Shown: piece by piece, positions 1 to 64,000 of the stretch
Layout: each line of letters opens with the position of its first letter
Position numbering within the stretch: position 1 is the first letter of the stretch
Assembly: GCA_018663505.1 (NCBI GenBank)
Contig: JABJQG010000059.1
Span: forward strand, 1 to 64,000
Direction of reading: 5' to 3'
Length of the DNA stretch: 64,000 nt
From: Pseudobdellovibrionaceae bacterium
Lineage (GTDB): Bacteria > Bdellovibrionota > Bdellovibrionia > Bdellovibrionales > UBA1609
Position numbers and translations under genes: made by a program
The notes under the pieces: generated by a model
The model's database searches: none
What the model saw: only the letters and a program-made list of their open reading frames with translations
What the model was told of the DNA's origin: nothing

Positions 1-114
1 ATAAAGTGGCAAGCCTATGGGTATAAAGATATGGCTTATTTTGCTCTTAAAATCCTGCAAAAATGCGGATATTTAAACTCAAACTTCCATAATAATGAGC
101 TGGCTGTAATTTAG
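1..114 (+). CDS. 3' end of an unidentified gene, cut by window start
   Basis: Frame 1 is open from the first base to a TAG at 112-114 and encodes about 37 residues (start of the readable part: IKWQAYGYKDMAYFALKILQ). I do not recognise the family. It ends where recognisable glutamate synthase sequence begins in another frame. It is either the tail of a neighbouring gene or foreign sequence joined to the broken glutamate synthase gene. Only the C-terminal end is visible. Confidence 0.3.
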   Translation: MKWQAYGYKDMAYFALKILQKCGYLNSNFHNNELAVI

Positions 115-841
115 AGCTCCCACAAATAAGCTAAAGACCTGGAAGCCTGTTGGTATTAAGCTTTGTGTAGGACGAAAATCTGAATTTGTTTCTCTATGTA
201 AAGCCATGGTATCTAGATCTATCTTTCCTGATTTTATTACTGTGGATGGAGCTGAAGGAGGGACTGGTGCTGCACCTTTAGAGTTTGCTAATTCAGTTGG
301 AACTCCGTTAAACGAAGGTTTAGCTTTTATACATGATAGTCTGGTTGGTTTTGGAATTCGACAGCATATTAGAGTTATTGCTTCTGGGAAGGTTTTTACC
401 TCTTTTCATCTTTTAACAAAAATCGCTTTAGGGGCTGATATGGTTAACTCTGCCCGCGGAATGATGTTGGCTTTAGGGTGTATTCACGCTCTTTTGTGTA
501 ATACCAACCGCTGTCCAGTGGGTGTGGCAACAAATGATCCAAATTTAGCTAATGGCTTACATATTCCCGATAAATCAGAACGTGTTGCCAGGTTCCATTC
601 AGAAACAATTCATGCCTTAGCAGAAGTTTTAGGCGCTATGGGGTATGATCACACCTCTCAAATTAGACGTATTGATATAAATAGAAGGGACACTGATGGG
701 AAAGTGTCAACTTATGAAGAACTATTTCCTTCTGTAGCTAAGGAATCTATGCTCTATCATACAACCTTTGAGCAATTGTCTGCTGAGATTAAGCAGGCAA
801 TACAAACTTCAACTGCAGATAGTTTTAAACGGGTAAGCTAA
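110..841 (+). pseudogene. FMN-binding glutamate synthase-family protein, 5'-truncated remnant
   Basis: The readable protein is the C-terminal third of a GltB-like glutamate synthase domain (FMN- and iron-sulfur-binding). Family motifs seen are PVGIKLCVG, the FMN loop DGAEGGTGAAP, and GADMVNSARG followed by three cysteines spaced C-x5-C-x4-C, which in GltB bind a 3Fe-4S cluster. Homology extends upstream of the first ATG (206) through KPVGIKLCVGRKSEF to about base 128. An in-frame TAA at 107-109 then blocks it, and the sequence before that is unrelated. The N-terminal two thirds of the FMN domain are therefore absent or disrupted. It could be a short, still translated remnant from ATG 206 (211 residues), but without the rest of the barrel glutamate synthase activity is unlikely. 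No terminator is evident after it. Confidence 0.75.
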
Positions 842-1031
842 TCATTTTGTTTTTTTACAAATTTACACTGTTGTAGAAAGACTGTACTTTTTTAATATTG
901 AAGCCTTTACATGGGCTCAAAAAAGGCACCAAAAGCTATGGCTAAGCCGTGAATTTCATTAAATAAATTCTAAGCAGTATAAATATTACAATACGCATAT
1001 GTTTGGAACGCATTTTGTAATAGTCATAGGA

Positions 1032-2960
1032 ATGCGTATAATTTCTTTTTTTCTTTTTTTAGTACTTTTGTTTGTTGCCCAAATGGGTGAAGTGTCTCGT
1101 GAATTTCCTGAGTTATCTCAATGTCAAAAAATAGACTCCTTTTATCAGTCAGCAAAGGACCAACATATATCTACATTATTTCCTGAATCTCAAAAGACAG
1201 GTGATAGAAATTTAGCTTTGATTAATAATATACTTTATTCCTTTGATAGGTTTAAAATTATCCTATTAGATAGTGAAGTGAAGGCCTTGCAACAGTCTTT
1301 TGTGGCTAAAAATAAGCAGTCAATTTGTTCTTCATATAAAGACATTCAAAGGGTGTTTACCAATGCACTGAAACGTCAGACACAGTATGTGCAATGGTCT
1401 TTAACTCCTATGAAAAATAAAGATCTAGTTGAAAAGATGGCAGAGCTTAAGTCCATTTATAAAGATGATAACAAATGGTTGAATGAATGGCCTAAATCTA
1501 AAAATGAAATTCAGGATAAGTTTTTCTATTATATTTATCGTATAAGTGCAGATTTAAGAACTTATATGGATAATGAAGCTGATGTGTTTAAGGTAGCTTT
1601 TAGGGTTTATTTTAGGGAATTCGCAGCAAAAAAGAAAAAGTTCTTACGAGGTAATCTTGTATTGGAGGCTATGATTTCCTCTTTAGATAGTCATAGTGCC
1701 TACTATTCAGAATATGAATTTGATGAGTTATTACGAAGTTTAAGATCATCTTTTGTTGGTGTTGGCATTATTGTATCGGAGGTTGTAGAGGGATATAAGA
1801 TCATAGATATTATTCAAGGCGGTCCAGCACATCAGCAAAATGCATTTATGAAAGGCGATATTATTACCCATGTGAGTGGAATACATGTGGCAGGTGTGTC
1901 TGATGAAGCGCTGCATTCCTATTTAACAGGGCCCGAGGGCAGTGTTGTGGATCTCACATTAGATAGGTTTAAAGATGTTATTAGTACCCAAGTTCAAAGA
2001 GGGGCAGTTTCTATGCATCAAAATGATTTTGCAGCACAAATTATCAGAGACCAATTTTCTGAGACATTAGGTTATATTGAATTAAAAAGTTTTGTATCAG
2101 ATCCTGGTGGTTTGCAGGGGACAGCACAAAAGGTTTTTGACGCTCTGGATAGCTTTCGTAAGGCGAGAGTGCAGGGGGTAGTGCTTGATCTAAGAGGTAA
2201 TGGCGGCGGTGTTTTGTCTGAAGTTATTGACGTTGCGGGTTTGTTTTTAGACTCTGCAAATATAGTGTTTGAGATAGGTACTCAGGAAAATAATATTATT
2301 AGCTATCGAGATTCAGATAATATAAATTTTTTTAAAAAACCATTGGTGGTCTTGGTGGATAAATTTTCAGCCAGTGCTTCGGAAATACTAGCAGGTAGCT
2401 TAAAGTCTTATGGCAGAGCTATTATTGTAAGTGAAGATAGTCAAACATATGGCAAAGGAACCATCCAGAGGTTCGGTGATACGAAAACCCTATTAGGCAT
2501 TACTGAAAATTCAGGGGTTAAATTAACCACAGGATTTTACTTTTTACCAAATGGGGAGTCCCCTCAGTTTGATGGAGTAAAACCTGACCTTACAATACAT
2601 TTACCTGTGGATTCAAGCTCAGTAAAAGTAAATACACGAAAATCATATTTGGAAAAAGATCAAAAAAATGCATTACTCAAGCCAAAAAAACTAATTCATA
2701 AATCCATAGACGAGCGACAATTATGGCGTGAAGAAGTTGATCAGAAGCAATTATTGGAAGTTTTATCAGTAAATGCAAAAGCCAGAGAGCTTATCCCCTT
2801 TAAGAGTACGTTTACTCATCCCAAATTATCTGATGATGCTGTACTGCAAGAGAGTCTGTATGTTTTAGAAGATATCATCTCATACGATTCAAGATTTAAG
2901 ATCGCGCGAAATATGACACCAATTTCTATACCTAAACAGTCAGAAGCGAAAAATAAATAA
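1032..2960 (+). CDS. S41-family C-terminal processing protease (Prc/CtpA-like), exported
   Basis: Periplasmic serine protease of the Prc/Tsp family, which degrades or trims proteins from exposed C-termini. Order (counting from 999): hydrophobic export signal about 12-28; Prc-type N-terminal helical region; PDZ domain about 245-330 (SFVGVGIIVSEV onward); S41 catalytic domain about 345-535. The catalytic serine lies in DKFSASASEI (Ser459 by alignment with E. coli Prc) and the general-base lysine in YGKGT (Lys486). At about 640-650 residues it is close to E. coli Prc (682), with a shortened C-terminal region. The start at 1032 is preferred because MRIISFFLFLVLLF is a clean signal peptide; 999 in the same frame is possible. 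Neither has a good ribosome-binding site. It faces clpA, with hairpins between the two stops. Confidence 0.88.
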   Translation: MRIISFFLFLVLLFVAQMGEVSREFPELSQCQKIDSFYQSAKDQHISTLFPESQKTGDRNLALINNILYSFDRFKIILLDSEVKALQQSFVAKNKQSICSSYKDIQRVFTNALKRQTQYVQWSLTPMKNKDLVEKMAELKSIYKDDNKWLNEWPKSKNEIQDKFFYYIYRISADLRTYMDNEADVFKVAFRVYFREFAAKKKKFLRGNLVLEAMISSLDSHSAYYSEYEFDELLRSLRSSFVGVGIIVSEVVEGYKIIDIIQGGPAHQQNAFMKGDIITHVSGIHVAGVSDEALHSYLTGPEGSVVDLTLDRFKDVISTQVQRGAVSMHQNDFAAQIIRDQFSETLGYIELKSFVSDPGGLQGTAQKVFDALDSFRKARVQGVVLDLRGNGGGVLSEVIDVAGLFLDSANIVFEIGTQENNIISYRDSDNINFFKKPLVVLVDKFSASASEILAGSLKSYGRAIIVSEDSQTYGKGTIQRFGDTKTLLGITENSGVKLTTGFYFLPNGESPQFDGVKPDLTIHLPVDSSSVKVNTRKSYLEKDQKNALLKPKKLIHKSIDERQLWREEVDQKQLLEVLSVNAKARELIPFKSTFTHPKLSDDAVLQESLYVLEDIISYDSRFKIARNMTPISIPKQSEAKNK

Positions 2961-2987
2961 TTTTTTTAATTTATGGACTCTTTAAAA

Positions 2988-3061
2988 CGCAAAGCGCCCC
3001 TTTTGGGGTGAGGCCATGATGGCCGAATTTTAAATAGTGAGAGCCAGGAAGGCTCACTATT
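2988..3061. terminator. Hairpin cluster between convergent prc-like gene and clpA
   Basis: Three inverted repeats fill the gap between two convergent genes: CCCC-TTTT-GGGG near 2996-3007, GGCCATGATGGCC at 3012-3024, and ATAGTGAG pairing with CTCACTAT at 3034-3041/3053-3060. There is no strong T-run, so this is an inferred bidirectional terminator or mRNA end stabiliser. Confidence 0.4.
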
Positions 3062-3096
3062 CGTCTGAAAAACTGAGATCCAAGGTCAAGAAACTT

Positions 3097-5421
3097 TCAC
3101 TTAAACTTAAAATTCAATTTTCCTTTTAGCTCATCCACAAGAACTTTTCCGCCTTTAGTTAGCTTACCAAATAATATGTCGTCAACCAGTGGCTTCTTAA
3201 GTTCATCATCAACAATTCTGGCGAAGGGCCTTGCGCCGTATGCTGGGTCATGTCCTTTTTCAAATAAGATTTCAATGGCTTTGTCTGAAACATCCAAAGT
3301 GATTTTTTTGTCTTTTAATTGGTTCTTAAGTTCAGATATAAATTTATGGATGACTGAGATGAGTTGTTCTTTTTCTAAGGACTTAAACTCAACAATTGCA
3401 TCTAGGCGATTAATAAATTCTGGTTTAAAGCTGCGCTTAATGGCCTCAATACTTTTTGAAGAAGCAGAACTGGGGTGTATCCCCATTTCTTGCTTGGCAG
3501 CCTCATAGGCTCCAGCGTTACTGGTTAAAATTAAAATTACATTTTGAAAATCAGCCACCTTACCATTGGAGTCTGTTAGTTTGCCAGAATCCATTACTTG
3601 CAGAAGTATGTTAGATACGTCAGGGTGAGCTTTCTCTAGCTCATCCATTAAAATTACAGAATAGGGGTTTTTAATAGCAGCTTCTGTAAGTAGTCCGCCC
3701 TCTTCAAAGCCCACATAGCCTGGAGGCGCGCCCACTAAACGTGAAACCGTATGTTTCTCCATGTATTCACTCATATCAAATCGTAAAAAGGGAACGGCTA
3801 GGTGCTTGGCTAATTGTTTGGAAACCTCTGTTTTTCCAACACCCGTTGGGCCGGCAAATAAGTAAGAGCCAGTGGGCTTGTTTTCTCTGGCTAAGCCGGT
3901 ACGGGCTAACTTTATGGCAGACACAAGTGTATCAATAGACTTATTTTGACCAAAGATCACAGACTTGAGTTGTATGTCTAAGGTTTTTAAAGCCAGCTTG
4001 TCGGATGTAGAGATAGATTTTTGCGGAACCTGTGCCATAAATCCAATGACTTTTTCCATATCTTTAACACTTACATTTTTTACTTTATCGTCTTTGGCAT
4101 CAAGCCGAACCCTTGCCCCGGCTTCATCAATGACATCAATGGCCTTATCAGGTAAGTGTTTGGAGTGTAAATATTTAACTGAAAGATCAATAGCAGCTTT
4201 TAAAGCGGGTTTAGAGTATTTAACCTCATGGTGTTCTTCGTATTTTTCCTTAAGGCCTTCTAAAATTTTTAGAGTATCCTCTGTTGAGGGCTCTTTGATA
4301 TCAATTTTTTGAAAACGACGTGATAAGGCACGATCTTTTTCAAAGCTATTTCGGAACTCCTTATATGTAGTGGATCCAAAGCAACTTAAGGAACCATCAC
4401 TTAAAAGAGGCTTTAATAAGTTAGAGGCATCCATGGATCCACCGGAAGTACTTCCTGCTCCAACAACAGTGTGTATTTCATCAATAAATAAAATAGGTTT
4501 CACTTTCTTTTTTAAGGATTTAATAACGGCTTTAAATCTTTTTTCAAAATCACCACGATATTTTGTACCGGCTAGTAATGAACCCATATCTAGAGAGTAT
4601 ATTTGAGCTTGTTTCAGTTGTTTAGGTACCTCTCCGGCATTAATTTTAAGGGCAAGCCCATCTGCAATAGCCGTTTTACCAACCCCAGGTTCTCCCACAA
4701 GTAGGGGGTTATTTTTATTTCTTCGTGCTAAAACTTGGATGGTGCGATCTATAATGGACTCTCTTCCTATCAAAGGATCACTCATTCCTTTTCGGGCTTT
4801 TTCATTAAGATTTACAGCATAGAGCACAAGGGGGTCATTGCTTTGCTCTTCATCGGCTTCTTCCTTGGGAAGGCCATCAAAAGCAACATCACGGTCATCT
4901 GGGTCTTCACTGCTACCTAGTGATAATGAACCAGAGTTATTTCCTGACTCAGCTAAGTCAAAATCTTCCATACCATGAGATATTTCTTGAACTAAATCAT
5001 ATTTTGAAACCCCCTGTTTTTGCAAAAAATAAAGGGCATGAGACTCATGTTCTTCGAAGAAGGAAACAAGTACGTTGGCGATGCGTACTTCTTCACGGCC
5101 AGAACTTTGAACTTGTATAGCAGCTCTTTGTAAAAGGCGTTGGAAGGACAAAGTGAGTTCAGGGGTGTAGTCTTTCTTAAGAGCTTTGTCGTCTTCTGTA
5201 GGAGGTTCGTTAAGAAAGCTCCCATACTGCTGGGTTAAAAAATCTTTAAGATCTTTTTGTAATTGCTTGAGGTTAACTTCACAGGTGTTTAGTAAGTATT
5301 GTGCCTCTGTGCTATTAGTTAAAGACAAAAGGATGTGCTCTAGAGACACAAACTCATGGCCATTGCGCCTTGCGCTTTCTATAGCTTGGTTTAAATAAAC
5401 TTCTAATGAGGAGTTAAACAT
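3097..5421 (-). CDS. clpA: ATP-dependent Clp protease ATP-binding subunit ClpA
   Basis: AAA+ unfoldase that feeds substrates to ClpP and takes N-degron substrates from ClpS. At 774 residues it is close to E. coli ClpA (758). Order: double Clp N-domain repeat about 1-145; acidic linker about 155-195; first ATPase domain with Walker A GEPGVGKT and Walker B LFIDEIH; second with GPTGVGKT and ILMDELEKAHP; C-terminal sensor-2/D2-small region. There is no ClpB-type middle coiled coil. At the ClpP-docking loop, where E. coli has IGL, alignment of the flanking NAG and EAIK segments puts MGI, a conservative change in the key tripeptide. Translation starts at MFNSS after AAAGGC. clpS lies upstream on the opposite strand rather than in the usual same-strand pair. 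Confidence 0.95.
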   Translation of the reverse strand: MFNSSLEVYLNQAIESARRNGHEFVSLEHILLSLTNSTEAQYLLNTCEVNLKQLQKDLKDFLTQQYGSFLNEPPTEDDKALKKDYTPELTLSFQRLLQRAAIQVQSSGREEVRIANVLVSFFEEHESHALYFLQKQGVSKYDLVQEISHGMEDFDLAESGNNSGSLSLGSSEDPDDRDVAFDGLPKEEADEEQSNDPLVLYAVNLNEKARKGMSDPLIGRESIIDRTIQVLARRNKNNPLLVGEPGVGKTAIADGLALKINAGEVPKQLKQAQIYSLDMGSLLAGTKYRGDFEKRFKAVIKSLKKKVKPILFIDEIHTVVGAGSTSGGSMDASNLLKPLLSDGSLSCFGSTTYKEFRNSFEKDRALSRRFQKIDIKEPSTEDTLKILEGLKEKYEEHHEVKYSKPALKAAIDLSVKYLHSKHLPDKAIDVIDEAGARVRLDAKDDKVKNVSVKDMEKVIGFMAQVPQKSISTSDKLALKTLDIQLKSVIFGQNKSIDTLVSAIKLARTGLARENKPTGSYLFAGPTGVGKTEVSKQLAKHLAVPFLRFDMSEYMEKHTVSRLVGAPPGYVGFEEGGLLTEAAIKNPYSVILMDELEKAHPDVSNILLQVMDSGKLTDSNGKVADFQNVILILTSNAGAYEAAKQEMGIHPSSASSKSIEAIKRSFKPEFINRLDAIVEFKSLEKEQLISVIHKFISELKNQLKDKKITLDVSDKAIEILFEKGHDPAYGARPFARIVDDELKKPLVDDILFGKLTKGGKVLVDELKGKLNFKFK

Positions 5422-5504
5422 AAAAGCCTTTCGGTTAAAGCCTTTTAGTCCATAAAAGACTTACTAATATCCTATCATAATACATTGTGGGTATAAAGTC
5501 TGGA

Positions 5505-5532
5505 TTGTAAAGGTAAGTAGAGATTATATAAT
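5505..5532 (+). promoter_or_regulatory. Sigma-70-type promoter for clpS
   Basis: A perfect TATAAT at 5527-5532 lies 16 bases after TTGTAA at 5505-5510. The predicted transcript would begin near 5539 and leave a leader of about 110 bases before clpS. The same 228-bp gap must also hold the clpA promoter on the other strand. TTTATA and TAGGAT 17 bases apart on that strand are only weak candidates. Confidence 0.55.
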
Positions 5533-5649
5533 TCTAAAGCTGACTAACAGCAGTTAAGACATAGGTATAGAGATGAGTTAAATAGGCAAGCCTTTGAACT
5601 TGAAACTAAATATTGCTTTATTTAAAAGCCAAGGTTTATAATCAATTCT

Positions 5650-5985
5650 ATGGCTAACCATAACGACATTGAAGATGATGAGGTAGAAGATGGAGGGGTG
5701 AAAACTTTAGTTCGCCCCAAAATTAAGATAAAAAAACCATCTATGTATAAGGTTGTACTTTTAAATGACGATTATACACCTATGGATTTTGTGATCACAG
5801 TTCTTATGAAGTTTTTTAAAAAAACGGAGGCGCAGTCTACTCAAATTATGTTGGATGTACACAACAAGGGTGCTGGTGTTTGTGGGGTATTTACATATGA
5901 GATTGCAGAGACCAAAGTTCATCAGGTGAATCAGTTTGCTCAAAACAATAAGCATCCTCTTAAGTGTGATATGGAAAAGGCTTAG
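5650..5985 (+). CDS. clpS: ATP-dependent Clp protease adaptor ClpS
   Basis: Small adaptor that binds N-terminal destabilising residues of substrates and the ClpA N-domain. 111 residues; disordered acidic N-terminus 1-35, then the ClpS core. Hallmarks are [15 protein letters not shown] (the Asn-Asp-Asp-Tyr-Thr-Pro-Met pocket), a central helix with [13 protein letters not shown], and [11 protein letters not shown]. It is divergent from clpA and separated by 228 bp. It probably uses the promoter at 5505-5532. Confidence 0.95.
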
Positions 5986-6325
5986 GTAAAAAGCTTACAC
6001 TAAGGACACTTAATTTAAGGATAATCTAAACTTAAACATAAAAAAAACATTATATATATGTAAATTATAAGTTCGTAATCTCCTGGGCACATTTTACGCA
6101 GTCTTAAGGACTAGTTTTTGAAAAGTGACACTGAGGGGCACTTTTCACCGTCACTTTTCTTGCTTATAGTATCTAAAGAGTAAAAAACATTAAAAAGCAA
6201 TAACTTACCAGCTGTTTAACTTTTGGAGGGGCGAGGGAGAAGGGGTGCTTTTCTTAAATTGAGATAATCATTTTGAGAATATCACATAAGTGGTGCCAAT
6301 AAGTGTTTCAAATAAAAACAATTAT
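5986..6325. other. Gene-free region between clpS and pilin
   Basis: No credible ORF. It contains an inverted repeat GAAAAGTG (6120-6127) with CACTTTTC (6139-6146), and a second copy of the right arm at 6151-6159. The hairpin may end the clpS transcript, but the T-run is weak. The rest is AT-rich and probably holds upstream activator sites for the sigma-54 promoter at 6326-6342. Confidence 0.4.
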
Positions 6326-6342
6326 TTGGCCTTTTCATTGCA
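6326..6342 (+). promoter_or_regulatory. Sigma-54 (RpoN) promoter of the pilin gene
   Basis: TTGGCCTTTTCATTGCA matches the -24/-12 consensus TTGGCACG-N4-TTGCW. The GG (6328-6329) and GC (6340-6341) doublets are exactly 12 bases apart, as required. A start near 6353 gives an 87-base leader. Type IV major pilin genes are commonly RpoN/PilR-dependent, so both context and sequence agree. Confidence 0.72.
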
Positions 6343-6439
6343 GAAATAATTTATGAAAGCCGAGAAGTGAATTCAAAATATAAATTCACTTTTTGTTAAC
6401 TATAAAAAGTAAAATAAATAATACCTATAAGGGGGATAA

Positions 6440-6988
6440 ATGAAAAAGAACGTAATAAAATCACAAAAAGGTTTCTCGTTAATCGAGTTAATGGTTGTTG
6501 TTGCCATTATTGGAATTTTAGCAAGTGTTGCTGTGCCAAATTTCCAAAGATTTCAAGCGAAATCAAGACAGTCTGAAGCTAAAACATTGTTAACGGGTTT
6601 ATATACAGCTGAAAAGGCATTCTTTACGGAGTGGGATCAATATTTTTCAGATTTTAGGGATATTGGGTTCCAGCCTGAGGGACAAGTTGCTTATACTGTT
6701 GGTTTTAATGCCACAGGCAATGCTGCTCCTGCAGATCTGAATTATTCTGGTATTGTAGCTGCCAATGGTGCAGCAGTGCAGTGGAATACCACAATTTTTT
6801 GTGCTGCTGCTGGTACATGTTCCGAGAATGCTGATAAGGTGTGCACCACGGCCGCTACTGATCTGAGTGCAGATGGTACATTCATTGCCGGAGCATGTGG
6901 GAATGTAGATGGTGATGCTGGGCTTGATGTCTGGACTATAAACCAAAATAAAGCACTAGCTAACGGCACAAATGATGTAGTTCTATAA
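6440..6988 (+). CDS. pilA: Type IV major pilin-like protein (prepilin)
   Basis: Structural pilin subunit. The class III prepilin leader ends at Gly11, then Phe12 and the conserved helix FSLIELMVVVAIIGILASVA; Glu at mature position 5 is present. The leader is short and positively charged (MKKNVIKSQK). 182 residues. The globular part carries four cysteines (IFCAAAGTCSEN, KVCTTA, AGACGNVDGD) that could form two disulfides. A strong ribosome-binding site (AAGGGGGA) precedes ATG 6440. A sigma-54 promoter lies upstream and an intrinsic terminator follows, so it is a single-gene unit. Pili of this kind serve attachment, motility or prey entry in Bdellovibrio-like bacteria. The identity as major rather than minor pilin is inferred from the promoter, single-gene unit and Gly/Ala/Thr-rich body. 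Confidence 0.88.
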   Translation: MKKNVIKSQKGFSLIELMVVVAIIGILASVAVPNFQRFQAKSRQSEAKTLLTGLYTAEKAFFTEWDQYFSDFRDIGFQPEGQVAYTVGFNATGNAAPADLNYSGIVAANGAAVQWNTTIFCAAAGTCSENADKVCTTAATDLSADGTFIAGACGNVDGDAGLDVWTINQNKALANGTNDVVL

Positions 6989-7016
6989 TTCATAACATAA
7001 TTTAAAATTTAGTTAT

Positions 7017-7047
7017 AAAAAAGGGGTTTGTCTTGAACCCCTTTTTT
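7017..7047 (+). terminator. Intrinsic terminator after pilin gene
   Basis: AAAAAAGGGGTT pairs with AACCCCTTTTTT around a short loop, followed by a run of six T. It overlaps a possible TTG codon at 7033 of the next reading frame, which argues that the next gene starts further downstream. Confidence 0.85.
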
Positions 7048-7068
7048 ATTTCAGCTACCATGGGTGTG

Positions 7069-7863
7069 ATGTATAAATATTTTTTTATTTTTTTTATATT
7101 ATTTTTTGTTCTGCAAATTTTAAATATAAGTATTTCATCAGAAAGTACTAAACGATATACTTATGTACCCCCTCCAAAGTATCTAGAACATTTTTCTTTA
7201 GGTATGAACGATGTGATAGCTGATTCACTTTGGTTACGTTGGGTACAAGATATGGAAGTTTGTGGTCAACCCCGTAAATTAAAAGTAAAAAAGAAAAGTA
7301 TTAAAAAGCCCATATCTAAAGCCACTAAAAAATCGATTCATAAAAAAGTTGATAAGGTCAGGCGGTCTGACGATGTAATTTTTTCTGAGGTCATGAGCTT
7401 TTCGGGCCAGTTAGATACTTGTCATAAGGGCTGGTCGTTTCAGTTACTTGATGCAGTAACTACATTATCTCCTAAATTTAAAATTGCATATATCACTGGT
7501 GCCACAAGTTTGAGTGTAATCGCAGAAGACCCTGTAGGCGCAGAAATTATATTCGACAAAGGTATTAAACAGTATCCAAAAGATTGGGTGTTACATTATC
7601 GAGCGGCCTATCATAGTCTTTATGAGGTGAAAAATTTTAAAAAAGCAGCTAGATTGTTAAACAAGGCAGGTACTCTAGGGGGACCGGAGTGGGTTAGGTC
7701 ATTAGCCTCTAGATTATATGTTAGGACAAACCAGCTTTACCTTGGACTCATTACTCTAAAAACTTACCTAAAGACGGTTACAGATAAAGAGAGAAAAGAG
7801 AATGTTCTCCGGCGAATTCAGGTCATTGAAGCTCAGATAAAGAAGAATGGCAATGGTCAGTAA
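7069..7863 (+). CDS. Membrane-anchored TPR-like protein, function unknown
   Basis: About 264 residues from ATG 7069 (ATG 7060 also possible; TTG 7033 lies inside the pilin terminator). One N-terminal hydrophobic segment (KYFFIFFILFFVLQILNISI) anchors it. A very lysine-rich linker follows at about residues 75-105. The C-terminal half is helical with repeat-like spacing (FKIAYITGATSLSVI, WVLHYRAAYHSLYEV, KAARLLNKAG), consistent with degenerate TPR units. Two conserved-looking cysteines flank the linker. It lies directly downstream of the pilin and upstream of dnaJ. A pilus-related role would be only positional inference. Confidence 0.65.
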   Translation: MYKYFFIFFILFFVLQILNISISSESTKRYTYVPPPKYLEHFSLGMNDVIADSLWLRWVQDMEVCGQPRKLKVKKKSIKKPISKATKKSIHKKVDKVRRSDDVIFSEVMSFSGQLDTCHKGWSFQLLDAVTTLSPKFKIAYITGATSLSVIAEDPVGAEIIFDKGIKQYPKDWVLHYRAAYHSLYEVKNFKKAARLLNKAGTLGGPEWVRSLASRLYVRTNQLYLGLITLKTYLKTVTDKERKENVLRRIQVIEAQIKKNGNGQ

Positions 7864-8011
7864 GTTTTACTTATTCAGTAAGTGGGATAGCGAAAAAATT
7901 AGGGCAGTATTTATCTGATCAACTGTAGAGGTTTATAGGCACCCCGGAAATTCAAGAAATATCAATAGTTAAAAAAGTAGTAAAGACTAGAGAATGAGAC
8001 AAGAAAGCACC

Positions 8012-8040
8012 TTGACTCCTTTTTATATATACACATATTA
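8012..8040 (+). promoter_or_regulatory. Predicted promoter for dnaJ
   Basis: TTGACT (8012-8017) and ATATTA (8035-8040) are separated by exactly 17 bases. It is about 50 bases upstream of the dnaJ start. No CIRCE-type inverted repeat was seen. Confidence 0.4.
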
Positions 8041-8091
8041 CCTATACGGGCATGTATCGCCTATTTTTTAATCATATTTGAGGATTTATTT

Positions 8092-9195
8092 ATGCCAAGA
8101 GATTATTATGAGGTTTTAGGAGTGGATAAGGCGGCGGACGCATCCACTTTAAAAAAGGCCTATCGCAAGTTAGCAATGAAGTTTCATCCGGATAAAAACC
8201 CAGATAACAAAGAGGCTGAAGATAAGTTTAAAGAGGCTGCAGAAGCCTATGAGGTACTATCTAACACTGAAAAACGCGCCAAGTATGATCGTTTTGGTCA
8301 TTCAGCGCCAGGTGGTTTTGGTGGAGGGCAGGGATTTCACGATGCTAGTGATATATTTTCTGCATTTGGTGATATTTTTGGAGATTTTTTTGGTGGCGCT
8401 GGTGGTCCAGGTGGTGGCCGTGGACGTAGAAATGGTCCTCGCCGAGGAGCGGACCTTCGCTACTATTTAGATGTGGAGTTGAAAGACGTATTAAATGGCG
8501 CTAAGCAGCAGATTGAGTTTGATTCCGAGAACTCCTGTGGCAAGTGTAGCGGCTCGGGAGCAAAATCAGGGAGCACGCCAGCCACTTGTAATACCTGTGG
8601 CGGAGCTGGCCAGGTTATTCGCCAACAAGGCTTTTTTCAAATGGCATCCACTTGTCACACTTGTCGTGGAGAAGGGCAGGTCATTAAGGATCCTTGTGCT
8701 CCTTGCCAGGGCACAGGTCGTAAAACTGTGCATAAAAAGCTTATGGTCAATGTGCCAGCGGGTGTAGATGTTGGTACTCAGTTGCGTTTAACTGATGAGG
8801 GAGAAGGGGGCTACAAAGGTGGGCCAGCCGGTGACCTTTATGTTGAAATTCGTGTAAAAAAACACAGACATTTTGAACGTCAGGGGCAGACCTTATTTAC
8901 TAAGCTGGAAATTACTTATTTACAGGCCCTTTTAGGCGCTGAGATTGATGTACAAACTTTAAGTGGGTCTGAAAAGTTGAGAATTCCAAATGGTACGTCC
9001 ACCGGTGGGCAATTGAAACTTGAGACAGAAGGGCTTCCCTCTATCAGAAGTTCACGGCGAGGAGATTTAGTATTTGAAGTCACAGTAAAATTTCCTAAAA
9101 AATTAGCAAAAAAAGAAGAGAGTTTATTGCGAGAAATTGCTTCATTGAAAAATGAAGAAGTCTCAGAAAGCTCCAAAGGGATTTTTGGTTTTTAA
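8092..9195 (+). CDS. dnaJ: Chaperone protein DnaJ
   Basis: Hsp40 co-chaperone that delivers clients to DnaK and stimulates its ATPase. 367 residues with full type I architecture: J-domain 1-70 with HPD (FHPDKNPDN); Gly/Phe-rich region about 75-125; zinc-binding domain about 145-215 with four cysteine pairs ([32 protein letters not shown]); two C-terminal beta-barrel client-binding domains to about 345. RBS TTGAGG precedes the ATG. dnaK follows after 156 bp, the reverse of the widespread dnaK-dnaJ order. Confidence 0.97.
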
Positions 9196-9236
9196 GAGTT
9201 AAATAAAGATTGAAATTGTTGTTTAGCTTTCAAACC

Positions 9237-9266
9237 TTGACAAAATAAAACGAACACACAGATTGT
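9237..9266 (+). promoter_or_regulatory. Possible promoter for dnaK
   Basis: A consensus -35 TTGACA (9237-9242) lies in the dnaJ-dnaK gap. The -10 at 18 bases (GATTGT, 9261-9266) is poor. A CAGATT/AATCTG inverted repeat (9259-9264, 9296-9301) surrounds the expected start site and might be an operator. Weak evidence; dnaK may also be read from the dnaJ promoter. Confidence 0.25.
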
Positions 9267-9351
9267 TTATAAGTAAAAAAAACAGGCAGTAGAAAATCTG
9301 TTTATGAAATTGATGATTTAAGATTATTAATATTTAAAAGGAGTTAAGAAA

Positions 9352-11274
9352 ATGGGCAAAATAATAGGAATAGACTTAGGAACTACCAACTCTTGTGTTT
9401 CTGTAATGGAAGGCGGAGAAGCGAAGGTTTTAGTCAATGAAGAAGGTGGAAGAACAACTCCTTCTGTTGTGGCGTACACAAAAGATAACGAAAAACTTGT
9501 TGGTCAGGTAGCAAAGCGCCAGGCTGTGACCAATCCCGAAAATACTGTATTTTCTTCAAAGCGTTTTATTGGAAGTAAATTCTCAGAAGCGTCTACGGAA
9601 ATATCTAGAGTTCCTTATAACGTGGTAAAAAAGGGCAACCAAGATTGTGCTTTTGAAATTAATGGCAGTCAGATTACGCCAGAAGAGATTTCTGCGGGTG
9701 TTCTATCAAAGCTTAAAAAAGTGGCTGAAGACTATTTAGGTCACGAAGTGTCGGAAGCTGTAGTGACTGTTCCTGCTTACTTTAACGATGCTCAAAGACA
9801 GGCCACTAAAGATGCCGGTAAAATTGCTGGTCTTGATGTGAAGCGAATTATTAATGAGCCCACAGCAGCAGCGCTTGCCTACGGTTTAGATAAAAAAGAA
9901 GATGAGAAAATTGCTATCTTTGATTTTGGTGGCGGAACATTTGATATTTCTATCTTAGAAGTTGGGGACAACGTTGTAGAAGTAAAAGCTACAAATGGTG
10001 ACACTCATTTAGGTGGAGATGATTTTGATATAGCTATTTTAGATTGGTTAATTGATGAATTTAAAAAAGATCAAGGCATTGACTTATCTAACGATAAGAT
10101 GGCCTTACAAAGATTAAAAGAAGGTGCTGAAAAAGCTAAAGTGGAACTTTCCACTGCTCAGGAAACTGAAATTAACCTTCCATTTGTAACTGCTGATGCC
10201 TCAGGACCAAAACATTTAAATTTAAAACTAACTAGAGCTAAATTTAATCAACTTACAGAAGACTTGGTTAAAAGATCATTAGTGCCGTGTAAAAAAGCTT
10301 TAGCGGATTCAGGTTTATCTACATCAGAAATTGATGAAATAGTTTTAGTTGGTGGTTCCACAAGAATCCCAGCCATTCAAGATGCTGTAAAAGATTTTTT
10401 TGGTAAAGAATTAAATAAGTCAGTGAACCCAGATGAAGTTGTGGCCATTGGTGCCGCAATTCAAGGTGGAGTTTTAGCCGGTGATGTAAAGGACGTTTTG
10501 CTACTTGATGTAACACCCTTATCGCTAGGAATTGAAACTCTTGGTGGTGTGATGACAAAATTAATTGAGCGAAATACAACAATCCCAACTAAGAAATCTC
10601 AGGTGTTTTCCACGGCAGCAGATAATCAAACAAGTGTTGATGTTCATGTGCTTCAAGGTGAGCGTGAGATGTCAGGGGACAATAAGACTTTAGGTCGTTT
10701 TGAACTTACCGGACTTCCTTCAGCTCCTAGAGGGGTACCTCAAATTGAAGTTAGCTTTGATATTGATGCCAATGGTATTATTAATATTTCGGCAAAAGAC
10801 TTAGGAACGGGTAAAGAACAGACTATTAAAATTACAGCTAAATCTGGTCTTTCTGAGGATGAAGTTGATCGTATGGTAAAAGAGGCAGAGCTTCATGCTG
10901 ACGAAGACAAAGTTAAGAAAGAGAAAATTACCACTAAAAATGAACTTGATAATATGGTTTATCAGTCAGAGAAACTCCTGAGTGAAAATGAAGATAAGGT
11001 TTCTGCTGAAGATAAAACAAGTGTAGAAACTGCAGTGGCCGCAGGTAAGTCCGCTTTAGAAACAGATGACTTAGATCAAATGAAAACGGCATTAGAAGGA
11101 TTAACTACTGCTAATCATGCCTTAAGTAGTTCTTTGTACAGTAGTCAAGCTGATGCTGGAGGAGCTGCAGAAGGTGGAGCTTCTGGCGGCGGAGATACAA
11201 GTGGGGGCGCAGACGCTACCGCTGGTGGCAAGGATGATGTTATTGATGCTGATTTTAAAGATGTAAATAGCTAA
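9352..11274 (+). CDS. dnaK: Chaperone protein DnaK (Hsp70)
   Basis: Main ATP-driven folding chaperone. 640 residues, the standard length. Family signatures: [15 protein letters not shown] at the N-terminus, [14 protein letters not shown] in the nucleotide-binding domain, [14 protein letters not shown], the linker [18 protein letters not shown], then substrate-binding and lid domains. The C-terminal tail is Gly-rich and ends in [13 protein letters not shown], a form of the EEVD-like acidic end usual in bacterial DnaK. RBS AAAAGGAG is strong. A good terminator follows the stop. Confidence 0.98.
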
Positions 11275-11304
11275 GTTTTTAATTTATTATTCATGTTGTA
11301 AAAG

Positions 11305-11332
11305 AGCCTGTGTGAAAACATGGGCTTTTTTT
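11305..11332 (+). terminator. Intrinsic terminator of dnaK
   Basis: AGCCTGTGT-GAAA-ACATGGGCT forms a 9-bp stem (two G-U pairs) on a GAAA tetraloop, followed by seven T. Confidence 0.85.
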
Positions 11333-11364
11333 ATTGGCTTATGATTGAGTGTTGAATTTTCCAT

Positions 11365-11566
11365 TGAAACTTTTCCGTCCGTGGGAAATCGAGGCTTGCC
11401 GCCTCGAGCTCCGCAATCTAATGGCATCGTGCCATTAGATCTAAAAAAAATTAATATTCGAGACAAACTGAGTTTATTTCTTACATTAGATTCCCCCACA
11501 CGACGTGGGGGAATTGGTGGGTTCGGGCTGCCTTAAGCCCGATCTCCCATGGATGGAAAGGTTTCA
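11365..11566. ncRNA. Candidate structured RNA or hairpin element, multibranched
   Basis: A 202-base element closed by a 22-bp uninterrupted stem: 11365-11386 pairs with 11545-11566 with only three G-U pairs. Inside are four perfect hairpins: CGAGGC/GCCTCG (11390-11406); an 11-bp stem with TCG loop (11416-11440); a 9-10 bp stem TTCCCCCAC/GTGGGGGAA with loop ACGAC (11491-11513); and a 7-bp stem TCGGGCT/AGCCCGA (11523-11542). A small AAAC-TGA-GTTT hairpin lies in the middle. No protein is supported; the short ORFs across it only follow the palindromes. It could be a structured RNA or a non-autonomous mobile element with 22-bp inverted ends. No T-run follows on either side. Confidence 0.6.
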
Positions 11567-11662
11567 AAAGATATCCAGTACTCAATTACAAAACAATATA
11601 AAAACAGAAGCCACCTAAGCCACAGAGCTTACTCATAACAAAGAGGAAACAGAGGGGAATAA

Positions 11663-12325
11663 TTACTTATTTTTTTTACGTAAGTATTTCAAGGGATTTT
11701 CTAATTGATAATCTTTATTATCATCAACATAAAAAATTATTCCAATGCTGATGTAGGTAAACGCCTTAGCCATATTAACACCAATTTCTCCAGTGAATAA
11801 GGTAGAATCGTAATAACTGGTTTTAAGTTCTCCACCAAAAGAGAGCTGAGCAGGAACAGTAGTGGAATCTTTGTATCCTCGAATGCCTAGCTGAAGTGCA
11901 CTGTAGGCATCAATATCTCCAAACTCAGTTTTAAACTTTTTACTTACAAAGGGGTGGGCCCTTAAGCTAATTTCAGATTCTCCGTTATAGCGAGAATAGC
12001 TGGCACCTATGCGTATACCCATGGCGGGCTGTTCTCCATAGTCTGGGTAAGGGACCCATTTATAAAAAACGCCAGTATGGAAAACCTCGGAACCAACACC
12101 AAGATTTACTCTTACGTTTGCTCCATCATCTAATCCACTGTCTAAGTAGCCAAAAAAACCAGTTCCAGAATATGTTTTTGGGTCAGTGATAATTTGTGTG
12201 CCTAGACCTAATTTATATTGAGATACTTTTAATATCTCACCAGTGTCATGATGAGTGTAGAAAGCCCAAGATACAGAGGGTATCAGGAATAATGTAAATA
12301 TTAAGGCTTTTATGAATACTTTCAT
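11663..12325 (-). CDS. Predicted outer-membrane beta-barrel protein, function unknown
   Basis: 220 residues with a clear Sec signal peptide (MKVFIKALIFTLFLIPSVSWA, cleavage after SWA). The mature part shows alternating hydrophobic and polar strands with Gly/Tyr/Ser turns (GLGTQIITD, VRVNLGVGSEVFHTGVFYKW, MGIRIGASYSRYNG, YSALQLGIRGY, FTYISIGIIFYVDD), typical of a small 8-strand barrel. The short basic C-terminal tail (YLRKKNK) is unusual for barrels, which often end in an aromatic residue. Divergent from the glycosyltransferase gene. No specific family recognised. Confidence 0.6.
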   Translation of the reverse strand: MKVFIKALIFTLFLIPSVSWAFYTHHDTGEILKVSQYKLGLGTQIITDPKTYSGTGFFGYLDSGLDDGANVRVNLGVGSEVFHTGVFYKWVPYPDYGEQPAMGIRIGASYSRYNGESEISLRAHPFVSKKFKTEFGDIDAYSALQLGIRGYKDSTTVPAQLSFGGELKTSYYDSTLFTGEIGVNMAKAFTYISIGIIFYVDDNKDYQLENPLKYLRKKNK

Positions 12326-12385
12326 TGGGATATAGTAGTTTCAAAACAAGGGTTTTGACAAGCATTCTTGTGAAGGGATTTCATC

Positions 12386-13150
12386 ATGTCTAAAATACCG
12401 ATATCTTTAGTGATTATTACTCTTAATGAAGAAAATAATATAGCACGCTGTATTCAATCTGTACCTTTTGCCGACGAAGTGATTATTGTTGATAGTGGCA
12501 GTAGTGATAAAACTTTAGAGATTGCAGAGTCTCTGGGTGCAAAAATAAGTTTTGAAAAATGGCAAGGGTTCTATCATCAGAAAAATAAAGCCACGGAGCT
12601 TGCAAAAAATGATTGGGTTTTATCCTTAGATGCAGACGAAGCTTTGGGAGAGGACTCGCAAAATGAAATCTTAGATTTGATGAGTGGAAAACTAGAATAT
12701 GATGGCTATATTTTTCCAAGACTTAGCTTTCATTTGGGGCGCTGGATATGGCATGGGGGCTGGTATCCTGATAAGCAATTAAGATTTTTTAATAAAAATA
12801 AATGTCACTGGAAAAATACAAATGTGCATGAGCATGTTGTTGGTGAAAACATTAAGCTGCTCAAAAAACCAATCTTACACTATGTTTTTAAAGACCTGGC
12901 ACATCAAGTGGATACGAATAACAGATACTCTGGACTAGGAACTCAAGACCTTATTTCTAAAAATAAAAAATTCTCCTTATTTAGGCTCGTTACAAAACCA
13001 ATATCTAAATTTATAGAGTGTTATTTTTTTAAAAGAGGGATATTAGATGGTATGCCTGGTTTTATTATTGCTGTGAGCGCTTCTTACTCTATTTTTTTAA
13101 AATTTGCTAAACTTTGGGAATATGAAAAAGTAAAGGTCAGAGAGAAGTAA
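12386..13150 (+). CDS. Family 2 glycosyltransferase (WaaE/KdtX-like)
   Basis: Cytoplasmic GT-A enzyme, probably adding a sugar to the lipopolysaccharide core. The N-terminal domain has the GT2 pattern SLVIITLNEENNI, VIIVDSGSSDKTLEIA and the metal-binding DxD in WVLSLDADEAL. WHGGWYPDKQLRFF is typical of the WaaE-type subgroup. 254 residues, usual for the subgroup; the hydrophobic C-terminus may bind the membrane. RBS AAGGGA precedes ATG. The next gene begins one base after the stop, so the two are an operon. Substrate is inferred only from family. Confidence 0.82.
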   Translation: MSKIPISLVIITLNEENNIARCIQSVPFADEVIIVDSGSSDKTLEIAESLGAKISFEKWQGFYHQKNKATELAKNDWVLSLDADEALGEDSQNEILDLMSGKLEYDGYIFPRLSFHLGRWIWHGGWYPDKQLRFFNKNKCHWKNTNVHEHVVGENIKLLKKPILHYVFKDLAHQVDTNNRYSGLGTQDLISKNKKFSLFRLVTKPISKFIECYFFKRGILDGMPGFIIAVSASYSIFLKFAKLWEYEKVKVREK

Positions 13151-13151
13151 G

Positions 13152-13799
13152 ATGAAGAAGCAACTTATTATTGGTGACATTCATGGTTGTTATGATGAAC
13201 TACTGTTACTTTTAGAAAAAGCTAATTATTGTCCTAAAACACATGAATTATATTTCGTGGGCGACCTTATTAAAAAAGGTCCGAAATCTTTAGCGGTTCT
13301 TAAATTCGCCTATAATAATAATGTAAAAGTGGTATTGGGCAATCACGAGTTGGGATTTTTACAATTTTTAGCAGAAGAACGCGACTGTATAGCTTGTGAG
13401 GAGTTAAAGCAAGAGATGGGCGCTAAAGTAAATTTTTGGAAATCTTATATAAAAAGTTGGCCTCTGTTCATTGAGCATGAGAACTTTATTCTAGTACACG
13501 CTGGAGTTGCTCCAGGACAAAACCTTTCTTCCATGGGTCCAAAAATATTATGCACAATTAGAACTTGGGATGGTCAAGGAGAAGATCTTAATAACCCCGC
13601 CCATCCGGCCTGGTTTGAGCTATACAAGAAAAGTAAAACTATAGTTTATGGACATTGGGCACTGAGAGGGGTAGAAGTTAGGGGAAATTCCATAGGTTTA
13701 GATTCCGGCTGTTGCTATGGGAAACAACTTTCTGCGGTAGAATTTCCAAGTAAAAAAATTATCCAAGTAGATGCTTTAGAGAGCTATGTTTCCTTATAA
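13152..13799 (+). CDS. ApaH/PPP-family metallophosphoesterase
   Basis: Calcineurin-like phosphoesterase, similar to symmetrical Ap4A hydrolases and bacterial PPP phosphatases. Metal-ligand motifs in order: GDIHGCYDE (DxH), GDLIKKGP (GDxxxxGP), GNHELGFL (GNHE), VHAGVAPG and YGHWA. 215 residues, shorter than E. coli ApaH (280). The GDLIKKGP motif has Leu-Ile-Lys-Lys where GDLVDRGP is usual, so the Asp and Arg of that motif are missing; substrate preference may differ. One base after the glycosyltransferase stop, so co-transcribed. A weak AT-rich hairpin with T-run (13823-13843) may end the unit. Confidence 0.8.
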   Translation: MKKQLIIGDIHGCYDELLLLLEKANYCPKTHELYFVGDLIKKGPKSLAVLKFAYNNNVKVVLGNHELGFLQFLAEERDCIACEELKQEMGAKVNFWKSYIKSWPLFIEHENFILVHAGVAPGQNLSSMGPKILCTIRTWDGQGEDLNNPAHPAWFELYKKSKTIVYGHWALRGVEVRGNSIGLDSGCCYGKQLSAVEFPSKKIIQVDALESYVSL

Positions 13800-13822
13800 A
13801 AATTCTAAATGTCTTGTTAAAT

Positions 13823-13843
13823 AAAATTGGACTTCAATTTTTT
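13823..13843 (+). terminator. Weak AT-rich terminator
   Basis: AAAATTG-GACTT-CAATTTT is a 7-bp stem with a T-tail, 24 bases after the phosphoesterase stop. Confidence 0.4.
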
Positions 13844-14021
13844 CTGAAATGAGTATTAAGCCATGATCACTGGGGCTGATATGAGCTGAAACTGTTTCAT
13901 TTTAAGAATTGGTAATATGTCTTTTTATGATAAAATTCCACAAATCTCCATTAGGGTCTAAATCTAATTTGTAAATCCTCCGAAACCTATTGTGAACTAT
14001 TAACTTTTAGGGGATTTTCAA

Positions 14022-15218
14022 ATGCAAAAGGTTATTTTTGGATTTATATTTATTTTGGTATCATATCTTAGCTTAGATCTCGTTCAGGCAAGCAGCTCTA
14101 GTTGTGAATGCCCAGAGATTAAGTGTAGCCCCTGTGAGTCGCAAAAAAGTTTAAAGTTTTACTCAGAAAAATGTGGTAATGGCCAGGTAAATTCTTGCGC
14201 AAAGCCAGTTTGTGTAGCTTTAGATCCATTACCTAATCAGTGTCTTGCAAAAAACAAGAATAAAAATATTAAACGTAAGTTATCTTCTGAGCCAAAAGTT
14301 GAAGATATGAAAACACAAGGTATGCAAATTGAAGTGGGTATAATTTCTGGTATTAAAAGGGGAGCATGGGTCGAAAGCTCACAAGGAACGAAGAAAAGCC
14401 TAAATCACGGAATGAAAATTTATGAGTCTGATACTTTAGTTACCGATGCAAAAGGTCAGATTAAGCTCAGTTTTCACGATAAAAATGAACTCATACTACA
14501 AGCGGATTCTAAAATTAAACTCACAGAATATCGATCTCCTAAAAAAAGAAATAAAATGGGACGTAAGGCACTCTTGGATTTACTAAAAGGTAAAGTTAGA
14601 AACAGAGTCAAGAAGAAGTATAAAGGGAATAAAGCTTCCTTTTTTAAAGTGCGAACTAAATCTGCAGTGGCAGGGGTTCGTGGTACTGACTTTGTGGTTA
14701 GTTTTGCCAAGAACAGTAAAGAAACAACAAAAATTGAAACTCTCACTGGGGAAGTAGTTCTTTCTGATCCAAAGGAAGTGACTAAGTTACATATTAAAGC
14801 AGGTAAGTTTGCAAGTTATGTGACTCCTTCTCGAGATATGTTTAGCGCAGATGAAATAAAAGATTTTGTGGACAAGGGTTATATGACACCCGTGTATAAA
14901 ATGAGCAAGAAAGATATTGAGCAAATCAGTTTTTCAACAGCATTCAAAAAGGGCTCTCATAGAGAAATAGCTAGTGCTAAGAAAGTAATAAAAAAAGATA
15001 TTTGTGAGTCACCATCAGCACAATTAAACCAATGTGCATGGAGTTGTGAGGGGAACCCAAAAGGTGCCACCTCTTGTCGTACGGATATTAAAGGGGTTAA
15101 ATGCACCCGGCAAAGATGTAATGCAAATGGTAATTGGGCAGAAGAAACTCGTTTACCAGCAAGCTATACAGAGCAATGCCCGGCTCAAGGGCATAAAGTA
15201 GGCTCCTGTAATTACTAG
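14022..15218 (+). CDS. Secreted FecR-domain protein with Cys-rich ends
   Basis: 398 residues with signal peptide (MQKVIFGFIFILVSYLSLDLVQA). A cysteine-rich N-terminal stretch (CECPEIKCSPCESQ) follows. A FecR-like beta domain covers about 110-270: VESSQGTKKSL, DTLVTDAKGQIKLSFHD, then SAVAGVRGTDFVVSF, the most diagnostic motif. The C-terminal 70 residues hold eight cysteines (CESPSAQLNQCAWSCEG, CRTDIKGVKCTRQRC, CPAQGHKVGSCNY), probably disulfide-bonded. Unlike true FecR there is no N-terminal anti-sigma segment and no sigma factor nearby, so it is more likely a periplasmic or surface binding protein. RBS AGGGGA. A related FecR protein lies at 56999-58015. Confidence 0.72.
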   Translation: MQKVIFGFIFILVSYLSLDLVQASSSSCECPEIKCSPCESQKSLKFYSEKCGNGQVNSCAKPVCVALDPLPNQCLAKNKNKNIKRKLSSEPKVEDMKTQGMQIEVGIISGIKRGAWVESSQGTKKSLNHGMKIYESDTLVTDAKGQIKLSFHDKNELILQADSKIKLTEYRSPKKRNKMGRKALLDLLKGKVRNRVKKKYKGNKASFFKVRTKSAVAGVRGTDFVVSFAKNSKETTKIETLTGEVVLSDPKEVTKLHIKAGKFASYVTPSRDMFSADEIKDFVDKGYMTPVYKMSKKDIEQISFSTAFKKGSHREIASAKKVIKKDICESPSAQLNQCAWSCEGNPKGATSCRTDIKGVKCTRQRCNANGNWAEETRLPASYTEQCPAQGHKVGSCNY

Positions 15219-15292
15219 TGAATTTAGTACAAAACGGCCCTGCTGCATTGCGAGAAAAAACACTATGGGGTGCAGTTGTCTATGATTCTCCC

Positions 15293-15321
15293 TTGCTAAA
15301 TTTTAAAAAGAAAACTATAAC
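15293..15321 (+). promoter_or_regulatory. Promoter of tRNA-His
   Basis: TTGCTA (15293-15298) and TATAAC (15316-15321) are 17 bases apart and about 48 bases upstream of the tRNA. Confidence 0.5.
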
Positions 15322-15368
15322 TTTGTTTCCTGTGAGCAATACAGGAATGATAACTTAAAAGTCATTAT

Positions 15369-15445
15369 GGTGACCGTAGCTCAGTTGGTAGAGCGCCGGA
15401 TTGTGATTCCGGTTGTCGCGGGTTCAATCCCCGTCGGCCACCCCA
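15369..15445 (+). tRNA. tRNA-His (anticodon GTG), CCA encoded
   Basis: Full cloverleaf: the extra G at -1 typical of tRNA-His (15369) opposite C73; D arm GCTC-AGTTGGTA-GAGC; anticodon stem CCGGA/TCCGG around TT-GTG-AT; T arm GCGGG-TTCAATC-CCCGT; encoded 3' CCA. All acceptor pairs form except position 4-69, which is A-C (15373 with 15438). Leader promoter at 15293. The downstream small gene starts only 33 bases later. Confidence 0.96.
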
Positions 15446-15478
15446 ATTTAAAGGCTTTCAAGGCATTCAACACTTTCG

Positions 15479-15685
15479 GTGCCCATGGATAAAAAAGTAA
15501 CAACAAAATCTAAACCACTTCCACAGATCGATTTAAAAGCTCTTGAATACAATTTATCTTTGAGTGTAGACAAGCGGTTACTCCAACATCAATCAGCTTT
15601 TGAAACAGTTTCTGAGCTTAAAAAAGCACATAAAAGGCTCTATGAAAAACCTCAACCAATTACTTCAGATTTTACTCAAGGCTGA
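15479..15685 (+). CDS. Small protein preceding nucleotidyltransferase, possible antitoxin partner
   Basis: 68 residues, charged and helical (SVDKRLLQHQSAFETVSELK), no signal or membrane segment. Start ATG 15479, with a second ATG two codons later. Its 3' end overlaps the next gene's ATG (15642) by 44 bases, indicating translational coupling. Small helical proteins often pair with nucleotidyltransferase-fold toxins, which suggests an antitoxin or partner, but I recognise no family. Likely read through from the tRNA-His promoter. Confidence 0.55.
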   Translation: MPMDKKVTTKSKPLPQIDLKALEYNLSLSVDKRLLQHQSAFETVSELKKAHKRLYEKPQPITSDFTQG

Positions 15686-16133
15686 AATCGATTTCATCCT
15701 AATTGGTGGTTATGCTGGTGTTGTGCACGGGTCTAATCAGTTAACTCGTGATTTAGATATTTGCGCTGCTTTGACGGTGCAAGATATTCAAAAGTTACAA
15801 GATTGCTTAAAAGACTATCATCCTAAACACAGAATGAACCCTAATTTTAAACCTTCTTTTTTGGAGGAGGCTTTACCATCTAATATAGAAAATCTAAATG
15901 CAGTCTATTTAGAAACAGACCTGGGTATTTTAGATATTATAAAATCAGTAATTGCAGTTGGAGATTTTGAAACAGTAAAGCAAGGTGCTGTGCAAGTTGA
16001 AGTCTTTGGGCTGAGTTGTCAAGTGATCTCGTTAGACCACTTGATCCAAGCCAAAGAAAAAATGGGTCGTGATAAAGATAAATCGACTCTACATGAACTT
16101 TATGCCATCAAAAAAAAGCTCAGTGAAAGCTAA
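15642..16133 (+). CDS. Nucleotidyltransferase-fold protein (AbiEii/MNT-like)
   Basis: 163 residues from ATG 15642 (an upstream TTG at 15600 is less likely). The N-terminus has the polymerase-beta-type nucleotidyltransferase signature: a GG motif in FILIGGYAGVVHGS, then LTRDLDIC with two spaced acidic residues, and a third candidate acid in LGILDI. The C-terminus contains LDHLIQAKEKMGRDKDKSTL, common in stand-alone nucleotidyltransferases of the AbiEii type. Such proteins add nucleotides to proteins or tRNA and often act as toxins. Overlap with the preceding small gene and position right behind tRNA-His support a two-gene accessory module. Toxin function is inferred. Confidence 0.72.
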   Translation: MKNLNQLLQILLKAEIDFILIGGYAGVVHGSNQLTRDLDICAALTVQDIQKLQDCLKDYHPKHRMNPNFKPSFLEEALPSNIENLNAVYLETDLGILDIIKSVIAVGDFETVKQGAVQVEVFGLSCQVISLDHLIQAKEKMGRDKDKSTLHELYAIKKKLSES

Positions 16134-16230
16134 CAGCTTAAAGAATTGGTCACGCATTCAGTATCGCCACAAATTTTTAAAGCTGGATTGTTAGATTTTT
16201 TTTGTGTTTCAATTAGACACAGCAGGAAAT

Positions 16231-16252
16231 ACTAATATCTAAAAATATTAGT
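16231..16252. repeat. Perfect 8-bp inverted repeat upstream of cytochrome gene
   Basis: ACTAATAT-CTAAAA-ATATTAGT lies 108 bases before the preferred start of the multiheme gene. It may be an operator, or a hairpin ending the upstream module; no T-run follows. Confidence 0.35.
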
Positions 16253-16359
16253 AACTTACATACTTTTTAAAATTTTATTTCATATCTTTTTTCATGGTTT
16301 TTCCAAGTTCTATTATATAATAAATGAATGAGTTCAACTTGAATGCATTAGGATTTATC

Positions 16360-19300
16360 ATGAATACAAAGCTAACAACTGTGCGTATATATAAAGAATT
16401 GATTATTTTATTTATTTTATCTCTTGTTTTTTCATTGTTTCAAAATTGTGGTCAAATGAGAACTCCACAGGCTTCTGGAAACCTTGCTGCCTTAAGCTTT
16501 AAGCATTATGTACTCACTGACGATCAAGGTTGTATACTCTGTCACGATCAAGATAGACCATCTAAAGATCATGCTGATGGCGAAAATAATTGTAAGACTT
16601 GTCATATAACCTCTACATGGGAAGATACAAAATTAGGGACAAGTCATAACCCAACACCAAATAGTTGTAATAACTGTCATGGCTCAGGTCAAAGTTTTGA
16701 CCAAATATCAGAAGTTTCCCCAACCCATATTGAAACTTCTGGACTAGATTGTATTTCTTGTCATCAATCCTCAATTCAAAATGAGTTTCAGGATTGGAAA
16801 AATAGTCTTTACCCACACACAACAACAAACCCAGCCACCTGTAACAGCTGTCACGACTCTGGTATGCGGTTTGATCATGTTTCAGATGAATCTAAACATG
16901 AAAAAATTGATAACTCAGGACAAGATTGTATTAGCTGCCATACAAATACAGTCACTGTTTCTATTTATACCACTTGGTCTGGTGCATTATTTAATCATGA
17001 GACAGCTAACGTACAATCTTGTAACAGCTGTCATGCCGATGGTGCAGATTATGATCTGTTTCCTGAGAAACATTCTGGTGTTGGGTCTGCGGATTGTGTG
17101 AGCTGCCACGGCGCCACTCTGACAAACTTGCCAATGCCAAAATTCACCAGTTGGCTAGGCTGGGATTTTAAACATGATTTAGCCGGAGTTCAAAATTGTG
17201 AAAGTTGTCATGGCAACACAATGAAGTATGATAAAATTTCAAATCTAACACCTACGCACATAGAAACCTCTGGTTTTGATTGTGTGGCATGCCACCAAGC
17301 TTCAAGCCAAGGCTCCTTTCAAGATTGGAATAATAGTGTTTACCCCCATGCCCTCACTCAGCCAGAAGCATGTAATAGTTGCCACAATTCAACTATGAGA
17401 TTTGATCAAATTACTAATGAACCTAAACATAATAATATAGATAACGATGGTAAAGATTGTATTGAATGTCATTTAGAAACCGTAACAGTTTCAAATTACA
17501 CAAGTTGGTCTGGTGCTATTTTTGATCATGCTACTGCAAATGTAGAAAGTTGTAACAGTTGTCATTCTAATGGAGCTGATTATGATTTATTCCCTGTGGG
17601 GCACTCAGTTGTAGGAACCGCCGACTGTGTTAGTTGTCATGGGGCCACGCAAACAGATACTTCCACACAAGCCGCATATACAGGCTGGCTGGGATGGCGC
17701 TTTAGTCATCCTGATGCAGACGTTCAAAGTTGTAACTCTTGTCATGAGAGTAACAAAAAGTATGGACAGAAAATTTCGAATTACACTGATCACATGAGCT
17801 TAGGTACTTCTGATTGCCTTGATTGTCATAGGGCTTCACAAACAAATGATCCCCAGGACGCTTATACGGGATGGAAGGGTGGTAAATTTGATCACCAAGC
17901 AGCAGGCTTAACTAGTTGTAACGGTTGTCACTCTGATGGTGCTAAAAATGATTTTTATCCTGCAAACCACTCAAACATAGGCTCAGCTGACTGTATTGAT
18001 TGTCATAGTGCTACACAAACCAACAATCCTCAACCCGCTTATACTAGCTGGCTTGGATGGAGCTATAACCATACTTTAGCTAATGCACAAACATGTAATA
18101 GCTGTCATAACACAACTAAAAAATATGATAAAATATCTAGTGCAAACCCTGCGCACATAGGTACCTCTGGACTTGATTGTGTGGCTTGTCATCAGTCTAC
18201 TACTCAAAATGGATTTTCGAGTTGGGAAAATAGTATTTACCCACACTCAATCATTGAACCAGCCACTTGTAATAACTGTCATAATGCCACCATGAGGTTT
18301 GATCATATTTCCAATGAACCTAAGCATAAAAATATCGATAACTCGGGACAAGACTGTGTGGTCTGTCACTCAAACACGGTGAATGTTTCTAATTACTCAA
18401 CTTGGTCAGGTGGACAGTTTAATCACCAAAGTGCAAATGTAGAAAGTTGTAATAGTTGTCACGCAACAGGGGCTGATCAGAATTCATTTCCTTTAACCCA
18501 CTCTGTAGTCGGCACTGCTGACTGTATAGCTTGCCATATGGCAACACAAACAAACACGCCGGAACAAGCGTACACCAGCTGGACTGGATGGAGTTTTAGC
18601 CATTCTGCCGCAAACGTACAGACCTGTAATTCTTGTCATAATAGTAATAAAAAGTACGGACAGGAAATTATGAATACCCCCAGCCACTTAACTGTAGGTA
18701 ATTCGGATTGTGTGGATTGCCATATGGCATCTTTAGTTTCACAGTCAAATCCTACAGTCCCGGCATATTCAAACTGGTATGATGGTGTCTTTGATCACAA
18801 TACTGCCAAGTTAAATAGTTGTAACAGTTGTCACGCAAATAATATGAGCCATGATAACTTTCCATCAACACATTTACCAGTTGGAACAGCGGACTGCATT
18901 AATTGTCATAAGGTTTCAAGTACTACATTTGTTGCATGGAGCTGGGAACAGACTTCTGATGATTTATATGACCATGTACGTGCCAATGCTACAAACTGTA
19001 ATAGCTGCCATAATATTGGAAATCAATATGACAGTAAACTTGTGGCCTTTAAGATAATTAAGTCTCATACAACAGTAACAACAGCGCAATGTACTACCTG
19101 TCACTTGGCCTCCACTACAAATACGCCTAACCCCATGTATACTAGCTGGGCGGGTGCAGAAAAAGTACCAGAGAACATGAGTCTGCAAGCTGTTACTTAC
19201 GGAACAAATAAATACTCTGTGACAATGCCAGGGCAATTTAATAACCCTCACCCTGATACCACAAATACCTCTTGTGCCAGCTGTCATGCCAATGAGGATT

Positions 19301-19542
19301 ACAGTGTGAAAGCAAGAGACTATGCTCACACCGGTAATGAATCCTGTGTGCTTTGTCATCTAAAAGGCAGTAATAATATAAGCACAGGTAGGCTTACTCA
19401 AAAAGAACCAGGAGATAACAAACACGAAGATAGCGATGGTATTAATTGGTATTCTGGGTCTGGTAATAACCTAACACCTGAGGATTGTACTTTTTGCCAT
19501 AGGGATAATAGAAATAATTTTAATTCTTGGAAAGAACCATAA
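16360..19542 (+). CDS. Giant multiheme c-type cytochrome lipoprotein, 33 CxxCH motifs
   Basis: 1060 residues from ATG 16360, chosen because AGGA lies 7 bases upstream and it begins a lipoprotein signal (MNTKLTTVRIYKELIILFIL, then SLFQNCG; 16324 has no RBS). The lipobox with Asn at -1 is unusual but this FQNCG form is, from memory, common in Bdellovibrio relatives. I count 33 CxxCH heme sites with many free histidines for bis-His ligation. The protein is built from repeats: DCxxCH...YTSWxGW...ANVQSCNSCH. A superrepeat of about 177 residues with six hemes restarts at HIETSGLDC (about 16722), HIETSGFDC (about 17252) and HIGTSGLDC (about 18150). The role is probably electron storage or conduction in the periplasm or across the outer membrane. 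No partner cytochrome or porin gene lies beside it. Confidence 0.9.
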   Translation: MNTKLTTVRIYKELIILFILSLVFSLFQNCGQMRTPQASGNLAALSFKHYVLTDDQGCILCHDQDRPSKDHADGENNCKTCHITSTWEDTKLGTSHNPTPNSCNNCHGSGQSFDQISEVSPTHIETSGLDCISCHQSSIQNEFQDWKNSLYPHTTTNPATCNSCHDSGMRFDHVSDESKHEKIDNSGQDCISCHTNTVTVSIYTTWSGALFNHETANVQSCNSCHADGADYDLFPEKHSGVGSADCVSCHGATLTNLPMPKFTSWLGWDFKHDLAGVQNCESCHGNTMKYDKISNLTPTHIETSGFDCVACHQASSQGSFQDWNNSVYPHALTQPEACNSCHNSTMRFDQITNEPKHNNIDNDGKDCIECHLETVTVSNYTSWSGAIFDHATANVESCNSCHSNGADYDLFPVGHSVVGTADCVSCHGATQTDTSTQAAYTGWLGWRFSHPDADVQSCNSCHESNKKYGQKISNYTDHMSLGTSDCLDCHRASQTNDPQDAYTGWKGGKFDHQAAGLTSCNGCHSDGAKNDFYPANHSNIGSADCIDCHSATQTNNPQPAYTSWLGWSYNHTLANAQTCNSCHNTTKKYDKISSANPAHIGTSGLDCVACHQSTTQNGFSSWENSIYPHSIIEPATCNNCHNATMRFDHISNEPKHKNIDNSGQDCVVCHSNTVNVSNYSTWSGGQFNHQSANVESCNSCHATGADQNSFPLTHSVVGTADCIACHMATQTNTPEQAYTSWTGWSFSHSAANVQTCNSCHNSNKKYGQEIMNTPSHLTVGNSDCVDCHMASLVSQSNPTVPAYSNWYDGVFDHNTAKLNSCNSCHANNMSHDNFPSTHLPVGTADCINCHKVSSTTFVAWSWEQTSDDLYDHVRANATNCNSCHNIGNQYDSKLVAFKIIKSHTTVTTAQCTTCHLASTTNTPNPMYTSWAGAEKVPENMSLQAVTYGTNKYSVTMPGQFNNPHPDTTNTSCASCHANEDYSVKARDYAHTGNESCVLCHLKGSNNISTGRLTQKEPGDNKHEDSDGINWYSGSGNNLTPEDCTFCHRDNRNNFNSWKEP

Positions 19543-19630
19543 CTAAGGTTTAGTTGATGTAGATTCTTCGGCACTGCGATGTGTATAGCGGACTTGTATT
19601 AGTATGATTGTTCCTAAACACAAGTTCCAT

Positions 19631-22525
19631 CTAGAGGTCTATATTGGCAAAGTCTCTGGCCATGATGCGATTGCTTTCAACTTGTTCTGGCTTCCCCAAT
19701 ACTTGCAAAATTTTTTGCTTTAATTCATAGGCTTCTGGTAAGGCCGGGTGGGTAAAGAGTAGATGATTCAAAGCAGATAGTGCTTTAGATTTTTGATCTG
19801 TTTCAAAGTAGGAAATGGCAAGCCACATCATACTTACAGGATAGTTTCGAGAAAAAGGAAACTTCTTTAGCATTTTCAAAGGCTCGATTCCAGCTAGGTA
19901 GTCTTTTTTATAAAAGCTTTTTTGTGCTTCCTTACCCAAATTCAAAATTTTATTATTTATCTCTGTTGGAGTTTCACGAGAACGGAACCAGGTCTTGATC
20001 TCATCTTCATCTTTCCCGAAAGAGCTCGCACTTTTGAGTATTCCATCTAATATTTGCTTGTGAACTTTTGGAAAACGAATAGGCATTCTCTTTGAAAGAG
20101 CTTTGAATAACTCATCCTCTGAAATTCCAGGGAACATTACTTTTAATCGCTCCACTCGGCCTTGAGCGAACCTTACCATCAGTAGCGGAGTAAAAGCTGT
20201 TTTAGAGTTGTAATGGTCAAAAGGAACTCGATGTTCCAGGTGTACGTTGTCGTCTGTATTGACGGGCCCGCCTTTAGTGTATTGATCGAGCTCTTTTTCC
20301 CCGCCATAATAAAGCTTCACTAAATCATAAGGGTCCTTAACACCAAATTTTTCTAATAACCCTGAGACTTTTTCTGTATTAAATCGAGCAATAAAATTAT
20401 TCCAAGGAATACTTATAGGTGAATTGGATCCTAGGACAATTGAGTCATTGCCAACAAGAAATACGGCAACATGAGAAAAGCTTTTCCGTAAAGCCGCAAA
20501 GGCTGCTTTCAATGAACTGTCACTAAGTCCAAGGGTCTGAATCCATTGGCAAAAGATACCGCCTTTTTTTAGGCGCGCACTTGCAATTTTATAATACTCA
20601 TAAGAATAGATATTTGTTGCGCCAGCAACTAGTGGACTAATAGGATCTGAAGTAATTATGTCGTAGTTCTTTTCTGTATATGTTAAATGGATTCGGCCGT
20701 CTTCAAGAATTACATTTGTTCGTGAGTCCTTGAGAGGAGAACCACTCATATGATCAAAATAAGAAGCGGCTCTAATAACACCTGGTTCAATCTCCAGAAT
20801 ATCTATGGCTCCAACATTTTTATGAGAGCTCAGGTGCCCCGTAGTTATACCGGTTCCGTAGCCAAGGACCATGGTGGAATCTGTTTTTTCGGATAAGAGA
20901 GCGGGCAATTGGCCCAGCAATAAAAGATGTTGGCTGCCGTTAAGGTCCGATCCGGCAACTGGTTTACCAGACATAGTCAGACCAATAGTTCCTCTGCCCG
21001 TGGCTCCAGCAATAATAGCGACGCTACCATTAAGTCCTTCTTCATAGAATATAGTGTGGGAGTCCTCCCTATTGTTATCTAAAATTTCATTGAAATTTTT
21101 AGATTTCATCAACATAAACATTCCACTGGTAGGCAAGAAACTAGCTCCCTCTGGAGAGAGCTGGAACGCAACCATTAACGCAAATATCACCATGGTCAGG
21201 AGATACCTCTTTCTGTGTAACTGCTTTGTGCCTTGATTGTGAAGTTTCCATAAAGCTACAATTCCGATAGAGATGCTAACTATTGACGCAGTTATAATAG
21301 TTCTGGAAATGCCCAAGGGGAGCAAAAAGAATCCCCCAATAATACTACCCAAAACGCCACCGATAGTATTTATTGCATAGACAAAGCCAGTATTAAACCG
21401 AGCTTTATGACCCTCGGTCTGTCCGAAGGCACTGAGAAATAATGGAAATAGCGCCCCCATTATAAATGTCACAGGAAAAACAATTAACGCTGTTACGATC
21501 AGTTGGGAGACTAAGTAGCCAAAGCCCGCCTGGCCCTCACCCAAAAGCCAAAAAAGGTGGCCGTAAAGGCTGGGGAGGTAAGGTCTTAGTATCAAGAAGC
21601 TTAAGGCAATAAAACCAATGAGGAGTTCCAAGGTGACAATCTCTGTAATTAAACACTTTATTTTTCTCAAGCGTCTGGCACCCCAAAGGCTACCCAAGGC
21701 AATTCCAACTAGAAAAACCGCAAGCATATTGGTAAAGGCCACCACTGTAGCTCCAAAGATATTTGCAAAATAGCGAAACCAAGCAATCTCATAGATCATG
21801 GCCATAGCGCCTGAGACTAAAAAAAGGTATAAAATCAATATACCTTTTGAGCTGATATTTTTTAGGTTAATGCGTGGTAGTGACTCTGTTTTAAAGGTGT
21901 GTGATCTAGATTTAGTCCACAGGCCAAGAGCAACTAATGCTACGATTAAATCCGATATTCCTGCCACATAAGTTGTGGCACGGAGGCCTATCCAGGGGAC
22001 TAAAAGTGTACCCGCAAATAATGTTCCAGAAACCGCTCCCAAGGTATTAACTCCGTAAAGTAATCCTGCAGAAGACTCGAATTCAGAGTTGCTCTTTTTT
22101 AAATAATCCACAACTAGTGGCAAACTCATGCCCATGAGTAAAACAGGAAAAAACATTAAGACACTCACGGCCACGAAGCGGAAAAATAAAAACAAGCCAG
22201 GAGTGTCTCCAAAAGATGAATATACAAACGAAAAAATGGGTTTGGTTTGGTCAAAAATTGTCAAGGAAAGGAGGCCACTAAGAGCAATTAACACCTGCAC
22301 AAAGCCATATAAAAGGATGGGGTGATGTTTGCTTAAATACCTATGGGTCACTACTAGGCTACCAAAACTCAGTCCCATCATAAATGCCGCCAATACAGAA
22401 GCTACAGCGTAAACCGAGTTACCCAGAAAATAGGATAGATATTTTGACCAAACCACTTCCAGCATGAGACTTGTGCCACCCGAAAGGAAAAAACAAATGA
22501 TGATTAATAGTTTTTGAGCCCTCAT
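19631..22525 (-). CDS. Membrane-fused spermidine synthase-like protein with TPR-like tail
   Basis: 964 residues from ATG 22525, which has RBS GAGGGGAA. About 12 or more membrane helices occupy residues 1-440 in two homologous MFS-like halves (FLSGGTSLMLEVVWSKYLSY and FLVSGAMAMIYEIAWFRYFA are repeat starts). A soluble spermidine-synthase-type methyltransferase fold spans about 470-740: SAM-type loop MVLGYGTGITTG, DILEIEPGV, VILEDGRIHL, IITSDPISPLV. The C-terminal 180 residues look like helical TPR (YFETDQKSKALSALNHLLFT). Such fused proteins are widespread; their substrate is unknown and need not be putrescine. It converges with the multiheme gene without a visible terminator. Confidence 0.82.
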   Translation of the reverse strand: MRAQKLLIIICFFLSGGTSLMLEVVWSKYLSYFLGNSVYAVASVLAAFMMGLSFGSLVVTHRYLSKHHPILLYGFVQVLIALSGLLSLTIFDQTKPIFSFVYSSFGDTPGLFLFFRFVAVSVLMFFPVLLMGMSLPLVVDYLKKSNSEFESSAGLLYGVNTLGAVSGTLFAGTLLVPWIGLRATTYVAGISDLIVALVALGLWTKSRSHTFKTESLPRINLKNISSKGILILYLFLVSGAMAMIYEIAWFRYFANIFGATVVAFTNMLAVFLVGIALGSLWGARRLRKIKCLITEIVTLELLIGFIALSFLILRPYLPSLYGHLFWLLGEGQAGFGYLVSQLIVTALIVFPVTFIMGALFPLFLSAFGQTEGHKARFNTGFVYAINTIGGVLGSIIGGFFLLPLGISRTIITASIVSISIGIVALWKLHNQGTKQLHRKRYLLTMVIFALMVAFQLSPEGASFLPTSGMFMLMKSKNFNEILDNNREDSHTIFYEEGLNGSVAIIAGATGRGTIGLTMSGKPVAGSDLNGSQHLLLLGQLPALLSEKTDSTMVLGYGTGITTGHLSSHKNVGAIDILEIEPGVIRAASYFDHMSGSPLKDSRTNVILEDGRIHLTYTEKNYDIITSDPISPLVAGATNIYSYEYYKIASARLKKGGIFCQWIQTLGLSDSSLKAAFAALRKSFSHVAVFLVGNDSIVLGSNSPISIPWNNFIARFNTEKVSGLLEKFGVKDPYDLVKLYYGGEKELDQYTKGGPVNTDDNVHLEHRVPFDHYNSKTAFTPLLMVRFAQGRVERLKVMFPGISEDELFKALSKRMPIRFPKVHKQILDGILKSASSFGKDEDEIKTWFRSRETPTEINNKILNLGKEAQKSFYKKDYLAGIEPLKMLKKFPFSRNYPVSMMWLAISYFETDQKSKALSALNHLLFTHPALPEAYELKQKILQVLGKPEQVESNRIMARDFANIDL

Positions 22526-22543
22526 ATCTTCCCCTCTCTGCAA

Positions 22544-23002
22544 TGTAGAATTCTAAGAGAGCTTTCCTTAAAGGTCAAATTATGGATTTAAATTATAAAA
22601 CTAATGCTCAAGAAAATTGTCAGTGGCGGTTGGCATAATAGGAGCGTTACTTAGCTTCGACTCATAAAATACTTCTGGGCACAGTAACACTAGACTCAGG
22701 GTTAAAATCTCCTGATAAACTCTTAAGTATAGTTTTAGAGTCCAGGTCATCTATTAAAATTATCATAAAGAGACCAATGGTTGGGTGATAGACTTTGAAG
22801 GCATTTAATGTACGCAGTGTCCTTTTTCTCCCCAATATATTACGTTTCCAACAAGTGATGTTTCCACTCTACGGCATAGAAAAAGTATTTCTCTGGTTTA
22901 GCTTATTAAGTTGAGCCTTTCTAGACCATGGACCATTAACATATTGGTGTGTAAGCCGAAAAGATAATGAGAAGTAGATTTATGAGAAGATAGGGTGATT
23001 AC
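22544..23002. other. Gene-free divergent region
   Basis: No credible ORF or RNA gene in about 460 bases. It must hold the start regions of the fused spermidine synthase gene (minus) and the phosphatase operon (plus). A TTGGCATAATAGGAGC near 22632 has the GG/GC spacing of a sigma-54 site but lacks the TTGC core. Confidence 0.3.
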
Positions 23003-24889
23003 GTGAATAAGCTTATCACAGTTAGAAATAAAATATTTTCACTATTTGTAGTGGTTTTATTAGGGGCAATTGCTTCGTATATGTTCTATGCCATATCTCT
23101 TTTTACTAAAGATAAAGAAGCTTATGTTTTTGAAAACAAACAATTGCTGTTAGAGAATATCTCAAGTGAACTTAAGGTAGCTCTAAATAAGAGAAAAAAT
23201 ATTGTCTCAGAATTACATAACCAATTACATCACAAAAAAAAGAATCAAGTATCACAAGCTTTAGCTTCTGAGAAGATGAACAATAGTGGTCTTGTTTATT
23301 ATAAATTTTATAAAATGAATAAGAGTATATTTTCATATTCTTTAGCTGAATTTCTAGAGATCAATGACTTGTCAAAAAACTATTTTCTACAAAATTATAA
23401 AGATGAAAATCAACTTTTTGTAAGTTTAAAAAATAATGATTTTGAGTATTTAAATAGATCAAAAAAAGGTGCGCCGCCATTAATAGGTATTATATATAAA
23501 AATAATGACTCAGTGAGTGTATCTTATTTTAAGGCACAGCCTTTTTTTGAGTTAGTGTCGAAGTCAAAAGATTATAAAGTATTTGTTTCTGATTCACGTA
23601 AAAATATTCTATTACATTCTGAATTAAAATTTATGTATGAGCAGAACTCAAAAGTTGATCATGATCTATTTACAAAATTCAATCTTGAAAACCTGAAGAG
23701 GCAAACGGGAGAATATAAAAATAAAAAAGGAGAGTCATCACTAGTTTCACAATTCAAAATAGAAGAAGATGGGCTTCAGATTTTTTCTCAAATATCCACA
23801 AAAAATGCATTTTCTGCAGCAAAAGTATTAGTTAATAAAACTTTGCTTTTTAGTATATTTTTAATTTCTATCATGACCGTCACTGCTCTAGTGTTTGCGA
23901 ATGGTTTTACAAAACCCATAGACGCACTTTATATGGCAACACAGGAGGTCGCTAAGGGGAATTTCTCTATTCAAGTGAAAGTGAGTTCTAAAGATGAGGT
24001 AGGCGCTTTAGCCAGATCATTTAATTGGATGATTCAAGAGATTCAAAAGCTACTCAAGGAGACACATCAAAAAGCATTATTAGAAAAAGAACTAGAAACA
24101 GCAAAGCTTGTGCAAGAAAGTTTATTTCCTGAGGTTAATTTTGAAAGTGAAATCGTTAAAATGAGTTCTTTTACCGAACCGGCCACTCAGTGTGGTGGTG
24201 ATTGGTGGGGCTATCAACAGGTGGATAATGATTTATATGTGTTAATTGGGGATGCTACTGGGCACGGAGTGCCATCAGCTTTGATTACCGCTGCAGCACA
24301 GTCAAGCTTTACCACACAAGTTAATTCGGCCATTGAAAATAATTATAAAATTGATACAGCTCAATTAATGACAGGACTAAATCGTGCAATTTATTCGGCT
24401 AGTAAAGGCCGAATTAAAATGACATTTTTTATTGCAAAAATCAACTTGATATCAGGTGGCTGTGAGTACACAAATGCCTCTCATGATGTGCCATTTATAT
24501 CTATGTCTCCCAAAGAGACTAACAAAGATGCATTACGCAGCCGAGATAATTTAGAAAGTTTATCAGGATTTAGTGACCCTGTTCTTGGTGCTGAATTTAA
24601 TTCAACATATGAGAAGCATTATTATCAACTCAACCCCAATGACGTACTTTTTTTCTATACTGATGGAATTACCGAAGGTGCCAATGTTAATCATGAAGAG
24701 TGGGGCGAGTCACGTCTTTTAAGAAGCTTAGTGAAGGTTTCTCATGAGGACGTAAGTGAGATTTGTGATACTATTGTAAAAAAAGCTTATAAATTCTTTG
24801 GAGAAACAGAACGTACAGATGATATTACAGTGGTAGTAGTTAAATATTATGGTAATGAGGTTTCAGCACATATTAAGGAGGCTTCATGA
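23003..24889 (+). CDS. Membrane sensor PP2C/SpoIIE-type phosphatase (RsbU-like)
   Basis: 628 residues, GTG start with ATAGGGTG upstream. TM1 about 10-30; periplasmic sensor about 31-285; TM2 about 285-305 (LLFSIFLISIMTVTALVFAN); HAMP about 305-355 (DEVGALARSFNWMIQEI); short coiled coil; SpoIIE phosphatase about 380-625 with metal-binding motifs CGGDWWGY, GDATGHGVPSALI, FYTDGITEG and RTDDITVVVV. Dephosphorylates an anti-anti-sigma-type STAS protein on serine in response to an external signal; the STAS protein two genes downstream is the likely substrate. First gene of a four-gene operon; the stop overlaps the next start by four bases. Confidence 0.88.
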   Translation: MNKLITVRNKIFSLFVVVLLGAIASYMFYAISLFTKDKEAYVFENKQLLLENISSELKVALNKRKNIVSELHNQLHHKKKNQVSQALASEKMNNSGLVYYKFYKMNKSIFSYSLAEFLEINDLSKNYFLQNYKDENQLFVSLKNNDFEYLNRSKKGAPPLIGIIYKNNDSVSVSYFKAQPFFELVSKSKDYKVFVSDSRKNILLHSELKFMYEQNSKVDHDLFTKFNLENLKRQTGEYKNKKGESSLVSQFKIEEDGLQIFSQISTKNAFSAAKVLVNKTLLFSIFLISIMTVTALVFANGFTKPIDALYMATQEVAKGNFSIQVKVSSKDEVGALARSFNWMIQEIQKLLKETHQKALLEKELETAKLVQESLFPEVNFESEIVKMSSFTEPATQCGGDWWGYQQVDNDLYVLIGDATGHGVPSALITAAAQSSFTTQVNSAIENNYKIDTAQLMTGLNRAIYSASKGRIKMTFFIAKINLISGGCEYTNASHDVPFISMSPKETNKDALRSRDNLESLSGFSDPVLGAEFNSTYEKHYYQLNPNDVLFFYTDGITEGANVNHEEWGESRLLRSLVKVSHEDVSEICDTIVKKAYKFFGETERTDDITVVVVKYYGNEVSAHIKEAS

Positions 24890-25824
24890 GTGATAACATT
24901 AAAATAGATCTGATCACTTCAGATGAGAACTTTTTCCAGCTATGTAAGAGTATAGTTGCTGATTTGAAATTCGAAATTTCAAAAGTGAGTGTTGAGATGG
25001 TTTCATCGCAACTTTTAATTATAGATGGGCTTAATATGAGTGTAGCACAAATAACGTCCATTTTCGAGAATTCAAAATTAATTAAAAAAGATGTCATACT
25101 CATTTCTAACTTAGATTTAAAAAAATTCCCTCAAGAAATCACACATTATTATTTTTATTTACTTGGTTATAATAAGGACTTGTTTTCAACAGACTTAAAA
25201 GCGCTTTTAACGTCTCTTTCACCATATGCAGAATTTAGTTTTGAGAACTACTTAGGGGATGACACATACATCCAAAAACTTTCATTTAATGAGTATAATC
25301 AAAAACAACAATGTTTTGTAGCACTGGAGAGATCTTTCTCAAAAGTGAGAGGATTTCCCGAAATGTTTGCTCATGCCTCTGAAATACTATCTGAGGCAAT
25401 TATGAATGCATTCTTTGATGCTCCTGTGGATAAGAAATCTGGTAAAAAGTTGCATTACCAATATTTGAGAAGGAGTAATCCAAAACTAGAAGATAACTTA
25501 TTATGTGAAGTTAAAATTGGTGTGAATAAAAAATATTTAGCGATTTCAATAACTGACCCCTACGGTTCTTTGAATTTAAATCAAGTTAGAGAAAAATTTA
25601 AAAGTACAAATGAACTTAACATAAATATTGTTGGTGAGGGTGCTGGGTTGGGTTTATTTTCAATGTTAAATTCAGCAACTCAGCTAATTTTCAAAGTGAA
25701 TCCAGGTGTTAAAACAGAAGTCATCGCATTAATGTGTATTACCCGAAGACAACAAGTTTACGATACTTTAAACAAATCCATATATTTTTTTAATGAAGGA
25801 GAGTCTCATGTCAAAGTTGCTTGA
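24886..25824 (+). CDS. HATPase protein with degenerate receiver-like N-terminus (RsbW/RsbT-like)
   Basis: 312 residues. Residues 1-115 look like a receiver fold without clear phospho-acceptor motifs (IDLITSDENFF, LLIIDGLNM, DVILISNLDLKKF). Residues about 165-290 form a GHKL ATPase: N-box ASEILSEAIMNAFFDAP (Glu, Asn), G1 ITDPYG, G2 GEGAGLGLFSML. It resembles anti-sigma/serine kinase partners, so it probably phosphorylates or binds the STAS protein encoded next. A close architectural relative is the C-terminal part of 47144-48586 (EELLMNAIYDAP, DPFG, GGAGRGLH). Overlaps both neighbours. Confidence 0.75.
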   Translation: MSDNIKIDLITSDENFFQLCKSIVADLKFEISKVSVEMVSSQLLIIDGLNMSVAQITSIFENSKLIKKDVILISNLDLKKFPQEITHYYFYLLGYNKDLFSTDLKALLTSLSPYAEFSFENYLGDDTYIQKLSFNEYNQKQQCFVALERSFSKVRGFPEMFAHASEILSEAIMNAFFDAPVDKKSGKKLHYQYLRRSNPKLEDNLLCEVKIGVNKKYLAISITDPYGSLNLNQVREKFKSTNELNINIVGEGAGLGLFSMLNSATQLIFKVNPGVKTEVIALMCITRRQQVYDTLNKSIYFFNEGESHVKVA

Positions 25825-26305
25825 AATTATTCAAAATTCGGACGGAGATCGATTGTTGGTACATTTTATTGGTGAAATGGATGGAAATGCAGATTATTCA
25901 GAAATTTCATTAGTGGGGGTGAAGTATTTTGAAATTGATTTTAGTCGCATTAGCTTAATTAACTCTACAGGTGTACAGTCGTGGGTAAAATTTATTACGG
26001 ACCTACCTGATCATTGCGAATTAGTATTAAGAAAATGCAGTGCAAGAATTATTAATCAAATGAATCAATTTTCAGGGTTTTTAGGAAATAAAAAGGTAAG
26101 GGTAGAGAGTTTTTTTGCCCCATATTATTGCGAATCTTGTGATAAGGGTATGGATGTGCTCATAAAAAAAGAAATGATGAATAAAAATGATGAAGTAATG
26201 CAGGCTCCACAGTCAAGTTGTACACAATGTGGTGCTGACTTAGAGTTCGACAGTGTAGCGTCTCGTTACTTCAGTTTTATAAAAAGATATGGGGTGCTGG
26301 ATTGA
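25808..26305 (+). CDS. STAS-domain anti-anti-sigma-like protein with C-terminal zinc ribbon
   Basis: 165 residues from ATG 25808 (RBS GAAGGAGAG). The STAS fold spans about 5-100, with the phosphorylation-loop pattern ISLINSTGVQSW; the conserved Ser-Thr is where the partner kinase and phosphatase act. C-terminal extension about 105-150 has CESCDKG and CTQCGAD, two CxxC pairs typical of a zinc ribbon. A zinc-ribbon fusion is uncommon for this family. It sits between its presumed kinase and a hybrid histidine kinase; all four genes overlap, giving fixed stoichiometry. Confidence 0.75.
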   Translation: MSKLLEIIQNSDGDRLLVHFIGEMDGNADYSEISLVGVKYFEIDFSRISLINSTGVQSWVKFITDLPDHCELVLRKCSARIINQMNQFSGFLGNKKVRVESFFAPYYCESCDKGMDVLIKKEMMNKNDEVMQAPQSSCTQCGADLEFDSVASRYFSFIKRYGVLD

Positions 26306-27801
26306 AAAACTTATTAAATAAATTATCCATTTTTAATGGGTTATCTACAGCCATGGTGGCACTAGATAAATCCAACAATGAGGTCATTTACTGCAATCAA
26401 AGTATGGGAGATCTTTTAGGTCTAGATGTAAAAGATTTTGTCGGAGAAAATTTTATAAATTATTTTGGTGATGAAGATCAGGAACGAGCAGCATCTGCAA
26501 TTAAAGCTATTAATATGAGTGATCTCATTCGAGAATTTAAGCTAAATTTAAAAAAAAGAAGCGGCAAAACCATAATTGTAGATCTTGGTGTATCAAATTT
26601 TAAATTTGATGGTTCGAACATGGAGTGCATTTTAGTAAATACTTACGATGTGTCAGAATTACATAAAGCTCATACTAAACAAAAAGAAATGGAAAGAGCT
26701 CTGGCCCATTCTTTAAGAATGGCAGAAATCGGAGGATTAACCTCTAGTGTTGCTCATGAATTTGGTAATCCGCTAGCAATCATTACAGGTTATGGAAATA
26801 ATTTGAATAAGATTCAACCAGAGAAACTAACCGTTGAGTTCATTCAAAGTGTTGGAGCCAAACTTTTAAGTGCAGCTCATCGTATGAACGATATGGTGAA
26901 AAACATGAGAAATATGGCACGACAAGATATGGCTGAAGAAGACAAAAAAGACACAGATCTTATTAGTCTAGTACAAGACTCTTTGGTCCTAACTAAATTG
27001 AAACTACTGAAGGCTAATGTAAGCGTTGATGTACAATCTGAAGTTGCGAAAGTACAGTGTCTACCGTCACAAATCCAGCAAATTATTTTAAATATTATTA
27101 GTAATGCTGCAGATTCTTATGATGATACTGATATTGAAAATCGTGAAATCAAAATTTGGGTAGAAGAAAATGCATTTGAGGGGCAACTTTTGTTAATGAT
27201 TGCAAATAATGGTCCAGTGATTCCTCCTAAGATACTTTCTAATATTTTTAATCCATTTTTTACCACAAAAAAAATGAATAAAGGGACGGGTTTGGGGCTA
27301 TCGATTTGTCATAATATTATGCAAAATCATAGAGGGCGTATTTGGGCCTCCAGTGATCAAGAAAAAGGTACAGTGTTTACATTAGAGTTTTTAGTTGCCG
27401 GTGTGGAACAGAAGAACAAGAGATCTATTTTGGTAGTTGATGATAATATGACATTTAGGCAGTTTATGGTTTCGCAATTACGTAGAGAGGGCTTTTTTGT
27501 TTTTGAAGCCCAAGATGGAATTGAAGCACTAGCTGTTCTAGATTCTTCAGATATTGAGGTGTTACTCACAGATATTAATATGCCAAGAATGGATGGAGAA
27601 TCTTTAATTAGTGTAATAAATAATAAAAAATCAGAATTATTAGTCATTGGTATGAGTGGAGAAGCCACTCATAATGATGCACAATTAGAGTGTCAGAGGC
27701 TAGGAATAGAAGGCTTTTTATTTAAACCTTTTGGTATCAAGGAAGTTGTCAATATTGTGGATTCATACTTTGAGACACAGCAGAATAAAGAAGCAAGCTA
27801 G
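26302..27801 (+). CDS. Hybrid histidine kinase (PAS-HisKA-HATPase-REC)
   Basis: 499 residues, no membrane segment, TTG start overlapping the previous stop (TTGA) after GGGGTG. PAS about 10-125; HisKA with phospho-His in SSVAHEFGNPLAIITGYG; HATPase with N-box IILNIISNAADSYDD, FTTKKMNKGTGLGLSIC; C-terminal receiver about 370-490 with acidic pair VVDDN, phospho-Asp in VLLTDINMPRMDG and Lys in FLFKPFG. Final gene of the operon, so a soluble phosphorelay is wired to the SpoIIE/STAS switch. Output target is not encoded here. Confidence 0.9.
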   Translation: MKNLLNKLSIFNGLSTAMVALDKSNNEVIYCNQSMGDLLGLDVKDFVGENFINYFGDEDQERAASAIKAINMSDLIREFKLNLKKRSGKTIIVDLGVSNFKFDGSNMECILVNTYDVSELHKAHTKQKEMERALAHSLRMAEIGGLTSSVAHEFGNPLAIITGYGNNLNKIQPEKLTVEFIQSVGAKLLSAAHRMNDMVKNMRNMARQDMAEEDKKDTDLISLVQDSLVLTKLKLLKANVSVDVQSEVAKVQCLPSQIQQIILNIISNAADSYDDTDIENREIKIWVEENAFEGQLLLMIANNGPVIPPKILSNIFNPFFTTKKMNKGTGLGLSICHNIMQNHRGRIWASSDQEKGTVFTLEFLVAGVEQKNKRSILVVDDNMTFRQFMVSQLRREGFFVFEAQDGIEALAVLDSSDIEVLLTDINMPRMDGESLISVINNKKSELLVIGMSGEATHNDAQLECQRLGIEGFLFKPFGIKEVVNIVDSYFETQQNKEAS

Positions 27802-27804
27802 TAT

Positions 27805-29772
27805 TTAAGGAGCTGCAAGCCAAAGTTCAATGCCATTGGAACCATCATCGGCTTGTAAAAATAAACTTGTGCCATCAGTATTCATTTCTGTAGGTGTGCT
27901 GTGACCTACTCCAGAATTAATGTCTTTAAACATTGTTGTTCCGTCAGTGCTACCATCGGATTTCCAAAGTTCTCTTCCATTAATTCCATCATCAGCTTGA
28001 AAAAACAAAGTGCTCCCTACAGCTATTAATTGTGTTGGAGAAGAGGGGGGAGCGCCTGTTTGAATATCTTTAACCAGCACAGTACCACCGCTTGTACCGT
28101 CTGACTTCCACAGTTCTATACCGTTTGTTCCATCATCAGCTTGAAAAAACAGTGTGCTCCCAACAACAGTTAAGTTTGCTGGGGCGGAAGCTGCTGCTGG
28201 TCGAATGTCTTTAACCAATACCGTTCCACCGCTTGTACCATCTGATTTCCAAAGCTCAATACCGTTTACACCATCGTCTGCTTGAAAAAATAACGTGCTA
28301 CCAACACTAGTAAGAAAATTTGGATTTGAATTCGTCCCACCGCTTCTTATATCTTTAACAAGAATGGTACCACCGGTTGTACCATCAGATTTCCATAGTT
28401 CCGTGCCATTAATAGCTTCGTCTGCTTGAAAAAAAAGAATACTTCCAATAGCAGTAAGCTGATTTGGGTTAGAGTTATTACTTCCAGTGGTACGGATATC
28501 TTTAACCATGACAGTGCCACCAGTGGTGCCATCAGATTTCCAAAGTTCCATACCGTTGGTGCCGTTATCGGCTTGAAAAAAAAGAGTACTTCCAACCACG
28601 GTTAGTTGAGCTGGGTTTGAGTTATCACTTCCGGTGGTACGAATATCTTTAACCATCACTGTGCCGCCGCTTGTACCATCTGATTTCCAAAGTTCTACAC
28701 CATTTGTACCGTTATCACCCTGAAAGAAAAGGGTGCCTCCCATTGCTGTTAGATTTGTAGGGTTGGAATTATCATTCCCTGTTGTGCGGATATCTTTCAC
28801 CATCACTGTGCCACCAGTTGTGCCATCAGATTTCCAAAGTTCAACACCGTTTACTCCATCATTGGCTTGAAAAAAAAGAATGCTTCCCATAGCTGCTAAA
28901 TTTGCGGGTGCCGATCCAAGGGCTCCACTTTGAATATCTTTAACCATAACCGTTCCACTTGTTGTGCCATCGGATTTCCATAGTTCTATACCATTTGTAC
29001 CATCGTCAGCAGAGAAAAATGCCACTCCATTTATGATAACTATTTCACTGGGTGTACTATTTGCAGCTCCGCTATTAATATCACTCACAAGAAATGGGTT
29101 AGATACAGTCCATGTGTAGCTGGAAGTGGTTGAATTATTACCGGCATTATCCGTGCTATAAACCTCAAAAGTATGTGAAGCTTGACTTAAGCTTGTAAAA
29201 GATTTTGGGCTACTACATGCGCCAAAACCTCCACTATCTAATTGACAACTATAACTCGCAACACCAGATCCTCCGGTATCGGTACCTGAAAAACTAAAGC
29301 TTGGATTTGTGAGCACAGATGGATCCAATGGTTGAGAAGAAATACTCACATTGGGTAGCGTGGCATCGTGCTCAATAGTTAAATTATTGGCCACTTGGTT
29401 TAAGTTACCAGCGCTATCAGAGGCTTTTCCAGCAGCTAGTGCTATTGTAACGTTACCATCAGCACTGGGTGTCACCTCAATAGTGTATTCTAAGGCCGAA
29501 TTAGAAATAAAATTAGACAAAGTGGCATTTGTAATAGACAGGTCACTTGAGGCAAAGCCACTAACATTTTCAGAAAAAGTAATAGTGGCAATAAAAGAAG
29601 AACTATTTGAAGGTGAAAATTGAGCTGTTGTTAAAGTTACAGCGGGATCTGAGGAATCATTGGGTGTTTTGTTAATGAGGCTACCGGCAATATTAATAGC
29701 ATCTCCAGATTGATTACATCCGAAAGATATTACTATTAAAAAATAAAAAACCAATTTTGAACTTAATTTCAC
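27805..29772 (-). CDS. Lipoprotein with Ig-like domains and nine ELWKSDGT repeats
   Basis: 655 residues if translated from GTG 29772, which has AGGAA upstream and gives signal KLSSKLVFYFLIVISFGC; ATG 29802 is the alternative. Two Ig-like domains about 40-230 (FSPSNSSSFIATITFSENV; SYSCQLDSGGF). Then nine copies of a unit of about 46 residues: GTLFFQADDGTNGIELWKSD, then GT...GTVMVKDI. The last copy ends ELWLAAP. Such repeats probably form a beta-propeller or solenoid on the surface. It is read convergently with the hybrid kinase, only 3 bases apart. Confidence 0.8.
   Translation of the reverse strand: MKLSSKLVFYFLIVISFGCNQSGDAINIAGSLINKTPNDSSDPAVTLTTAQFSPSNSSSFIATITFSENVSGFASSDLSITNATLSNFISNSALEYTIEVTPSADGNVTIALAAGKASDSAGNLNQVANNLTIEHDATLPNVSISSQPLDPSVLTNPSFSFSGTDTGGSGVASYSCQLDSGGFGACSSPKSFTSLSQASHTFEVYSTDNAGNNSTTSSYTWTVSNPFLVSDINSGAANSTPSEIVIINGVAFFSADDGTNGIELWKSDGTTSGTVMVKDIQSGALGSAPANLAAMGSILFFQANDGVNGVELWKSDGTTGGTVMVKDIRTTGNDNSNPTNLTAMGGTLFFQGDNGTNGVELWKSDGTSGGTVMVKDIRTTGSDNSNPAQLTVVGSTLFFQADNGTNGMELWKSDGTTGGTVMVKDIRTTGSNNSNPNQLTAIGSILFFQADEAINGTELWKSDGTTGGTILVKDIRSGGTNSNPNFLTSVGSTLFFQADDGVNGIELWKSDGTSGGTVLVKDIRPAAASAPANLTVVGSTLFFQADDGTNGIELWKSDGTSGGTVLVKDIQTGAPPSSPTQLIAVGSTLFFQADDGINGRELWKSDGSTDGTTMFKDINSGVGHSTPTEMNTDGTSLFLQADDGSNGIELWLAAP
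27830..29070 (-). repeat. Tandem repeats of about 135-141 bp inside lipoprotein gene
   Basis: Eight ELWKSDG-coding units plus one terminal variant, each preceded by FFQADDG-type and followed by VKDI-type coding sequence. Adjacent units are similar at DNA level, so copy number may vary between strains. Confidence 0.8.
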
Positions 29773-29905
29773 TAACGTTCCTATGTTGAGCTCAGAGTTC
29801 ATTATCTCACAATGTTTACATCCAAGCGAATTTTATGGTTAGAGTGTATAGTTTTGAATGTATTATTTAGATACTATTCTTAAAACAATACACAATAAGT
29901 CACAT

Positions 29906-32449
29906 TCAAAACCCATAACCACTCATAATCATAATATTAAAAAACTGTTGTTCTGTATAAGCACTTTCTGAAGTTGCATTATCTAAACTCACGTTAAGTT
30001 GTAAACTTTGTGTAGATTGTTGTACCCGAAGTGCAAGCCACCATTGAGCCCAATGATGACGACCTTCAGCAAAGTATTCAGTAAAAATTGAATTGGCAAA
30101 AGGGGACATGCTTATATGTAAATCTGAGCCCACTGTTGTTCTCAATTTTGTGTCTAACCACCAATATTGGATAGCCCCAGAGAGAAATAAATAATTTTCC
30201 ACTAATCGCTTTTCTTTTAAGGCTGTTCCTTCATTGACAACATAGCTTCTGTTTAAAGATTCGAAACCTAGCCAGCCTATATAACCTAAACGTTGATTTT
30301 TATTGTAACGCATTTTTGCACTCAATTGCATACGCTGGTTCTGAATAGTTAAAGGTGTAATACTGTTATCTGAACTATTAGTGAAATTTAGATCACCAAA
30401 ATTATTCTCAAATTTTGCAGCCACACCCCACCAGCTTTTTTTAGGCCACCAATGTGCTTTGGCGGTAACTGTGCTAAGGTTATCTTGTGCAAGGCCTGTG
30501 GGTATATTTGATGAACTGTTCGTCCCAGTTTGTTGGAATTTAAACTGTGTGAGACCATACCCTAACCCTAGGGCCCAATTAGATTTAGCCACGATATTAA
30601 AGCTACCGATTTCACTTAATGCTGTTTTTTGTACTAGTGATGCCGGTATCCGACTTCCTTGATCTTGTGTAAGATCTGCAAAGACACGCCAGTAGTATTT
30701 AGTTTCAGTACTTAGCTTAATTTCATAAAAATTAAAAACTGTATTTTTTTTATGAATGATACTTTTGAAATCATTGTCCTTTGAAACTTCTAATTTATAA
30801 CTAAATACTTTGTCTAACTTGTTCCAATTAAAATGAATTAGCTTTTCATGTCTTTGAGAGATTAGTGTTTTATTTAATGGTTTTTGTAATTCTAATGCAA
30901 TATTTTTTACATAATGAAAGCTGACTCGTCTTTTTTTGCTCCAACGACTGATGGCTAGAGGACCCATATAGGCTTGTACCCTCCAGAACAGTTTTTTATT
31001 TCGTGGATGAAGTATTGAAAAATTATTTTCTTTAATATTTTTTTCAATTTCAATATGTTTAAAATTAACATCAGAAGTGATTTGAATAGTATAGTTTTCT
31101 GATTTGGGGAGATCTTTCCAACTCAGTATTAATGGTTCAAATTTATTTTTATAAAATACCTCATAACCGTGTGCAGGACTAATCAAGATTGGTGCTTCGA
31201 AAATAGTTATTTTTGGAACTTCAGGTATGATTAAAGGTAAAGATATTTTTGGAGCTGTGGGCAAAGTTCCCTTGGAAATTTTCATGGCCTTATTCTTTGT
31301 CACATTAAAGCTATACGCCTTTGAATAGGAGGAACTTTGGTTATCCTGCCATATTGTTTTAACATGCCAGTAGTATTGGCCCTCTTTTATTTTTGGATAA
31401 TAAAAGGAATTGAGGTCAGTTTGCTGAGAAGTTAAAATATCTTTAAAATGAATGTCCCTTGCAACTTCGATGTTATAGCTATCAGCTTTAGATAGGCTGT
31501 CCCAATAAAAACTAATATCCCGACCTGACTTATTCTGGTTATCTTCTATAGAAAAACTAAAGTGACTTTTATCAAGTGGCTCTATAAGTGATGGAGGAGT
31601 GTTCATCACTATTTGAATAAATTGTTCAGAACTTAATTTCCAGCCATCTCCTTTTTCTTTTCTTGACTTTACACGCCAAAACAACTTGCCATTTAAACTG
31701 GGAAATTTTGCGCTTATTTCAGTTTGAACTGTTTTTTGTGAATAAATAATATTTCTAAATTCATGATCTTTTGCAACTTCAATAACTACACTTGAATTGT
31801 TTTTAGAAGTTTGCCATTTAAATTGTATTTCTGGGTCATTCTTATAGTACAACTTCTTATCTGCAATTGGTTTGATAAGTTCAATGTTTAAAGTTTCTAA
31901 TTCGGTAATAACACCAGCCTTATCAATAATCAAACGTTGATTTTTTTTAATCGCAATTTTTTCTCCATTTTTTGAGGCCACCACTTGGCCTTTAAGTACA
32001 GTGATTTTTGAAGACCCATCTTTTGCACTTTGCAATTGAACTTTAGCATCCTTAGATTCTATTTGAGTTTCTGTATCACCAGTAATTAGAACTAATTTTG
32101 ACTTTGTTTTTGTGAGTGAAGCTGTAATGTTTCCTCGTTTTAGGTTTGCTCTTTTTTCTGTATTACGTTCATCAATGACCACTAATGATGAGGAACCAAT
32201 ATTAAGTTTACTTCCATCGGAAAAAACAATTTCTGCTTCTGAATTGGAGTCAGTAAATAAATGATCATTTCTATATAATGGTGCTTTGTTTTTTACATTT
32301 TTCCAAATGGGAATATTTGTAGAACGTCTACGTACTGAGTTTTCTTTATGATTTATTTTTGCTATTGGTTCTTGGGTTATATTATTTTCAGTACTTGTAG
32401 ATAGAATCTCATAATTAATAAAAAGTAAATAACTTGAGGTTATGGCCAC
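29906..32449 (-). CDS. FecR-domain, FN3-like repeat and C-terminal beta-barrel protein
   Basis: 847 residues from GTG 32449. N-terminal hydrophobic anchor; FecR-like domain about 40-170 (NIPIWKNVKNKAPLYRNDHL, IVFSDGSKLNIGSSSLVVID, ITVLKGQVVA); four or so fibronectin-like units that each end in a YYWRV/FWRVK motif; from about 640 a barrel-like region of long amphipathic strands (NWALGLGYGLTQFKFQQ, KAHWWPKKSWWGVAAKFENN) ending in the aromatic YGF, as expected for outer-membrane barrels. Reading frame is open and membrane-like upstream of the GTG back to a TAA (32498-32500), so the real start is uncertain. Role unknown; perhaps links periplasm to surface. Confidence 0.72.
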   Translation of the reverse strand: MAITSSYLLFINYEILSTSTENNITQEPIAKINHKENSVRRRSTNIPIWKNVKNKAPLYRNDHLFTDSNSEAEIVFSDGSKLNIGSSSLVVIDERNTEKRANLKRGNITASLTKTKSKLVLITGDTETQIESKDAKVQLQSAKDGSSKITVLKGQVVASKNGEKIAIKKNQRLIIDKAGVITELETLNIELIKPIADKKLYYKNDPEIQFKWQTSKNNSSVVIEVAKDHEFRNIIYSQKTVQTEISAKFPSLNGKLFWRVKSRKEKGDGWKLSSEQFIQIVMNTPPSLIEPLDKSHFSFSIEDNQNKSGRDISFYWDSLSKADSYNIEVARDIHFKDILTSQQTDLNSFYYPKIKEGQYYWHVKTIWQDNQSSSYSKAYSFNVTKNKAMKISKGTLPTAPKISLPLIIPEVPKITIFEAPILISPAHGYEVFYKNKFEPLILSWKDLPKSENYTIQITSDVNFKHIEIEKNIKENNFSILHPRNKKLFWRVQAYMGPLAISRWSKKRRVSFHYVKNIALELQKPLNKTLISQRHEKLIHFNWNKLDKVFSYKLEVSKDNDFKSIIHKKNTVFNFYEIKLSTETKYYWRVFADLTQDQGSRIPASLVQKTALSEIGSFNIVAKSNWALGLGYGLTQFKFQQTGTNSSSNIPTGLAQDNLSTVTAKAHWWPKKSWWGVAAKFENNFGDLNFTNSSDNSITPLTIQNQRMQLSAKMRYNKNQRLGYIGWLGFESLNRSYVVNEGTALKEKRLVENYLFLSGAIQYWWLDTKLRTTVGSDLHISMSPFANSIFTEYFAEGRHHWAQWWLALRVQQSTQSLQLNVSLDNATSESAYTEQQFFNIMIMSGYGF

Positions 32450-32497
32450 AGCTGTGGCTACAAAAAATATAAATAAATCAAAGTGGCGAAACCCTAT

Positions 32498-32809
32498 TTA
32501 TAACCTCATTTTTTCATGACAAAGAGAAAGGCCTTGTCCTAGACTATATCGGTATAAAACCAGTAATTATAAATAGATATGGGCTAAGGGAGGGGAACAA
32601 AAAAGGTTTGTTTCGTGTATATCTCGACTGTTTTCAGTAAGTGCTTTTGAATATCTTAAATACACCTATTAATGAAGATAAGAGGACCAGACTAATGTAC
32701 CATTACCATTACCATTAGATTGAGCATTTAAAGTAATGAGTCAGTTGTTAAAATCTAAAAAAATAGAAAGCTTCATTGAATAACTATTGAGAAATAACTA
32801 GATTGATAA
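32498..32809. other. Gene-free region with short ATTACC repeat
   Basis: Apart from the in-frame upstream extension of the FecR gene (32449-32497) nothing coding is seen. A short ATTACC tandem (about 32698-32715) is present. AT-rich, probably promoters for the flanking genes. Confidence 0.3.
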
Positions 32810-32839
32810 TTGTATTTTTCGACGAGGAGAAAGAATAAG

Positions 32840-33145
32840 ATGAATGATTTTCATATCGGGCATACTGCTGTTACTAGCAGAATTCTTTTCGTATTTGGAC
32901 TAGAAAACTTCTCAAAAGAAATTCAAAAAAATTCAGATGAGAAATTCAGAAAATTTCTCAGTAATACAACCATGTTTTCAGGAGTTGGAGTCTTGATTGG
33001 AGCCATGATCATGGCCGTTGTCCAATCAAGTTCAGCAACTTCAGTCATTACTATTAGTTTAGTAAACGCAGGTGTTTTGTCATTTAAAAATAGTGTTGGA
33101 ATCATTTTTGGAGCAAATATTGGTACAACTGTAACGGAAAGATAA
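32840..33145 (+). pseudogene. Truncated Na/Pi cotransporter (PF02690-like) remnant
   Basis: The ORF (32810 or 32840 start) holds one Na/Pi-cotransporter repeat: GLENFSKEIQKNSDEKFRKF, VVQSSSATSVITISLVNAG and GIIFGANIGTTVT, where QSSSAT and GANIGTT are family hallmarks. The first membrane helix is shortened and the frame stops right after GANIGTTVT, so the remaining helices and the second QSSSAT repeat are missing. Full-length family members have 300-550 residues; this has about 102. Downstream sequence to 33326 has further decayed coding. Non-functional in my judgement. Confidence 0.75.
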
Positions 33146-33185
33146 ATTAACAAACTTTTACAATTTAATCATTGGAAATTACAGT

Positions 33186-33326
33186 TGGGTCGACGAGCAA
33201 GCTAAAGTAGACTTGGCTGAAAAACAAACAAATGAGTTTGATACGCTCCGAAACCTTACTTGGTCTTATATGTCTTGTTTGTCTAAAATTGAGACATCTC
33301 CTGCCTATATCAGAACTCCTTTTTAG
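33186..33326 (+). pseudogene. Decayed coding fragment after Na/Pi remnant
   Basis: A 46-codon open frame without a start (WVDEQAKVDLAEKQTNEFDT at its beginning) ends at TAG 33324. Composition is protein-like. It may be the C-terminal end of the disrupted transporter after an internal deletion, but I cannot assign it. Confidence 0.35.
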
Positions 33327-33405
33327 CTTAAGACTTATGGCTAAAACACCGATATATTAACTAGTGATAGCTTTTACTAAGGCTTTAAAATAAGGAACGT
33401 TTTTT

Positions 33406-36400
33406 TTGAAATTTTTTTTATTCTTTATTCTTTATTCTTTTTTGGTTAGTGGCTGTCGATTAGACGATAACCAGATTAAAGGAGATGGTATCTCATCGAG
33501 TGGTCCAACAAACCCAGATGATCCCAATAATCCTGTGATTTCTGGACCAAACCAATTAAAGTTTATATATACAGCTTCAGACAAAGTAAATTTCTCTCCT
33601 TTAGATGATCTAGTTATTCATATTTTAGACTCATCAAATAATTTAAATATTAACAGTAACGTTGCTGTGACCTTAACCATTAGCACCAACCCCTCTGCAC
33701 GTACTGCCGCATTTGTAAATAACGGATCCACCTCCATTACACTAAATGCAGTATCCGGAGTAGCTGATTTTTCACATGTGATGATTGATGAGTTTGGTAC
33801 AGGATTTGTCATTACAGCTAGTACCCCAGGGTTAAATAACGTGAGCACTAATGTTTTTAACATTACTGGAAAATCTAAAATTTATCGATCCTTTGGTGTT
33901 GGCTCCACTACAGCCATTGAAGATTCAGATACAAATGCTCGCTCTTTAAGTATTACAGGTAAAAAAGCGACATTCTCTTTAGCTGTTGCAGGCAATATTG
34001 GTGTGGGTGATATTATTCAATATGACTCTGATGGTGGAGGTGACGGTAGTGCTACCAATGCCATTGATAGCTTTGTTATAATTCAACGTAGATTATCTTC
34101 CACAGAATTTTTAATTCATAAGCCGGATTATAGCCAACCTACGGAAACACTAAGTGATATGGATTTTAGTATTTGTCGGGCATCTATTTCCTTAAATGAT
34201 GCTGAAGATTTGATTGAAAATGAAGCTTGTATAGATGATGCCCTGGGTGCTCCATTAGATTTTGATGCCGATGTTGGTGGACGTGATATTACTACTAACA
34301 ACGAACAATGGAATATTGCTTTTTATGCTGATGCCATTGAAACAGCGGCTTTAATTGCAGAAACAGGTTGGACTCTATCCGCTGAAAGTTATATTCGTTT
34401 TTTTACCCCTAATAAATTATCTGAAGTGGGCATTAGTCAACGACACGATGGCAAGTGGAACAACAGCAAAGCAAGAATGGAAGTTATGCATTATTATGCC
34501 GGGTTTAGTATTCCTACATTTAAATATTTACGTATAGAAGGGTTTCAGATTCAAAATAACTACAACTCAAGTGCAGTTGCACCAGGATCAGGAATTACCT
34601 TTGGAACAGGAGCTGTAGGTTCTGGAGAAATTTACTTCACAGATAATGTCATAACTAAGACGGCTTATACTGGTGATATTACTGAAAGTTACGGCATTGC
34701 AATTTGGTCGGGATCAAATGATAAAAAAATTATTATTGCGAATAATGTGATATCTGGTTTTAAAGAGGGCATTTCAAAAAGAAATACAACTGATAACCTC
34801 AATCTAATAGTTTATAATAATACCGTTGGAAACTTTTTTTCTATTGCATATAGAATTGGACGATATGGATCTAACGATAAATATAATATTAAAAATAATG
34901 TGGTTGAAAATAACAATAGTTTGGGTTTGGACTGGTTTCTTGACGACACCGCTGGAGTTAGTGATCTATATGAAAATAATCATTCCACTGATAGTACAGC
35001 ACCTGGAAACAGTACTCAAACTGGTCATATTTCGTTTATGGGATCTACAAGTATTGATTACCGCTTAGCTGCATCAGATAATTTAGCTAATAATACAGGC
35101 TTAGATTTAACCAGTGATCCTGATTATGTCATAAGTGAAGATATAAAAGAGGCGCCCATCACTACAACTTTTCACTTAGGGGCCCATGCCTATAAAGAAT
35201 ATAATGGGTCGACCATGACCACCTGGAGCCAATATGGATCAGGTACAGCTGAAGACCCGTATGGAATATTCAATAAAGCTCAGTTGAAAGATCTTGGTAA
35301 TAATGGCTGTGGCAATGGCAATGCAACAGCTTGTGATAAAGAATTTTCTATTTTTGAAGATATTGATTTAAATAATGAAGCTTATAATCCAATTGGAGAT
35401 AGTGGGGACCTATTTTCTGGAACTATAAATGGCAATGGCCATATAATTCAACAAATCACTATTCCTGCTGGTAATGATGGCGGCCTCATTGGAAAAAGTT
35501 GTAATGCAGTTATAGATAATTTAACTTTAACCAACTTTAGTCATTCTTCTGGTAGCACTGGAATAGGTGCACTGGTGGGATCAGCAGCTTGTTCTCTCAC
35601 TGTTGATAATGTGAAAGTTACAAGTAGCAGTTTTACTTCAACCACCGGTGGAAGGATTGGTGGACTCATCGGGTATTTTTCAGGGACCAACATAACAGTG
35701 AGTAACTCCATGACAGATGCCACGGTCACCTGTAAAAACTATTGTGGTGGACTTATGGGGATTTTAGAAGCTTCGGCGGTAAGTTCAATTGATAACACCT
35801 ATACTAAAGGAAATACAATTCATACCACATCTAGTCCTGAATCAGACTTGGGTGGATTTATTGGGGTTGTAAACTCCCTTGGAGTTAGTATTAACATTTC
35901 AAATAGTTATACTACTGGTACTGTTACAGGTAGTGGACCCAATGTGGGCGGGTTCATTGGTGCACATAAAGCTAACGGAATAATTATTAACAGCTATTCA
36001 ACAGGGTTAGTGAGCAACGATACCTCTGATCACACTGGTGGATTTATTGGCTTAGTTAGTGGGGCGAGTACCATTTCGGATTCTTACTCTCTTTCAGATG
36101 TTAGATCTACAGGCAGTTATATCGGTGGTTTTATTGGCGCCGGTGATAGTTCAAATATAGGAACTTCAGTTTCTAATAGTTGGGCTTTGGGTGATGTAAA
36201 AGGTTTTATGAGAGCGGGGGGATTCATTGGTACCAATAGTGGTGTTTCAATTTCCTACTCTCATGCACATGGTAATGTGCAATCTGATGAGCAAACAGGT
36301 GGGTTTGTTGGAAACAACATCAGTACAAGTGGCACTTTATCATGGTCCTACGCTACAGGTGAAGTAAAATCAAATGCAAGTGTAAGAACCGGTGGATTTG

Positions 36401-39400
36401 TAGGCTTATCAGAAAAAGGAATCACAGATAGTTACGCCACAGGAAACGTTTATGGTGGTAATACGACCGGAGGGTTTTCTGGACAAGGTCATGGTGACAC
36501 CACTCGATCATTTGCTACAGGTAATGTATATGGCGCAGACAATACTGGTGGGTTTGTTGGCGCACAGTCTGGGGCTACTTATGGAAATATTTTTGCCACT
36601 GGAAATGTTTATGGGGCAAATAATGTGGGAGGAGTTGCTGGAATTACTGGTTTTGCTAATCGATCTTATTCTACAGGTGCTGTTTTTGGAAACACAAATG
36701 TGGGTGGTTTTATTGGCCGAGCGACCCTAGACAATTTAGTGCAATCGTATACTCGTTCCAAAGCCTATGCTAGGACTCCGCCAGCTTACGCTTTTGTTGC
36801 TAACCCCAGTGGAACTACTGTCAACTGGATGAATAACTATTGGGATTCAGAAATAGAATCCTCCGATGGAACTAATTTATTGGCTTCTGATGCAGGGAAA
36901 TACGAGTCTAGAACAACAACACAACTTAAATCTAAACTATCTCCACTCAACGGCTTCGATATGACAAACGACTGGACCATGGTGGATGGGTCTTCCTTTC
37001 CCATTCATCGTTGGGACATCAGAGCACAATGTATTTTAAATGCTAATGCCAGCACCTATAATGCTATTGGCAATGGCGTACTAGGCGACCCTTATATTTT
37101 ATGTAATAAACAACAACTTTCACATTTAACCACAGATGGCTGCGGAATAGGCGCAAGCGTAGATTGCAACAAAGTTTTTTATTTAGGCGCAGATATCGAC
37201 TTAAAAAACTCAGCACCCACTCAGCAAATTGGCGTTTATCCAAACAATTGTTTTTCAGGTATTTTTGATGGTCACCTTGGCAGTATTATAAGTTATTCTT
37301 ACACTGCTGGTAGTGACGACAAAGGACTTTTTAATTGCAACTCAGGGACTATCAGAAATTTAAAAATGAAAAATATTTTTATGCAAGCCGATGATCAAGT
37401 ATCCGGCCTTGTGGTTTACTCTGATAATGGAAAAATTATTAATTCTCATGTTGATGGAGTGATTGATGCTGGTGGCTACCACATAGGAGGACTGGTTGCT
37501 CGGTCCTATAATCGTTCATTAATATTGTACTCCTCCTTTAGTGGAACACTCAATGGTAATAGTAGAATCGGAGGAATTCTTGGTAGAGGTGACGGTCATG
37601 AAATCATTATGAATTCAAATTCTTATATTAAAGATATGGAAATCAACTCTTCTGCTGCCGGCATTTTAGGGGCCACACTTTCTCCAGCTAGTGACGGTGG
37701 AATTTATAAAACATTTAGCTTAGGGGCCATTACTGACACAGGCTCAGGCTATGCCGTTGCTGGAATATCCACTGGTGGAGGAAAGGTTTATGAATCTTTT
37801 TCTGGATTAGATATAACTTTAAGTGCAACAGCAAGTTATGCTTCTGGCCTTGGTGCATCAGATGCCGACTTTTTTGATTCTTACAGTATTCAAAATGTAT
37901 TATCCTCAGGCTATTCGGTATCAGGCTTAATCAACGGTGGTTCCACAACAAGAAGTTATGCCGTATCTACAAGCCTGCTACAAACAGGGTCTGGTGTTCC
38001 TAATGAGTTTTGTGCTAATTGCAGTACGAGTAATTCTGCAGATTCATATTGGAACTCCAGTACTTTTCTTGGCGGAGCAGGTGACCCTGGGCATATAACC
38101 CCATTAACCACAACGGAAATGCAAGATGACATAAATAAAGCCACCAACTTTTTAAATTGGGATTTTATAAATACATGGTTTATAGGAGATGGAGTAAGGT
38201 CACCACAACTGCGGTGGATGTATCATTCTGTTTGCCAAGACAACCCCACCGCCACTACGTTTAATGCTATTGGCGCAGGAACCTCAGATAATCCATATAA
38301 GATTTGTTTTAAAGAACAACTCACTCATTTAGCTGCAAACTGTGGAGCCGTTGGCACTTCGTGTTCACAAAATTATTTGCTTATGAATAATGTTGATTTA
38401 AATAATGACGTTGCTATGACTCCCATTGGAGATGCCATAAACCCATTCACTGGAACTTTTGATGGGCAAAACCATTCTATTTATCGTTTGTATTTAAATA
38501 ACCCTACAACAGGTGATCAAGGGTTGTTTGGTGTTACTCAAGGGGTAGATTCTTATATCAGTAACCTGAATTTAGTGGATGTAAACATCACCGGTCAGGG
38601 GAATGTTGGATCCTTAGTGGGAAGAGGAAGAAGCACACAATTTAATAATATAACAGCAAGTGGCAAGGTCATAGGAAATGGAGATGGTGTAGGTGGACTC
38701 ATTGGAACAGCAACACGTTATAATATTTCTGATAGTACTGAAATTAAAAACTCAAATGTAAGTGTCACAGTTGAAACGGTTGGCACTTTTGAATTTACTG
38801 GTGGTTTCATCGGTAGCGCTGGAGGCTCAGACTACACTCTTATAATAAATAACTGTCATGCTACAGGGAGTGTTACAGGTCGCAGAAATGTGGGTGGCTT
38901 TATAGGTGGCTTTCACGGGACAAAAATAATTAATTCATCATCCTCAGGAACAGTCTCTGCGAGCTATGAAAATGCAGGCGGTTTTATAGGGCGCACAGAA
39001 ATATCCACTGCAGTTATCACCAGATCATATAGCCGATCCAACGTAACTGGGACTAGTAAAGTTGGAGGCTTTATTGGAACTATAAGATTTGGAACAATTA
39101 GTAATAGCTTTGCTACAGGAAGCGCCACAGCCACATCTGGTACTGCTGGAGGGTTTGTGGGTAATGTTGAATTTGATAACACCACAATTATATTTACAAA
39201 TAACTATTCTTCTGGAATTCCTGTAGGGTCCACAAAGCATGGATTTGTTGGTTACAGGCTTAACGGGGCTGCAAACTCAGCACTAATGACAAATAACTAC
39301 TGGGATGAGACTGCCTCCACAGAACCTGAAGGTACATCACCAGAGACCAGTGGAAAATTTGAACACCTCACTGCTGCAGAAATGATGATCGATACTAATT

Positions 39401-39483
39401 TTAGTACTTGGAACTTCACTACATTAAATCAAGAAATATGGGCAATGATCCCTGGAGAAGCTGGACCAAGTTTACGTAAGTAA
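33406..39483 (+). CDS. Giant GLUG-repeat lipoprotein, putative adhesin
   Basis: 2025 residues, TTG start behind TAAGGAAC. Lipoprotein signal MKFFLFFILYSFLVSGC. A region of about 40-150 is Ig/Big-like; about 340-540 looks like a right-handed beta-helix (NNVISGFKEGISK, YNNTVGNFFSIAYR). Then three modules begin with a conserved lead: GSGTAEDPYGIFNKAQL (about 610), GNGVLGDPYILCNKQQL (about 1225), GAGTSDNPYKICFKEQL (about 1620). Each lead is followed by GLUG units of the type GGFIG...NSYATGNV. The first module has about 18 units, the others fewer. GLUG domains occur in secreted adhesins and proteases. Probably an outer-membrane-attached surface fibre; no dedicated secretion gene is adjacent. Confidence 0.82.
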   Translation: MKFFLFFILYSFLVSGCRLDDNQIKGDGISSSGPTNPDDPNNPVISGPNQLKFIYTASDKVNFSPLDDLVIHILDSSNNLNINSNVAVTLTISTNPSARTAAFVNNGSTSITLNAVSGVADFSHVMIDEFGTGFVITASTPGLNNVSTNVFNITGKSKIYRSFGVGSTTAIEDSDTNARSLSITGKKATFSLAVAGNIGVGDIIQYDSDGGGDGSATNAIDSFVIIQRRLSSTEFLIHKPDYSQPTETLSDMDFSICRASISLNDAEDLIENEACIDDALGAPLDFDADVGGRDITTNNEQWNIAFYADAIETAALIAETGWTLSAESYIRFFTPNKLSEVGISQRHDGKWNNSKARMEVMHYYAGFSIPTFKYLRIEGFQIQNNYNSSAVAPGSGITFGTGAVGSGEIYFTDNVITKTAYTGDITESYGIAIWSGSNDKKIIIANNVISGFKEGISKRNTTDNLNLIVYNNTVGNFFSIAYRIGRYGSNDKYNIKNNVVENNNSLGLDWFLDDTAGVSDLYENNHSTDSTAPGNSTQTGHISFMGSTSIDYRLAASDNLANNTGLDLTSDPDYVISEDIKEAPITTTFHLGAHAYKEYNGSTMTTWSQYGSGTAEDPYGIFNKAQLKDLGNNGCGNGNATACDKEFSIFEDIDLNNEAYNPIGDSGDLFSGTINGNGHIIQQITIPAGNDGGLIGKSCNAVIDNLTLTNFSHSSGSTGIGALVGSAACSLTVDNVKVTSSSFTSTTGGRIGGLIGYFSGTNITVSNSMTDATVTCKNYCGGLMGILEASAVSSIDNTYTKGNTIHTTSSPESDLGGFIGVVNSLGVSINISNSYTTGTVTGSGPNVGGFIGAHKANGIIINSYSTGLVSNDTSDHTGGFIGLVSGASTISDSYSLSDVRSTGSYIGGFIGAGDSSNIGTSVSNSWALGDVKGFMRAGGFIGTNSGVSISYSHAHGNVQSDEQTGGFVGNNISTSGTLSWSYATGEVKSNASVRTGGFVGLSEKGITDSYATGNVYGGNTTGGFSGQGHGDTTRSFATGNVYGADNTGGFVGAQSGATYGNIFATGNVYGANNVGGVAGITGFANRSYSTGAVFGNTNVGGFIGRATLDNLVQSYTRSKAYARTPPAYAFVANPSGTTVNWMNNYWDSEIESSDGTNLLASDAGKYESRTTTQLKSKLSPLNGFDMTNDWTMVDGSSFPIHRWDIRAQCILNANASTYNAIGNGVLGDPYILCNKQQLSHLTTDGCGIGASVDCNKVFYLGADIDLKNSAPTQQIGVYPNNCFSGIFDGHLGSIISYSYTAGSDDKGLFNCNSGTIRNLKMKNIFMQADDQVSGLVVYSDNGKIINSHVDGVIDAGGYHIGGLVARSYNRSLILYSSFSGTLNGNSRIGGILGRGDGHEIIMNSNSYIKDMEINSSAAGILGATLSPASDGGIYKTFSLGAITDTGSGYAVAGISTGGGKVYESFSGLDITLSATASYASGLGASDADFFDSYSIQNVLSSGYSVSGLINGGSTTRSYAVSTSLLQTGSGVPNEFCANCSTSNSADSYWNSSTFLGGAGDPGHITPLTTTEMQDDINKATNFLNWDFINTWFIGDGVRSPQLRWMYHSVCQDNPTATTFNAIGAGTSDNPYKICFKEQLTHLAANCGAVGTSCSQNYLLMNNVDLNNDVAMTPIGDAINPFTGTFDGQNHSIYRLYLNNPTTGDQGLFGVTQGVDSYISNLNLVDVNITGQGNVGSLVGRGRSTQFNNITASGKVIGNGDGVGGLIGTATRYNISDSTEIKNSNVSVTVETVGTFEFTGGFIGSAGGSDYTLIINNCHATGSVTGRRNVGGFIGGFHGTKIINSSSSGTVSASYENAGGFIGRTEISTAVITRSYSRSNVTGTSKVGGFIGTIRFGTISNSFATGSATATSGTAGGFVGNVEFDNTTIIFTNNYSSGIPVGSTKHGFVGYRLNGAANSALMTNNYWDETASTEPEGTSPETSGKFEHLTAAEMMIDTNFSTWNFTTLNQEIWAMIPGEAGPSLRK

Positions 39484-39542
39484 TGGTAATTTAGAGGCTG
39501 AGATGTAATATTAAGATTGAGGTAGTGATACTTCAGTTACTT

Positions 39543-40019
39543 CTAGATGGAATGCTCAAGTGCTCTCATTTCATCAGTAACACTCATGGCGCCACCTTTA
39601 AGACTATTAAGATCTCCTTCATAGTCCGATTTATTTACTATAATAAATAAGCTATTAAGTTTAATACCATATATTGGGCTCACATTTCGAAACATACCAA
39701 AATAAGCATCCGCAGTTCCATCAATTAAACGCAACTGCATGCTAGATTTAATTTGATTTAACACAGTTTCGATATTCTGTTTACTGAGATCAGCATTGTC
39801 ATACTTTATAAACTCAATGAAACTATCTGTTTCATCTAGGGCAACACCATCTGGAGTAAAAAAATGAATCTCAATTTTATTGTTAATTTTACTATAGGCA
39901 TGCTCAAAATTTTCTCCTTGAAAATAAATAGGAGCAAAATTATTTTTTTGTTTTTTATAAAAAAAGATGGCTGCAATAACCACAATAGCTGCAATTATTA
40001 ATTTTTTACTATCATCCAC
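39543..40019 (-). CDS. Membrane-anchored hypothetical protein
   Basis: 158 residues: MDDSKK then a single hydrophobic helix (LIIAAIVVIAAIFFYKK) and a soluble domain with mixed alpha/beta pattern (IEIHFFTPDGVALDET, SMQLRLIDGTADAYFGMF). N-in topology puts the domain in the periplasm. No family recognised. Downstream of the ATP-grasp gene on the same strand, with a 17-bp direct repeat in the gap. Confidence 0.6.
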   Translation of the reverse strand: MDDSKKLIIAAIVVIAAIFFYKKQKNNFAPIYFQGENFEHAYSKINNKIEIHFFTPDGVALDETDSFIEFIKYDNADLSKQNIETVLNQIKSSMQLRLIDGTADAYFGMFRNVSPIYGIKLNSLFIIVNKSDYEGDLNSLKGGAMSVTDEMRALEHSI

Positions 40020-40058
40020 AATCGACCTCTTTAGTGTCGTAATCTAAAAATTATAAGT

Positions 40059-40250
40059 TCTTTATCTAGGGTATTATAATTAACCATATGTATACAATTC
40101 AAACACTCAAGCCTGTGACTTAAGGCTGGTTGTGTATGCTCACAGAATTTATTTTAAATCTCACAATTTTGATTCAGGAGAACATAAGGTCATATGAGAA
40201 TGGGTGGAAATAGCCCTTCTCTAAACATTAGACTCTTTATCTAGGGTATT
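40059..40250. repeat. 17-bp direct repeat pair, 175 bp apart
   Basis: TCTTTATCTAGGGTATT occurs at 40059-40075 and again at 40234-40250. The second copy lies in the coding end of the ATP-grasp gene, the first in the following gap. Confidence 0.7.
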
Positions 40251-41609
40251 GAGTTTAAAATTGATATGTTGGTCTAATTTTTTTTCAGATTCAAATTCAA
40301 ACTCAAAATCAATGAGCTTACGTATTTCATCGAATTTTTTATAAAGCTCCATTTCTGATTGAGCTCCAATATTCACTAAGGCGTATACAAAGCTGCCTTC
40401 ATCTTGAGGTTCAGAGGACAAGCGCCGACCCAGTTGGCCAAATATGTTTATACTACAGTCAGAGTATCTGGTATAAATTCTATTTAAGGACTCTTCACTA
40501 GGTACACGACGAATGACCTTGTCCTCAAAGGTGCGTAAGGCAAGAGCAGCAGCATATTTAAACTTACCCTTTTTCAATTCTAATACTGGCTTGATCCCAG
40601 TAGCCAGATCTAATTGCACCTGGTAGGTGTTAACCCCGAGAAGCATTTGGTGAATACTAGTAAACTGGCCACATATTCTTGGATTGATCTCAATTATTTT
40701 TAACTCATCATTTTTATAATTATAAAAAAACTCTATGTTAAATAAAGAGTTATCTAAGCCTGTAGCCTTTATTACTTTTCGAGTTATATCTTGGGCTCGT
40801 TCTTGTACGGACTTTAAAATTTTAGAAGGGCTAACGAAGCCAATAAAGTGTACAGAATTAGGGTACATTACAGAGTCCACTGTATTTATAAATTGAACCT
40901 GGTGGCGATTAACTAGAGCCTCTATTGTAAACTGTTTCCCCTCTATATGGTCCTCCAAGATGAATCTATAAATATCAATTTCGAACTCTGGATATTGCAT
41001 AAATAATTCGTTCATTGGTCTGAGCATTTTTTTTAAAATATATTGTTTATAAAAAGGAATTCTAATTACTTTTTGTAGTTCCTTTAAAGATTCCACTTTG
41101 TGGGCCATAAGAGAAAATGTAGCCTTAACTGGTTTAATAAATAAAGGAAATTTTAAATTAAACTCTTGAATTTCTTTATTAGAGGTCTCTGGTCCAACCT
41201 GGTTAAAACTAGGTACAGCATGTGGCGCAACTTCTTTTTGGATTATTCGAGAATAGTATTTATGTTGGCATAAAAGCATATTTTTAAGTGGAGGGCTAGG
41301 CAAGCCTAGATCTTCAGAAACTTTAGAACTAATTAGGCAGGAGACATAGTCATGTGTCCCTATAATGGCGTCGTATTTATTGTCTACAAAATATTTTTTT
41401 AATCGAGAGAGAAAGCGGCTATAGTTATAGCCTGAGTTAAAAATTTTCAAAGGAAACTTAAAGAGTTCTTCGCCGTAAAAATCAATTTCATGTTTTTCTG
41501 ATATAAGTGTGTTTGTTAGGTGTTGGTGGTCCCAAAGGCAGGGGAGAACAACTAAGATTTTTGGCTTTTTAATCAATTTATTGTGCATATGCATTGTTAT
41601 TAATTTCAT
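40221..41609 (-). CDS. ATP-grasp domain protein
   Basis: 462 residues. ATP-grasp ligases couple ATP to carboxylate-amine or -thiol bond formation. N-terminal Rossmann-like preATP domain about 15-120 (KILVVLPCLWDHQHLTN, YDAIIGTHDYVS); ATP-grasp core about 125-340 with FPLFIKPVKATFSLMAHKV (Lys phosphate contact), EGKQFTIEALV and the metal-binding NIEFFYN...IIEINPRICGQF. A C-terminal domain of about 100 residues is family-specific. Substrate unknown. ATG 41609 lacks a strong RBS; ATGs at codons 6 and 8 are also possible. Confidence 0.8.
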   Translation of the reverse strand: MKLITMHMHNKLIKKPKILVVLPCLWDHQHLTNTLISEKHEIDFYGEELFKFPLKIFNSGYNYSRFLSRLKKYFVDNKYDAIIGTHDYVSCLISSKVSEDLGLPSPPLKNMLLCQHKYYSRIIQKEVAPHAVPSFNQVGPETSNKEIQEFNLKFPLFIKPVKATFSLMAHKVESLKELQKVIRIPFYKQYILKKMLRPMNELFMQYPEFEIDIYRFILEDHIEGKQFTIEALVNRHQVQFINTVDSVMYPNSVHFIGFVSPSKILKSVQERAQDITRKVIKATGLDNSLFNIEFFYNYKNDELKIIEINPRICGQFTSIHQMLLGVNTYQVQLDLATGIKPVLELKKGKFKYAAALALRTFEDKVIRRVPSEESLNRIYTRYSDCSINIFGQLGRRLSSEPQDEGSFVYALVNIGAQSEMELYKKFDEIRKLIDFEFEFESEKKLDQHINFKLNTLDKESNV

Positions 41610-41782
41610 GAGGATTCATCAAAAACTATTAACGATGACGCGTCACGCACAGTAAAGAAGAGTCTGAAATCAAAAGATTATTTCCACAGATTTGCGACCA
41701 AAGAGTATGTAGACCTGATTAAATGAATACCAATAGATATTGATGAGAACCTATATACAGAGATAATGCTTGAAATCCCAAA

Positions 41783-42364
41783 TTAATTTTTGGATTTCTC
41801 CACCAATTCAGCAAGTTCTTTACCTGTTTTATAATGAGGAACACGCCAAGCCAGCCTCCAAGAACGTTGGAAAAATGCGTTAGAATCCTTTACTTCGTTC
41901 TCCCAATATTCATGGGCCAGGCTGATGTTTTCTTTAGAATTAACTAAGAAAGCATCTTGAGAAGACTGTCCCCCAAATATATACAGTTTGTTATCTATGA
42001 TTTTCCAAGTATCTGCATTGCCACCCCAGGGAATACCGTAGGCTATGCCATTGGCGCAGTAGCCACCAAATTGAGGAATGTATTTGCTGGGTTCCTTATA
42101 AAATAAGACCTTGTGTTCATGGCTTGAAAACCAAAAAGTCACATCCTTGTAAGTTGATTTTATTGAAGCTTTACCAAGTTTGTGTGTATCTTCTTGGAAA
42201 TAACTGACTACATCATGGCCAAATAAGAACAGGTGTTTGTCATCATCTACAGAAACAGCATTTACTGGGCTAAGGCCTTCATTAGGACTTTGTGTTATTA
42301 GAGGAGCGCATGCCATAGAATTAATAAATAAAAGTACTAAAATCGACAGAGAGTAAAATTTCAT
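41783..42364 (-). CDS. YHS-domain lipoprotein
   Basis: 193 residues from ATG 42364 (AGGATAATT before it), giving lipoprotein signal MKFYSLSILVLLFINSMAC. The YHS domain, about residues 40-95, reads GHDVVSYFQ, FWFSSHEHKVLFYKEPSKYI, GGYCANGIAYG; the family has a Cys and aromatic metal-binding-like core and occurs in metal transporters and stand-alone periplasmic proteins. The rest (WKIIDNKLYIFGG, AHEYWENEV) is typical of YHS proteins with a C-terminal domain. Precise function unknown. Confidence 0.8.
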   Translation of the reverse strand: MKFYSLSILVLLFINSMACAPLITQSPNEGLSPVNAVSVDDDKHLFLFGHDVVSYFQEDTHKLGKASIKSTYKDVTFWFSSHEHKVLFYKEPSKYIPQFGGYCANGIAYGIPWGGNADTWKIIDNKLYIFGGQSSQDAFLVNSKENISLAHEYWENEVKDSNAFFQRSWRLAWRVPHYKTGKELAELVEKSKN

Positions 42365-42460
42365 AATTATCCTAACAGTAATGAGTTGTGATGGTATGAG
42401 GTTAACAATCATTTGCTGGGCTGGGAAGCCTCTTTTAAGATTAAATGAGTGTCATATATG

Positions 42461-43006
42461 TTAAAGATTAGTTTTAGCCAAACTCGATTTATAGAAATGT
42501 TTGATCAAGAACATGAGGACGGCTAAAGCGCATAAAACCACTACCACCCTGTACAGTGGTGATAGAAGAAGTGTGTTCATTACGAAGTCGGTAAATAGAA
42601 TGAGAGAGCCGGTCCATGTGAAAGAAGAAAGCGTTACGTTTATTGAAAACGTATATATTGATAAGCCACTTCTTCCAGCATTAACAAAGCTCAGAAATCT
42701 AAGCCCAGGGATAAACCTAGCTAAGTAAAGAGCATACATGGATTTTAATGCGGGTAATTGTATGGAGCTTCTGATGGTAGCTGTTTTTTTACCAATAAGG
42801 TACAAACTTAAATCCACAATATAGATGGAAATAAATACAGCACTGTAGAGAAGAAAAGGATCCTGTTTTGTCTCAACAATAAAGCTTGTTAATAGAACGG
42901 TTGTGATATCTGCAAAAAAAACTGATAGTAGAATGATAACAAAAAATAAGATTAAGGGTTGGCTTTCAAAAATATGTACAATGTTAGTTAGGTAAACTTG
43001 CAGCAT
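42461..43006 (-). CDS. DedA/VTT-family membrane protein
   Basis: 181 residues with five hydrophobic segments. Family signature: FADITTVLLTSF near the N-terminus and YLARFIPGLRFLSFVNAGRS, the DedA F/Y-x-R-F-x-P-G-x-R motif with its Arg. DedA proteins act in lipid-carrier (undecaprenyl phosphate) or phospholipid movement at the inner membrane. Ten bases after the HTTM gene, so in the same operon. Slightly shorter than E. coli DedA proteins (about 200-220). Confidence 0.78.
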   Translation of the reverse strand: MLQVYLTNIVHIFESQPLILFFVIILLSVFFADITTVLLTSFIVETKQDPFLLYSAVFISIYIVDLSLYLIGKKTATIRSSIQLPALKSMYALYLARFIPGLRFLSFVNAGRSGLSIYTFSINVTLSSFTWTGSLILFTDFVMNTLLLSPLYRVVVVLCALAVLMFLIKHFYKSSLAKTNL

Positions 43007-43016
43007 TCATTTCCCT

Positions 43017-43805
43017 TTAAATTTGAATATTGTAAGAAAGGTATAAGATTGCTGGATAGGTCATAGTCCATGATATGACAAATCGATTAAGCCCAAAAAT
43101 TATAAAATTCATAAAATGAAAAGCAAATCCGATAATAAGAAATATCATTAAAATATTAATATTTAGTATGGTTAATGGAAATAATATTTCAAAAAAAAAC
43201 ATCCCCCATGTCATCAGTAATATGAAGGGTTTCATAGGCGCTAATTTTTTAAAAAATCTTGTGGCATTATTGGCTTCTAAGAGCAGAAATATACGTAGAG
43301 CATTGCCTGAAAGCCAAGATTTTTGCTTTATTTTAACATAACCGGCGATAAAGTAAGACAGTGTACTCTGGATAGCTATATAATATAGACCCATTTTTAA
43401 TGAGTAGGGGTTGTCTAAATAAAATGAGCTGGCAACAAGGGCGGTGAGTACCATAGTGGTTACATGGTCACTGCCCCCATTATATGAGCCAAGAAAACGG
43501 AGATTTATCACTAGGTGAGTGAGCAGCAGAGGAAGTAAGATTAGAAAATGAAGTTTAAATATTAAAGCAACTGCCAAGAAAATGTGAGTCAATAAAATAA
43601 CGGAAAAAAAGTGTGGAGTAATAATTGTGGTAAATAACTGCGCCAAAAATTGTGGGCATTTTTTAAATTGATCTGAATAATTGCTAACATTATACAGATC
43701 TTGTTTTAGCATTGTTCTTTGAATAATTAAAACCTCTATGGCTTGTAAAATTACATGAACGGCAAGTATATAAGTGGTCAGTCGATATATAAAGTGAAGG
43801 CTCAT
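43017..43805 (-). CDS. HTTM-domain (vitamin-K carboxylase-like) membrane protein
   Basis: 262 residues, six or seven hydrophobic helices. GGSDHVT after the third helix, IAGYVKIKQKSWLSGNALR and FFEILFPL match the HTTM family (bacterial relatives of gamma-glutamyl carboxylase membrane domains). The periplasmic domain of full carboxylases is absent. The start overlaps the upstream gene's stop as ATGA, so the two are translationally coupled. Chemistry unknown. Confidence 0.7.
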   Translation of the reverse strand: MSLHFIYRLTTYILAVHVILQAIEVLIIQRTMLKQDLYNVSNYSDQFKKCPQFLAQLFTTIITPHFFSVILLTHIFLAVALIFKLHFLILLPLLLTHLVINLRFLGSYNGGSDHVTTMVLTALVASSFYLDNPYSLKMGLYYIAIQSTLSYFIAGYVKIKQKSWLSGNALRIFLLLEANNATRFFKKLAPMKPFILLMTWGMFFFEILFPLTILNINILMIFLIIGFAFHFMNFIIFGLNRFVISWTMTYPAILYLSYNIQI

Positions 43806-44212
43806 ATACGAATTTCCTTAGAAATCATATAATCGATTTTTTTTATTTTAAAGTTCTCTGGTGTTTGTAGTACAATTTTAAATCTTAGCTCCTGCCCCTG
43901 TGGGTTTAAGTGTAGCGCTTCGGACTTAACTAGTCCCACTAGGTTAAGATATTCAGTGGTGTGTTCGTTTCTGTTGGAATTTGGGTTTTGTATAAAACTT
44001 TGAAGAATTCTATATTTTAAAAAATGTAGTTGCCCATGGGGATTAACAAATAATTCATAAGCGTGTCGCTTTGGGGGTACGAGGCACTGCCGCCAAGGAC
44101 CATAAGCACCTTGAGATTTAGATTGGATGTACAGAATAGGAGAATGCCCTACGGCCTCAAAAAAACTCCATTTTGGGATGAGTGTTCTAAAAAGTTGTAA
44201 ACATGATGTCAT
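43802..44212 (-). CDS. Small HTTM-associated protein, unknown
   Basis: 136 residues, soluble, rich in Trp and basic residues (GPWRQCLVPPKRHAYELFVN). No signal peptide. RBS AGAG precedes ATG. ATGA overlap with the HTTM gene suggests a partner subunit. It may replace the missing soluble domain of larger carboxylase-like proteins, but that is inference from position. Confidence 0.6.
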   Translation of the reverse strand: MTSCLQLFRTLIPKWSFFEAVGHSPILYIQSKSQGAYGPWRQCLVPPKRHAYELFVNPHGQLHFLKYRILQSFIQNPNSNRNEHTTEYLNLVGLVKSEALHLNPQGQELRFKIVLQTPENFKIKKIDYMISKEIRI

Positions 44213-44252
44213 CTTAGCTCTTAGTTAATAACTTTTGATCTCTCCAACAGTA

Positions 44253-45821
44253 TTACAGGTTGGCTCTTTTTGCAGGATCATTGGTTATTACTTTAGGAGC
44301 AGAGTTAAGTTTTGGCAATTTATTTTGTTCAGTGGACATTTCATTCCATAATTTACTGTATTGCTTGCTATATGACATTAGGGCGCTTTTAACAGAGATC
44401 ATGTAGAAGTTCTCAAAATTTTTCTTAAATGCAACTTTTGTGAAGTTACCAGCTCCGGAGAACACTTTTGTAGGTACATAGTTTTCATCTATTTTTTTGC
44501 TAAAAACTATAAACTTGTTATGATGTAATAGCGGGAAAAAACGTCGCAAAGCCGGGGAGTAAGAGTTCCAATGATTTGTTTCCAGATATTTAATCTTCAT
44601 ACCTGCTTTTACTAATTTTTTTACATGTTTTGCTTCTAAATATAAGTTTGAACCTAGAGGCGTATTATTTCTACGGGAGTGTCCATAACGAGTGTCAATA
44701 TAATATAAGTCATCATCGGCCACCATATTAACAATTTTCCCTTTTTCTAATGCTTTATAAAGAGCATTAATCAAGTCAGTATTTGAGAACCTATGAGCTG
44801 CGATTTCAATTTTGTCACTATCTTCAATAGCCTTAACAATACTTTTCATTGCTAAAGAGCCTTCACCGGGGACAAAAAAACTTTTTATATCCTCAAGAGG
44901 CAAGGTCTCAATATGACGTCGGCATTCTTGAATATAGTTTATAAATTTATCTTTGCCAGCAGAACCTTTATGGATCATCCCTTTCATTAGACAAAGTTGA
45001 TTTTGAGTAAAATAATTTTTAGCAGGTGTTTCTATAAAATTCCAGTTTTCGTGGTGTAAAACTGTTCCAGAGGAGAGATTTCCACTGCTAAATGATACTT
45101 TTATTTGTTTTTTACTTTCTGGATTTACAATAAAAAGTTTGTTATGAGCTAAGCCAATTTTTTGCATTCTTCTATTATTTTTGAGGTTAAATGTTTTTCC
45201 TCTAAAGTATAATTTAGGTTGAGACTCAACAGGGTTATCTTTACCACAATCTAAGAGTCGCAAGGCATTTTTCACTTCCCTTTGAATACTAGGAATACTT
45301 TTGATCCACTGATAGGAGGATTGAGGATCTGTAGAGTACTGTATGGCTTGTTCCAGAAGACTTCTTTCTTCTTCTGTAAAATCCACAATTTCTTTAGCTT
45401 TAGTATCTTCATATAGGGGATTATCAATAATAAAAGTAACTTTTACATTTTTTTTGATAGCGCTACAGAGTTCTTTAGCAACAGATCTGTTAGAAAAGGA
45501 GAGGTAAGTAAAAAACAGTTCCTTAGTTTCTTCTTCTTTAATCCATTCAATGAGTTTATTCTGTGGACTAGAGATTCTTTTGGCAGATGCACTTTCATCA
45601 AAAGCCGTACAAAATACATTTTTCGGCTTCTGCTCTAGTTTTGTACTATCTATGGAGTATATTTGTTTATAGCTGGTGTATTCATAATCATTGCAAACAG
45701 GATTTGTAAATAGAACCTCAAAGCTCATATCATCATCAAGAAAGCTTGTACCCGCATAAATGCTAGTGTTCCAAGCCAGTGTGATTAAAATCAATAACGC
45801 CGAATAATTCCTAATTTTCAT
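44253..45821 (-). CDS. Exported phospholipase D-like protein with two degenerate HKD motifs
   Basis: 522 residues from ATG 45821, chosen for GGGGGGA just upstream and a clean signal peptide (MKIRNYSALLILITLAWNTS). Two PLD-like halves: HNKLFIVNPESKK...SSGNLSSG and LLHHNKFIVFSKK...FSGAGNFTK. Both keep His and Lys, but the Asp of HxKx4D is Asn and Ser. The following Ser/Asn-rich GNxxxG elements are intact. Could be an exported nuclease or lipase, or a non-catalytic binder. Monocistronic; the 45971-46121 palindrome lies upstream. Confidence 0.78.
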   Translation of the reverse strand: MKIRNYSALLILITLAWNTSIYAGTSFLDDDMSFEVLFTNPVCNDYEYTSYKQIYSIDSTKLEQKPKNVFCTAFDESASAKRISSPQNKLIEWIKEEETKELFFTYLSFSNRSVAKELCSAIKKNVKVTFIIDNPLYEDTKAKEIVDFTEEERSLLEQAIQYSTDPQSSYQWIKSIPSIQREVKNALRLLDCGKDNPVESQPKLYFRGKTFNLKNNRRMQKIGLAHNKLFIVNPESKKQIKVSFSSGNLSSGTVLHHENWNFIETPAKNYFTQNQLCLMKGMIHKGSAGKDKFINYIQECRRHIETLPLEDIKSFFVPGEGSLAMKSIVKAIEDSDKIEIAAHRFSNTDLINALYKALEKGKIVNMVADDDLYYIDTRYGHSRRNNTPLGSNLYLEAKHVKKLVKAGMKIKYLETNHWNSYSPALRRFFPLLHHNKFIVFSKKIDENYVPTKVFSGAGNFTKVAFKKNFENFYMISVKSALMSYSKQYSKLWNEMSTEQNKLPKLNSAPKVITNDPAKRANL

Positions 45822-45970
45822 AAAATCCCCCCAGATTTTCACTCATTTCAAGCGATGCAGTAGTATTATCTGAAAGATGAATAGAAGGCAAATATCAAAT
45901 TTTTCAAAATATGGGTTATTCTGTCAAGAATCCTAAGGGCAGCTAACTATCTGATATTATGTTCATGTGT

Positions 45971-46121
45971 ACCCATTTTATAAATCTACTTTCATTTTTA
46001 TTTGAGGTATTTTGCGCCAAAAGCGAGTTCGGATCGCAGCCCGAAGGGCGAGAACCGCATGTCTGAGCCTTTTGGTGTTAAATACCTCAAATAAAAATGA
46101 AAGTAGATTTATAAAATGGGT
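45971..46121. repeat. Palindromic repeat element, copy 1 (42-bp stem, conserved core)
   Basis: 45971-46012 is the exact reverse complement of 46080-46121, a 42-bp stem. Further pairing continues inward to AAAAGC (46019-46024) with GC-C-TTTT, leaving one bulged base. The core reads GCGAGTTC, then a hairpin GCCC-GAA-GGGC (46039-46049) framed by GTTC/GAAC, then GCATGTCTGAGC. Copy 2 is at 63062-63208. The copies share the core but not the stem. It lies 24 bases downstream of the response regulator stop. Confidence 0.85.
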
Positions 46122-46145
46122 GGCTGTGTGTGGACAGGGGTCTAT

Positions 46146-46778
46146 TTAAATAATCTCACACTCTATATTATAAAATTTCACAAGTTTAACAAGGGTTTCA
46201 AGCTTTAGGTTTACTTTTCCGCCCTCAATATCTTGATAATGCCGGTAGTTCATTCCCAGGGAACCTGATGCATCTAGCTGGGTGAGCTCCATACTTTTTC
46301 TAGAATCCTTAAGCTTGCCGCCAAATCTCTTTAAGAACAGTAAAACATCATTTTCGCCAACTGTAGATACGGTGTTAACCAGTTTTTTTATTCTATTTTT
46401 ATGTGCACTTAGTGTGAGTTCAATGTTTGCCTTAAGCTCATCAATATTAAAAGGTTTAACAGTAAAACTGGAGTTTTTGGTGTCTTTTGCTCTGTGCAAA
46501 ATTTGTTTGTCAAGAAATCCAGTGACGTAAATTATTGGTATATTTTTTTTCTTTTGAATTTCAACAGCAGATTCTATTCCATCCCTGTTACCAGGAAGAT
46601 TGATATCCATAATCACCAAGTCAGTCTCATTTTCCATACTATAGTTTACTGCAGAATCACCACAGTGACACACGTTCACTGAACTATATCCAACTACCGA
46701 GAGCTCATCTTTTAAGCTTATAGCTAAGTCGTAGTTATCTTCAACAATTAGGATATTTGAATGTGTATTTTTCATACA
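46146..46778 (-). CDS. Response regulator with receiver and XRE-type HTH
   Basis: 210 residues from ATG 46778. Receiver about 1-120: ILIVEDNYDLA (acidic pair), LVIMDINLPGNRDGIE (phospho-Asp), VTGF and FTVKPFNIDEL (Lys). Then a helix-turn-helix resembling the XRE/Cro type: LKDSRKSMELTQLDASGSLG, YRHYQDIEGGKVNLKLETL. A receiver joined to an XRE domain is an uncommon output. A TTG start at 46829 is possible, but TTGACT and AT-rich -10-like sequence lie between it and the ATG, favouring the latter. No cognate kinase adjacent. Confidence 0.82.
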   Translation of the reverse strand, partial: CMKNTHSNILIVEDNYDLAISLKDELSVVGYSSVNVCHCGDSAVNYSMENETDLVIMDINLPGNRDGIESAVEIQKKKNIPIIYVTGFLDKQILHRAKDTKNSSFTVKPFNIDELKANIELTLSAHKNRIKKLVNTVSTVGENDVLLFLKRFGGKLKDSRKSMELTQLDASGSLGMNYRHYQDIEGGKVNLKLETLVKLVKFYNIECEII

Positions 46779-47143
46779 GCTATATAATAGCTTATGTCTT
46801 AGAGAGTCAAGGATTTGAAATACTCCCAAACAACACTTGAGTAGAGTTCCTCAAATTTACTCTGAGAACATGTGGTTTTAACAACGAAACTCAATTATTT
46901 AACTCTGTCAAATTTATACTTTTACTATATCGAGATTACGACCCATAAGGGGTTCAGTCATGTTAATCTTATTTATATTGGTATCTTTATGGTTCATGTA
47001 TCGCTAGTTCTAAATAACATTACGTTTTTGATATCTTCGTCTCATCGGTAAAGCTAAGTAGCTGTCTCTGTGGCGGCACTATTTATAGTTTGATGGTTGG
47101 CCAGATCAATTATTTTAAGGAGGAGGCCTTAATAAAACTTAGT
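46779..47143. other. Gene-free region
   Basis: Nothing firmly coding in about 360 bases between two minus-strand genes. A TTAAGG/CCTTAA hairpin (47115-47132) follows the cNMP/HATPase gene and could be its weak terminator. A 15-codon hydrophobic frame at 46960-47007 on the plus strand was considered and rejected. Confidence 0.3.
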
Positions 47144-48586
47144 TTATGAGCAGTGAAATATATGAAAGCTTGGTGTTGAATGTTCCGATCCTTGATGGTC
47201 AACATTGAACAAGGCGATAATTTCGGTTTTTACATTAGCATGTAAGTTAAATATCACCTGATCAGCCCCTTCAATAATTTGATGCAGGCCTCTGCCAGCA
47301 CCCCCCTTGTGTTTTCCATCGTTGAGATTAGCATCTTCACTATAGCAGTTGATAAGATAATTGGAGACAATTTCTGCGGAGAGAGCTCCAAAAGGGTCGG
47401 CAACGGAGACGGCAGCTAGAATTCCATCACATGCATAACTTATTGTGGGGCGCTGTTCTCTTTTTAAATGCACACCATCTCTTCGATTAATATGGTTAAA
47501 TATTGGTTTCCCATCACTGTCATGTGGGGCGTCATAGATGGCATTCATTAGGAGTTCTTCTGTAACAGTACTAATTCTGCTAACATTTGAACTTCGCACG
47601 CCCACTTTTGTGAAATAGGCAAGAAGTCGTTCTCTATGTGTGTGTCGAACCTCGCTACCACTGACTTTGTGACTGCGTACATCAATCCCATGAGTTAAGT
47701 ATTTATGAACACCAAAAAACTCTAAAGTGGATAGTTTGTTAAAGGTGGATGTGAAATTTTGAATTGTGAGTTTTTTATCTAAATCATTTCTAGACATAAT
47801 ATGAAAGCGGCTATCAATAACTTTAATTTTTTCAATGTAGTCTTTGATTGCACCGTTCGTCATAACAACTGTATTCCAACTATTTTCAATACTGTTAAGT
47901 TGATCTAAGAAATCCAGCGAGACAAATACCACATCAATATTTTTACTTTGTAATATTTTTTTTGCAGAATCTAGGTCAAATGCTTGGTAAGTGTAAGCAC
48001 CACAGCTGCCAATAGCCATCTTAGCGATGTTTTGCTGTTTTTTAGATTCTTCAAAAATTAATACTCTAGTTTTTGTCATAACTTTCGATTGTAGTGACTG
48101 ATTTACTTTTTGTAGTTTATTTCTTGAGGTTTTTAGATCCAGAATAAGAGATTCAAAGTGTTTAGCCTTTTCATTGGTATTTTGTACTTTTACTGAAAGA
48201 ATATTTGCATAGATTTGGTATAAGTAAGAATTAATAAGTTTGTTTTTGCTGTTATTAAACTGTTCCACTTCCAGGTAGCATAAGGTCACATCAGTGCTAG
48301 AAATAATCGTTGCAGAACAGGTCTCCTTGCGAATAAGACTAATCTCACCAAGGAGTTCTCCTTCTGTATCAAGAGTGGCCACTTTTCCACGATCCACAAA
48401 AACCTCAACTGTTCCATCCATTAGAAAATAGAGTTTACTATTTTTTTGACCTTGCGAAAGGATCTCCGAATTCATGGGCATAGAAACAACTTTAACATGA
48501 CTTAAAATTATTTTAAGCGCACTTGCTGGCATAGTATTGAAGTAGCCTAGTTTACTAAATTTATGAATAGTCTCAGCAGTGTCCAT
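47144..48586 (-). CDS. cNMP-binding, receiver-like and HATPase regulator
   Basis: 480 residues from ATG 48586 (AAGG 5 bases before; ATG 48622 also possible). Cyclic-nucleotide-binding domain about 10-120 (LYFLMDGTVEVFVDRG, LLGEISLIRKETCSATII); coiled coil about 130-180; receiver-like fold about 175-290 without clear phospho-site; GHKL ATPase about 345-470 with EELLMNAIYDAPHD, VADPFG and KGGAGRGLHQIIEGA. The ATPase matches the protein at 24886-25824. Probably an anti-sigma or serine kinase controlled by second messenger. Divergent from the motor-like cluster starting at 48782 and may regulate it. Confidence 0.78.
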   Translation of the reverse strand: MDTAETIHKFSKLGYFNTMPASALKIILSHVKVVSMPMNSEILSQGQKNSKLYFLMDGTVEVFVDRGKVATLDTEGELLGEISLIRKETCSATIISSTDVTLCYLEVEQFNNSKNKLINSYLYQIYANILSVKVQNTNEKAKHFESLILDLKTSRNKLQKVNQSLQSKVMTKTRVLIFEESKKQQNIAKMAIGSCGAYTYQAFDLDSAKKILQSKNIDVVFVSLDFLDQLNSIENSWNTVVMTNGAIKDYIEKIKVIDSRFHIMSRNDLDKKLTIQNFTSTFNKLSTLEFFGVHKYLTHGIDVRSHKVSGSEVRHTHRERLLAYFTKVGVRSSNVSRISTVTEELLMNAIYDAPHDSDGKPIFNHINRRDGVHLKREQRPTISYACDGILAAVSVADPFGALSAEIVSNYLINCYSEDANLNDGKHKGGAGRGLHQIIEGADQVIFNLHANVKTEIIALFNVDHQGSEHSTPSFHIFHCS

Positions 48587-48781
48587 ATAAACCTTATTTA
48601 ATATACTCATTGTAATCGACATTAACTCTAAAATAATGAAGCAATGCGAAACAGCTCTTAGGACTAAGGGCTATTTGGAAATACCTAAGTCTAGCTTTTG
48701 CAATCTTATGTAGCAAAATTAAAATGCTTGGTGGGAACTTCCGAAAAACATTATAGAGAACTAAACATCGTAGGTGGATCA

Positions 48782-50302
48782 ATGAGTTTTAACTATGACA
48801 AAATTAAAGATAACCAAAGCGATGGGAACCAGTGGGCCTCCTATAGTGACCTTTTTATGGTCTTGTCATTTGTCTTTTTGTTATTATATGTGAGTACAAG
48901 TTTAAGAAATGGAACATCAAATATACAAAATCATGTTGAGTATCAACAATTAGCTCAAGAAAATGATGATCTTAAAGCACAATTGAGAACATATAATGCT
49001 TTAAAATCAAATTACCAAAAAGAAGGAGCGAGCAGTAAGGAGTTGAAAGATTATAAGCAACTTATGTCTCATCTAGACTTATTGCAAGAACAGGCTAGTA
49101 GTGAGAAGCAAGAATTAGAACTTAAAGCTCAGGAAAATGCAAAAAAAGAAAAAACTTTAAATCAATATCAGAAATTAATTAAAAATATTGTCGACTCGAA
49201 TATGGTGGCAAGGGCGAGAATTAAAAAACGAGACACCATTATTCAAGATAAAAATATTGTAATTAAATCAAAAAATAAATTAATTAAGGAAAACAAAGAA
49301 ACTATAAATGTTTCTAAAGCAAAAATAAAAACATTAAATACTACAATAATGCAGAAAAAGGTTTTGATAACTAAAAATCAAGATAAGTTAAAAGAAATTA
49401 AACAAAATCTTTCACAGAAAGTGGAATCATTAAACCAACAATATCAAGAACAAAAAGTTACCAGACTAGCTGCTCAAAAGGAAATCAGACGACTACAAAG
49501 AGATTCACAAAAAGAAATATCAACTTTAGAGAATCAAAATAAGCTTGTTGGGAAGCAACTGGATAAAATGAAAGTCAGAATGGTTGTTGCCAGTGAGAAA
49601 GTTGCTACAGCTAAAAGTGAAATTGATAAAATAAAAGAAGATAAACAGAAATTAGCACAAAAATTTCAAGAGTCAAAAAAAGAATCTGAACAGAAGATGG
49701 ATTCTCTAACGAAAGAGTATAAGAAATCTCTTTCAAAAGCTCAGGCCAATGAAAAAGCAAGACAGAAGCTAGCTAGAAAAATTCAAAAAAGCTTCAAAAA
49801 AGCTGGAGTTAAGTTAGATGTAAATAAAGCTACTGGGGATGTTGTTCTTACTTTTGGTAAAGAGTATTTTTCTACGGGACGTCATAATCTTAAAAAGAAT
49901 ATGAAAAAAATACTTAAAAAGTTTATCCCAATATATGCAAAGTCATTATTCAAAGATAAAGGGATTCGTAAGAAAATATCATCTGTAGAAATAATTGGTT
50001 TTGCGTCGCCTACATATAACGGAAAGTATATAGACCCCACAAGTCTAGACCCTAAAGATAGAGCGGCGATTAATTATAATTTAGATTTAAGTTATAAAAG
50101 AGCAAAATCAATTTTTAATTATATGTTTCATAATGATTCGTTGAAATATTCCTATCAAAAGACCTTACTATCTAAGGTAAAAGTAACTGGGAAAAGTTAC
50201 TTTTCAGAAAAAGCTAGGAATGTTGCCAGTGATAAGAGTTGTGCTACAAAAAATTGTAAAGAATCACAGAGAGTAATAATTAAATTCAATTTAAAAAGGT
50301 AA
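48782..50302 (+). CDS. MotB/ZorB-like stator protein with coiled coil and OmpA-like domain
   Basis: 506 residues from ATG 48782 with GGTGG just upstream. One N-terminal membrane helix, WASYSDLFMVLSFVFLLLYV, with Asp23 placed like the proton-carrying Asp of MotB. Residues about 55-350 are a long coiled coil (KLKEIKQNLSQKVESLNQQY). The C-terminus about 360-506 is OmpA/MotB-like: VVLTFGKEYFSTGRHNL, VEIIGFASP, YNLDLSYKRAKSIF (NxxLSxxRA peptidoglycan-binding motif). The coiled coil between membrane and wall is far longer than in MotB or ZorB. Next gene (MotA-like) starts 17 bases later. Ion-driven stator role is inferred from family. Confidence 0.8.
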   Translation: MSFNYDKIKDNQSDGNQWASYSDLFMVLSFVFLLLYVSTSLRNGTSNIQNHVEYQQLAQENDDLKAQLRTYNALKSNYQKEGASSKELKDYKQLMSHLDLLQEQASSEKQELELKAQENAKKEKTLNQYQKLIKNIVDSNMVARARIKKRDTIIQDKNIVIKSKNKLIKENKETINVSKAKIKTLNTTIMQKKVLITKNQDKLKEIKQNLSQKVESLNQQYQEQKVTRLAAQKEIRRLQRDSQKEISTLENQNKLVGKQLDKMKVRMVVASEKVATAKSEIDKIKEDKQKLAQKFQESKKESEQKMDSLTKEYKKSLSKAQANEKARQKLARKIQKSFKKAGVKLDVNKATGDVVLTFGKEYFSTGRHNLKKNMKKILKKFIPIYAKSLFKDKGIRKKISSVEIIGFASPTYNGKYIDPTSLDPKDRAAINYNLDLSYKRAKSIFNYMFHNDSLKYSYQKTLLSKVKVTGKSYFSEKARNVASDKSCATKNCKESQRVIIKFNLKR

Positions 50303-50318
50303 TTAATAGGAGCCAATA

Positions 50319-51260
50319 ATGACGTATCAAGAATTCATGAGAGAGTTAGTAAATAACCTGGTGTTGTTTGCAACAAGCTATCTAGTGCCTATTATGGCCA
50401 TTGTATTTGTAACTGGTGTTGTGTTACGAGTCCTGATCTATTATACGGTAAAAAGACAACAGTTTTTTGCTAAAGAGTTTGAAAAAAGGGTACATAATTT
50501 TATTGACGAGGGAGAGTATTTCGGTCCTATGTCCTTTTATGTGATTACTAAAAGGTTGCTAGAAAAAACCTATTATGAAATTTTTGAACTAAAAGGAATA
50601 ATGCGAAGGCGGAAACATGACTATGTTACTTCTTTAACTGACAGATTGTTCTTAATTCAGCATGGATCTGCATTTTTGGTGAGAGATTCATTAAAACAAA
50701 TTAAGTACATTAAGTACAACAACCACCAACCTAAGTTGTTAGAAATTGTAAAGAACGTCTTTCAAAACAACCCTTGTTTTAACCGAGTATTTGGTAAAAT
50801 TCCGGTGGGAGTGTTTAATGATTTTCTTAATGTTTTGCCGGGACTGTTTATAATAGCAGGAATATTTGGAACATTCTTAGGTATTATGAAAGGTCTACCA
50901 GAGTTAAAGGCGATGGACATTACAAATGTTGAGCTTACTAAAAATACAATGGACGCATTTTTAGAGCAGATTACATACTCAATGGCAACTTCAATTATTG
51001 GGATTGTATTTTCGGTTGCATTAACATTGCTTAATACTGCGTTTTCACCCGAAAAATTATTTATTGGAATTGTTGATAGATTTGAAAATTCTCTGGATTT
51101 ACTTTGGAATCGAAGTTTGGATAATGATATCCCTTCCAATGTCGCAGAGTTTGATGAACATAAAGACCCTGTGGATGCACTTGCGGAACAAGCAGTGTTA
51201 AAGGAAGTGGAGAATAAAAAATTGACATCTAAAGGAGTGGAGAATAAGCGAGTTTCTTAA
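50319..51260 (+). CDS. MotA/TolQ/ExbB-type (ZorA-like) proton-channel protein
   Basis: 313 residues. Three membrane helices: about 15-42 (YLVPIMAIVFVTGVVLRVLI), about 168-195 (VLPGLFIIAGIFGTFLGIMK) and about 215-245 (YSMATSIIGIVFSVALTLLN). LPG...GxxGTFLGI is the hallmark of the MotA/TolQ/ExbB/ZorA superfamily, most like ZorA by eye. Between TM1 and TM2 lies a cytosolic helical domain. The tail after TM3 is short (about 65 residues), unlike the long ZorA tail. RBS TAGGAG. Pairs with the MotB-like gene just before it; together they should form an ion-driven pump of five and two subunits by analogy. Confidence 0.8.
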   Translation: MTYQEFMRELVNNLVLFATSYLVPIMAIVFVTGVVLRVLIYYTVKRQQFFAKEFEKRVHNFIDEGEYFGPMSFYVITKRLLEKTYYEIFELKGIMRRRKHDYVTSLTDRLFLIQHGSAFLVRDSLKQIKYIKYNNHQPKLLEIVKNVFQNNPCFNRVFGKIPVGVFNDFLNVLPGLFIIAGIFGTFLGIMKGLPELKAMDITNVELTKNTMDAFLEQITYSMATSIIGIVFSVALTLLNTAFSPEKLFIGIVDRFENSLDLLWNRSLDNDIPSNVAEFDEHKDPVDALAEQAVLKEVENKKLTSKGVENKRVS

Positions 51261-51282
51261 GATTTGAAGTTAATTCTGTAGT

Positions 51283-51329
51283 TAAAAGCTGATTTTTTCA
51301 AATCGGCTTTTGCTGCATTTATAGCAAAA
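51283..51329 (+). promoter_or_regulatory. Two mutually exclusive hairpins before the FHA gene
   Basis: Hairpin A: AAAAGCTGATTT (51283-51294) pairs with AAATCGGCTTTT (51299-51310), one G-U pair, loop TTTC. Hairpin B: CTTTTGCT (51306-51313) pairs with AGCAAAAG (51322-51329). They share CTTTT and cannot form together. B ends 11 bases before the ATG and its arm covers the only purine-rich RBS candidate (AAGAGAA). Suggests attenuation or translational control. Confidence 0.45.
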
Positions 51330-51340
51330 GAGAATAGACG

Positions 51341-54300
51341 ATGAGTGATAGTATTGTACAAATTTTGATTAGCATTGACGGAAAGGAAGAAGTTCGTCAA
51401 TTTTCAAAATCTACAATATTGATAGGTAGAGATCCATCAAATGACTTCCCAACAGATATGAAGGGACTGAGTCGCAAGCATCTGCAAATAAAAATAAAAG
51501 AGAATAAAATATATATTGTTGATTTAGGCTCAACATTTGGTACAGGTTTAAGGGGTGTGAAAATCCCCACAAATCATGATATTGAGTATCGAAGTGGTGA
51601 ACCGATTTTAATTGGTAAAACTGGAGATTTTATTAACGTAAAATTGATACAAAAGTTATTACAGCCTGAAATTCCAAAAGATCTTCCTGCTAGAGAAATA
51701 ACTGGCATTACTATGACAGATCACAATGTTGACCTGCAAATTGAGAATGTCCCATCAGATAATGAACATAATGCGACATCCAATGATTCTAGTAGTAGTA
51801 ATGTTCATTCTCTTTCAAAAAGACGAGAGGCTTATTCCACGCGAGAAGCTTCGCAGGTTCGACGGTCACCCTCTAGTGAAAACCCATATGCATATAAAAT
51901 GAAACCTCAAAATAACGGCACTGCTATTGCAGAGAAATTAGACGCAATTCAAGAGGTGTTGTCACCTGTGGTCAATTCAGCAATAGGCAAAATCCAAGGA
52001 AAAATACAAGAATATAAAGATGATAAAGAAATCCAGGATTTTTTAGTTCAAAAAAGTGTGGAAGAGAAAGAATACTTAGAGTTAGTTTTAAAAAAAGAAG
52101 TGGTTGAAATTGAAATCGATGATTTAGTAATGAAAAGATCGGAAATCATTACTGACTTTAAATTCATTGCAAATGAAATAAAAAGTCAAAGAGAGCATAT
52201 AGGTAACTTAGAGGAACTTAACAATAAGTTAAATAAAAAGAACACAGCTTCTGAATCAAGTCTTAAGCAAGTACAACAGGATTTAATTACTATTGGCAAT
52301 AATTATCAAGAGAAAAAAAATGAATTAGATAACGTAACGGAGCAGTTGTCCTACTTTGAAAATAAAATTGGTAAAGACAAAGAAGCAAAAGAAGCAGAGT
52401 ATAAATTGTTAAAAAACCAAGTAAATGAATTAGAAAAAACATTAGGAGAAAATAAAAAACTACTGTTGTCAGAAGTTCAAAAGTTAGTAAACGATAAGGC
52501 AATAAATGCCTCAGAACTGACAAGGCTTAAAGATGAAATATCTGCAACTGAAGATCATATTTGGCGTCTGAAGGAAAATAAAAATACACTTAATAGTGAA
52601 ATTGATGAGGCTAGAACGCATAAGGATGAGGCTGTTAGTGCTTTAAATGAGCTACAAAGTTCACTGGTAGATTATAGAAAAAACTATGATGATGAATTAA
52701 GTATCTTAAAGGGAAAGGTAAAAGAAAAAGATATTGAACTAAGTAATATTGAGAGAAGCTTAAAAACTGTGACGTCTACACTGTCCAACGAAAAAAGCGA
52801 ATTAATATATGAAATAAATGAACTTCAAGCTGTTAAAAAAGATCATGAGCAACAGATTAAACAAAAAGCTGTCCAAATGGAAGTCGAGCAAATAAAATAC
52901 AATGATCTTGAAAATGATTTAAAAGATAAAATTTGGAAACTAGAGCAAAATCGAGATGACCATAAAATATCTCTACGTAAGCAGAAGGACATTCAGGATA
53001 AGCTAAAATTAGAAATTGATAAGCAAAAAGAAAATATTGATAAATTAAAGCTTTTAGAATCTGAATTAGAGCTTAAAGTTGAGTTATTGCACAAATCTAA
53101 AGATAACTTAAATGGTCAATTGGATACCATAAAGGCAGAAGAGAGCAAATGTTACGATAGCAAAGAAAAGCTTAGTAAGGACATTTTAGTATTAAATAAA
53201 GATGTTATGCAAGGCTTGGAAGAAAAGAAGAGTTTAGAAGAACGTCAAAAGAAGCTCGAAGATGAATATGTGATTGAAAGAATTGAGTTTGAAAAGTGTA
53301 AAGTTGATGTAATTGACACGCAAAATATTATTAATAAATTAAATGAAGAAAAAGAAGTTGTATTAACGAATAAGATAAAGCTAGAAGAAAATAATATTAA
53401 AGTCCTTAATGAACTTAATGATAATGAATTGAATATTAAAAGTAGTCACAAGCTGCTTAATAGTTTGAAAGATGATATTAGTCGTCGTAATAGTGAACTT
53501 AATAATCTGGATAATGAATATGAAAATATTTGTCTTAAAATAGATGAGGGGCAAGTAGGTCTTAAATCGGTTTCTGAGAAAATTATTAGTTCAGAAAAGT
53601 TAATTGAAGTGCAGATGAATGATGTTGCTGAACTTAATGCACAATTTTTGGAAATTGATGCAGCTCGTGAGGCCAGTGAAAAAACAGTAGCTTCTCTTGA
53701 AATAAAAATAAAGAAAAAGCAACATAAGTATTTAAATATCAGAAAAAGTTTTTTTAAAAAGTTGAAAAAAGTAAAGTTAAAAACTCAGCTAGAAATAAAA
53801 GAAAATAAAACACGAGAATATAATAGAATCGTAGATGAAGCTAATGTGCAAGCAAAAGCTATATTGCAACAGACAGATGAAGAGTGCAAATTAAAGCGCA
53901 TTAGTTTAAAACAAGAATTCGTTTCAAAAGAACAACTTTTGAATGAAAAAAATAAAGAAACAAATGAACACCTTGAGAATAAATATTCAGAACTTAGTCT
54001 AAATCTACAAAAATCAATCGCTGATTCAAAACGCCAAATGGATGCTAAACATCAAGAATTGGAATCGCAATTAAAAATTAAATTTGAGTTAAAAGAACAA
54101 AATTTAGTTACACAATTTGAAAATAAAGTTGAACAACAAAACTCTGAATATATACTTTTGATGAAGGAAGCCAATCAACAAGCCGCAGATCTTATAGGGA
54201 AAACTAATGAGGACACTGCAAGACTTAAGGAAAAGGCATTTGATGAGGCCCAAACACACCTAAAAGAACAAATAAATGAACGAGAGCTAGTTTTAGAGAA

Positions 54301-55354
54301 TCTCGTTAAGCAAAATGAAGAACTTGAAATTGAAAATAAGAATCTTCTTGAAGATGTGCAAAAAGAAGTTCAACAATCAAAAGTTAGTGCTGAAATATAT
54401 GCCGAAAAATTGATTGCTGATGCTCAAAAAGAAGCACAGAAAAGCAGAGATAGTATTGATGCAGAAATTGCAGAATTAAGAAAAAATAGTGAATTAGCTT
54501 TGTCGGAAAGAACATTAATTGAAACTAAAAAGTTAGAAAATGTATTAAGTGATATCCAGGTCAAGCATGATAAAGAAAAAAAGTTTATTGTGGAATCAGT
54601 ATTACGAAATATTGATGTACAAATGGCTTTGCCTGGTTATAGCCCAGGAAACCTACGCGATACCGTTGAAGCTGTTTTAACATCTGAGTTGCTTAATGAA
54701 GAGACTGAATATAAACAGAATATAATGTTTAGTTCTGATGAACTAACACAAAAAAAAGAGAAGGAGTACTTGCTGCGGGTTGTGATTAAATATGCTGTGT
54801 TAGCAGCTGTTATCATTTTTATATTTATTAATATTTCAAAAATTGAATACTATTTTTCAGAAATCAAACAAAAGTTAATTGCTGATAATAAAGTAGATCG
54901 CGAAAAATTAAAAGTTAATATTAAGAAGCAAGTGAATGACCTTTATTTTAAACCACTAAAAACTAAAGGCCTGAAGGCAGGGTATCTTGAAAATGTGTTA
55001 TATACGGAAGGTTATATAGAAACTTACTTTGATCCAGAGGTGCAAAATAAATGGGTGAGTCAGGTGAGTAATTTATTTGTTGACAGCCTATCATTAGATG
55101 ATGATTTAGTGATAGATGTTATATCTAGTGAATCTGTTTTTATTAAAAATACCCTAAAGAGCAGTAACAAATTACTTAAAAAATCCAAGCTGAAGATGAT
55201 CAACTCCCTGCGGGAGAAAGAGGATATTTTTAATAATAAAATTAAACAACAACTTAGAAAAAAATCAAATTATAAAAAGTTTATTAAACTACGACATGAC
55301 TTTATGACGAGTGAACTAATTAAATATGGAGATGAAAAAAATGAAAACAATTAA
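51341..55354 (+). CDS. Giant FHA-domain coiled-coil membrane protein
   Basis: 1337 residues. FHA domain 1-105 with ILIGRDPSNDF, GLSRKHLQI and VDLGSTFGT, which bind phosphothreonine. Low-complexity Ser/Asn linker about 130-190. Near-continuous coiled coil about 225-1100 (for example ELEKTLGENKKLLLSEVQKL), rich in Lys/Glu/Asn. One membrane helix about 1147-1166 (YAVLAAVIIFIFINISKIEY), then about 170 residues. With the FHA domain cytosolic, the tail would be periplasmic. The coiled coil could span some 100 nm. It follows the MotA-like gene by 80 bases and overlaps the next gene. A scaffold linking phospho-signals to the motor is inferred. Confidence 0.82.
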   Translation: MSDSIVQILISIDGKEEVRQFSKSTILIGRDPSNDFPTDMKGLSRKHLQIKIKENKIYIVDLGSTFGTGLRGVKIPTNHDIEYRSGEPILIGKTGDFINVKLIQKLLQPEIPKDLPAREITGITMTDHNVDLQIENVPSDNEHNATSNDSSSSNVHSLSKRREAYSTREASQVRRSPSSENPYAYKMKPQNNGTAIAEKLDAIQEVLSPVVNSAIGKIQGKIQEYKDDKEIQDFLVQKSVEEKEYLELVLKKEVVEIEIDDLVMKRSEIITDFKFIANEIKSQREHIGNLEELNNKLNKKNTASESSLKQVQQDLITIGNNYQEKKNELDNVTEQLSYFENKIGKDKEAKEAEYKLLKNQVNELEKTLGENKKLLLSEVQKLVNDKAINASELTRLKDEISATEDHIWRLKENKNTLNSEIDEARTHKDEAVSALNELQSSLVDYRKNYDDELSILKGKVKEKDIELSNIERSLKTVTSTLSNEKSELIYEINELQAVKKDHEQQIKQKAVQMEVEQIKYNDLENDLKDKIWKLEQNRDDHKISLRKQKDIQDKLKLEIDKQKENIDKLKLLESELELKVELLHKSKDNLNGQLDTIKAEESKCYDSKEKLSKDILVLNKDVMQGLEEKKSLEERQKKLEDEYVIERIEFEKCKVDVIDTQNIINKLNEEKEVVLTNKIKLEENNIKVLNELNDNELNIKSSHKLLNSLKDDISRRNSELNNLDNEYENICLKIDEGQVGLKSVSEKIISSEKLIEVQMNDVAELNAQFLEIDAAREASEKTVASLEIKIKKKQHKYLNIRKSFFKKLKKVKLKTQLEIKENKTREYNRIVDEANVQAKAILQQTDEECKLKRISLKQEFVSKEQLLNEKNKETNEHLENKYSELSLNLQKSIADSKRQMDAKHQELESQLKIKFELKEQNLVTQFENKVEQQNSEYILLMKEANQQAADLIGKTNEDTARLKEKAFDEAQTHLKEQINERELVLENLVKQNEELEIENKNLLEDVQKEVQQSKVSAEIYAEKLIADAQKEAQKSRDSIDAEIAELRKNSELALSERTLIETKKLENVLSDIQVKHDKEKKFIVESVLRNIDVQMALPGYSPGNLRDTVEAVLTSELLNEETEYKQNIMFSSDELTQKKEKEYLLRVVIKYAVLAAVIIFIFINISKIEYYFSEIKQKLIADNKVDREKLKVNIKKQVNDLYFKPLKTKGLKAGYLENVLYTEGYIETYFDPEVQNKWVSQVSNLFVDSLSLDDDLVIDVISSESVFIKNTLKSSNKLLKKSKLKMINSLREKEDIFNNKIKQQLRKKSNYKKFIKLRHDFMTSELIKYGDEKNENN

Positions 55355-56153
55355 GCTATTAGTATTTTTAATTATGCTATTTCAAATGGACACAATTAAT
55401 GCTGATTCGAAAAAAATTAAATACTGTGAAACTTCAAAAGAGTTTATTATTACAATGGAGTTTTTAAAAGATAATAATAAGGTTTTTGATAACAAGGTTA
55501 AAGTTATTGATTTAGCTAAAAATGTAGCTTCAGGTTGTGATGGAGCTGCAAAAAGATTTATTGAAACATATCTCATGATGTCGAAGGTTGGCTTTCCCAC
55601 ACATAAAGCAGTAAAGTATGGAGTCAAACTATCACACTTATCCAATGATCATAAAGATACTTTTCAGACATTATTTAAAATGGGCTATTTAAAGAAATAT
55701 TTAGATTTTGACCTGTTTCACTCTTTGAAAATGACTGATAATCTGATGCTAGCACATAATGGTAACATAAAAATTGCGAAAAAGGATTTTTCTAATTTTG
55801 TACAGTTTTGTGTTGGAACAAAGCACATGGATTTACCGAGAAAGCAATGCGCAAATTTTTCAACAAAAATGGCCTTGATGAGTGCTAAATATAAAAAAGA
55901 AATATTCTCTGAATTTAAGGAGTTGTTTGAATTCTTAACTCAAAATAATATGGGACCAAAATTGACTACTAATAAAGCTTTTCAAGAGGCTCAAAGTATT
56001 CTTTCAGAAAGTCCTATTGCAGGGTCTAATTTTATGGCTGTATACAAATATAGTCAGTCAAAAAATGGCCTTAAATTAGGTGTAAATGAAGCCATTAAAA
56101 CGGCTAAGAGTATGAGCTTTGCCTCTCGAAAAATTGCCTCAGAGCCCAAATAA
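55341..56153 (+). CDS. Secreted protein of unknown function in motor-like cluster
   Basis: 270 residues from ATG 55341 (GGAG eight bases upstream; ATG 55326 in frame has none). Signal peptide MKTIKLLVFLIMLFQMDTINA. Mature part is helical and basic with four cysteines (IKYCETS, ASGCDGA, VQFCVGT, RKQCANF), possibly two disulfides. No family recognised. Overlaps the FHA gene by 14 bases, so it is co-translated and probably a periplasmic part of the same system. Confidence 0.65.
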   Translation: MKTIKLLVFLIMLFQMDTINADSKKIKYCETSKEFIITMEFLKDNNKVFDNKVKVIDLAKNVASGCDGAAKRFIETYLMMSKVGFPTHKAVKYGVKLSHLSNDHKDTFQTLFKMGYLKKYLDFDLFHSLKMTDNLMLAHNGNIKIAKKDFSNFVQFCVGTKHMDLPRKQCANFSTKMALMSAKYKKEIFSEFKELFEFLTQNNMGPKLTTNKAFQEAQSILSESPIAGSNFMAVYKYSQSKNGLKLGVNEAIKTAKSMSFASRKIASEPK

Positions 56154-56197
56154 CTGCTATTAGTATTTATTTATTTAAGAGCAAGTCTAGATAATTA

Positions 56198-56941
56198 CTA
56201 AAAGTTATAGCTTAAATATAAAGCTGGGATATATTTATTATCAGAATTTTTCAGAATACCTGTGTGGGCAACAGGGCCGTAAATTTTCTTTTTGTATTCT
56301 AGATGCGAGTCGTAAACCTCTTCCCAATTATAATCAATGAAAATTGGTCCTAAGGATACCAGGGTAGAAATACCTGCAAATATTGAAGCATTACCTCCTG
56401 AGGAGGATGCTACTGCGGCTGAAGCTAGAAAGTTAGTAACAAATGAACTCCACGCAAGTCTCTTACCAATAGTGGATGTCTTTCTGAGATGTTCTTCAGA
56501 TATACGTTCTCTTGTTAATTTTTCTTTTTTGTACCTACGTGGAAGCTTTTTTATTTCAGCATACGATTTTTTATAGGGTCTGTACTCACTGACCATATAG
56601 GTTGTTATTGCCAACCAGCCAACGCCAACAATTTGAGCAAATTTAATGGAGTCTAGTTGTTCTTGAGTTTGGGTATTGTCTTCAGGGGTATAACCAGAAG
56701 ATTGTACTCCGGAGACAAGTGTTGCAAGAGCTGATAGTTGCAGTGTCATGTGTTGTTTATACCAGTAGCCATCCATGTTGGCCTCTTTTTTAGCTTCTAT
56801 AGCTAACCTTTCTGAGGCTCGCGGAGTGACCATGAGCTCAGGATAATTTAGGTCTCCATCACTTGTTTTGGCAAAAAGGGTAGGACTAGACAACAAGGTA
56901 AGTAGGGGTAAAAGGTAGAGGAATTTAAAAATGGACTTCAC
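56198..56941 (-). CDS. Exported membrane protein, unknown
   Basis: 247 residues with signal peptide (MKSIFKFLYLLPLLTLLSSP, cleavage near LFAKT). Two further hydrophobic stretches (IVGVGWLAITTYMV and NASIFAGISTLVSLGPIFI) could be membrane helices. Ends in LYLSYNF, an aromatic C-terminus. Basic cluster PRRYKKEKLTRERI in the middle. No family recognised. It is convergent with the motor-like cluster and divergent from the FecR gene at 56999. Confidence 0.6.
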   Translation of the reverse strand: MKSIFKFLYLLPLLTLLSSPTLFAKTSDGDLNYPELMVTPRASERLAIEAKKEANMDGYWYKQHMTLQLSALATLVSGVQSSGYTPEDNTQTQEQLDSIKFAQIVGVGWLAITTYMVSEYRPYKKSYAEIKKLPRRYKKEKLTRERISEEHLRKTSTIGKRLAWSSFVTNFLASAAVASSSGGNASIFAGISTLVSLGPIFIDYNWEEVYDSHLEYKKKIYGPVAHTGILKNSDNKYIPALYLSYNF

Positions 56942-56998
56942 TGTATATCTCCTTGAGCTTAATATCTTATATGTACATATATTTTAAAGGAAAGGTTT

Positions 56999-58015
56999 AT
57001 GATGTCTAGACTAGTTTTAACAATTTTGAGTTTTCAATTGGTGATTATTTCACCGGTTCTGTATGCAAAAACAGCAATAATAACTATGCTAAAGGGAAAG
57101 TCAGAGATTTTTGTTAATCCGTCCTCAGAACCTGTTGGGTCAGGGCCGCATGTTAAATTTAATGGGCTTTATTACAAAATTAAAAAAGCAAAAATTGGGC
57201 GTCGAATAAAATTGAAGCAAGTTGTAAAAACAGGGATAAACTCTCAAATTAAGCTGTCTTTCCCAGATGGGGATACATTTTTTGTTGGTCCGGCCACGGC
57301 ATATAGTTTAGATGTGGATAAGAGCAAAAAGGCCAAGAAGAACTCTAAGGTTATGGATTTACTATACGGAAAAGTACGAGCTGTTATATCGAAAAAAGGA
57401 GCCCTAAAGAGCCTTAAAATTAAAACAAAAACATCGGTAGCTGGAGTGCGTGGTACAGATTTTCACATGGCCTATTTCCCATCAGACGAGCAAACATCAC
57501 TATCTGTTCTTAGAGGAAAGGTTGCCTTTAACTCAAAGGCTTCTAAGGCACCCCCCGTGGAAATTAAGTCTGGTGTAACCGCTCAGGTAAAAGGGAATAT
57601 GCAAAGTGCTAATGATAAGGTAGGTGAGAAACAAGTGGCTGAAGTGAGCATGAAGCCAATAACTAAAAATAAATTAGTGGATATTCAGAAAGTATCCCAG
57701 ATCAACCTGTCGGTAGAGAAAAAAGAAGCTGTAACCATAGAGCTTGCAAAATTAGACAGAGATGTTGTGGCAGAGATAGAGCAACTCAATAAAAAAAGTG
57801 TAGAGATTGTCCTTGATGACATTAAAGTTGAAGATAAGGCTCAATACGATAGTCTAAAGGCCAACTCTAAGTCTTTAAAAAGTATAGATTCTATTAATAC
57901 AGTTGTGGTCAGTCAGCTTTTTAAGAAAGCTCCTGTGGAAAAAAACGTAAAATTAAGTGAGGATGAGTTGGGTCAGTTTGAAGATGTTTATAAAAAATAC
58001 AACAAAGACTACTGA
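56999..58015 (+). CDS. Secreted FecR-domain protein
   Basis: 338 residues; ATG 56999 or 57002, both behind AAAGGAAAGG. Signal peptide SRLVLTILSFQLVIISPVLYA. FecR-like domain about 45-205: VKTGINSQIKLSFPDGDTFF, LYGKVRAVISKKG, and the hallmark TSVAGVRGTDFHMAYF. C-terminal about 210-338 is helical and charged (VDIQKVSQINLSVEKKEAV). Closely similar in design to 14022-15218 but without cysteine-rich ends. No sigma factor or TonB receptor adjacent, so not a classical FecR. Confidence 0.75.
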   Translation: MMSRLVLTILSFQLVIISPVLYAKTAIITMLKGKSEIFVNPSSEPVGSGPHVKFNGLYYKIKKAKIGRRIKLKQVVKTGINSQIKLSFPDGDTFFVGPATAYSLDVDKSKKAKKNSKVMDLLYGKVRAVISKKGALKSLKIKTKTSVAGVRGTDFHMAYFPSDEQTSLSVLRGKVAFNSKASKAPPVEIKSGVTAQVKGNMQSANDKVGEKQVAEVSMKPITKNKLVDIQKVSQINLSVEKKEAVTIELAKLDRDVVAEIEQLNKKSVEIVLDDIKVEDKAQYDSLKANSKSLKSIDSINTVVVSQLFKKAPVEKNVKLSEDELGQFEDVYKKYNKDY

Positions 58016-58051
58016 AATTTATTTCTTAAGTATCACTATTTTCAAATAAAT

Positions 58052-58074
58052 TGTAAATAAAAGTAATATTTACA
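58052..58074. repeat. Perfect 8-bp inverted repeat
   Basis: TGTAAATA-N7-TATTTACA lies in the gap between the FecR gene and the next gene. Possible operator or weak hairpin. Confidence 0.35.
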
Positions 58075-58167
58075 GCCCTAACTAAAATTGTCTTTGGTTG
58101 CCCGGTTATGTGTTAACTAAGTCTAAAGAACTAGTTAAGAACCAACATAATTTCAGGAGGGCGGCCC

Positions 58168-60192
58168 ATGAAATCTATAAAAAAATATTTACCCATAATT
58201 TTGTTTACAACACTGATAACATCACTAAGTGTATCCAATGTATGGAACATGAATCCTGTGGAAAAGCGCATTCCAGGTCTTGGAGATTGTGCCGCTGTAG
58301 GTGACGCAGAAAATGAACAATGCGAAGTGAACATACAAGAGTATTACCTAAAGGATGATCTTTCATTTAACTTAGGCAGTATGAACGGGAAAACTTGGAC
58401 GCTCAATGCTGAAGGCATTGAAACAATGAAAATAGATGGTGTTTTAGAAAATTTTGGACGATTTGAAGTCCAGAAAGATGGCCAAAAAATATTTGTTGTT
58501 AAGGAAAATAACTATTATTTAGGTAGGGATGGTAGTGAGGACGCTGCTTTTGGTATTCGCTTTTTGCCCATTTATGATGAAGCGGACTTTGCGGATAATG
58601 AAGTGACCCAGACCCTTGATGATTACTTAAGAAGCGCAATGGGAATTTCAGCAGAAGATAAATTATTTGCTCCCATTGTATATTACCATCCAGAGTACTT
58701 TGTAGGGGATGTTACAAAACTAGGGCAGAAACATCGTTTTGATGATGGTTTTACCCATATGGGTGCGTATATTGGTAAAAGAAGAACCAGAAATGCTCCC
58801 TATAGATATCATAATAAAAAATGGGAAATCAGAAAAAAATATCCAGCAAACATATACCAAGTGTCTTACGATGGTGTATCTCAGAAGGTATTTAACCAAA
58901 ACCTTCATACAACTTTAAGAATTTTAAACGAAACAAATGGAACAGTCAGATTCTCAAGTTTAGATTACGAAAAAGATTTTTTTGATGGAAATAATCTAAA
59001 AGCGATTTTTGATTTTTACAGAGCATGGCTAGATAATACTTGGATCCGATCACCAGAAGATGGAAGGCCATTTTGGGACATTATAAAATCAGTATATAAA
59101 TATGATACTTATTGTGCCGAACATATCACCATGGTGATTAATGTGGCCCTTAACTTAGTTCAAAGTGAGCAGGGTTATATTGATTTGTTTGGAAAAAACT
59201 CTATGCAGGTGGGCGAACAACAAAAAATGGATGCCACAGGAAGCCCTGTATATATAGTTGATGAAAATGGAGCGGATAAATTGAAGTCAGTCCCTTTTCT
59301 TGATGAATATGGCAAAGAGGTGATCTTATCCACGGGTGATAAGATGATGATCGAAATTAAAGATCCGCAATTAGTAAGTAATACTAAAGGTGGCGAGTAT
59401 TTTTATGCATTAGCTAAGAGAAACTGGAAATTACATATTAGTGACGAAGCATTTAAAGATTCAGAAAACTTCAAAACTTTGTGGCAAAAAATGCAAATTC
59501 ATAAACCTGTGGAGCAAACAAAAGCAGGCTATGGTTTAGCCTGGGCTCCACAAACATTGGCAGATTTAGTATCAGATTTTATGGCACTGTATGGCCGTTT
59601 CGATAAAGTTGGATTTGCTGGATCTGTGGCCATGATTGACGGTTTTGAATTGGAAGTACGAGATCGTTTGAAATCAGTATCAAACTCTGATGATTTCAAA
59701 AAATTAGTAGCTCCCGTTAAACAGCTTCTTGGAAAATATGCAGAAAAAGTAAAAGCGGAAGTGGCATCAAAAGTAGAGGCTATTCAAAAATTAATGGCTA
59801 GTGGCTACTCTCAAGAACAGGCACAAATGGCAGTGGGCCAAATGGTAGCTCAGTCTTACTATACACCTTTTCGCCAAGAGGTACTGCCTTTACTTGAAGT
59901 ACTTAGAAGTCCAGAAAAAATTAAAGAACTGGGAATTGAGTTAGATCAAAGCGATGAGTTCTTTTATTACTCTCCCCCAACTGTACTGAACAGAATCGTA
60001 CAGGGAAATCACAGAAAAAATAAATATGTACAAGTGAGAGTTTTGGGTACAGCTGTAGACAGCTCTGTATTGGAGGAAGCAGAGAAAGAGGGTGTTTCCT
60101 TAGCAAAAAATAGTGTTGAAAGCGAAGATGATGGGTCCACAGAGTGGGAAGATAATCCATTAGAAAACTGGCTCAGTCGCTGGTGGAATTAA
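58168..60192 (+). CDS. Exported 674-residue protein, possible permuted NlpC/P60-like fold
   Basis: Strong RBS (CAGGAGGG). Signal or anchor KKYLPIILFTTLITSLSVSN. Residues about 190-330 have His197 in DGFTHMGAYIGKR and Cys316 in YDTYCAEHITMVINVALNL; His before Cys with H-x-G-x-Y-I-G resembles permuted papain-like (YiiX/LRAT) enzymes. This assignment is tentative. A long helical region about 500-600 (VEAIQKLMASGYSQEQAQMA) follows. The C-terminus is acidic, ending LENWLSRWWN. A good terminator follows. Confidence 0.65.
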   Translation: MKSIKKYLPIILFTTLITSLSVSNVWNMNPVEKRIPGLGDCAAVGDAENEQCEVNIQEYYLKDDLSFNLGSMNGKTWTLNAEGIETMKIDGVLENFGRFEVQKDGQKIFVVKENNYYLGRDGSEDAAFGIRFLPIYDEADFADNEVTQTLDDYLRSAMGISAEDKLFAPIVYYHPEYFVGDVTKLGQKHRFDDGFTHMGAYIGKRRTRNAPYRYHNKKWEIRKKYPANIYQVSYDGVSQKVFNQNLHTTLRILNETNGTVRFSSLDYEKDFFDGNNLKAIFDFYRAWLDNTWIRSPEDGRPFWDIIKSVYKYDTYCAEHITMVINVALNLVQSEQGYIDLFGKNSMQVGEQQKMDATGSPVYIVDENGADKLKSVPFLDEYGKEVILSTGDKMMIEIKDPQLVSNTKGGEYFYALAKRNWKLHISDEAFKDSENFKTLWQKMQIHKPVEQTKAGYGLAWAPQTLADLVSDFMALYGRFDKVGFAGSVAMIDGFELEVRDRLKSVSNSDDFKKLVAPVKQLLGKYAEKVKAEVASKVEAIQKLMASGYSQEQAQMAVGQMVAQSYYTPFRQEVLPLLEVLRSPEKIKELGIELDQSDEFFYYSPPTVLNRIVQGNHRKNKYVQVRVLGTAVDSSVLEEAEKEGVSLAKNSVESEDDGSTEWEDNPLENWLSRWWN

Positions 60193-60222
60193 CTCATTAG
60201 TCGATTCGGGTAATATATAATT

Positions 60223-60257
60223 AAAAAAGCACAGTTTTAGTAAGGTGTGCTTTTTTT
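60223..60257 (+). terminator. Intrinsic terminator
   Basis: AAAAAAGCACA pairs with TGTGCTTTTTT across a short loop, ending in seven T, 31 bases after the stop. Confidence 0.85.
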
Positions 60258-60294
60258 ACTAAATGCTGAATGCATTAAAACTTAGGATATTCAG

Positions 60295-61209
60295 ATGAAA
60301 ATACTTTTTTTTATATTAACACTTTTTGTAGGAGTAAATTTAATGGCAAATGAATTACCAGATATAAGGTCTGAGTGGAACTTTGGAAATACTAAACAAT
60401 CTAGAGATAATTTTGAAAAATTAATAGAAAAATACTCAGTCCATGAAGAGTATATTTTGGAATTAAAAACTCAAATAGCAAGAACTTTAGGACTCGAATC
60501 CCGGTTTGATGAAGCACACAAGTTGCTAGACAAAATTAAACAGTCCTTAAAAAAAGAACATAAAACAGCAACGGCAAGATATTTTATTGAACGAGGGAGG
60601 GTATTTAATTCAGATAATAAGAAAGAAGAGGCAGCAAAAGAGTTTTTCAAAGCCTTTGAAGCATCAAAAGAGATTAATAGCGAGCATCTTATTGTTGATT
60701 CAGCTCACATGCTTGCCATAGCAGTACCAGAATTCAAAGATCAAAAGAAATGGACTGAAATTGCTATAGACGAAGCAAGTAAAGCCAAAGATTCTAAAGT
60801 CAAAGACTGGAAAGGGAGTCTCTTGAATAATTGGGGTTGGTCTTTGTTTGATCAAAAACAATATCAAGAAGCTATGCAGGTTTTTAAGGATGCATTGGCA
60901 TTTCGAGAAACAAAAAATAATGCAGAGGCAATAATAATTGCAAGGTGGTCGATTGCACGAACACATAGGGCATTAAATGAAATTGATAAAGCAATTGAAA
61001 TTCAAATTAGTCTTATAAGAGAATGGGAAAGAATAGGCAAGAAAGATGGCTATGTCTACGAAGAATTGGGAGAGCTATACCTCGTTAAGAAAGACGACAA
61101 AAACCGCAAAAAATACTTCAAAATGGCTTATGATGAATTACTAAAAGATAAGTGGTTTGCAAAAAATGAGAAGAAAAGGCTAGAGCGATTTAAATCTTTG
61201 TCAGAGTAA
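60295..61209 (+). CDS. Exported TPR-repeat protein
   Basis: 304 residues with signal peptide MKILFFILTLFVGVNLMA. The rest is all-helical TPR: RFDEAHKLLDKIKQSLKK, NKKEEAAKEFFKAFEASKE, QYQEAMQVFKDALAFRE, EIDKAIEIQISLIREWERIG, about five units with the small-residue and aromatic pattern. It should act as a periplasmic protein-binding scaffold. Separated from the preceding gene by a terminator, so transcribed separately. Confidence 0.75.
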   Translation: MKILFFILTLFVGVNLMANELPDIRSEWNFGNTKQSRDNFEKLIEKYSVHEEYILELKTQIARTLGLESRFDEAHKLLDKIKQSLKKEHKTATARYFIERGRVFNSDNKKEEAAKEFFKAFEASKEINSEHLIVDSAHMLAIAVPEFKDQKKWTEIAIDEASKAKDSKVKDWKGSLLNNWGWSLFDQKQYQEAMQVFKDALAFRETKNNAEAIIIARWSIARTHRALNEIDKAIEIQISLIREWERIGKKDGYVYEELGELYLVKKDDKNRKKYFKMAYDELLKDKWFAKNEKKRLERFKSLSE

Positions 61210-61341
61210 CATGTAAAATAGAAATTTTTTCTTCAAATCGAGATTTTCTTTTTAATATTTACTATGCTTCAACGTTGTAAATTAAAAATTCAAAAAATTA
61301 TGAAAACCTGGTATCGCTCAAATAAAATACTGATATGGCAC

Positions 61342-61572
61342 TTAAATCGCTACAGACCTCTTTGCGTACTTACGAAAAAGGCTGGTGCTAACTTCAGGGC
61401 CTTCAGCTACCCTTTTTGATGTGATTGTATGAATGTCTTCTATTGCTTCATCTAAAGGGTCTAGGCTTGTGTATTTTTCAATAGAAAAGCACTTTCTTAT
61501 TGAGTATGAGTAATTTGTTTTCATAGCTGTAAAAATTATAAACGATTTTGTAACTTCATTACTTCTTTTCAA
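61342..61572 (-). CDS. Possible small protein of 76 residues
   Basis: Minus-strand frame with TTG start and charged composition (SLDPLDEAIEDIHTITSKRV). It is not a shadow of another gene and lies in an otherwise gene-free stretch (61210-61693). There is only weak ribosome-binding sequence and no family. Uncertain. Confidence 0.3.
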   Translation of the reverse strand: MKRSNEVTKSFIIFTAMKTNYSYSIRKCFSIEKYTSLDPLDEAIEDIHTITSKRVAEGPEVSTSLFRKYAKRSVAI

Positions 61573-61693
61573 TACATCTCTTTTTTTCTAATTTTGTATA
61601 GTTTCATGGTATCGTGTCAGGAATATTAAACAGGTTTGGTATTTAAATTTAGAATCGGCTGTAATTAATTACCGCATCGTACAAGGAGTAATT

Positions 61694-62335
61694 ATGAAAT
61701 TATTTGTTTTAATCATTATATTAATATCCTCTTCCATTTCATTTGCTGAATATGGCAAACCAGATGTAGAAGTTTTAAGTAAAGATGTTGTAGGAAGTGG
61801 GTATATAAATAATATATCCGGAGAGTTGGCTTTCATAGAAACTGGCAGAGGAGAAAGTCACGACAAACGAAATTTGCCAGATTTATTAAAAAAAGTAAGT
61901 CGTGGTGGTTATACTAAATTTGTAGCGTTAAAGGTTCGTAATGGAGTCTATAGAATAAGATACCACGTAACAATTACCACTTTAAACGTAAATAATGAAA
62001 AAGATCGCTATAATTGTGGAATTGTCGGATTTGATCCAGCTTATTCTTTGAAAGGTAAAATTAATGTAGAAGACATATCAGCAACTGATGCTGGTTATGT
62101 ATATGAATCAACACCCTTACTTTCAACCGTCTGTGATCCAAATGATAATAAAACAGTAACTTATAGAAATGTGTTTATTAAGGGCTTTGAGAATTATGAT
62201 GCAGTATTTTTTATTGCAATTCCCACAAAAAAACCTAGAGCTGATGGCACTCAAATTATTAATATCACAAGTATCGAAGTAGATGAGTTGTCTTCACCAT
62301 ATGCTCAACCTAAAGTTATCATAGAATTTCCTTAG
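61694..62335 (+). CDS. Exported protein, unknown function
   Basis: 213 residues, strong RBS AAGGAG. Signal peptide MKLFVLIIILISSSISFA. Mature part looks beta-rich (GVYRIRYHVTITTLNV, TVTYRNVFIKGFENYDAVFF, IINITSIEVDEL), compatible with a single beta-sandwich. Two cysteines (RYNCGIVG, STVCDPND) may bond. No family recognised. Confidence 0.65.
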   Translation: MKLFVLIIILISSSISFAEYGKPDVEVLSKDVVGSGYINNISGELAFIETGRGESHDKRNLPDLLKKVSRGGYTKFVALKVRNGVYRIRYHVTITTLNVNNEKDRYNCGIVGFDPAYSLKGKINVEDISATDAGYVYESTPLLSTVCDPNDNKTVTYRNVFIKGFENYDAVFFIAIPTKKPRADGTQIINITSIEVDELSSPYAQPKVIIEFP

Positions 62336-62697
62336 AAAAGAAGAGTTAGTTTGTTGAACTGCTTGAAGAAAATTTGAAGGTCCTGGTCTAGTGATATTGA
62401 TTATTGGCATAGTTTTTTGTTTCGATGACATTTTCTTAATGACCAGAATTTACATCAAAAAAACATAGATCTCCAGACGGGCCTATTTGAGTAAATAATT
62501 CTACCAAACTCCACTTCCAATAAAGCGGAGTGTTTGCCATGATATGACCTTCTCTTATAATCATTATGCGTGCTAATGCCACAAAGCTCACAAAGGCTTG
62601 AAATATAATTACCTTTTTCAACTGAGTGGGTACTAAAACTTAATTGTTCCCCCTTAGAACTGATCTCTACATCCGGCTAAGTAACTTCCAAAAACAC
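62336..62697. other. Gene-free region
   Basis: A 61-codon minus-strand frame (62436-62621) has only a TTG start and no RBS, so it is not called. Nothing else supported. Confidence 0.3.
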
Positions 62698-62728
62698 AAA
62701 AAAAGGGTTCCCAATGGAAACCCTTTTT
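62698..62728. terminator. Bidirectional intrinsic terminator
   Basis: AAAAAAAGGGTTCC pairs with GGAAACCCTTTTT (one bulged A); A-run and T-run on each side let it act on both strands. Confidence 0.7.
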
Positions 62729-62797
62729 AAATCTAAAAAAACAACTGTGCTCCCCCCTTCGAAAGCACAGCTCCCCCTTCTTAACAGTAGTGGTAAG

Positions 62798-62824
62798 GCT
62801 TAAAAACTCCCCCAAGTTTTAAGC
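62798..62824 (-). terminator. Hairpin just after microprotein gene
   Basis: GCTTAAAAACT pairs with AGTTTTAAGC (one bulge) around a CCCCC loop. It begins 5 bases beyond the stop of the 31-residue frame on the minus strand. A second hairpin, CTGTGCT/AGCACAG, lies at 62745-62770. Confidence 0.45.
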
Positions 62825-62829
62825 TACAC

Positions 62830-62925
62830 CTACACTTGGAAGGTGCCCACAAAGAGTGCCATAAATAACCCAATAAAAATGGCTTGGAAAATTGCAAAAA
62901 GAAAAATCTCTTTTTTGTCTTTCAT
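62830..62925 (-). CDS. 31-residue single-helix membrane peptide
   Basis: ATG with a near-ideal RBS (AGGAG, six bases before). The peptide is MKDKKEIFLFAIFQ, then a hydrophobic helix AIFIGLFMALFVG, then TFQV: charged N-terminus and one membrane-spanning helix, the classical small bioenergetic-subunit design. It precedes two hairpins and a terminator and lies downstream of the heme A synthase gene on the same strand. An oxidase-related role would be positional inference. Too short for routine ORF calling. Confidence 0.6.
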   Translation of the reverse strand: MKDKKEIFLFAIFQAIFIGLFMALFVGTFQV

Positions 62926-62971
62926 TCTTCTCTCCTATGTTTTCCCCCTCCTACTGAATACAATATACGTG

Positions 62972-63025
62972 TGAGTGGTAAAATAATCCACTCAATGGGT
63001 TGACAGTTTTGTAGGCAGTTGTCAA
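62972..63025. promoter_or_regulatory. Two inverted repeats upstream of the microprotein
   Basis: TGAGTGG-N9-CCACTCA (62972-62994) and TTGACA-N14-TGTCAA (63000-63025). Both are perfect and sit 50-100 bases before the minus-strand ATG. Likely operator or promoter elements. Confidence 0.4.
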
Positions 63026-63061
63026 TGGAAGGCTTATGAATTCAACGAGTTAGGGTACTCG

Positions 63062-63208
63062 GTATTTCTGAGTCTCTTGGAGTTTCTAGTTTGAGGTCTC
63101 TTGCACAAAAAGCGAGTTCAGCGCGGAGGCCAAAGGCCGAGCACTGCATGTCTGAGCATTTTTGGGTAAGAGACCTCAAACTAGAAACTCCAAGAGACTC
63201 AGAAATAC
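63062..63208. repeat. Palindromic repeat element, copy 2 (41-bp stem, conserved core)
   Basis: 63062-63102 is the exact reverse complement of 63168-63208 (41 bp). The core contains CAAAAAGCGAGTTC, a GGCC-AAA-GGCC hairpin (63128-63138), then GAGCACTGCATGTCTGAGC and TTTTTGG with one bulged base, as in copy 1. The outer end touches the heme A synthase stop codon (63209-63211). Confidence 0.85.
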
Positions 63209-64000
63209 TTACTTCTGTGGTTTTAGAAATTGAAACCACAAGTTGGTGAGACTAAGTATTAGGAGGAATGCGCCCAATTGGTGCATTGAGGCCCAGTGGA
63301 TTTTTACTTGGGTGAGAAGGGTCATTACTCCAAGTAGAAATTGAAGAATGAACAAACTTATAAAGATATAAACGGATTTTAGTAAACGTGGTGTAGATTT
63401 ATAATCTTTGATATAGGAACTCAAATAAATAACTAAGAGCAATAACAGCCAGGCCGTGGTTCTGTGTACCCATTGGATACCTCCCAGGTCATAAATAAAG
63501 TTTTTATAAAATGGTGTGAGCTCAACCCATTCGAAAGGAGTCCATGCGCCATTCATTTTAGGGAAGGTATTGTAGATCATTCCTGCTTTTAGACCTGCGG
63601 TAAAAGCACCATATATAATTTGGAATATGAGTGTGCAGGAGAGTAAGGAGAGGGTGGTTAGAGGAGCTAAATTTGGTTTCTTAAAACAGTTCCTATTGTC
63701 TGTGTCTAAGTAAATCCAAAAAAGGTAGGCAGATACAAAGAAAGCTAGCCCCAGGTGGGCGGCTAAGCGAAAGTGGCTAACATGTGGGTTGTTAACTAGG
63801 CCACTTTTTACCATATACCAACCTAATAAACCTTGGAGCCCCCCTAGAACAAAACCAATATTAAGTTGTTTTTTTAAGGATGAGCTTAAGTTTCCTTTTA
63901 TATGGAAGTAAATTAAGGGGAGTAGGTAGACCAGTCCAATGAGCCGTCCGAGTAGTCTGTGAAAATACTCCCAGTAGAAGATAGCTTTAAAATCCTGTAA
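63209..64000 (-). CDS. Heme A synthase (COX15/CtaA family), 5' end outside window
   Basis: Converts heme O to heme A for cytochrome oxidase. The frame is open to the window edge, giving 263 codons including the stop; the N-terminus is missing. Family features: FYWEYFHRLLGRLIGLVYLL with its His, GLQGLLGWYMVKSGL, HFRLAAHLGLAFF, GAFTAGLKAGMIYNTFPKMN, IQWVHRTTAW and WASMHQLGAF, that is, the paired heme-ligand histidines in helices of both halves. About six helices are visible. The COX15 rather than Bacillus-CtaA subtype is suggested by WYMVKSGL and GLKAGMIYNTFP. The stop codon abuts palindromic element copy 2. Confidence 0.9.
   Translation of the reverse strand, partial: LQDFKAIFYWEYFHRLLGRLIGLVYLLPLIYFHIKGNLSSSLKKQLNIGFVLGGLQGLLGWYMVKSGLVNNPHVSHFRLAAHLGLAFFVSAYLFWIYLDTDNRNCFKKPNLAPLTTLSLLSCTLIFQIIYGAFTAGLKAGMIYNTFPKMNGAWTPFEWVELTPFYKNFIYDLGGIQWVHRTTAWLLLLLVIYLSSYIKDYKSTPRLLKSVYIFISLFILQFLLGVMTLLTQVKIHWASMHQLGAFLLILSLTNLWFQFLKPQK

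What the first reader, a model, noticed from the sequence alone, without database searches (positions are those of the whole stretch)
48782..56153. Motor-like cluster: MotB/OmpA, ZorA/TolQ channel, giant FHA coiled coil, secreted protein
A stator-type pair (Asp23 in the B helix; GTFLGI in the A channel; NxxLSxxRA wall-binding motif) is co-directional and nearly contiguous with a 1337-residue FHA protein with about 870 residues of coiled coil and a C-terminal membrane helix, and a 270-residue periplasmic protein. ZorA normally carries the long cytosolic tail itself; here the A subunit has a short tail and a separate FHA rod could replace it, while the B subunit has a 300-residue coiled coil that could reach far into the periplasm. 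No ZorC, ZorD or ZorE, flagellar, Tol or Ton genes are adjacent. This is a candidate undescribed ion-driven machine gated by phosphothreonine signalling: defence, motility, envelope or prey-contact function are all possible.
Basis: partly seen in the sequence, partly recalled or inferred. Interest (0 to 1): 0.82.

Follow-up and report, generated by a model that had tools for sequence, protein, structure and literature searches.

The report
Signal-linked ZorAB-like motor of bacterial predators
A three-gene set found across the predatory-bacteria phylum, including the model predator Bdellovibrio bacteriovorus, encodes an undescribed ion-driven membrane motor related to the Zorya phage-defence motor but paired with a giant signal-reading rod protein, so a well-studied predator appears to own a machine whose job nobody has examined.

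Summary
B (48782-50302), A (50319-51260) and F (51341-55354) form a conserved operon across Bdellovibrionota. A is in 170 of 340 genomes searched (129 strongly), the F C-terminal domain in 117, and both in 113 (Fisher 1.7e-66; shared ancestry inflates this). The motor-type Asp of B is conserved in 82 of 83 intact relatives. A and B are closest to ZorA/ZorB by sequence, and A also by predicted fold, but score far below curated Zorya cut-offs. A lacks the ZorA tail, and no ZorC/D/E recurs in about 90 neighbourhoods. The fourth gene (secreted protein) is not part of the set. A sister clade pairs the same motor type with a cyclic-nucleotide-binding protein in all 12 loci mapped. The module is in B. 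bacteriovorus HD100, but absent from two invasive predators (B. reynosensis, H. marinus) and two epibiotic ones, and it persists in two genomes without flagellin. I read it as a signal-linked, peptidoglycan-anchored 5:2 motor. Its cellular role is open; predation-essential, flagellar and Zorya-type defence roles are disfavoured.

The parts
48782..50302 (+). B subunit (506 aa): short cytoplasmic N-terminus, one TM helix with Asp23, about 290-residue coiled coil, C-terminal OmpA-like domain with NxxLSxxR and an invariant Cys pair (C487, C492)
   Evidence: alignment of 13; ZorB1 6.6e-30
50319..51260 (+). A subunit (313 aa): 3-TM ZorA/TolQ/ExbB-type channel subunit that ends about 50-75 residues after its third membrane helix; no long ZorA-type tail
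   Evidence: ZorA chains best in PDB by profile; predicted fold closest to ZorA
51341..55354 (+). F protein (1337 aa): FHA domain (about 20-95), coiled-coil rod (about 205-1130), TM helix (1147-1165), conserved periplasmic helical domain (about 1200-1327) with a YxxNVLYT motif
   Evidence: confident helical model; no PDB fold match
54698..55318 (+). Segment of F used as profile A3: TM helix plus the conserved C-terminal domain; marker of the module across the phylum
55341..56153 (+). Secreted protein (270 aa, signal peptide) overlapping the end of F; probably co-transcribed here but not part of the conserved module

Best explanation
B, A and F encode one trans-envelope machine. A and B form a 5:2 ion-driven motor of the ZorAB type: five A subunits surround two B helices, ions pass A's Ser/Thr ring and B Asp23, and B's long periplasmic coiled coil ends in an OmpA-like peptidoglycan-binding head. 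F takes the place of the long ZorA tail as a separate protein. Its periplasmic domain and membrane helix sit beside the motor, and its coiled coil carries an FHA domain deep into the cytoplasm, where it reads a phosphothreonine mark. The machine would thus couple wall or envelope state to cytoplasmic signalling: a phospho-signal switches the motor, or wall strain relayed through B changes F. A sister clade uses a small cyclic-nucleotide-binding protein in the same gene position, so signal-coupling looks like the common theme. Shown here: gene set, homology, topology, conservation, co-occurrence. Inferred from ZorAB/MotAB: stoichiometry, ion flow, wall binding. Guessed: F contacts A5B2, direction of signalling, cellular role (own-envelope mechanics, possibly in the free-living phase).
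For: Three-gene order kept with median gaps of 12 and 18 bp. A and F C-terminal domain co-occur: 113 genomes with both, 16 strong A only, 4 F only, 207 neither; 105 of the 106 closest A genomes have F. F is retained but unlinked in one complete genome (G060: A at 2.11 Mb, F at 1.20 Mb) and on other contigs in several drafts. A's profile finds ZorA chains in the PDB; its predicted fold is closest to ZorA, then TolQ and ExbB. B hits ZorB1 at 6.6e-30. Asp kept in 82 of 83. FHA positions G-R, S-R-x-H and S-x-x-G kept in 14-16 of 16. Positive-inside charge puts the F C-terminus in the periplasm. Sister clade with a cyclic-nucleotide-binding partner in 12 of 12 loci, clade support 100/99. Hanks kinases present in all 10 genomes checked. 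Broad, mostly lineage-wide distribution.
Against: No experiment and no complex prediction shows that F touches A or B. The Fisher value counts related genomes as independent. Sixteen genomes have strong A/B without F, so the motor can exist without it. F proteins of a Bacteriovorax-like group have no detectable FHA. The canonical OmpA GHTD is GFASP here, so wall binding is less certain. A straight 290-residue coiled coil is about 43 nm, longer than a usual periplasm, so B must fold back or tilt. The A model is only moderately confident (mean pLDDT 78) and its Foldseek E-values are modest.
Confidence: 0.6

Rival explanations
1. It is an accessory engine for surface gliding, an analogue of Agl/Glt, in which the FHA protein GltG binds the TolQ-like AglR and links the motor to the gliding machinery.
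For: B. bacteriovorus glides and the FHA protein GltG of Myxococcus interacts with AglR (PMC3169522): a precedent for a motor plus FHA membrane protein. Both GltG and F have FHA in the cytoplasm, one TM helix and a periplasmic C-terminus.
Against: AglQ and AglS are short ExbD/TolR proteins, and GltG ends in a TonB_C domain; F gives no TonB_C hit. No further gene family recurs near about 90 loci. Other MotA_ExbB motors are present in the same genomes (8 in G000, 9 in HD100), which leaves room for separate Agl motors.
Confidence: 0.15
2. It is an anti-phage system, a Zorya variant in which F replaces the ZorA tail and recruits effectors by phosphothreonine.
For: Closest known relatives of both A and B are ZorA and ZorB.
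Against: No ZorC, ZorD or ZorE nearby and no recurrent effector candidate. Scores are far below curated Zorya cut-offs (37 against 100 or more for A, 32 against 400 for B). Present in most Bdellovibrio species and spread through the phylum rather than patchy.
Confidence: 0.1
3. It is a predation machine needed for entering or holding prey.
For: Present in named invasive Bdellovibrio (HD100, Tiberius, KM01, NC01, ZAP7, SKB1291214, W), absent from both epibiotic species, B. exovorus JSS and B. qaytius. Bd1167, probably in this operon, is down-regulated after prey entry (PMC2797640).
Against: Absent from two complete genomes of invasive predators, B. reynosensis LBG001 (G049) and Halobacteriovorax marinus SJ (G147). 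Several genomes in the genus of the epibiotic species (g32) do have it.
Confidence: 0.1
4. It is a flagellar stator variant or regulator.
For: Shares the MotB-like Asp helix and an OmpA-like head.
Against: Two genomes without any flagellin hit (G015, G022) keep A and F, while many flagellated genomes lack them. A has 3, not 4, TM segments.
Confidence: 0.03

Closest known systems
Zorya ZorAB motor (types I and II)
   Same: Homologous A (3-TM, GTFLGI-type TM2, closest predicted fold) and B (Asp in the single TM helix, OmpA-like head); both subunits hit Zor models best.
   Different: A has no long cytoplasmic tail; B has a coiled coil of about 260 residues or more; a separate FHA rod; no ZorC/D/E; lineage-wide distribution; scores far below Zorya cut-offs.
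Agl-Glt gliding motor of Myxococcus (AglRQS with GltG)
   Same: TolQ-like channel together with an FHA, single-TM protein that reaches the periplasm.
   Different: Agl uses two short TolR-like B subunits; GltG ends in TonB_C; F ends in a different helical domain; no Glt gene family recurs nearby.
MotAB flagellar stator
   Same: Asp-bearing B helix and OmpA-like wall-binding head.
   Different: A has 3 TM segments; long coiled coil instead of plug and linker; independent of flagella.
TolQR / ExbBD
   Same: 3-TM channel fold (Foldseek hits just behind ZorA).
   Different: B carries coiled coil plus OmpA head instead of a TolR/ExbD domain; no TolA/TonB partner; no NCBIfam TolQ or ExbB hit.

Membership tests
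Zorya defence system | A and B homologous to ZorA and ZorB | tested here: met
   PADLOC ZorB1 6.6e-30, ZorA1 6.4e-9; PDB profile hits and Foldseek best hits are ZorA
Zorya defence system | Score above curated ZorA/ZorB cut-offs | tested here: not met
   best ZorA model 37.2 bits against cut-off 100; ZorB2 32.1 against 400
Zorya defence system | Long cytoplasmic tail on ZorA | tested here: not met
   A ends about 50-75 residues after its third membrane helix
Zorya defence system | ZorC and ZorD, or ZorE, in the locus | tested here: not met
   none among window neighbours; no recurrent partner other than F in about 90 loci; the rest of the genome was not searched
Zorya defence system | Anti-phage activity | not testable with these tools
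   needs phage assays
5:2 ion-driven motors (MotAB/TolQR/ExbBD/ZorAB superfamily) | Conserved Asp in the B transmembrane helix | tested here: met
   82 of 83 relatives with intact N-terminus
5:2 ion-driven motors (MotAB/TolQR/ExbBD/ZorAB superfamily) | Channel-subunit fold of A | tested here: met
   three TM segments; Foldseek best hits ZorA, TolQ, ExbB; model only moderately confident
5:2 ion-driven motors (MotAB/TolQR/ExbBD/ZorAB superfamily) | 5:2 stoichiometry and ion flux | not testable with these tools
   single-chain prediction only
Agl-Glt gliding machinery | GltG-type FHA protein with TonB_C end | tested here: not met
   F gives FHA but no TonB_C in Pfam; its C-terminus has no credible PDB sequence or fold relative
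Agl-Glt gliding machinery | Linked glt genes (GltC/D/E) | tested here: not met
   no recurrent neighbour families
Flagellar stator MotAB | Dependence on flagella | tested here: not met
   module kept in flagellin-less G015 and G022
FHA-domain proteins | FHA domain with pThr-contact residues (G-R, S-R-x-H) | tested here: met
   Pfam 7.1e-13; residues kept in 14-16 of 16; not detectable in some F proteins of other families

The most novel reading that the evidence does not exclude
A new class of signal-gated envelope motor: one ZorAB-like engine that evolution has fitted with interchangeable cytoplasmic readers, an FHA rod for phosphothreonine in one clade and a cyclic-nucleotide-binding protein in another, so that kinases or second messengers switch force across the cell wall of predatory bacteria.
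Probability: 0.35. Interest if true: 0.85.

Novelty: new variant of a known kind. Interest (0 to 1): 0.68.

Why it matters
Ion-driven 5:2 motors are a small set of known machines. This is a conserved, apparently undescribed member of that superfamily, sitting in the chromosome of the model predator B. bacteriovorus HD100, with a partner protein whose periplasmic domain has no known relative. It bears on how ZorAB came to serve defence, since relatives here have no effectors and no long tail, and on how motors can be coupled to kinase or cyclic-nucleotide signalling. It is directly testable in HD100 with clean deletions and an Asp mutant.

Tried and rejected
Four-gene unit: rejected, since the secreted protein's relatives are never beside the motor in other genomes. 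Requirement for periplasmic predation: the absence in both epibiotic species looked promising, but B. reynosensis LBG001 and H. marinus SJ also lack the module. Flagellar role: rejected. Length covariation of the B coil and the F rod as a sign of contact: none (Spearman 0.13, p = 0.30). F paralogs in genus g39 as part of a second motor: rejected, their neighbours are glycosyltransferases. Known relative of the F C-terminal domain: none in Pfam, PDB sequences or Foldseek against PDB. Recurrent extra neighbour genes: none of weight. Ser/Thr kinases as a discriminating partner: present in all 10 genomes tested, with and without the module. Literature: no paper found on this operon; the Tn-seq tables of PMC6561027 are in supplements that could not be opened.
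Full report
What is there. The window holds, on the + strand, B (48782-50302, 506 aa), A (50319-51260, 313 aa), F (51341-55354, 1337 aa) and a secreted protein (55341-56153, 270 aa from its likely start). B has one membrane helix with Asp23 in WASYSDLF, a coiled coil of about 290 residues and an OmpA-like end (Pfam OmpA only E 0.008; PADLOC ZorB1 6.6e-30). A has three hydrophobic segments and is missed by the Pfam MotA_ExbB cut-off (E 0.07), whereas eight other motors in the same genome pass it.

Conservation. A is in 21 of 39 other relatives, 87 of 141 genomes of the order and 170 of 340 genomes of the phylum (129 strongly). Organism titles of the GTDB scan place nearly all of the 80 best hits in Bdellovibrionota, a few being misbinned or loosely named genomes. 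In the loci examined, B-A-F follow one another with median gaps of 12 and 18 bp. The Asp is kept in 82 of 83 B proteins with an intact start, NxxLSxxR and a C-terminal Cys pair in 88 of 88.

F as a dedicated partner. A profile of the F membrane helix plus C-terminal domain (A3) was searched through the same genomes. Of 340 genomes, 113 have both strong A and F, 16 have strong A only, 4 have F only and 207 have neither (Fisher 1.7e-66). Relatedness inflates this, but F stays present when it has moved away from A: in the complete genome G060 the two lie 0.9 Mb apart. The 16 without F are mostly one clade plus a few long branches. AlphaFold2 gives the C-terminal domain a confident helical model (pLDDT 95-98 over about residues 81-207 of the segment). 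Foldseek finds no PDB match at E <= 0.001, nor does a profile search of PDB sequences find a credible relative. Charge bias puts this domain in the periplasm. The rod length varies widely (FHA-to-domain distance 14-1066 residues), while both ends are conserved. F proteins in four loci (L054, L078, L112, L121) and the one in L098 have no detectable FHA, so the periplasmic end, not FHA, is the constant part.

Nearest known family. By profile, A finds ZorA chains in the PDB (2e-7 to 2e-5) and only ZorA models among NCBIfam motor families. Its predicted fold is closest to ZorA, then TolQ and ExbB. B finds ZorB. Scores are far below Zorya cut-offs. ZorA's tail is needed for Zorya function (PMC11890865); A has none. 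ZorC/D/E are absent from the neighbourhood. So it is a relative of ZorAB, not a Zorya system. A 2025 survey of MotAB relatives treats ZorAB as a remote homolog and left it out of its trees (PMC12505986); nothing found in the literature describes the present set.

A sister clade. Weak A matches in families f17 and f18 are paralogs in B'-A' operons. Their third gene encodes a 146-164-residue cyclic-nucleotide-binding-domain protein: Pfam-confirmed in five, and by a profile built from those five in all 12 loci that belong to the clade; these A proteins form one clade (100/99). FHA readers and cyclic-nucleotide readers therefore occupy the same place beside one kind of motor.

Who has it. The identification by length is inference, though a tight one. 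G031 (B. exovorus JSS) and G082 (B. qaytius), both epibiotic, lack them. But G049 (B. reynosensis LBG001) and G147 (H. marinus SJ), invasive predators with complete genomes, also lack A, so the module is not needed for invasion. G015 and G022 have no flagellin hit and keep it. In HD100, Bd1176 is an L,D-transpeptidase, and a YkuD gene lies at 1,117,317-1,118,879. Counting back, Bd1167, described as a coiled-coil protein down-regulated after prey entry (PMC2797640), is probably B or F of this operon. This tag assignment is inference.

Mechanism. The most economical reading is an A5B2 motor anchored to the wall through B, with F as a detached equivalent of the ZorA tail that carries a signal reader. 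Gene set, topology, homology and co-occurrence are shown; stoichiometry, ion flow and wall binding are inferred from ZorAB and MotAB; F contact, direction of signal flow and cellular role are not shown. One unresolved point is the length of the B coil: 259 residues at the shortest, about 38 nm if straight, longer than a usual periplasm.

Noticed in passing
L151, L152, L159-L162, L185-L188, L190, L191: Sister operons B'-A'-CNB: a ZorAB-like motor followed by a small cyclic-nucleotide-binding-domain protein, with B' up to 1057 aa. Not described in any paper found.
   Followed up: partly
window 47144-48622 (-): Protein of 492 aa with a cyclic-nucleotide-binding domain, divergent from B; one relative sits in the same place in L028. 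With the CNB sister operons this may not be chance.
   Followed up: no
L149 6900-8528, L150 5386-6975: Short FHA proteins (about 530-540 aa) with the same periplasmic domain as F, next to GT9 and GT22 glycosyltransferases, in genus g39; two genomes of that genus have such an F but no motor A.
   Followed up: partly
L181 6443-8902: A-type sequence lies in an 819-residue open frame overlapping a B-type frame; possibly a fusion or frameshift.
   Followed up: no
L042, L043, L183, L172-L176: Clade of B-A pairs without F (families f10 and f17).
   Followed up: partly
window 44253-45842 (-): Probable secreted phospholipase D-like protein (weak DrmC hit).
   Followed up: no
window 55341-56153: Secreted 270-residue protein family with no Pfam hit, found in 21 of 59 relatives at unlinked sites; function unknown.
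   Followed up: partly
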